NCBI GenBank assembly: GCA_028693565.1
Contig: JAQUVE010000015.1
Location: forward strand, 1 to 32,768
Source of the DNA: Sulfurospirillaceae bacterium
Lineage (GTDB): Bacteria; Campylobacterota; Campylobacteria; Campylobacterales; Sulfurospirillaceae
Reading direction: 5' to 3'
Length of the DNA stretch: 32,768 bases
The notes beneath the pieces were generated by a model, which saw nothing but the letters and a program-made list of their open reading frames with translations, did not search any database and was not told where the DNA came from. This document shows positions 1-32,768 of the stretch, piece by piece. A program made the position numbers and the translations under genes. How positions within the stretch are numbered: position 1 is the stretch's first letter; every line of letters starts with the position of its first letter.

Positions 1-121
1 AATCCTCACCAACATAGCTAATATCAGCGATAATTTCAAGAGCAATAAAGAATTACACCAAATCATCACAGCCATCGGTGCTTACACGAAGAAAGAGTTA
101 GGTTTTATGTGCGAAAGTTGA
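1..121 (+). CDS. C-terminal fragment of an unidentified protein
   Basis: An open frame enters from the left edge, is read from base 2 and stops at TGA 119-121, giving 39 residues that end in KKELGFMCES. Composition is ordinary and soluble, with no motif I recognise. The next gene on the same strand has its own promoter 24 bases further on, so the two need not be co-transcribed. The function cannot be assigned from this tail; the only support is the open frame and coding-like codon use. Confidence 0.5.
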   Translation, partial: ILTNIANISDNFKSNKELHQIITAIGAYTKKELGFMCES

Positions 122-144
122 GTAAATTAGTAATTATTTTTGGG

Positions 145-150
145 TAAAAT
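145..150 (+). promoter_or_regulatory. -10 element of the promoter for the coiled-coil gene
   Basis: TAAAAT sits 26 bases before the ATG at 176, preceded by a T-rich stretch and GGG, as is usual for vegetative promoters in this phylum, which rarely show a clear -35. The position implies a short leader of about 20 bases. Confidence 0.5.
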
Positions 151-175
151 AATTTTACAAATTTGTAGGACTAAA

Positions 176-1459
176 ATGAGCATATCAGAGAATAATGAAA
201 CTAAAAGTGATTTAAAATTTAGCGAAGTTGAAAATAAGATTGATATTTTTATTAAAAATTATGATTTTAATCAATACCGAGTACATGAAGCGCTTTATTG
301 TTTTGAAGAAGATGTCCTTAGTGAAATTGTAACTCTTTTGCATAACTGCAAACTACCTAAAAAATATAACTCTTATAAAGATGTCTTGCGAGAATATCTC
401 GTCCCTAAACTTAGCCTATCAAACAATGATCTTCTCGTCTTTGCCGACGATATGATTTATGCAAAACTTTTTTTTCAGCTTGAAAGCAAAGATAACCAAG
501 AAAGAAGAGCATGTGGTTTAAGCCCTGAGCTTTTAGAACAGTACAAACATCAATTTTTTAGCCAAAAAACGCACAAAGAAGATATCCTTGAGTTGCTACC
601 TTTTGTTATAGAAGATGTACTAACATTTCGAAAACTAACCCCCGCTGAATTTAAAAAAACCTTTGTCATAACGTTGGTTAATTTAGTTGAAATCATTGTC
701 ATTGCACATACTAGCTTGAACAATCTTCAAGAAGTTCGAGGACTCAGTTATTACCTTTTGCGAGAAATGTTTGATGAAATTATGCTCATCATTGCAGAAG
801 ATATTTTATTTCATTTTTCTAATGCTGACCGAAAAGCGATAGAGTTTTTAAGCCACTTTAGTCTTAATGAAACGATTGATTCTAGAGGAAATCGTTACAA
901 AGCAAATCCTATCCTAGATGAGAGTAATCATGCATGGAATATGACAACCATTCGCTCCACATTATTACAACATAAACGTGCGAAACAAGCATTGTATGAC
1001 AAAAGAAATGCCCTCATTACCATTAAAAAGAAACTTGAAGCGCATAAAATTGCTCAAAAAGAGATCAAAAATCATATCCTACTTAAAGAAAAAGAGTTCG
1101 GTGATGTCGAAGCAAAAATACACAGTCTTCACAAAACACTTCAAAAACTTCAAGACTCTACTACGGAAGAAGTTACCTTTACAGAAAATGGCGAAGAAAA
1201 AATCTTTCAGCGTAATGTACTCATTGCTAAATTATTTAAAAAAGAAGATGCTTACCTTCTTGAAAAAAATAAACATAAAAAAGCTCTTGAAGAGATGGAA
1301 CTCAAAATCGCCAATAAGCAAAAAGACATTGATATTTGGGAACGAAAATATGATGAGGGCAAGGCACTTTTAAAAAATATTGAATCCAATGGGCATCCCA
1401 TAGATAAACAATACGAACGCATCCAAAGGGCTTTAGCAAAAACCTTAGCAAGCCGTTAA
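176..1459 (+). CDS. Unidentified 427-residue protein with C-terminal coiled coil
   Basis: I do not recognise this family. The start chosen is ATG 176, which has AGGA seven bases upstream. An in-frame TTG at 140 would overlap the -10 element and add 12 residues with no purpose. There is no signal peptide or clear membrane span. Residues about 1-250 look alpha-helical and globular. Residues about 265-420 are rich in Lys, Glu, Leu and Gln with heptad-like spacing, so a long coiled coil is likely, interrupted near residue 335 by a short acidic segment. The gene stands alone, converging on proX with a shared terminator. A structural, scaffold or cell-cycle role is possible, but this is only inference from shape. 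Confidence 0.75.
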   Translation: MSISENNETKSDLKFSEVENKIDIFIKNYDFNQYRVHEALYCFEEDVLSEIVTLLHNCKLPKKYNSYKDVLREYLVPKLSLSNNDLLVFADDMIYAKLFFQLESKDNQERRACGLSPELLEQYKHQFFSQKTHKEDILELLPFVIEDVLTFRKLTPAEFKKTFVITLVNLVEIIVIAHTSLNNLQEVRGLSYYLLREMFDEIMLIIAEDILFHFSNADRKAIEFLSHFSLNETIDSRGNRYKANPILDESNHAWNMTTIRSTLLQHKRAKQALYDKRNALITIKKKLEAHKIAQKEIKNHILLKEKEFGDVEAKIHSLHKTLQKLQDSTTEEVTFTENGEEKIFQRNVLIAKLFKKEDAYLLEKNKHKKALEEMELKIANKQKDIDIWERKYDEGKALLKNIESNGHPIDKQYERIQRALAKTLASR

Positions 1460-1468
1460 ATACAGAAG

Positions 1469-1501
1469 AAAAGGCTAAAAGAAAAATTCTTTTAGCCTTT
1501 T
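1469..1501. terminator. Bidirectional rho-independent terminator
   Basis: A perfect 15 bp inverted repeat (1469-1483 with 1487-1501) around an AAA loop, with A-runs on one side and T-runs on the other. It lies between the convergent ends of the coiled-coil gene and proX, so it can serve both strands. Confidence 0.85.
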
Positions 1502-1506
1502 CTTAC

Positions 1507-2514
1507 TTACTTTAAAGCTGCTTTAGCTTCAGCAATCCAGCCATCAAAGATTTTTTGGTTGGCTTTTATCCAAGACTTGGCATGCCTTTGGATATCTTTT
1601 TCACTTTTTTCACCCTTACTTATGAGCATATTTTCAGCACTGATGTCATTAATATTGAGTTTTGCTACCTCAAATAATTTTGCCGCAACAGGATTATTGT
1701 GTGCAATATCTCCATTTGCTACAATTTTCATGGCATTAACGTTAAATCCATAATTATCGCCATTAGGTAAAGCGGTATCTTTGGTAATAGGATGGGCTGT
1801 TTTCGTTACTTGAAGCCATGTAGTATCCTTCCCTGGAACCAATACACCACTTACCCAATACGGAGTCCATGTATAATACAAAATTGGCTTACCCTCTTTG
1901 TAACGCTCAATCGTTCCTGCAATAATGGCAGAATATTCACCTTGATTGTGTTTAATCGTATCTCGTAATCCAAAAGCGTCCAATTGATACTCAATGACTT
2001 TTTCACATCCCCAACCAGGGTTACATCCTGATAAATCCGCTTTGCCATCTCCATTGGTATCAAATAAGGCCGCAATTTTGGGGTCTTTCAAATCATTGAT
2101 ATATTTGATATGGTATTTTTCAGCTGTCTTTTTATCAATCAAATAACCTTGAGCACAACCTGAAACATACTCACCTTTACGGTACATTATCTTATCACCA
2201 CCTACTTTTTCATACATGCTTTCATGAAGTGGTGTCCAATTAACTGCCGTATAATAAATATCTTTTGATGCTTTATGTTGCGCTATCGTTTGATAAATAA
2301 CCGCATACGCCACTTCATCAATCGGTAAAACGTCATACCCTAAAGTTTTGAGCGCATCGTTGATGATTTCTGTTTGAAACTTTTCCTCAGCAATATTACT
2401 GTGCATCGCATGCACTTTGATACCTTTACCTGGCAACTCATTTGCAATAGCAAACGTTGATACGAACATCAAGCATACCGTACCAATAACTCCTTTTTTT
2501 ATTCCATCTATCAT
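1507..2514 (-). CDS. proX: Glycine betaine/proline ABC transporter substrate-binding protein ProX
   Basis: This is the periplasmic binding protein that delivers glycine betaine (or proline betaine) to the ProVW importer for osmoprotection. The 335 residues start with a signal peptide (hydrophobic core about 8-22, likely cut after AIA near residue 24). The mature part follows E. coli ProX closely, from ELPGKG onward. The aromatic-cage tryptophans are in matching contexts: W93 in NWTP, W168 in GWGC and W216 in TWTP. C164 and C170 match the disulfide pair of the E. coli protein. The start overlaps the proW stop as ATGA and is preceded by AGGAG. It is the last gene of proV-proW-proX and runs into the terminator at 1469-1501. 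Confidence 0.95.
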
Positions 2515-3542
2515 TTTTTCTCCTTTTTACATGTAATGGTATACACCAAACCAATAGGGCCTTTTTTATACCACTTTATGCGTTGTCTATGCATCACTTT
2601 TTCACGCAATCCTAAAGCTTGTGTCATTCTATCAAGCACCACTGCTAAAAGCACGATACCAAGACCACCAACTGCTGCCAATCCCATATCAAGTCTTCCA
2701 ATACCACGAAGTACCATCTGCCCTAAACCACCAACGGCTATCATTGACGCAAACACAACCATCGAGAGTGAAAGCATCAAAGTTTGATTGATACCTGCCA
2801 TAATAGTCGGCATCGCCACAGGCAACTGTACACGAAAGAGCATCTGCCATGGACTTGCACCAAAACTTTGCGATACCTCTATCAAATCCTCAGGGACTTG
2901 CCTGATGCCTAAATTGGTCAGTCGAATCAATGGTGGTAGCGCGAAAATAATGGTCACAACAACTCCAGGAACATTTCCGATACCAAAGAGCATCACCACA
3001 GGAACCAAATAAACAAAGGCGGGGGTGGTTTGCATCGCATCTAAAATAGGGCGTATAATGGAAGAAGCTCTATCACTTCTGGCTATCCAAATGCCCAAAG
3101 GCAAGCCGATAATCATACAAAAGATGACGGAGGTAAACACCAATGAAAGTGTAACCATCATTTCGCTCCATGCACCAATAAGACCAATAATCACTAAAGA
3201 AGCAAATGTTCCAAAGGCCAATTTTTTTCCTGCAATTTGCCACGCTAAAAGCGCCATTAAAACAATAAACACTGTTGGTGGAATGGCTTGAAAAAAGTTT
3301 TCTAACATAGAGAGTGTTCCATCTACGGGCACTCTAATGGCTTGAAAAACACCTCTAAAATTTTCCACTGTCCAGTTGAGAGCATGTTCAACCCATTTAT
3401 CAAAAGGAACCAATGTGCCATCAAAAGGGTTCAGCCAATCAAAATGGTGAAGAACTTTTGAATTGCTATCATTGATGAGCCAATCATTATTAGGAGGCGT
3501 CGCAGGTGCTTGTGTACCCCAAGGGTTTGCAGCTGTTGCCAT
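2511..3542 (-). CDS. proW: Glycine betaine ABC transporter permease ProW
   Basis: This is the inner-membrane permease of the betaine importer. The 343 residues have a hydrophilic N-terminal region of about 85 residues with proline- and tryptophan-rich segments, as in enterobacterial ProW, then about six or seven membrane spans. The cytoplasmic coupling (EAA-type) loop is visible near residues 221-238 ([20 protein letters not shown]), the contact site for the ATPase. The start ATG shares one base with the proV stop (TAATG) and has a strong AGGAGG upstream, so translational coupling is likely. The C-terminal tail is basic (KKEKK). Confidence 0.95.
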
Positions 3543-4741
3543 TATTCTTCCTCCTCCCAGTTATAATCCAAGGACTCTAAAAGTGCTGCCTTGGAGATAG
3601 CACCCATATACTTTCCTTGTTCATTTACGACAGGAACGGCACACGGTGATTTGGCGACTGCTCCCATCAAATCATTCAGATAAGCCGTCTCTAAAACAGG
3701 TTCAACCTCTTTAATAAACGCCAAATCTATGCTGTCTCGCTTTGGTTTAGCTTTTAAACTATCCACTGAAACAACCCCTAAATATTTTCTCTTTTTATCC
3801 ACAATGTAGCCAAACTCTCTATCATGCTCATGCAGAGTTTGAAGCGCGGCAAGTGTACCATTGCCATCTTTTTGGATGATAGTTACTTGCTGTAGACTAG
3901 CAATATCACGAGCGGTCATAATGCCACCGACATTAACACCTCTAAAAAATGAACGTACATAATCATTGGCAGGATTTTTAAGAATTTCATCAGGTGTGCC
4001 TATTTGCACCACAACACCACCTTGCATAATCGCAATACGATCACCCAGTTTCATCGCTTCATCAAGATCATGCGAAATAAAAATGATGGTGCGTTCATGC
4101 TCTGCTTGGAGTTTTAAAAGCTCATCTTGCATCTCTGCTCTGATTAATGGGTCAAGTGCTGAAAAGGCTTCATCCATTAATAATACTCTTGGATCATTGG
4201 CAAGAGCACGAGCCAAGCCAACACGTTGTTGCATACCGCCACTGAGCTCATCAGGATAAGAAAAACTATAATCTTTTAAGCCGACTTGCTCTAAAGCATT
4301 TAAAGCTTTTTCATAACGCTCACTTTTTTTCATACCGCCAAGTTCTAATCCAAAAGCGACATTGTCGATGACATTCATGTGGGGCATCAAAGCAAAGGAT
4401 TGAAAAACCATACTGATTTTTTCGCGTCTAACGTCTCGAAGTGACGACTGATTCATGGCCGTAATCTCATCACCATCTACATAGATTTGTCCACTTGTTG
4501 GTTCTATTAACCGGTTCATAAGTCTTACCATCGTCGATTTACCAGAACCAGATAAACCCATGATGACAAATATTTCCCCTTTGTAGATTTCAAAACTTGC
4601 ATCATTGATGCCTATCGTTTGTGATGTTTTTCTAAAAATTTCATCTTTATCTACCCCTTTTTTTAAAAGAGCTAACGCTTTTTTAGGAGAATCTCCAAAA
4701 ACTTTATAAATGTTTTTAACCTCTATTATTGTTTCTCGCAT
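3542..4741 (-). CDS. proV: Glycine betaine ABC transporter ATP-binding protein ProV
   Basis: This is the ATPase of the betaine importer. The 399 residues carry Walker A (GLSGSGKST, 62-70), the Q-loop near 114, the signature LSGGMQQ at 166-172, Walker B (LLMDE, 187-191) and the switch histidine H224. Residues about 275-390 form a tandem CBS module, the ionic-strength sensor in the OpuA/ProV family. The start ATG is preceded by TAGGAGGTGCG, a strong ribosome site. It is the first gene of proVWX. A weak -10-like TATATT lies on the minus strand at 4816-4821, but I cannot fix the promoter. Confidence 0.95.
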
Positions 4742-5071
4742 CGCACCTCCTAAGGTAATTTTAAGTTAATATGATTTTTTGTACCTCTTACACCTTATCG
4801 AAACTACATTAAATTAATATAAAATTAAGAATAAACATAAAGAAATTTTAAGAATTGACTCCGGTTTAAGATGACGTGAGCCACCGTAATACAGCACTTT
4901 AAGAAGATTTTTATAAATTGAAGAAAAAAATATTTTTTTTGGGTAAATATGTAACTATTTTGACTAATTTTCTTTATTTTTATCATACAGACGTACGAAG
5001 TGCACAGTATAATTTTGGTTTTCATATTTATATATGCTAAATTAATCAAACTCATTTACAGGAATCTTATC
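4742..5071. promoter_or_regulatory. 330-base divergent intergenic region proV / satP
   Basis: The stretch is very AT-rich apart from a patch at about 4860-4900. On the plus strand TATAAT at 5008-5013 is a good -10 for satP, giving a leader of about 50 bases. On the minus strand TATATT at 4816-4821 is a weak candidate for proV. Both neighbouring genes respond to environment (osmotic stress, carbon source), so operators are likely here, but I see no convincing palindrome. No RNA gene or credible small protein was found. Confidence 0.5.
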
Positions 5072-5686
5072 ATGTCTATCAGTACAACTTCTACCATTAA
5101 AGTCGAAACGGCTGACCCATCTTCATTAGCTCTTTTTGGCCTTGCCATTGTTACACTTGTAGCTTCTACTCAAAAATTGGGTATTACAGATGGTGTATCG
5201 TTTATTATTCCATGGGCTATTTTTTTGGGTGGAGGAGCACAGCTTTTTGGCTGTATCGGTGATTTTAAACGTAACAATGTTTTTGGAGCAACGGCATTTG
5301 GGGCATATGCAATGTTTTGGTGGTCTGTCGCACTTACATGGCTTATTAAAATGGGGCTTTTTGGAGTAGAAATGGCTAAAAGTGCTGACATAAAACAACT
5401 CGGCTATGCATTTTTGGGTTATCTTATTTTTTCATTGGTCATGACTGTTGGATCTGCCAAAAACAATAAGGTACTTTTTTCAATTTTTGTAGCGATTGAT
5501 TTTCTTTTTATTGGATTGTCTTTAAGTATTTTAAGTTCTGGCACGCTTGCTCATTTTGGACATACAGTTGCAGCATTTGCTGAACTAGCATGCTCACTAC
5601 TTTCCTTTTACCTTTGTGCCGCGGCTGTACTCAACCCCCATTTTGGGCGCGTTGTGCTTCCAACTGGTAAGGCTTTTTTACACTAG
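5072..5686 (+). CDS. satP: SatP-type acetate/succinate transporter (GPR1/FUN34/YaaH family)
   Basis: This is an inner-membrane channel-like carrier for acetate, and succinate in E. coli. The start chosen is ATG 5072 with AGGAA 8 bases upstream; the frame is open back to 5000 but that part is intergenic. The 204 residues hold about six membrane spans. The family entry motif NPAPLGL is present in variant form as DPSSLALFG (residues 15-23). The C-terminal segment NPHFGRVVLPTG matches the E. coli end (NEQFGRTVLPIG). It converges on mutY and its last 56 bases lie inside the mutY reading frame. The variant entry motif could mean altered substrate preference. Confidence 0.85.
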   Translation: MSISTTSTIKVETADPSSLALFGLAIVTLVASTQKLGITDGVSFIIPWAIFLGGGAQLFGCIGDFKRNNVFGATAFGAYAMFWWSVALTWLIKMGLFGVEMAKSADIKQLGYAFLGYLIFSLVMTVGSAKNNKVLFSIFVAIDFLFIGLSLSILSSGTLAHFGHTVAAFAELACSLLSFYLCAAAVLNPHFGRVVLPTGKAFLH

Positions 5687-6617
5687 TAGACTGATAAAGC
5701 CTTATAATTTTTTTATCTACCGTTGAGAGAGCTACATCATTTAGCTCTTCAACGCCAAACCATCCATCAACTTTGACTTGTAGTGATGTCTTTACCACAT
5801 GAAGTTCTATTTTAAAATGGCTATACGTATGTGTAACTGTTCCTAAACTATACGAATTTAAAGGACACTCATTTACTTGTACAAAACCCCAAAGGCCATG
5901 AAGCAATCGCTCTTGCCGCTGTATAAGGGCTATTTTCCCCTCTTTTTCAATGACCAAAGCAAAATATTTTTTGGTTGGAATTTTAGCTTTTTTAATTGCT
6001 AAAGGATAATTCTCTGGATTTTTTTTGCCTTTACACATCGTATTTAGAGGGCAGAGTGAACATAAGGGCTTTTTGCTCGTACAAATCATCGAGCCTAAAT
6101 CCATCATCGCTTGATTGTATTCATAAGGATAATCACGATCTAAAAGCTCCCACGCCTTACTCCAAAGCACCTTTTCATCTCTAGTTGACAAGCCAAAAAA
6201 GCGACACAAGACCCGTTTAACGTTGGCATCTAAAATAGGTAGCGCTTGATGATAGGCAAAAGTGCATATGGCATGTGCTGTACTTTTTCCAATGCCTTTA
6301 AGCCCTCCAAGTTCTTCAGGGCTACTCGGTAAAACACCTTTGCATGTTAAAGCCGTGTGATGAAGATTTCTAGCCCTAGTGTAATATCCTAGTCCTTCCC
6401 ACATTTTAAGTACATCATCTAATGGGGCATCAGCAATACTTTGCAGAGTGGGAAAGCGCTCTAAAAAGGGAAAATAAAAACGCTCTAAAACAGTTTTGAC
6501 TTGTGTTTGTTGAAGCATAATCTCACTAAGATAAATATGGTAAGCGTCACGTGTATTGCGCCACGGTAAATTATGGCGTCCATGCGCTTTATACCATGTT
6601 AAAAGAGCTTTTTGCAT
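5631..6617 (-). CDS. mutY: A/G-specific adenine glycosylase MutY
   Basis: It removes adenine mispaired with 8-oxoguanine or G. The start chosen is ATG 6617 (328 residues), which lines up with the E. coli N-terminus (MQ...WY...GR..LPW) and follows the ung stop directly; a GTG at 6635 would overlap ung by 16 bp and has no better ribosome site. Visible features are E32 in SEIMLQQTQ, D130 in LDANVKRVL (catalytic Asp) and the iron-sulfur motif C179-x6-C186-x2-C189-x5-C195. Residues about 225-320 form the C-terminal NUDIX-like 8-oxoG recognition domain. The final 18 residues are encoded opposite the satP 3' end, so the tail is lineage-specific. Confidence 0.95.
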   Translation of the reverse strand: MQKALLTWYKAHGRHNLPWRNTRDAYHIYLSEIMLQQTQVKTVLERFYFPFLERFPTLQSIADAPLDDVLKMWEGLGYYTRARNLHHTALTCKGVLPSSPEELGGLKGIGKSTAHAICTFAYHQALPILDANVKRVLCRFFGLSTRDEKVLWSKAWELLDRDYPYEYNQAMMDLGSMICTSKKPLCSLCPLNTMCKGKKNPENYPLAIKKAKIPTKKYFALVIEKEGKIALIQRQERLLHGLWGFVQVNECPLNSYSLGTVTHTYSHFKIELHVVKTSLQVKVDGWFGVEELNDVALSTVDKKIIRLYQSTSVKKPYQLEAQRAQNGG

Positions 6618-6619
6618 GG

Positions 6620-7294
6620 TTAATCTAAACACCACTTTATGGGTTCAATACCTTTACCTATAAGATACTCATTGCTTTTTGAAAAAGGATGTGATCCAAA
6701 AAAACCACGATAAGAAGAGAGAGGAGAAGGGTGGGGTGCTTTTAAAATAAGATGTTTTTTTGCATCTACTAAAGAGGCTTTTACTCCTGCAGGAGCACCC
6801 CAAAGGATAAAAACAAGATGTTCTCTTTGTTCACTCAATGCCCTAATTACAGCATCTGTAAAATTTTCCCACCCCTGTCCACGATGAGAATTCGCTTCAC
6901 TTGCACGCACTGTTAAAACCGTATTGAGTAAAAAAACGCCCTGTTTGGCCCAAGCACTCAAGTTACCACTTTTTGGAATTGCACAACCTATATCATCACG
7001 TAATTCTTTAAAAATATTTTGAAGTGATGGAGGATGAGCAATACCATCTTGCACTGAGAAAGAGAGTCCATGTGCTTGATTTTCTCCATGGTAAGGATCT
7101 TGCCCTAAAATAACCACTTTGACCTTATCAAAGGGAGTATAAGCAAAAGCATTAAAGATGTTCGCACTTTTTGGGTATATCCTATACTGGTTTTTTTCAG
7201 CTACTAAAAATGTTTTAAGATTTGCAAAATAAGACCTTTGAAACTCATCAAATAGGACTTTTTTCCAACTCTCTTCAATTTTTGGATCTATCAT
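6620..7294 (-). CDS. ung: Uracil-DNA glycosylase
   Basis: It excises uracil from DNA, the product of cytosine deamination or dUMP incorporation. The 224 residues match family-1 UDG. The water-activating motif GQDPYH is at 64-69 (D66), and the second active-site motif HPSPLS starts at H188. AAGGTAACT precedes the ATG. It is followed directly by mutY, so two base-excision repair glycosylases form one transcription unit. The promoter is not clear; the upstream region is shared with the divergent SRP RNA promoter. Confidence 0.97.
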   Translation of the reverse strand: MIDPKIEESWKKVLFDEFQRSYFANLKTFLVAEKNQYRIYPKSANIFNAFAYTPFDKVKVVILGQDPYHGENQAHGLSFSVQDGIAHPPSLQNIFKELRDDIGCAIPKSGNLSAWAKQGVFLLNTVLTVRASEANSHRGQGWENFTDAVIRALSEQREHLVFILWGAPAGVKASLVDAKKHLILKAPHPSPLSSYRGFFGSHPFSKSNEYLIGKGIEPIKWCLD

Positions 7295-7321
7295 AGTTAC
7301 CTTTTTTTAAGAAAATTTGGG

Positions 7322-7327
7322 TACAAT
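7322..7327 (+). promoter_or_regulatory. -10 element of the SRP RNA promoter
   Basis: TACAAT follows GGG and a T-rich stretch, seven bases before the 5' end of the predicted SRP RNA helix. The reverse complement of the same bases reads TATTG, so it may also serve ung on the other strand; that is speculative. Confidence 0.6.
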
Positions 7328-7333
7328 ACGCTT

Positions 7334-7437
7334 CGCCTTCTTCTAGACCTGTGCAATGTCTACTGAGAGTAAAGCTTCAGGGTGGGAACACAGCAGAGCA
7401 CTTTTTTTAGGTGTGTGCCGCAGTCATCTGGAAGAGG
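7334..7437 (+). ncRNA. ffs: Signal recognition particle RNA (small bacterial 4.5S type)
   Basis: This RNA pairs with Ffh for co-translational membrane targeting. The diagnostic apical domain is complete: TCAGG, then GTG-GGAA-CAC (a GGAA tetraloop on a 3 bp stem), then AGCAG, at about 7377-7396. E. coli has the same frame with TCC-GGAA-GGA. The ends also pair: the 5' segment near 7335-7348 with the 3' segment near 7422-7437, with several G-U pairs, to give one long hairpin of about 100 nt without an Alu domain. It ends in G-rich sequence and a run of T. Exact ends are estimates to within a few bases. Confidence 0.92.
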
Positions 7438-7455
7438 GTTTTTAAATTCCCCCTT

Positions 7456-8667
7456 TTAAACTCCCAAATAAGTTTCAATCTCCAATGCTAACGCATAAAA
7501 ATCAACATTTCCTATTTTTCCTTTTTCTTTAAGCTTTTGAAGGATATATTCACGCCCTTGTATAAGCTCTTTGGATTTTACCCCATGCGAAATTGAAAGT
7601 GTCGCTTCTATAAAAGCTGAAATTCTGTCGCAATTTTTCAAAGCAAAGCCATCAATTGGATTATATTTATCTTCATTATATGCACTCAAATCTTCCACAA
7701 TATCAATGCCATTTTCATTAATTTTATTGAGGAATTCATCTTTATGATTGTCGCCATATAAACCTAAAAGGTACTTAAAGGGTGCAACAATATTCTCTGG
7801 TAAATAAGGAAGTATTTCCTCTTCTATCATTTTAATTTCAAATTCACTGATAATGTCATCAAGTCCACTGACGGAGTACTTTACAGGCGAAATGATATCG
7901 CGTGTAAGAGCTTCAGGGAAGTCATGGAAAAGTGCGCAAAAAAAGTTATTTTCAACCCTTTTATCACATGCTTTGATGCTTAGTGAATAAAAATAGCCTA
8001 AAATTGCGACAATTAACATGTGTCCCAAAACAGAAGTTTCTGGAATGCGCGGTGTTTGTGCCCAACGTTTTTGAAAGCGAAGTCTACCACTAAGGTCAAT
8101 AATCTTTGAAATCTTTTTATTCATGGCCATTTTACGAACACCTATAAGCTCATAATAATCTTCAATCTCTTCATCAACCGCTTCTTTGACCCTATCAATA
8201 TTATTTAAAAATTGACTGGTTTGGTAAACAATCGAAAATTCCCATTTAGTTGCCATATAAGAAGCTGCTTTGAGGATAAAACGCTCTTTTTTATACATAT
8301 TTGGGCTATTGAGGTAAGTTTCAAAACGTTTATAAAATGCACCATTTTCAATATCACTGAGTGAATCATACAGTTGTGAAAGTACCCAAACGTTAATCTC
8401 TTTTTCTTTTTTTTGAAGTGCTCTTCTAAAGACATCGGGACGAATATCTGTGACCACCACACGACGCAAAAATTCAAAGATACCCGCTTCAATCAATGAA
8501 ACCATATTGATGCTTTCAGCATCTTCCATTTTGGCCAAAAAATAAGCGATAATAAATTTATGTGCTTGTTTATCAAGCTCTACCAATTCTACCATACGAG
8601 GATAGTCATTCCAGCGCTGAATCGAAGCAGCTCCAAAAAATTGTTCGATTAGTTTAGGACTTAACAT
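7456..8667 (-). CDS. HD-domain phosphohydrolase with a duplicated, degenerate first HD half
   Basis: The C-terminal half is an HD hydrolase of the YfbR-like (5'-deoxynucleotidase) type: H216, H248-D249, E252, then RDIISPVK, and D347 as probable last metal ligand. Substrate is unknown; a nucleotide is the natural guess. Residues about 30-150 resemble the same fold with the active site lost: H36 corresponds to H216, while HD is replaced by E65-F66, followed by a matching DIRP (74-77). No signal peptide or membrane span is seen. The gene overlaps queF by 7 bp and is the last of the dnaA run. The 403-residue length is about twice a YfbR, which fits a duplication. Confidence 0.8.
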   Translation of the reverse strand: MLSPKLIEQFFGAASIQRWNDYPRMVELVELDKQAHKFIIAYFLAKMEDAESINMVSLIEAGIFEFLRRVVVTDIRPDVFRRALQKKEKEINVWVLSQLYDSLSDIENGAFYKRFETYLNSPNMYKKERFILKAASYMATKWEFSIVYQTSQFLNNIDRVKEAVDEEIEDYYELIGVRKMAMNKKISKIIDLSGRLRFQKRWAQTPRIPETSVLGHMLIVAILGYFYSLSIKACDKRVENNFFCALFHDFPEALTRDIISPVKYSVSGLDDIISEFEIKMIEEEILPYLPENIVAPFKYLLGLYGDNHKDEFLNKINENGIDIVEDLSAYNEDKYNPIDGFALKNCDRISAFIEATLSISHGVKSKELIQGREYILQKLKEKGKIGNVDFYALALEIETYLGV

Positions 8668-9056
8668 CCTATCTCTTTATTGACGTTACTTGAATCAATT
8701 TCTATAACTGTATGGACATTACCCCTTGGATTAAAGTCAGCTACTACTTTAAGCCATTTAGGATTGATTTTAGCCACTAACATGTCGTAAATTTCATTGG
8801 CACTATCTTCATGACTCACATTGCGATTCATAAAACTATTAATATAAAGCTTGATAGCTTTAAGCTCAACCACATATTCATTAGGAATATAATCAATATA
8901 TATCGTTGCAAAATCAGGATAACCGCTGCGTGGACACAAACAACAAAACTCTGGTAATGTCATTTTAATCGTGTAGTTTTTTTTATTTTTATTAGGCCAA
9001 ATTTCTAAGTCTTTATCAATATCAAATTCTTTAATCACTTTTTCACCATATTTCAT
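8661..9056 (-). CDS. queF: NADPH-dependent 7-cyano-7-deazaguanine reductase (type I QueF)
   Basis: It reduces preQ0 to preQ1 in queuosine tRNA-modification biosynthesis. The 131 residues are typical of the short, single-domain type. The catalytic cysteine is C41 in CPRSGYPDFA with D48. The QueF motif is ELKAIKLY (64-71), and H82-E83 is the conserved substrate-binding pair. The ATG overlaps the previous stop as ATGA and is preceded by GAGGAG. It sits in the dnaA run between a GGDEF-EAL gene and an HD gene, with no other queuosine gene in the window. Confidence 0.96.
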   Translation of the reverse strand: MKYGEKVIKEFDIDKDLEIWPNKNKKNYTIKMTLPEFCCLCPRSGYPDFATIYIDYIPNEYVVELKAIKLYINSFMNRNVSHEDSANEIYDMLVAKINPKWLKVVADFNPRGNVHTVIEIDSSNVNKEIGC

Positions 9057-10467
9057 TCTATTTCTCCTCTAATGTGTTCTAAATTTTTTGGTTTTCCAAT
9101 ATAAAAACCTTGAATATAATCAGGCTTTAACGCCTCTATTTTGACAAATGATGACTCTTTATCAACAAATTTTATCATACTTTGAATGTCTAAATTTTTA
9201 ATTAATAAAAGATACTCTGTTAACATTCGCTCATATCTAGGCTCTTCAATTTTTTTAGTAAATTCAATATCAAATTTTACAATGTCTATAGGTAAGTGCT
9301 TAATATACTCAAAGCTACAATTTTTACCTCCAAAATTAGCCAATGCAATCTTAAATCCAAACTCTTTGTAGCTTGTAATAATTTCACAAAAACGATTCAT
9401 ATCTTCATAACAGTTCTTTTCATTAATATCTAAGATAAACTGTTTTGGATCAATATTTAGAGAATAAAATAACTTCAATAGATAACGTTTAAAGTTATTA
9501 TTACGTAGAGAAACAGGTGATATATCCATACTAAAAAAGATATTTTTCCCCAATAAAGGTGAAATTTCATCTAATAAAATCGTAAAAATTCTTTCATCAA
9601 ACTCTTTTTCATATCCACTGTAATTAACAATGCGCTCTATTTGTGTACGTGATAACAGTCCATGCTCTTTCGTATTAAGTTTTGGTAAAACTTCCAATAT
9701 CGTTATTTTTTGATTTGAAAGTGCCATTGAAGGCTGATATTTTAAAATTATATCATTTGATTCTAATGCATATTGAACGATATTTTCAAAAGCATCAGGT
9801 TTAATATTAGGAACTATAAAATCAATTTTTTTATTTTCTTCTAATAAAATATAGAGTTGTTCTACTATATTTTTACTATTTGTATCATAATCCGCTTCTA
9901 GCATTGAAAAATCTAATTTAATTTCAATATTATCAATCCCTTTATGCCTAAGCTCTTTTGAAAATAGCGTAAAATGGTGTTTGAGTTCTTTTTTAGAGTG
10001 TTTTAAAATAAGTAAAAAATTTCCTCCTCCACATCTGCCTATTGGCACATTTTTTAAATGTAACTGGTTTAAAAAAAAATCCACTCGTTCTACAAGTTGG
10101 CGTAAAATTTTATCAGCGTTTACGTTACCATAACGTTCATCAATATCACCAATATTATCAAGTCGTAATAATACAACCGTATAATTTTTTTTAATGATTA
10201 ATTTTTCAAGTTGATGAATTATTTCATGATATGTAAATGCTTTGGTTGTACTGTCAATTAAAGAAGTTCTAAAACCATTATAAATAAGGTAAAAAATATA
10301 ATAAACATAGATGGGAATTAAAAGTGTTAACAAAACATAATTATTGACATTTGAATTAAAAAGTTGAAACGAAAAAATGAAAAGTAAGAGCAATAGTAAG
10401 AAAGGAAAAACGATTTTAAGCGCTGTTATAAATCGATTTTCCCTCTCTCTAATCTCAGAATAGAGCA

Positions 10468-10468
<1 letters not shown>
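9053..10468 (-). CDS. Membrane-anchored degenerate GGDEF-EAL protein
   Basis: The 471 residues comprise two N-terminal membrane spans (about 17-37 and 44-65), a GGDEF-like domain (about 70-215) and an EAL-like domain (about 225-465). Both active sites look dead. GGDEF is GGGNF at 147-151. EAL is EVL at 259-261. The DDFG metal motif is ANFG at 377-380, and the usual NISP asparagine is D315. The YIQGFYIGKP end and K398 remain, so the fold is kept. Such proteins usually bind c-di-GMP or partners rather than make or degrade the dinucleotide. The start shares one base with the gyrB stop (TAATG), so it is translated from the gyrB message. Confidence 0.85.
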
Positions 10469-12810
<2,342 letters not shown>

Positions 12811-13878
12811 TTAAATCATTATAGGCATAACAATAGTGATAAAATTATCGCTTTCTAATGTGAAAGGTAATCCACTATCATTAAATCCTAAAGTAAAATT
12901 AGCCTGCTCACAGTGTGATAAAAAATCCAACATATAGCGGCTATTGACAGCTAGAAAAATATCATTTTCTAAACCTGTTTTAAATTCAATTTCTGTTTTA
13001 GCTTCAATATTATCATCATTTAAACTTTCAAAAATCACTTTTTCAGTTTTGAAAGTGATTTTAATTTCGTTAGAAATAATAAAAATTTGTTTAATAGATT
13101 CAATCATCATATCACGATTGAGTAAAATTCTAAAATTTTTATTTTTTGGAATAATCCGTTCATAATCTGGAAATTTACCATTGATTAATTTAGTAAAAAA
13201 TTGAAAATTTGATGCTGTGGCAATCAATGTATTTTCATCATAAAATATTTCAATATCATCAAAAAAGAGTTTTTGGATTTCTGTAATAGCTTTTTTAGGA
13301 ATTATGAGTGAAAAATTTTCACTTGTCTCTTTTTCAAGTTTAACAATAGCCAATCGTTTAGTATCGGTAGCTACTAAATTAATCATGCCATCTTTGATAT
13401 CGATGAGTGAACCGTTGAGTTCAAATTTTGGATTATTTGTATCGATAGCTGGAGCAATTTTTTTAATGGATTGAACCAATGTTTTACTATTGATATCAAA
13501 TTTTGGTTTGTTTTCTATTTGAGGGAAAGATGGAAAATCATTAGGATTAAACATTGGAAGTTTAAATTTTGAACTATTTTGTTTAATATATAAATAATCA
13601 TTAATTGTTTCAAAAACAATATCATCATCTTTGAGTGTTTTAATAATATCAATAAGTTTTTTACCATTGGCTGTTGCATTACCTGTCGTAATGATTTTAA
13701 CATCTTGAAGCGTATAGGTTAAGCCAATTTCATAATCTGTTGCTTGAATTAAAAGATGGTTATCTTTGGCTTCAATTAAAACATGAGAGGTAATTTGACT
13801 AAGATCTTTTTTTTCTAAGTATGCTTGAGTGTTTAATAAAATAGTTTCTATAACACTTTTTTTAATTGAAACTTTCAT
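12811..13878 (-). CDS. dnaN: DNA polymerase III beta sliding clamp
   Basis: This is the ring-shaped processivity clamp of the replicative polymerase. The 355 residues have the three-domain architecture, starting MKVSIKKSVIETILLN and ending with the clamp C-terminal motif VMPIMI. AAAGGAGATGAG gives a strong ribosome site. It has its own -10 (TATAAT on the minus strand, 13952-13957) in the gap after dnaA, so it can be expressed apart from dnaA. Its upstream region doubles as an origin-like element. Confidence 0.98.
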   Translation of the reverse strand: MKVSIKKSVIETILLNTQAYLEKKDLSQITSHVLIEAKDNHLLIQATDYEIGLTYTLQDVKIITTGNATANGKKLIDIIKTLKDDDIVFETINDYLYIKQNSSKFKLPMFNPNDFPSFPQIENKPKFDINSKTLVQSIKKIAPAIDTNNPKFELNGSLIDIKDGMINLVATDTKRLAIVKLEKETSENFSLIIPKKAITEIQKLFFDDIEIFYDENTLIATASNFQFFTKLINGKFPDYERIIPKNKNFRILLNRDMMIESIKQIFIISNEIKITFKTEKVIFESLNDDNIEAKTEIEFKTGLENDIFLAVNSRYMLDFLSHCEQANFTLGFNDSGLPFTLESDNFITIVMPIMI

Positions 13879-14033
13879 CTCATCTCCTTTTATTATTTAA
13901 TATTAAAATAGTCGAAATAGTAGTATGGGTTGAAAATGTGAAAACCTAAAAATTATACCTCAAATTAGGCAAAATAGTAAGTGAAAAACTTTTTTTATTT
14001 GGTCACATTTCATCACAAAATTTAGTAAAACTT
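13879..14033 (-). other. oriC: Candidate oriC2 / basal unwinding element between dnaA and dnaN
   Basis: Read on the minus strand the order is: DnaA-box candidate TTTTTCACT (13988-13980), the dnaN -10, DnaA-box candidate GTTTTCACA (13945-13937), spacer TTTTCAACCC (13936-13927), then triplets ATA-CTA-CTA-TTT-CGA-CTA (13926-13909) and pure AT sequence to 13891. This is the order of the Bacillus basal unwinding system: DnaA boxes, GC-rich spacer, DnaA-trios, AT-rich duplex. Campylobacterota origins studied so far lie around ruvC-dnaA-dnaN, and Helicobacter has a second origin part downstream of dnaA. The box and triplet matches are seen directly; function is inferred. Confidence 0.65.
13952..13957 (-). 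promoter_or_regulatory. -10 element of the dnaN promoter
   Basis: TATAAT on the minus strand, about 75 bases before the dnaN ATG. It lies between the two DnaA-box candidates, so DnaA binding could affect dnaN transcription. Confidence 0.55.
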
Positions 14034-15359
14034 TTAAGACTCTTTCGTTAATATTTTGTTTTTTAACTCTTCTACTCTTAATTTAAACGATTCATTTGTC
14101 ATAATTAATTCATTTATTTTTTTAATATTATGTGAAACAGCTGTATGATCTTTCATACCAAAATAGGTGGCTAATGATGGCATAGAATTTGGTGTTAGTG
14201 TTCGTGCTAAATAGATGCCAATTCTTCTTGCTTCAACGATATTTTTACTGCGTTTTGTAGATTTAATTTCACTAGGTTTAATATTAAGATCTTTAGCAAT
14301 AATAGCAATAATATCTTCAAGGGTAATATTTTCACGGCGCTCTTTAATTTGTTCACGCATGACATTTTTAGCAAATTCAAGCGTAATTTCTTGGCGCATC
14401 AGTGATGCATAGGCATTAAGATTGATAATAGCACTTTCAATTTCACGAATATTATCACCCATATTGGCTGCAATATAATTAACAATGTCAGGACTGAGTG
14501 TAATACCATCAAGCTCACACTTTTTATTAATAATAGCAATCTTTGTTTCAAGTTCAGGCAATCCAATATCAGCAATTAAACCCCACTCAAAGCGACTTTT
14601 TAGGCGATCTTCTAAACCATTGATCATTTTAGGTGGTTTATCAGAGGTTAAAACAATCTGTTTACCAGCAGAATGAAGTTCATTAAAAGTGTGAAAAAAT
14701 TCTTCTTGAGTTTGAATTTTATTCGATAAAAATTGTGTATCATCTATTAATAAAACATCACAATTACGGTATTTTTCTCGGAAGCGATCCATGGATTGAT
14801 TGCGAAGATTATAGGTAAAATCATTCATAAATTGTTCAATTGTAGCGTAAATAACACTTTTACCCTTACTTTGAGCATAATTACCAATAGCATGAATTAA
14901 GTGTGTCTTACCAAGTCCTGTAGGGCCATAAATAAAGACAGGGTTATACATAATGCCTGGTTTTTCTGCAACTGATTTTGCTGCCGTATAAGCATATTGA
15001 TTTGAGCTTCCAACAACAAAACTTGAAAAAGTATAGGATGGATTGAGAATAGTACTTTTAGTATTTTTTGCAATTTCAATGATGTCAGTGCTAATGGGTT
15101 TACTTTTAGTTGTTTTGACATGCTCTTTTAAAATGATTTTAATTTCAGGTTTATTACCCATTTTGAGTTCAAACAAATGAGCAATTTTATCGCAGTATTT
15201 TGTTTTAACCCAATTAGCAATCAAAATATTAGGCGCAATAAATACCATTTGCCCTGAGTTTGATGCTTTTTCATGAAATTTTAGTTGTTTGATATAGCGA
15301 TCATATTCTAAAGAAGAAATTTCCTCTTTTAAAAGACTTAAAATCGTATCTGCTAACAA
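14034..15359 (-). CDS. dnaA: Chromosomal replication initiator DnaA
   Basis: This AAA+ protein opens oriC and loads the helicase. The 441 residues include the N-terminal helicase-interaction domain (about 1-80), a short linker, an AAA+ core with Walker A GPTGLGKTH and Walker B VLLIDDTQF, and a C-terminal DNA-binding domain with the signature DHTAVSHNIKKI. The start codon is TTG (15359-15357) with AAGGAG five bases upstream, which argues that the UUG is genuine and may limit DnaA synthesis. The promoter -10 is TAAAAT on the minus strand at 15417-15422. DnaA boxes flank that promoter, so autoregulation is expected. Confidence 0.98.
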   Translation of the reverse strand: MLADTILSLLKEEISSLEYDRYIKQLKFHEKASNSGQMVFIAPNILIANWVKTKYCDKIAHLFELKMGNKPEIKIILKEHVKTTKSKPISTDIIEIAKNTKSTILNPSYTFSSFVVGSSNQYAYTAAKSVAEKPGIMYNPVFIYGPTGLGKTHLIHAIGNYAQSKGKSVIYATIEQFMNDFTYNLRNQSMDRFREKYRNCDVLLIDDTQFLSNKIQTQEEFFHTFNELHSAGKQIVLTSDKPPKMINGLEDRLKSRFEWGLIADIGLPELETKIAIINKKCELDGITLSPDIVNYIAANMGDNIREIESAIINLNAYASLMRQEITLEFAKNVMREQIKERRENITLEDIIAIIAKDLNIKPSEIKSTKRSKNIVEARRIGIYLARTLTPNSMPSLATYFGMKDHTAVSHNIKKINELIMTNESFKLRVEELKNKILTKES

Positions 15360-15416
15360 AAAAACTCCTTAAAAAAATCTTCACCATGTGAATAACTATG
15401 TGAATAGATGGTTTTC

Positions 15417-15422
15417 ATTTTA
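15417..15422 (-). promoter_or_regulatory. -10 element of the dnaA promoter
   Basis: TAAAAT (GATAAAAT) on the minus strand, about 58 bases before the TTG start. Two DnaA-box candidates lie in the predicted leader, at positions consistent with repression by DnaA. Confidence 0.55.
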
Positions 15423-15460
15423 TCTAAAAAATTATTAGTTATATGTTAAAGAAGGATAGG

Positions 15461-15466
15461 TATAAT
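15461..15466 (+). promoter_or_regulatory. -10 element of the ruvC promoter
   Basis: A perfect TATAAT preceded by GGATAGG, about 53 bases before the ruvC GTG. Three DnaA-box candidates follow directly in the leader, so ruvC expression may respond to DnaA as well. Confidence 0.6.
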
Positions 15467-15518
15467 GTGAAAAAAAGTTATTCACCCTGTGAAAAACCCG
15501 TGAATAAAGGATATTGAC

Positions 15519-15992
15519 GTGATTATTTTAGGTATAGATCCAGGTACTAAAAATTGTGGTTATAGTATTTTAAAAAAAGAGAAAAATAGCCTTATTTTAA
15601 TAGAAGCAGGACTTATAAAAATAAAAGAAAAAATACTCCAGCATCAGATTATGGAACTCGTTGAAGGGCTTGATACTATTTTTAAACAACATACCATTGA
15701 TGAAGTTGCTATCGAAGATATTTTTTATGCATATAACCCTCAAACAGTATTAAAACTTGCTCAATTTCGAGGAGCTTTAAGTTTAAAAATTTTACAAGTG
15801 ATTGGTAATTTTAGTGAATATACACCCTTACAGGTGAAAAAAGCTGTCACAGGTAATGGCAAAGCAGCAAAAGAGCAAGTCGCTTTCATGGTTAAAAAAA
15901 TTTTAGGGATTAAACAAGAAATAAAACCTTTGGACATTACAGACGCTATTGCAATAGCCATCACACATGCCCAAAGGCTTAAAATTAATTAG
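15519..15992 (+). CDS. ruvC: Crossover junction endodeoxyribonuclease RuvC
   Basis: It cuts Holliday junctions after RuvAB branch migration. The 157 residues carry the four acidic catalytic residues D7 (GIDPGT), E66 (AIEDIF), D139 and D142 ([14 protein letters not shown]). The start is GTG at 15519 with AAAGGATATT upstream. The end overlaps the convergent thyX end by 4 bp (TTAG), with no terminator between them. Divergent from dnaA across the origin region, as in other Campylobacterota with a ruvC-dnaA-dnaN arrangement. Confidence 0.97.
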
Positions 15993-16603
15993 ATATTTTC
16001 TTTGATACTAAAGAGGTATTTATGCTCTTCTGGGAGCGCATTATAAAGTGCATGGGCTAGGTTTTGAATTTCCCATAAGGCACTTTTATCACTACGAAGG
16101 GTTAAAAAGTTTTGAAGACTTCTAGCATTGATTGTCCATGTGAGTTCAGTCTTATAACTCTCTGGAAGGCAATATTTTGCCTTATCATTGCTAATACCTT
16201 CTATAAGTACTAAACGCAAGTTTTCAAGTGCTTTAAGGCTCATTTCATCGACTCTATTAACACCTGTTAAAACAAGGTATTTTGAAGCACGTTCAAAATC
16301 GTTACATGTAAAGCTTTCTTCGGCTTTTAATTCTTTAAGGGTATAACGTGTCGATTTAACAGAGAGTGAAGCCATGCGATGACGTGCCAATTCTTGTAAA
16401 AGGGCTCGTGAGATGCCTTCAATATAAAAGTTATAAACAAGGTGCTCTAGGGTTGAGGCATGTTTAAATTTATTGCCAACACGATCGATGAGTTCTTTGT
16501 CTTTTTCCCCACCTTCATCACTTTTGTCAAAACTTTGCCAACAGGTACGAATGGCATCGGCACATATGAGAAGAGGAGTGTAGTGATTAAGCGTAATTTT
16601 CAT
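15989..16603 (-). CDS. thyX: Flavin-dependent thymidylate synthase ThyX
   Basis: It makes dTMP from dUMP using FAD and methylene-tetrahydrofolate. The 204 residues from ATG 16603 contain the ThyX signature RHR-x7-S (R74 to S84) with Y87 after it. An upstream in-frame ATG at 16633 adds 10 residues but lies in one arm of a perfect hairpin and precedes the natural N-terminus [10 protein letters not shown], so I prefer 16603. A -10-like TATACT is on the minus strand at 16637-16642. ThyX rather than ThyA is usual in this phylum. Confidence 0.93.
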
Positions 16604-16606
16604 GTG

Positions 16607-16633
16607 ATGAGTCCCAAATTTTTTGGGACTCAT
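16607..16633. other. Perfect 12 bp stem-loop between flgE2 and thyX
   Basis: Arms 16607-16618 and 16622-16633 are exactly complementary around a TTT loop. On the minus strand it begins 21 bases after the flgE2 stop and ends 3 bases before the thyX ATG. No T-run follows the stem on the minus strand, so it is not a classical terminator for flgE2; it may instead be a leader hairpin of the thyX message. Confidence 0.7.
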
Positions 16634-16636
16634 TGT

Positions 16637-16642
16637 AGTATA
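16637..16642 (-). promoter_or_regulatory. Possible -10 element of a thyX promoter
   Basis: TATACT on the minus strand, preceded by AAA. It would start transcription near 16630, at the foot of the 16607-16633 hairpin. Five of six bases match the -10 consensus; support is only positional. Confidence 0.35.
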
Positions 16643-16654
16643 TTTAAGCTAAAA

Positions 16655-19591
16655 CTATTGTTTTAAGCTGAGTAAAGTTTGAAGCATTTGATCACTGGTC
16701 GTAATTGTTTTAGAGTTGGCTTGATATCCTCTTTGAATAACAATTAATTCGGTCAATGAACGTGACAAGTCCACGTTACTCATTTCCAGTGAACTAGCTT
16801 GAATAAACCCACGCCCACCCACAGCGGCTTGACCAATGATAGGATCTCCTGAGTTAGATGTTTGAATAAACGTATTTCCACCATCACTCTCAAGTCCTTC
16901 ATTATTGGTGAATTTTGCCATAGCAACTTGAGCTAAACCAAAACTTCTACCATTTGTAAAACTTCCTATCAGTGTTCCTGTTTCATCAACTCTAATACCC
17001 GATAAATCACCACCAGGATAACCATCTTGAGAAACACCTGTTGTTGTTGAGGTTTTATCAAAACTTGTCATTCCATCAAATTGATTAAGAGAGCCAAATT
17101 TTAATTCGATATTTTGGCTAGGCGTTGAACCATTATTGGCAGTATATGTTAAGTTAGTTGGATTATAGCCAGCAAGAGAACCATCACTATTAAAACTGAT
17201 TGTTCCTGTGACTATATTTTCAGGATAACTTCCAAGGTTAATATCACCAGGTTCTGGAACGGAAATCAAAATAGACCATTCTGTTCCACCATCGCTGGTA
17301 TAGCCCGTTTTCGTAAATTCAAACCTGACAGTATGTTTTGTTCCAAGTGAATCATAAACATCCGTACTAGAGGCAAGACTTGCAGCATAGATATTTTGTG
17401 TAGTTCTAATAGCAGTACCAGATGTTAATGAACCTTGTAAAGCTGCCATAGTTGTCGTAAAATTTATATTTTGTCCAATATCATTGGCAGCATCAGTATA
17501 GGCTGAAATAGAAAGAAACATATTTATATCATCTTTAGTTTTTGTATTGGTTCCTGCTAAAACATTATCTGTTGTATTTGAAAAAACAGTCCCTGCTGGT
17601 AAAATTAAGCCAGAAGTTGCTGGAAGTGTTAAATCATCAAGTACAGTCCCTGTTGGGAGTGTCACACCACCAACAGGAGCTGTAGCATTGACACCCCCAA
17701 TTGTATAGGATGTTCCTGCTGGAAGCGTCACAGGAGCTGAAAGCGTGGTAGTATTAATAACACCAATACCAAGTTGTGTGCCAACAGGAAAATAAACATC
17801 TTGAATCAATGTTCCAGCAGGTGCACCAGCAACTCCAGTGACACCTTGTGTTGTCGGTGCTGCCGCTACTACAGTTACATCAGCACCAGCACCGCCACTT
17901 GTAATGGTAAAGTCTGAACTTGAAACATCCGCTCTTGCACCTGCGGTATTAGCCGTAAAAGTAACGGTTCCATCACCATTATCAGCAGCTGTCCATGTAC
18001 GTCCAGCAGCAGCATTATAAAGACCAGTAAATTGTGTAGCATTTTGGATGGCAGTTTGTCCTGCAGTTAAAACAAATGGCCCAACACCATCAAATGAAAC
18101 GCTATCGGCATCAACCGTAGGACCAAAAGTTGTTGTAAATACTTCTGAAACAGCTGCAACAACTGCATTAGAAGTTACTTCGGCTAATGTATGTGTCGCA
18201 GTAGAGTCAATTAAATCACCATCTTCTACGTTAAATGCGTCACCAGAAGGATTTTTAACTTGGAATTGTCCTTGTGAATTAACTGTTACTTCAACACCAT
18301 CATTTTTATTGGCAGCCGCTTCTGTGCTGGTATCCCAACCATTACCAAGATAATCCGTATAAATTCTAGCATCCACTTGCATAGCGTTACGTAAATCTTC
18401 AGTTGTTGTAAAAGTTCGAGCAGAATCCCTTACGGTTGGACTATAAGGAGAAGAGCTTGCAGAGTACGTATATTTAAAAGCGGTAATAACTTTAGTTGAG
18501 GCTAGCCCTATAGCCGAGCCTGTATTTACAACCAAATCAATATTTTTCATATTAGATTCAGTGCCCGATTTATTCGTGTTGACAAAGGTTAATTGATCCC
18601 CTCCTGTTACTTGTACTTCAACACCTGTAGAGGAAGTTTGAGCATTAACAATTTGTGCAATATAACTTGCAAGTGCATTATTATTTTCTGCTGCAATAGC
18701 AGATACTGTTGTCACACTACCCGTTATATTAACACCATTAATAGTAATATCAATAGGGTTTGCGCCTGCTGCTGCGGTAATGGTTTGGGATTCTGTTTTG
18801 GCATCGGCATAGCTCACCCAAACACCTTGCCCTGTTTGAAGTTTAAAGGCTTCACCATTGGCATTAAAAAGAGCCCCTAAATCTTGACCTCGTTCAACAA
18901 TCTCTTTATTGGTATTAAATTCATTATCAGCAGTATCATTTTCATTATGAACCTCAGGACTCGTTTCAATACCATTACCATCTTTGTCATACCAGCCATG
19001 ATTGGCATCAAGTTGATAAATGGTAGATTTATTGGTTACATGGTCGCCTGAGTTAAGATTCGCTTTGAGTGTAATATAGCTTGTATCATTAGCAGGTGTT
19101 GTAAGTCCTGGTGGAATCGTAATATTTTGTATAGGAGTAGTAGAATCAATAACACCTGTTTCAGCATCTCTTAGCCAACCTTGAATAATATAACCATTAC
19201 CTTCTGTAAAATTACCAGAAGCATCAAAGCTAAAATCACCATTTCGTGTGTACTTATAGGTACTTCCACCATCTGGGCTGACAACAAAGAAACCGTCGCC
19301 TTGAATAGCAAGGTCGGTATTTTTATCGGTGACTTGGACAGAGCCTTGTTTAAAAATTTTAGTAACAGAACTAACCTGTGTTCCTAACCCTATTTGCATT
19401 GCATTTTTACCACCTAATTCTCCTTGTGGAGCAGTGGCTATTTTTGCTGTTTGGCTTAAAAGGTCAGAAAAATTGGCTCGGCTATATTTAAAACCTGCGG
19501 TGTTAACGTTGGCAATATTGTTACCTTCTACGTCCATCGCAATTTGGTGTGCTTGTAATCCGGTAACGCCGGCCCAGAGTGATCTCATCAT
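16655..19591 (-). CDS. flgE2: Flagellar hook protein FlgE2 (large hook subunit)
   Basis: This is probably the main structural subunit of the flagellar hook. The 978 residues begin with the rod/hook N-terminal motif (MRSLWAGVTGLQAHQIAMD, NNIANVNTAGFK) and end with the C-terminal hook motif (ELIVIQRGYQANSKTITTSD). FlgE of E. coli is about 400 residues; the extra is a long central insert, as in Campylobacter. Within it residues about 270-335 resemble a flagellin-IN module (ITINGVNITGS ... LTFVN), and about 588-680 carry repeated PAGT/PVGT/PTGT motifs. AAGGAT precedes the ATG. It has its own sigma-54 promoter at 19635-19649. Surface-exposed inserts in hooks of this group are variable and immunogenic. 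Confidence 0.93.
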   Translation of the reverse strand: MMRSLWAGVTGLQAHQIAMDVEGNNIANVNTAGFKYSRANFSDLLSQTAKIATAPQGELGGKNAMQIGLGTQVSSVTKIFKQGSVQVTDKNTDLAIQGDGFFVVSPDGGSTYKYTRNGDFSFDASGNFTEGNGYIIQGWLRDAETGVIDSTTPIQNITIPPGLTTPANDTSYITLKANLNSGDHVTNKSTIYQLDANHGWYDKDGNGIETSPEVHNENDTADNEFNTNKEIVERGQDLGALFNANGEAFKLQTGQGVWVSYADAKTESQTITAAAGANPIDITINGVNITGSVTTVSAIAAENNNALASYIAQIVNAQTSSTGVEVQVTGGDQLTFVNTNKSGTESNMKNIDLVVNTGSAIGLASTKVITAFKYTYSASSSPYSPTVRDSARTFTTTEDLRNAMQVDARIYTDYLGNGWDTSTEAAANKNDGVEVTVNSQGQFQVKNPSGDAFNVEDGDLIDSTATHTLAEVTSNAVVAAVSEVFTTTFGPTVDADSVSFDGVGPFVLTAGQTAIQNATQFTGLYNAAAGRTWTAADNGDGTVTFTANTAGARADVSSSDFTITSGGAGADVTVVAAAPTTQGVTGVAGAPAGTLIQDVYFPVGTQLGIGVINTTTLSAPVTLPAGTSYTIGGVNATAPVGGVTLPTGTVLDDLTLPATSGLILPAGTVFSNTTDNVLAGTNTKTKDDINMFLSISAYTDAANDIGQNINFTTTMAALQGSLTSGTAIRTTQNIYAASLASSTDVYDSLGTKHTVRFEFTKTGYTSDGGTEWSILISVPEPGDINLGSYPENIVTGTISFNSDGSLAGYNPTNLTYTANNGSTPSQNIELKFGSLNQFDGMTSFDKTSTTTGVSQDGYPGGDLSGIRVDETGTLIGSFTNGRSFGLAQVAMAKFTNNEGLESDGGNTFIQTSNSGDPIIGQAAVGGRGFIQASSLEMSNVDLSRSLTELIVIQRGYQANSKTITTSDQMLQTLLSLKQ
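17555..17830 (-). repeat. Degenerate PxGT protein repeats in the FlgE2 insert
   Basis: The encoded segment contains spaced repeats of Pro-(Ala/Val/Thr)-Gly-Thr: APAGTL, FPVGTQ, LPAGTS, LPTGTV, LPATSG, LPAGTV, then LAGTNT. Units are about 10-20 residues apart, with hydrophobic residues before the proline. They are visible at protein level and only loosely at DNA level (repeated CCAGCAGG-like runs on the minus strand complement). Similar short Gly-Thr repeats occur in bacterial surface proteins; the role here is unknown. Confidence 0.55.
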
Positions 19592-19634
19592 CGGTTATCC
19601 TTTATCATTTACTCTTGGTTTGTATCATTTGAAA

Positions 19635-19649
19635 GCAAATTTTATTCCA
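19635..19649 (-). promoter_or_regulatory. Sigma-54 promoter of flgE2
   Basis: TGGAATAAAATTTGC on the minus strand has GG and GC at the exact -24/-12 spacing of the RpoN consensus (TGGCAC-N5-TTGC). It continues TTT as usual. Predicted start near 19623, leader about 32 bases. Hook genes are RpoN targets in Campylobacter and Helicobacter. Confidence 0.8.
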
Positions 19650-19661
19650 TTATTTGGTTAT

Positions 19662-21431
19662 TTACTTTTTCATGTTGATTGCATTTTGTATTAACTGGTC
19701 ACTGGTTGTAATACTTTTTGCATTTGCATCAAAGGCTTTTTGGGTAATAAGTAATTCTGTCAAAGCAGTGGCATAACTCACATTACTTCCTTCCAATCGA
19801 CCACTAACAATACCAGAGCCTAAAAAAGTTTTACCATTTGCGTCTGCGTAAAAGATTGGTTTGCCGCTGTTGGAAGAAGTTGTAAAAAGTGTTGAAGAAA
19901 TTTTATTAAGCCCTTGGTCATTTTGAAAATGATAGAGCGCTACTTTAGAGATAGCAGAACTTCTTCCATTGCTGAATTCTGCAACAATATTTCCATTGCC
20001 ATCCATGCCATATCCTGTTAAAAATCCTTCACCAAAACCATCTGAACTAACAACATTTGATTTATCAATACTATTGCTTGAAACGAGTCCATCAAAGCTA
20101 CCTAGTGTTCCTAAGTGTAAGTTAAGAGGTGTTCCACTATTTGAAAGCGTTGGAATATCATTGCTTAAAAGCTCTCCAGTGGAGCCAAAAGAGACGGTTC
20201 CTACTTGAGTATCAACGATACTGTATACTTTATGATTGGTTTTATCAACTGAATAAAGCGCTGGGTCATAAATTTTTGTTACTTGATTTTGCGCAATATT
20301 AACATTATAAAGGGTTGGATCATATGTTTTAGTCGGATCGTATTGCTCAATCGTATAATTTTCATAAAAACTTAAAATTTTTACAGTAGCATCCCATGTA
20401 GTACCCTCAGTTCCCTGTGGAACTCTTTTTGTAAAGGTCATATCTAAGGTATCTTTTTCTCCTGTTGGAGAAATAATACTGGTTGAAAAATGTTCAACAT
20501 TCGCTACTTCCTGTGTTGTTTGCAGTGTTGCAGTTACATTTAATGGCGCGCTTAAATCAAGACTGCTAACATCATAATTTGAAAGACTCCATTCATTATT
20601 AGCATCAAGTGTTGCCGTTGTATTAAGTATTTTTCCATTTGTATCGGACAATGCAATAATAACTTTATCGCCTATTTGTGGATTGAGTATACCCGTTGTA
20701 TTGGCAATACCACCACTTAAAGAAATGGCATTAAGCGCATTAGCGGTTGCTGTTGAAGGAAAATCAAGTGCATTGAGGGGAATAAGTGTAGCTTCAACAT
20801 TTATTATGGGTTCTAAATTTGCACCGTAAGTAACATTTTGTGTTGGAGTAGGTGGATAGTAAAGTAAATCAGGAAGCGTTACTTTGCTTTGATCTCCAAC
20901 GGCACCAAGAGGAACATTGCCTAAAGGAGCTACGAGATAAGGTTGAATATCATGGGTATTAGTAGGATTATAATATTTTCCAAACTTATCAATCGTCTCT
21001 TGAGGTAACGTTGTAGCGGTCATATTGTTGCCCGAGGTGGCCATGAGATAGTTACCATTTACATCAACCAAATTACCATTGGCATCAATGGAAAATTCCC
21101 CAGCTCTGGTATAAAAAATTTCACCGCTTTGTCCTTGTACACCAAACCAACCTTCGCCACTAATGGCCATATCAAAAGGGTTGTCCGTATTGGCAAGTAC
21201 ACCTTCTGTGAGGTCAAGTCCTGTTGTTTGGCTTTGTGCTCCAAGACCGATATCATTCGAAGTTGGATCAAAATAACTTCCTGTTAAAGCGGTTGAAAAC
21301 AATGAGGAAAATTCAGGTGTAGAGCCACGATAGCCAATAGTGCTGATATTGGAAATATTATCAGCCCATACGTCCATTCCAAATTGTTGTGATTTTACTC
21401 CAGAAATACCATTATAAAAGGAAGCGTTCAT
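19662..21431 (-). CDS. flgE: Flagellar hook protein FlgE (589-residue paralogue)
   Basis: A second member of the FlgE family. The N-terminus (MNASFYNGISGVKSQQFGMD, DNISNISTIGYRG) and C-terminus (ELLITQKAFDANAKSITTSD) are the self-assembly segments of hook/rod proteins. FlgE-type D1 motifs (AISGEGWFGV, YTRAGEFSIDANGNLV) follow at about 105-140. It lies directly after flgD (9-base gap, AGGAAT ribosome site) as flgE does in C. jejuni. Campylobacter likewise has two FlgE paralogues, but there they are far apart; here they are adjacent. This one may form a hook cap-proximal, hook-rod or minor hook component; that is inference. Confidence 0.88.
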   Translation of the reverse strand: MNASFYNGISGVKSQQFGMDVWADNISNISTIGYRGSTPEFSSLFSTALTGSYFDPTSNDIGLGAQSQTTGLDLTEGVLANTDNPFDMAISGEGWFGVQGQSGEIFYTRAGEFSIDANGNLVDVNGNYLMATSGNNMTATTLPQETIDKFGKYYNPTNTHDIQPYLVAPLGNVPLGAVGDQSKVTLPDLLYYPPTPTQNVTYGANLEPIINVEATLIPLNALDFPSTATANALNAISLSGGIANTTGILNPQIGDKVIIALSDTNGKILNTTATLDANNEWSLSNYDVSSLDLSAPLNVTATLQTTQEVANVEHFSTSIISPTGEKDTLDMTFTKRVPQGTEGTTWDATVKILSFYENYTIEQYDPTKTYDPTLYNVNIAQNQVTKIYDPALYSVDKTNHKVYSIVDTQVGTVSFGSTGELLSNDIPTLSNSGTPLNLHLGTLGSFDGLVSSNSIDKSNVVSSDGFGEGFLTGYGMDGNGNIVAEFSNGRSSAISKVALYHFQNDQGLNKISSTLFTTSSNSGKPIFYADANGKTFLGSGIVSGRLEGSNVSYATALTELLITQKAFDANAKSITTSDQLIQNAINMKK

Positions 21432-21440
21432 TATGTATTC

Positions 21441-22118
21441 CTAAAAAAATTCAACAATATAGCTCATTGGCACATAGCTTGAGCCTAGTTTAATTAAAGG
21501 AGAGCCATTTTCATATCTAACTGATTCAACGGGATAAATACCAAATTGTGTGCTTTGAGCTTCATTGTTTGCATCCGTGTAATCAGCCGTTACACTATAG
21601 TATCCTGAAGCCAAAGCAGTTTCATCATTGTCAGTACCATCCCATTCAAAGGCCAAAACGCCACTTTTCCCAGCTTGATCAGCCAAAGAGACCGTTTTGA
21701 CAACCTTATCATCTTTGTCTTTTATCGTCAGTGTTCCAGCTTTAATCTCTTTTTCAAAATAGATTTCAAATTTCGAAGTACTACCCTTTTCAAGTGTCAC
21801 GGCATTTGAACCAAGGCTGGCCATTTTTCCAATGGTTGAAATAGCTGCAAAATCTCTACTGGCACTAAGTTGTGTTGCCAAATCTTCTAAAGCCTTATTG
21901 GTGTTTGATGCTGATTCTAGTGTTGCCAATTGAGAGGTTTGTGTTAAAATTTTATCACTATCCATAGGTGCTGTTGGGTCTTGGTGTTGAAGCTCTACTA
22001 AAAGGAGTTTCATAAAAGAATCTTTATCTAAAACTGAATTAGGATTAGTTGCTGTTGTTGCGGCTGTTGTTGTAGAAGCTGAACTTCCTGAGATAAGATT
22101 TTCATATCCTGTTGCCAT
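21441..22118 (-). CDS. flgD: Flagellar hook capping protein FlgD
   Basis: It forms the scaffold cap on which hook subunits polymerise, and is released when the hook is complete. The 225 residues contain the conserved N-terminal segment (DSFMKLLLVELQHQDPTAPMDSDKILTQ-type, about 33-60) after a Thr/Ala-rich export region, and a FlgD Ig-like domain at about 125-200 (FEWDGTDNDETALASGYYSV). AAAGGATATATT precedes the ATG. It lies 13 bases after fliK and 9 before flgE, in one unit. Confidence 0.95.
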   Translation of the reverse strand: MATGYENLISGSSASTTTAATTATNPNSVLDKDSFMKLLLVELQHQDPTAPMDSDKILTQTSQLATLESASNTNKALEDLATQLSASRDFAAISTIGKMASLGSNAVTLEKGSTSKFEIYFEKEIKAGTLTIKDKDDKVVKTVSLADQAGKSGVLAFEWDGTDNDETALASGYYSVTADYTDANNEAQSTQFGIYPVESVRYENGSPLIKLGSSYVPMSYIVEFF

Positions 22119-22131
22119 AATATATCCTTTA

Positions 22132-23763
22132 TTATACGTATTGTGGGACGACTAATTCAACGGTCGTCAATGTTTCATTAAAGGCATCTTCGCCTAAGTC
22201 TTCAGAGAATTCATGAGAATTTTTAGATTGGTTTTGTTGCTGTTCACGGTTTTGTTGGTCGCTAAAATTCATCTCCAAATTGGTAAAACCCATATTGACC
22301 AAGGCATTTTTAAATTCGGCTTGGTTTTGTGTAAAGAGTGTCATAGTATTAGAGTTTGATGTAATGTTGACATGTAAATTACTACCTCTTGTCAAAAGCG
22401 TTACATCAACAGAACCCAAATCTTTAGGGTTAAGTGCAAGCTCAACTTTCATCACAGGTGGCTTATAGTTTTCAATTTTTTCGCGAAGCTCATTGGCGAA
22501 TTGATTGAGACTCTCTTTGGGTGACGTAATTGGCTGCTTTAGTGCTATATCTTGTTTTGGAGCAGTTTTAATTTCAACTTTGAGCTCGCTGTTGTTTTGT
22601 TTAGTTTCGGTATTATCGGAGATAGTTTCTTCCGTCGTAGTTATAACTGGAGAAGCCATTTCAATAGTTTCGGGTGTTTTTGGTGTCAGAGGTTTTTCAA
22701 TTTTGATAGTTTGCAAAATAGTTTCAGTTAAGCCTTTTGCATTGGTAGAATTATCGATTTTTGGCTCATTAACACGTGTTGTTACAGATGGTGTTTTAAC
22801 TTCTACCTCTTCTTCTGTGACCAATTTTTTATTAAGTTGCGCAGTAGGTTCACTTTTTGTTTTTTTATCAGGCTTTTTTTCTTCTGTTTCAATGAGTGGC
22901 GTAGTAATTTTTTGTACAACGGTTTCAATAGGTGTTGGTGTAGCTTTTTTAGCACTCATCGTCTCTTCGGCGACTATCTTAGTCTCTTTAATGGGTTGCT
23001 TTTCGTTTACCATTATTTCTTCATTTTTTATGGGCTGAGTAGTTTTTTCTTCCGTTTTTGGTTTATTTATAACCTCTTTTGACATCAAATCTTTGAGTGC
23101 TGAAGAGGGTTCCATAGGTTTATCATTTTGAACCATCTTTTTGTCTAATGGACTAATTGAAGGTGTTTTTTCGACAGCTTTTATCTCTTCTTTAGGCGCT
23201 TCTTGCTCCTCCTTTTGCATGTCAAAAAAATTGTTTTGTGTCAATTTTGGAAACTCTTTTTGTAAAGATTCTATTTTTTCTTGAGAAAAATTCAATTTTT
23301 CTAAGCCAAGATTGTATTTTTTTGAGAGTGCTAAGAGGTCATTGACATTTTTGACACTGCTAAAGTCTTTAAGAGCCGTTTCGCTATTGAGGATTTTTTC
23401 GAGCCTAGAATTAGAAGATGAAGTGAGCGTTGGAAAAAAAGTGGTCGTTGTCCCTGCTTTAAGGGCACTCACAATCTTTAATAAATCATCCAAAAGATGT
23501 TCATCCACACTTTTAGCATCATCCGTGGATGCTTTGAGTATGGGTGTCTCTTCTTTTGCTAGAGCCTCTTCTTTATTCAATGATTCTTTAAGGCTTTTAA
23601 GGGTTGATTTCGCACTTGTTGAGGTTTCGCTCAGTTGTGCTAGCATGATAGCAATAAAGCTTTTTGTATCGGTTGATTTTGTACTATCTGCTTTTTTTGA
23701 CTCACCACTTGGCACAAGGCTAAGTGGACTTTGTGCTTTGACAAAAGAGGTAACATCTTGCAT
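22132..23763 (-). CDS. fliK: Flagellar hook-length control protein FliK
   Basis: It measures hook length and switches the export gate to filament substrates. The 543 residues have the expected layout: a long, low-complexity Lys/Glu/Thr/Pro-rich N-terminal and middle region (the ruler, about 1-420), and a compact C-terminal Flg_hook domain at about 440-510 (MKVELALNPKDLGSVDVTLL ... HVNI, then F...L..MGF). A Gln/Asn-rich tail follows. It is first in the hook operon and preceded by a sigma-54 promoter. The ruler region is unconserved, so the assignment rests on the C-terminal domain and the flgD neighbour. Confidence 0.9.
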   Translation of the reverse strand: MQDVTSFVKAQSPLSLVPSGESKKADSTKSTDTKSFIAIMLAQLSETSTSAKSTLKSLKESLNKEEALAKEETPILKASTDDAKSVDEHLLDDLLKIVSALKAGTTTTFFPTLTSSSNSRLEKILNSETALKDFSSVKNVNDLLALSKKYNLGLEKLNFSQEKIESLQKEFPKLTQNNFFDMQKEEQEAPKEEIKAVEKTPSISPLDKKMVQNDKPMEPSSALKDLMSKEVINKPKTEEKTTQPIKNEEIMVNEKQPIKETKIVAEETMSAKKATPTPIETVVQKITTPLIETEEKKPDKKTKSEPTAQLNKKLVTEEEVEVKTPSVTTRVNEPKIDNSTNAKGLTETILQTIKIEKPLTPKTPETIEMASPVITTTEETISDNTETKQNNSELKVEIKTAPKQDIALKQPITSPKESLNQFANELREKIENYKPPVMKVELALNPKDLGSVDVTLLTRGSNLHVNITSNSNTMTLFTQNQAEFKNALVNMGFTNLEMNFSDQQNREQQQNQSKNSHEFSEDLGEDAFNETLTTVELVVPQYV

Positions 23764-23811
23764 TTTTGCTCGCTTTATATTTAAATAAAAAGAATTTCAC
23801 ACTAAAGCAAA

Positions 23812-23826
23812 GCAAAATTTATTCCA
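23812..23826 (-). promoter_or_regulatory. Sigma-54 promoter of the fliK-flgD-flgE operon
   Basis: TGGAATAAATTTTGC on the minus strand carries the GG/GC pair at exact RpoN spacing and is followed by TTTGC. It differs from the flgE2 element at one base. Predicted start near 23801, leader about 37 bases. Confidence 0.82.
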
Positions 23827-23904
23827 TGCTTTATCAAAAGTAGTTTTTATTGCGAGATGATTACCCTTGCATGCAAGACTATTTTACATTTAGCAATAAA
23901 ATGG

Positions 23905-23910
23905 TATAAT
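23905..23910 (+). promoter_or_regulatory. -10 element of the typA promoter
   Basis: A perfect TATAAT (ATGGTATAATCGC) about 83 bases before the TTG start of typA. It faces away from the fliK promoter. Confidence 0.6.
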
Positions 23911-23992
23911 CGCTCATATTTACTTCTTAAAATACAAAAATCAAACACTTTTTATTTGAGATGGGAAAACGCTAAACTTATAGGAGATTTTT

Positions 23993-25792
23993 TTGCAAGA
24001 CTTTAGAAATATTGCCGTCATCGCACACGTTGACCACGGCAAAACCACATTGGTAGATGAATTATTAAAACAATCAGGAACGTTTACAGCGCATCAAAAA
24101 GTTGAAGAGCGTGCGATGGATAGCAATGATCTTGAAAAAGAGCGAGGCATTACGATTCTCTCAAAAAATACAGCGATTCGCTATAAAGAGACTAAAATCA
24201 ACATTATTGACACTCCAGGCCATGCTGATTTTGGCGGTGAGGTTGAGCGTGTTTTAAAAATGGTTGATGGCGTTTTGTTATTGGTGGATGCGCAAGAAGG
24301 CGTTATGCCACAAACCAAATTTGTTGTTAAAAAAGCATTGAGTCTTGGTCTTTGCCCGATTGTCGTCATCAACAAAATTGATAAACCAGCAGCTGATGCA
24401 GAGCGTGTCGTGGATGAAGTCTTTGACCTACTCGTTGCCCTTGGTGCTAACGATCAACAACTTGAATTCCCTATTATTTATGCAGCAGCTCGTGACGGTT
24501 ATGCTAAATACAATATGGAAGATGAAAATAAAAATTTTGAACCACTGTTTGAAACGATTATTACCCACGTTCCAAAACCTTCAGGTGCAGCTGAAAATCC
24601 TTTACAACTACAAGTATTTACCCTTGATTATGATAATTATGTGGGTAAAATTGGTATTGCTCGTATTTTTAATGGAAAAATTAAAAAGAATGAAACAGTA
24701 ATGCTTGCTAAAGCTGATGGTGAGCAATTACGTGGACGTATTTCTAAGTTGATTGGCTTTCATGGACTTGAGAGAATTGATATCACAGAAGCTGAGAGTG
24801 GTGACATCGTTGCGATTGCAGGATTTGAAACACTCGATGTAGGGGATAGTATCGTTGATCCAAACAATCCTATGCCACTTGATCCGTTGCATATTGAAGA
24901 GCCAACGCTTTCAGTTGTGTTTGGTGTTAATGACTCTCCATTTGCAGGACTTGATGGAAAGTATGTTACCTCCAATAAAATCAATGAGCGCCTAGAAGCT
25001 GAGATGAAAACAAACATCGCCATGCGTTATGAAAATGCAGGCGAAGGTAAATTTAAAGTTTCAGGTCGTGGAGAGCTTCAAATTACGATTTTGGCTGAAA
25101 ATATGAGACGTGAAGGGTTTGAGTTCTCTCTAGCGCGTCCTGAAGTTATCATCAAAGAAGAAAATGGCGTTAAAATGGAGCCTTATGAGCATTTAGTCGT
25201 AGATGTTCCTGATGAGTTTACAGGAACTGTTATCGAAAAATTGGGTCGAAAAAAAGCGGAAATGAAAGCCATGAATCCAACAGGTGATGGTCAAACGAGA
25301 ATTGAGTTTGAAATTCCTGCACGTGGTTTGATTGGTTTTCGTGGACAGTTTTTGACTGATACCAAAGGTGAGGGTGTCATGAACCACTCATTTTTAGATT
25401 TTAGACCACTGAGTGGCGAAGTAGAACACCGTAAAAATGGAGCACTTACCTCCATGGAAGATGGTACGGCAATGGGTTATTCACTCTTTAGCTTACAAGA
25501 GAGAGGCACGCTCTTTATTGATGCGCAAGTAAAAGTCTATTGCGGCATGATTATTGGTGAGCATTCACGTACCAACGACTTAGATGTTAATCCTATTAAA
25601 GGAAAAGCACAAAGTAACGTAAGAAGTAGCGGTGCAGATGAAGCAATTAAACTGGTTCCACCTCGTAAGATGAATCTAGAATTAGCTTTGGAATGGATTG
25701 AAAATGATGAATTGGTTGAAGTTACACCGATTAATATTCGTATTCGCAAAAAATTCTTAGATCCAACGCAACGAAAACGAGCCAGTCGCTAA
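23993..25792 (+). CDS. typA: Ribosome-associated GTPase TypA/BipA
   Basis: A translational GTPase related to EF-G that helps 50S assembly and stress or low-temperature growth. The 599 residues contain G1 AHVDHGKTT (10-18), the switch region ERGITI, G3 [14 protein letters not shown] and G4 NKIDKP, then domains II, III and V and the BipA-specific C-terminal domain ([25 protein letters not shown]). The start codon is TTG at 23993 with TAGGAG about seven bases upstream; no other start fits the [17 protein letters not shown]-terminus. A stem-loop lies at 25800-25826 after the stop. Confidence 0.97.
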
Positions 25793-25799
25793 ACTAACT

Positions 25800-25826
25800 G
25801 CATGTAAGGGATTTTCCCTTGCATGT
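25800..25826 (+). terminator. Stem-loop after typA, possible weak terminator
   Basis: A 12 bp stem (25800-25811 with 25815-25826, two G-T pairs) around TTT, starting 7 bases after the typA stop. A T-rich stretch begins only about 8 bases beyond the stem, so termination may be partial and lemA may be transcribed by read-through. Confidence 0.55.
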
Positions 25827-25859
25827 GGTAGACTTTTAATTTTTTAGATAGGAGCGCAA

Positions 25860-26417
25860 ATGCAAACGTTTCTCATCGTAGTCGGCATTATCCTTTTGAT
25901 TGCGATACTGATGTATAACAATCTTATCGCTAAAAAAAACCAAGTTAACAATATTTTTGCTAGCCTCGATGCTATGCTGAAAAAACGCTATGATCTTTTG
26001 CCTAATTTGGTTGCTTCTGTTCAAGAGTATACTAGCCATGAAAAAACGACATTAGAACAAATTACCGCACTTCGCGCACAAGCATCCAATACGACTCAAA
26101 ATACCCATGAAACTATTTCACTAGATGCAGATTTTTCTAAGCTTTTAGGAACGCTAATGCTTTCAGTTGAAAATTATCCTGAGCTTAAGGCTAATGAAAA
26201 TTTTTCACACCTACAGCACACGCTTAATGAACTTGAAGAGCAAATCTCGGCTGCAAGAAGAGCATATAATCAAAGCGTAACAGATTTTAATAATGCCTTA
26301 GAGATGTTCCCTACTAATATGATGGCACGTTTTATGCGTTTAGAGCATAAAGCACTGTTTGAGATACCCAAATCAGAACGCAATACCGTGGATGTTAAAA
26401 AGCTTTTTAAACACTAA
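25860..26417 (+). CDS. lemA: LemA family membrane protein
   Basis: The 185 residues are standard LemA: an N-terminal membrane anchor (about 4-21) followed by the conserved KKNQVNNIFASLDAMLKKRYDLLPNLV segment and a helical bundle (ARRAYNQSVTDFNN, then FEIPK near the C-terminus). AGGAG sits seven bases before the ATG. The molecular role of LemA is unsettled; it is often paired with DUF3137 or TPM-type proteins, as here. The next gene starts two bases after its stop. Confidence 0.94.
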   Translation: MQTFLIVVGIILLIAILMYNNLIAKKNQVNNIFASLDAMLKKRYDLLPNLVASVQEYTSHEKTTLEQITALRAQASNTTQNTHETISLDADFSKLLGTLMLSVENYPELKANENFSHLQHTLNELEEQISAARRAYNQSVTDFNNALEMFPTNMMARFMRLEHKALFEIPKSERNTVDVKKLFKH

Positions 26418-26419
26418 GC

Positions 26420-27388
26420 ATGATGAAAACCAATGTAGCTTCTTTGATGGATTATTTTTACGAGCAAATGTATGGGGACTTGAAAATTCTTGAAAAAGAT
26501 AGATTAGTCATAGTTTCAAAACTTCAAAAAACAGCATTAATTCTTATTATTTTGAGCCTCATCACTTTGATATTTTTAACGAGTAGGCTCTTGTTTCCTT
26601 TTTTACATGCTCTAGTTTTGGTGTCAACTTTTTCTTTTTTAGTGTATTTGTTTATTTATCGGCATCAAAGTGCTGGATATCGACTTTTATTTAAAGAAGA
26701 GGTAATTGCTAAAATCGTCCAATTTATCGACCCGTCTTTGCAGTACCAATCTGAAAATCATATCAGCGAAAATGAGTATGCAATGAGTGAGCTTTTTTTA
26801 GATGATTTTGATAGATTTAGTGGCAATGATTTAGTGCAAGGCACTATCAATGGCGTTGCCTTAAAATTCTCAGACCTTAATGTTGAAAAAAAAATCGAAG
26901 ATCGTGAACGAAAAGAGCATTGGGTAAGCATCTTTCAAGGACTTTTCTTTGTCGCTGATTTTAATAAAAAGATTTCTCATAAAACATTTGTTTTGCCAGA
27001 TACAGCAGGAAATACATTGGGTGTGCTGGGTGAATGGATGCAAGGGCTTGATAAAAGATGGGGTGAGTTTGTAAGGCTTGATAATACAACATTTGAAAGA
27101 TATTTTGTAGTTTATGGTGATCAAATAGAGAGTCGCTACATTCTTTCATCTTCTTTAATGGAGCGAATCATAGCTTTTAAAGAAAAAACAGGAAAATCAC
27201 TGTATATTAGTTTTGTCAATTCAAAAATGTATTTGTGTGTCGATTATAAGAAAGATCTTTTTGAGCCGATATTGACACAATCATTATTGGATTTTGCACC
27301 CATCAAAGATTATTTTCAACTATTATCTCATGTTTTGGGTATTGTGGAAGCATTCAAGTTGGATGAAAAAATTTGGAGTAAGAGGTAA
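26420..27388 (+). CDS. DUF3137-type membrane protein
   Basis: The 322 residues contain two membrane spans (about 33-53 and 57-77) after a short cytoplasmic N-terminus, then a 240-residue soluble domain. The segment FQGLFFVADFNKKISHKTFVLPD and the YFVVYGDQIESRYILSSSLMERI region are typical of the DUF3137 family as I know it. Function is unknown. There is no good ribosome site, so translation is probably coupled to lemA, whose stop is two bases upstream. A second ATG follows at 26423. Confidence 0.75.
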   Translation: MMKTNVASLMDYFYEQMYGDLKILEKDRLVIVSKLQKTALILIILSLITLIFLTSRLLFPFLHALVLVSTFSFLVYLFIYRHQSAGYRLLFKEEVIAKIVQFIDPSLQYQSENHISENEYAMSELFLDDFDRFSGNDLVQGTINGVALKFSDLNVEKKIEDRERKEHWVSIFQGLFFVADFNKKISHKTFVLPDTAGNTLGVLGEWMQGLDKRWGEFVRLDNTTFERYFVVYGDQIESRYILSSSLMERIIAFKEKTGKSLYISFVNSKMYLCVDYKKDLFEPILTQSLLDFAPIKDYFQLLSHVLGIVEAFKLDEKIWSKR

Positions 27389-27392
27389 ATTT

Positions 27393-27845
27393 ATGCTCAA
27401 TGATAAAATACTAAAAATTTCACTTGCCATCATCTTCGGCCTAGTTATAGTAGGATTTTTGACAATCAAATTTGTCATAAATGATACGGCATCTCCGATG
27501 TACACTTCTTCACCTCATGAGATTAAAGCGACCAATATCAGTACTGACCCTTTAGAATTAAGCCTTGATACAATTTTTATCAATATTCACTCAAGTAAAT
27601 ATAAAATACTCAAAGTAGACCTTGCGTTTAAAATGAAAAGCTCAAGTGATAAAAAAAGACTTGCTGGCAATATAGAAAATGTTCGTAATACAATTTTGCA
27701 ATATCTTGCTTTTATGGACGCTAACAAACTGGATACAGAAAAAGGGAAAGAGCGTTTAAAAGAGGATTTGATTGATTTAATGGGGCAAAATTTTAGTGCT
27801 CGAGTTGAAACAGTTTATTTTAAAAATATTATTCTCTCACCTTGA
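27393..27845 (+). CDS. FliL-like single-span membrane protein
   Basis: The start chosen is ATG 27393 with AGAGGTAAATTT upstream; the open frame further left lies inside the DUF3137 gene. The 150 residues have one membrane span (about 6-26) and a periplasmic domain that reads like FliL: YKILKVDLAFKM, then NIENVRNTILQYL, TEKGKERLKEDLIDLM and VYFKNIILSP. FliL surrounds flagellar stators and modulates motor output. No flagellar gene is adjacent on this strand, so it may be the flagellar FliL or a paralogue serving LemA/DUF3137. Its last 17 bases overlap the convergent MFS gene. Confidence 0.7.
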   Translation: MLNDKILKISLAIIFGLVIVGFLTIKFVINDTASPMYTSSPHEIKATNISTDPLELSLDTIFINIHSSKYKILKVDLAFKMKSSSDKKRLAGNIENVRNTILQYLAFMDANKLDTEKGKERLKEDLIDLMGQNFSARVETVYFKNIILSP

Positions 27846-28926
27846 AAAAAAAGAGAGACAAAAATGAGAGTGCGGCAACAAAACTAGCGTACAAATAAAG
27901 ATACGGGCCATAAAACCAACCTGCTAATAGTGCTCCCATAAACCCTCCTAATCCAAAAGAGATCCCATAGTAAAATTGAGCTGCCAATTTTTTATGCCGA
28001 TAGAGTGTGTATAAAAGACTGAGTGCTGCTGTATGATGCAGTGCAAAGCTTAATGCATGTAAAGATTGAGAAGCGTAAGAAATATAGAGTGAATGAGGAA
28101 AGAAAAAGAGTAAAAGCCATCGAATAATAGTTGCTCCAACACCTAATTTTACCAAGGATAAAAGATTAAATTTCTGAAATAATGGTGCTTGAAAATAAAA
28201 TAACGTAATTTCACAGATAACTCCAAATGCCCACAGGTAACTTGTTGTCTCCAAGCTAATGCCATGGGCAGTTTCATAAATAGTAAAGAAATTATAAAAT
28301 GTTCCAAAGCTGATTTGCATCAAAAAGAGACTTATCCACAAAAAAGTTGCTTTTGAAAAGTTCAGACCCCGTTCATATGGAGCATGGGAAGATGATGTAG
28401 AAGGCTCATCGCGTGTTAATAGATAAGCAAAGAAAGCGGTGCATACCATACCTGCAAGTAGGTAGTTCAGCCCATTAGTAACATCATCCAAATGCCTAGC
28501 TAAAACGATACCAACAAGCATAAAACCAATTGAACCAAAAAGACGAGAACGCCCAAATTTTTCTTTTTGAAGATGTTCCATCGCATAGGTTTCAATATAA
28601 GGCAAAATCAACCCGGAAGAAGCACCTAAAAGCATATTAGGGAACATAAAAAGATAGAAATTATCAATGGTTAAATAAAACATTAAAGAAGCGATTATGC
28701 CACCGCATAAAGCCATATAAAAAATATTGCGTGTTAAATCAAGCTTTTTGAGAAACAAAAAAGGTACTAAAAAACGCATAAGTGGTCCAAGTGCAAAAAT
28801 AGCGCCTATTTGAAGAGCACTATAGCCAACAGTTTGCAGAATTTTTGGTAAAAAAATTACATAGACACCGGTTACAACAAAGTAGAAAAAAAAGAAACCA
28901 GAGAGCTTAAAAAAAATGATACGCAT
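27829..28926 (-). CDS. MFS transporter of the MFS_1-like (HcaT/LacY-type) group
   Basis: The 365 residues form about 11-12 membrane spans with very short loops. The motif GRSRLFGSIGFMLVG near 123-137 matches the conserved RxWGSIGF loop of the HcaT/NupG/LacY-like group. The substrate cannot be told from sequence. It is the last gene of the secG-to-MFS run, starting 5 bases after the RDD gene stop, with no clear ribosome site, so it probably depends on read-through translation. The 3' end overlaps the FliL-like gene by 17 bp. Confidence 0.82.
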   Translation of the reverse strand: MRIIFFKLSGFFFFYFVVTGVYVIFLPKILQTVGYSALQIGAIFALGPLMRFLVPFLFLKKLDLTRNIFYMALCGGIIASLMFYLTIDNFYLFMFPNMLLGASSGLILPYIETYAMEHLQKEKFGRSRLFGSIGFMLVGIVLARHLDDVTNGLNYLLAGMVCTAFFAYLLTRDEPSTSSSHAPYERGLNFSKATFLWISLFLMQISFGTFYNFFTIYETAHGISLETTSYLWAFGVICEITLFYFQAPLFQKFNLLSLVKLGVGATIIRWLLLFFFPHSLYISYASQSLHALSFALHHTAALSLLYTLYRHKKLAAQFYYGISFGLGGFMGALLAGWFYGPYLYLYASFVAALSFLSLFFFKVRE

Positions 28927-28931
28927 CAGTT

Positions 28932-29402
28932 CTAGTGCGTTTCAATGATAGCGGTGCGAGAGAGAACGTCATAAAATGTTTGTTTGTCGTTACGAAAAAA
29001 GGGAGCCAAGAGTCCAAAGAGCGAAACGGTAGTGACGATAAAGAGGAGATAGCGAAAAAAGAGTTGCGGTAATGTTGCGTTATCTCGTGTGACGACGTTG
29101 ACAAGTTTTAAGCTATAAGCTTTCATGCCAGGCGTTTGCCCTTTTAAAAATAAAAAAGCAATTGTAATGAGTCCATGTGAGCCTAAAATATAAAGCCAGC
29201 CTTCAAGCAAATGACTTCCAAAAGCTTCGCGAGAGCCAAAGATAGCATAAAAAACGATATAAAGAATAGGCATTACAATCATAAAAGAGTCTATGATAAT
29301 GGCTTTTGTGCGGGATAAACGTGAAGAAAATGCCAAAATATTTTTAGGTTGTTTAGACGTCCCTTTATTAGGAACGCCTTTTTTGGCATCTCTCCAACGC
29401 AT
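28932..29402 (-). CDS. RDD family membrane protein
   Basis: The start chosen is ATG 29402, one base after the pyrE stop (TAATATG); the longer open frame to 29489 runs inside pyrE. The 156 residues begin with a basic segment, then three membrane spans (about 37-57, 72-92 and 117-137). The first span carries the family's Arg-Asp-like start (SRTKAIIIDSFM) and the loop has GQTPGMKAYSLKLVN, the strongest RDD signature. Some RDD proteins act as cation antiporters, but most are uncharacterised. In this phylum an RDD gene commonly follows pyrE. Confidence 0.85.
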   Translation of the reverse strand: MRWRDAKKGVPNKGTSKQPKNILAFSSRLSRTKAIIIDSFMIVMPILYIVFYAIFGSREAFGSHLLEGWLYILGSHGLITIAFLFLKGQTPGMKAYSLKLVNVVTRDNATLPQLFFRYLLFIVTTVSLFGLLAPFFRNDKQTFYDVLSRTAIIETH

Positions 29403-29403
29403 A

Positions 29404-30012
29404 TTAATTGCCTCTACTTCCTGGTTTAATCGCTTTGCTTCCCTCTTTGCACAAAGGACACTCGGAAGGCTCGTAAATATCAAATTCAAAATCCGCTAAT
29501 GCAAAAAATGGTACATCATGAGGTAGCTTACACGTCGGTTTTCCCTTAAGCTCGCTTCCTACTCGTTGGCAAAAGCCACGATTTGCAAGGGCAGCGAAAC
29601 CTACGATAATGCCTCCCATACTTTGCGCTACACGAGCCGCTTCAAGAGCAGAGCCTCCTGTGGTGATGATGTCTTCACATACAAGAATTTTTTCACCTTG
29701 AGCAATGTCAAACCCTCTACGAATACTCATCTCGCCATTGACACGTTCAGCAAAAATAAAGCGTTTTCCAAGGGCTCGCGCAAGTTCATATCCTGCTAAA
29801 ACACCTCCAAGTGCAGGCGAGCAAATAGTATCAATCTCTAGGCTGTGCATTTTAATCATTGCTGCTAAAGCACACGCTAATTCTTCTGCCACTTTGGGAC
29901 TTTCCAATACTTTTGCACTTTGTAAATAATAGCGTGAATGTTTACCGCTACTGAGTAAAAAGTGACCTTCTAGAAGTGCATTTGCATTTTTATAAATTGA
30001 TTCAACGTGCAT
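29404..30012 (-). CDS. pyrE: Orotate phosphoribosyltransferase
   Basis: It converts orotate and PRPP to OMP in pyrimidine synthesis. The 202 residues contain the PRPP-binding loop [18 protein letters not shown] (near 108-125), with the preceding [15 protein letters not shown] segment supplying orotate and phosphate contacts. The C-terminal tail [19 protein letters not shown] adds a CPLC pair that could bind metal, as in related OPRTases of this type. AAGGCAAACT precedes the ATG. It lies 8 bases after frr. Confidence 0.96.
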
Positions 30013-30020
30013 AGTTTGCC

Positions 30021-30581
30021 TTATATTTTAAGTAATTCTGCTTCTTTTTCTTTGACCAAATCATCGACTTTAGAAACGGTTGCATCGGTAATTTTTTGGA
30101 CTTCATCTTGCGCTTTTTTAGATTGATCTTCGGTGATGATCTTATCTTTTTCTAGTTTTTTGACTTGATCATTGCTATCTTTGCGAACATTACGAATAGC
30201 GATTTTGGCTTTATCGCCCATCGTTTTAGCTTGTTTTGCACTCTCTTTGCGTTGTTCGCTTGTCATTGGAGGGAAGAAAAGCTTGATACTTTCGCCATCA
30301 TTATTCGGATTGACACCGATATTGGCTTGCATGATTGCTTTTTCGATATCACGGACAAGTTTTTTCTCCCAAGGCGAGATGGTAATCGTTGTTGCATCAG
30401 TGGCTAAAACAGTTGCTACTTGATTGAGAGCGGTTGGTGTACCGTAATAATCAACATGAATGTTATCAACAATAGAAATAGAGACTTTTCCACTACGAAT
30501 CGTTGTAAAATCACGTTTGAGCGCCGCAAGGCATTTGTCCATATGCTCTTTTTGTTCTGCGTAAATTGCATTTAATTCCAT
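30021..30581 (-). CDS. frr: Ribosome recycling factor
   Basis: It splits post-termination ribosomes together with EF-G. The 186 residues are the normal length for RRF. Visible are the three-helix-bundle motifs: [21 protein letters not shown]-type segment at about 24-44, [12 protein letters not shown], and the C-terminal helices with [16 protein letters not shown] and [19 protein letters not shown] precedes the ATG. It sits between a secreted deacetylase gene (18-base gap) and pyrE. Confidence 0.97.
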
Positions 30582-30599
30582 AATATACCTCTTTATAAG

Positions 30600-31562
30600 T
30601 TAATGTTGTTTGCTATAAATATCTTTAACAAGCAATTTTGTCGAAATTTTATTGCCTATTGAAACCAAAATCCGTGAACGCTCTTGGGTCAATACGGTAT
30701 TGAGATCAGTTTCAAAAGTACCTTCGTTTAAAGTGATTTCTCGATATCCATGACCGCTAATATAAATGCCACCTTTTTTTGCTTCTATGCCAGTGGTATT
30801 TACGTGTAAGTGCGAAACTTTGCTATCCTTTCCAAGGAACAAAGGCTCATTCCATGTAGCATTTAATGCTTTGTATTTTAAAAAATTTGGTAAATCACTT
30901 TTACCCACTAATGCGCTTCTATCCAAATCATAAACATCACTAAATGAGGCAACAGCACCCATATTTTGGTTTAAAATGGCTTCAAAGCCGTATGATTGAG
31001 CGATAGCTTTAACCCGTGGGCTAAACTCTCCAAAAGGATAGGAAAAAAAATGGGGCTTTTGGTTTAAATGCTTTTCAAACAAAGCCAGCCCTTCATCAAA
31101 ATCTTGTTTGAGGGCTTCATCACTTAATGCTGTCATATGAGGATGACGCATTGAATGAAATTCTAACTCACCGTATTTTGAAGTTTCTTTAAGCTCATCC
31201 CAGCTCATAAAATCACCGTATTTTTGTTCAGTAGCTTCGACATAAACAAACATTGAAAATGGATAACCGAATTCTTTAAAAAGTGCGAGACCATTTTGAA
31301 AAAAGCTTTTATAATTGTCATCAATGGTGAGTACAACCCAATTATCAGGAATAGGTTCTTTTGCTTTAAGGGCTTGCACCAGTTTTGAAAGTGGCACAAC
31401 AGTGTAGTGATGCTCTTTAAAATACGTAAAATCTTGTCGTAATGCTTCTAATGTCGTGTTTGTTGAGGGATACCTGCTATCACCAAATCGATGGTATACA
31501 AAGATATGTGCATCTGCCCATATCCATGTACACAAAAGTAGTGATAGCCAAAAAGACTTCAT
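30600..31562 (-). CDS. Secreted polysaccharide deacetylase (NodB domain)
   Basis: The 320 residues start with a signal peptide (hydrophobic core 4-15, likely cut near WADA, residue 18). The NodB fold shows YHRFGD (H24), the metal/catalytic Asp pair D81-D82 in LTIDDNY, the HxxxH zinc pair H136 and H140 in FHSMRHPHM, and SYPFGEF at 174-180. It therefore keeps the residues needed to remove N-acetyl groups from a sugar polymer. A C-terminal beta-rich region of about 110 residues follows, of unknown role. The target could be peptidoglycan, a capsule or a biofilm glycan. It begins 3 bases after secG. Confidence 0.85.
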   Translation of the reverse strand: MKSFWLSLLLCTWIWADAHIFVYHRFGDSRYPSTNTTLEALRQDFTYFKEHHYTVVPLSKLVQALKAKEPIPDNWVVLTIDDNYKSFFQNGLALFKEFGYPFSMFVYVEATEQKYGDFMSWDELKETSKYGELEFHSMRHPHMTALSDEALKQDFDEGLALFEKHLNQKPHFFSYPFGEFSPRVKAIAQSYGFEAILNQNMGAVASFSDVYDLDRSALVGKSDLPNFLKYKALNATWNEPLFLGKDSKVSHLHVNTTGIEAKKGGIYISGHGYREITLNEGTFETDLNTVLTQERSRILVSIGNKISTKLLVKDIYSKQH

Positions 31563-31565
31563 CGT

Positions 31566-31910
31566 TTATTTCGTTGTAGGAGCAGATGGTGCCTCTGGCG
31601 CAGTTGTGGCAGGAGCTTGTGCTGGTGTGCCACTTGGAACAACACTTTTTTCAATTTTGATATCTTCTGCTATTGAAACTTTTTTACTTTGGTTGTAAAA
31701 ATACCCAAGGGTTAAGGTATTGACGATAAAAATAATTGCAACGATAAAAGTAAATTTCGCCATAAAGCCAGCAGGTCCTTTAGCTCCAAAGAGAGACTCA
31801 TTGCTTCCACTGTAAGCACCAAGGCCTATTGAAGAGCTCTTTTGAAGGAGTACGGCAATGGTTAAAATACCAGTCAATACAAATTGCGAAATCAGTAAAA
31901 TAGTGGTCAT
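31566..31910 (-). CDS. secG: Preprotein translocase subunit SecG
   Basis: An accessory membrane subunit of the SecYEG channel. The 114 residues contain two membrane spans (about 4-24 and 52-72) joined by the conserved QKSSSIGLGAYSGSNESLFGAKGPAGF segment, the best signature of SecG. The C-terminal tail is rich in Ala, Pro and Thr. It is first in the run secG-deacetylase-frr-pyrE-RDD-MFS, with a clear promoter upstream. Confidence 0.95.
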   Translation of the reverse strand: MTTILLISQFVLTGILTIAVLLQKSSSIGLGAYSGSNESLFGAKGPAGFMAKFTFIVAIIFIVNTLTLGYFYNQSKKVSIAEDIKIEKSVVPSGTPAQAPATTAPEAPSAPTTK

Positions 31911-31951
31911 AAAAAATGTCCTTTTTAATATAAAATAGAGTGTAACTTAGG

Positions 31952-31957
31952 ATTATA
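31952..31957 (-). promoter_or_regulatory. -10 element of the secG operon promoter
   Basis: A perfect TATAAT on the minus strand (CGCTATAATCC), 42 bases before the secG ATG. It probably drives all six genes down to 27829, because no gap downstream exceeds about 20 bases. Confidence 0.65.
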
Positions 31958-32020
31958 GCGAAATTGCACTAAAAAATCTTTAAATCTCTTAAGTAAAAAT
32001 GTGAAAGTCATTTAAGCAGA

Positions 32021-32768
32021 TTAAAAAACCTCGTGTAGATACATGGTTTTTAGTGTTTCATTGATAGCAATTGTGGGATGATAAGGAATCATGCGCGATA
32101 ATTTTTCACTAGAGCCAAAAAGAGTTTTAATCTCATTTTCACGCACAAAAGCTGGGTTGATTTTAACTTTTATCTCATACCCTGCTAGATTATTCATTAA
32201 AGCGATGATTTCCAATAAACTTATGGCTTTGCTAGAGCAAAGATTGACAATCTCACCTTGTGCGCTACAGGTTAGCAAATCAGCATACCATGTAACCACA
32301 TCGTGCACGTCATTAAATTCTCGCGCAACATGCAGATTGCCAAGCTCAATACTTGCTTTTTTTTCTTTATAATGTTTAATAATCTTAGGAATCAAAAATT
32401 GTTCATCTTGCCCAACGCCCGTATAATTAAAAGGGCGTGTAATGATAATCGGTAACTTTTCAAAGTAAGTAGCCGCTAAATGCTCCATGGACAATTTACT
32501 AAAACCATAATGATTCACAGGCTTTGGCATCATGGATTCTTCTAAAATATCACAGTGTTGGTTCCCATAAACCGTAGCACTGCTGGCTAAAATAACTTTG
32601 CGCGGTTTTTGAGGAAGGTGTGCTAGCGCTTCTAAAAGATGCCCTGTGCCGATGACATTGACATCATAAATTAAAGAGGCATTTTTTTCTGCTACAAAAG
32701 CAATACCCGCTAGATGTATCACAAAATCAGGAGCAACTTGATGCACAATCGTTTCGATTTCTATGCGT
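32021..32768 (-). CDS. NAD-dependent sugar epimerase/dehydratase (SDR), 5' end outside the window
   Basis: An extended SDR acting on a nucleotide sugar, cut by the right edge; the frame stays open to 32768. Visible are VIHLAGIAFV, LASSATVYG with the active-site Ser/Thr, the catalytic Y-x3-K in YGFSK, and RPFNYTGVGQ. The last motif and the overall run resemble GDP-4-keto-6-deoxy-mannose reductase (Rmd) and related enzymes of O-antigen or capsule sugars. The NAD-binding GxxGxxG is missing because it lies off the window. Any neighbouring glycan genes also lie outside, so the exact substrate is open. Confidence 0.8.
   Translation of the reverse strand, partial: RIEIETIVHQVAPDFVIHLAGIAFVAEKNASLIYDVNVIGTGHLLEALAHLPQKPRKVILASSATVYGNQHCDILEESMMPKPVNHYGFSKLSMEHLAATYFEKLPIIITRPFNYTGVGQDEQFLIPKIIKHYKEKKASIELGNLHVAREFNDVHDVVTWYADLLTCSAQGEIVNLCSSKAISLLEIIALMNNLAGYEIKVKINPAFVRENEIKTLFGSSEKLSRMIPYHPTIAINETLKTMYLHEVF

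Follow-up and report, generated by a model that had tools for sequence, protein, structure and literature searches.

Gene Content and Order of the dnaA Locus

The window analyzed here is a stretch of 32,768 nucleotides from the genome of a Sulfurospirillaceae bacterium. Its minus strand carries dnaA (14034..15359, with a TTG start, recognized from its open reading frame and from similarity), dnaN (12811..13878, an open reading frame whose match lies downstream of dnaA in relatives), and gyrB (12780-10468, by sequence recognition), and a ruvC-like gene lies divergently at position 15519. The resulting order is that of the conserved ruvC-dnaA-dnaN-gyrB locus described for the Epsilonproteobacteria by Jaworski et al. 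(PMC5043019). Also encoded in the genome is HobA, known in H. pylori as a partner of DnaA. No Rfam families were found within 12000-16000.

Between dnaA and dnaN lies a gap of 155 bp (14033-13879), which, read on the minus strand from 13945, runs GTTTTCACA TTTTCAAC CCATA CTA CTA TTT CGA CTA TTTTAATATTAAATAATAAAA GGAG. These elements, together with their order and spacing, are observed directly, and their comparison was based on a same-genus set of 23 gaps, including the present one, that comprises 14 distinct arrays, and on 69 gaps from other Campylobacterota.

DnaA Boxes and the Spacer

The first element, GTTTTCACA (13937..13945, minus strand), is the upstream, DUE-proximal DnaA box, “DUE” denoting the DNA unwinding element, and is found by direct reading exactly where the original prediction had placed it. 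Its TTCAC core is intact, and the string TTTTCAC is invariant in 23 of 23 genus members. With two mismatches to TTATTCACA, one to the W. succinogenes consensus TTWTTCACN, and three to the E. coli box TTATCCACA, it lies within the limit of the “basal unwinding system” (BUS) of at most two mismatches to a standard or group-specific box. The box had been taken to stand alone; it is instead one of a pair, as a second, degenerate half-box with a TTCA core, ATTTTCAAC (13929..13937, minus strand), had been overlooked and overlaps it by 1 bp. In all 23 genus members the second TTCA core follows the first by exactly 8 nt, and both cores are present in 50 of the 69 other Campylobacterota. The order of strengths within the pair can also vary. 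In the Arcobacter-type gaps L087, L089, L179, L181, L182, L185, L186, and L191, TTCAT stands in the first half-box and a full TTCAC in the second, which puts the stronger box of the pair on the opposite side.

Because what had been described as a C-rich spacer contains this second TTCA core, the true spacer between boxes and triplets is reduced to about 5 nt, CCATA (13924..13928, minus strand), which is only weakly GC-rich. Its length is fixed, with 7 nt separating the second TTCA and the first CTA in 23 of 23 genus members, while its sequence is poorly conserved: mean conservation across the genus is 0.96 for the first box, 0.93 for the triplets, and 0.69 for the spacer. From the box at 13945-13937 to the first CTA (13923) the distance is 13 nt, and from the second half-box 5 nt, in keeping with the spacer of the BUS, which is at most 16 bp and commonly 10-13.

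Two further sites extend this half of the locus toward dnaA. Another DnaA box, TTTTTCACT, is located at 13980..13988 (minus strand), and relatives have TTTCAC at about the same place. Distal box-like sites in the opposite orientation, TGGTCACATTTCATCACA (13998..14018, plus strand), are degenerate here and read TTTTTCACA in most relatives, on the evidence of an alignment (GTGAYGARATGTGAAAAA on the minus strand).

The Triplet Array and the AT-rich Run

Immediately beyond the spacer, direct reading gives the array CTA-CTA-TTT-CGA-CTA (13909..13923, minus strand), a putative single-strand DnaA binding site of the “DnaA-trio” type. The array is short, with three consecutive trios, one broken slot, and one more CTA. 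The complement of CTA-CTA-TTT nevertheless provides, on the proper strand and in 23 of 23 genus members, the minimum of three consecutive 3'-NAN-5' trios (mostly GAT) by which the BUS is recognized. The original prediction had read six triplets, ATA-CTA-CTA-TTT-CGA-CTA; of these, the slots of CTA-CTA-TTT and of the last CTA keep to the trio rule in every genus member. The leading ATA (13926-13924) was rejected as a first trio, having a middle T in 9 of 23 only, and CGA likewise falls away.

Variation among the slots is far from even. Slots 1, 2, 3, and 5 have a middle T in all 23 genus members and slot 4 in none; CTA itself occupies slots 1, 2, and 5 in 23, 22, and 22 of the 23, and slot 5 is CTA or CTG throughout. 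Slot 4 (13914-13912, minus strand), which is CGA here and thus off the trio rule, has a middle purine in every member of the genus, with the variants CAT, CGA, CAA, CAG, and AAA. Among the other Campylobacterota, slots 1, 2, and 3 have a middle T in 69, 67, and 62 of the 69 gaps, and slot 4 bears the weakest likeness to CTA among the five (16/69 versus 47/69 for slot 5). The slot figures lean upward because the parser behind them, which treats slots 4 and 5 alike, favors CTA. Some arrays of these other Campylobacterota (8/47) show a one-base slip at slot 4. In the other sampled loci, mostly from Bacilli and Clostridia, slot 4 has a middle T in 91%. It is conceivable, if rather doubtful, that the fixed interruption marks the end of an essential three-trio filament and that a distinct, conserved contact lies one subunit beyond it. 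As the 23 genomes are related, the pattern is a lead rather than a demonstrated constraint. The misfit of slot 4 next to an intact fifth slot is the sole detail of the locus without an earlier report.

An AT-only run, the AT-only part of the DUE, follows the last CTA as had been predicted, although it comprises 21 bases (13888..13908, minus strand) rather than 20, and ends at the dnaN ribosome binding site. The least stable 50-bp stretch of the gap, 13887-13936, stands at the 99.1 percentile within the window. Judged from sequence and stability, the gap thus presents a DUE beside an inward-facing box, as expected of the bipartite Campylobacterota origin. No GATC is found in the 155-bp gap by reading, and the 13-mer L/M/R repeats starting with GATC that typify an E. 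coli-type oriC are accordingly missing from it.

Conservation and the Question of Chance

In DNA this rich in A and T, a match of this kind might arise by chance, and the loose published rule (a box with at most two mismatches, 0-16 nt, and at least three NTN triplets) does little to answer the objection: it yields 210 matches in the window versus 145-176 in shuffled versions, and is satisfied by 61% of the shuffled gaps. The rule was therefore rejected as evidence, being almost uninformative in AT-rich DNA such as the window. A strict pattern, defined as TTCAC, 10-18 nt, and CTACTNNT, behaves quite differently. Both strands of the 32.8-kb window contain a single match, at the gap, compared with one match in total (mean 0.05) in 20 dinucleotide shuffles of the window and none in 5,000 shuffles of the gap. 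All 23 same-genus genomes show the strict layout with identical spacing, and 45 of the 69 gaps from other Campylobacterota also have the layout, against 1 of 1,380 shuffled gaps. Conservation of the triplets in close relatives, which the original prediction had named as a check, is thus complete within the genus and widespread in the phylum, and it already refutes a chance match, the probability of which is now negligible.

The likeness to Bacillus in order, orientation, and spacing within the equivalent gene gap is likewise borne out, Bacillus and Clostridium loci having the same layout. The scan of contigs from other genomes, which covered named Sulfurovum, Sulfurimonas, Sulfuricurvum, Arcobacter, Nautiliaceae, and Bacilli loci, returned no near relative. 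One locus in the collection, L084, is titled Sulfurospirillum sp. bin3007; its genus label looks wrong, as its DnaA is just 61% identical to that of the window.

The Upstream Box Cluster and GC Skew

The prediction that the chromosome opens between dnaA and dnaN made no mention of a second element of the locus. Between ruvC and dnaA lie seven TTCAC boxes (15377..15507), the densest box cluster in the window, with six good boxes in 121 bp; relatives for which this gap sequence is available have 6-8 boxes in each. This cluster, “oriC1”, and the boxes of the dnaA-dnaN gap, “oriC2” (13929-14018), together form the pair of TTCAC-core clusters on which the bipartite Campylobacterota origin is defined. 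Initial opening could in principle occur in oriC1, leaving the dnaA-dnaN gap merely to regulate dnaN or titrate DnaA, and the six to seven conserved boxes as well as an AT stretch (15416-15465) slightly less stable than that of the gap, with more boxes too, are what such a proposal would draw on. A trio array was nonetheless searched for in oriC1 and found neither in this genome nor in the relatives with ruvC-dnaA gap sequence, and all Campylobacterota tested so far unwind in the dnaA-dnaN gap or an equivalent oriC2, so that opening in oriC1 appears highly improbable.

GC skew, another check that had been proposed, also points to this locus. In the window, skew is negative on the left and positive from about 13-14 kb; the cumulative curve hardly changes between 13 and 22 kb, which makes the minimum broad. 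As the assembly of the window's genome consists of 232 contigs, the genome-wide skew was measured in a complete relative (G003), sampled as 20 stretches of 20 kb. In that genome, mostly negative values at the record's end give way to positive ones at its start, the location of dnaA, and the opposite change occurs at about 1.0-1.2 Mb.

The Probable dnaN Promoter

The gap must also be considered as the leader of dnaN. A TATAAT at 13952..13957 (minus strand), conserved in 23 of 23 genomes, is the probable -10 element of the dnaN promoter. The call rests on this conservation, since a generic consensus promoter scan performed at chance level and did not list the dnaN TATAAT. Its position implies a likely transcription start at about 13945, which falls on the DnaA box next to the DUE, and DnaA binding and dnaN transcription may therefore compete. 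The invariance of TATAAT and the likely start at the box would also fit a gap kept mainly as dnaN promoter and leader, with the triplets a by-product. A promoter, however, has no need of phase-fixed CTA triplets 30-50 bases past the -10 element, nor does it account for the retention of CTA in slots 1, 2, and 5 next to a drifting spacer and slot 4, or for the same triplets in Bacilli. There is consequently very little likelihood that promoter function is the main reason for the conservation of the gap, and promoter and origin functions can coexist in it.

Comparison with Known Origins and a Proposed Mechanism

For closely related bacteria, experiments have already established the arrangement seen in the dnaA-dnaN gap. 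P1 nuclease has revealed DnaA-dependent opening there in A. butzleri, W. succinogenes, S. denitrificans, and C. jejuni (PMC5043019, PMC6052347), and the DnaA-trios of H. pylori have been demonstrated by mutagenesis (PMC8235120). A bipartite origin in which oriC2 is the unwinding half and carries trios has been published for Arcobacter, Wolinella, Sulfurimonas, and Helicobacter (PMC5043019, PMC8235120). Sulfurospirillum shares with these the ruvC-dnaA-dnaN site, TTCAC boxes on both sides of dnaA, and, in the dnaA-dnaN gap, a DUE-proximal box facing the DUE, DnaA-trios, and an AT-rich DUE; it differs in sequence-level details and in that slot 4 is broken in every member. In C. jejuni (PMC6052347), twin DnaA boxes with a 1-bp overlap also lie beside the DUE in the dnaA-dnaN gap, but the trios are reported as degenerate and the origin as monopartite, whereas here the trios are clear and the oriC1 cluster is conserved. 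The BUS of B. subtilis, made up of DnaA-boxes 6/7 and DnaA-trios (PMC6669920, PMC8287927), has in common with the present locus the tandem boxes, a short spacer, CTA-CTA-... on the dnaA-to-dnaN strand, an AT-rich run, and the same gene gap. The cores are TTCAC here and TCCAC there, however, and the array here is shorter and interrupted, with a spacer that is hardly GC-rich.

Taken with the uniqueness of the strict layout in the window, the conservation of the triplets and of the oriC1 cluster, the skew, the presence of HobA, and the published P1 work on other Campylobacterota, these comparisons make it very probable that the chromosomal origin has its DNA unwinding element, including a DnaA-trio array, in this gap, as the original prediction held apart from its omission of oriC1. 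By analogy with the experiments on relatives, DnaA would bind the twin TTCA boxes in their double-stranded form, and an ATP-DnaA filament would grow from them along the strand that pairs with the CTA triplets (3'-GAT-5', the plus strand of the window). By stretching that strand, the filament would open the duplex across the trios and through the AT-rich run as far as the dnaN ribosome binding site, and the oriC1 cluster upstream of dnaA may assist via looping or regulation.

One feature of the DnaA protein itself may count against this reading. By an alignment made by eye, residue 182 is apparently a threonine where B. subtilis has the single-stranded DNA-binding isoleucine I190, and threonine occupies the equivalent position in 7 of 8 aligned Campylobacterota DnaA proteins. 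One relative also has a second DnaA-like open frame of 256 amino acids, far from dnaA (G010:C1:1048368-1049093), with 69% identity over DnaA residues 95-336, which is either a partial copy or a gene of a mobile element.

No Sulfurospirillum origin is mentioned in the main text of the papers retrieved. In AT-rich genomes the loose published rule discriminates poorly, and the per-slot map of DnaA-trio conservation across the phylum indicates which slots matter. The published model of the Campylobacterota origin is thereby extended, with strong comparative support, to Sulfurospirillum.
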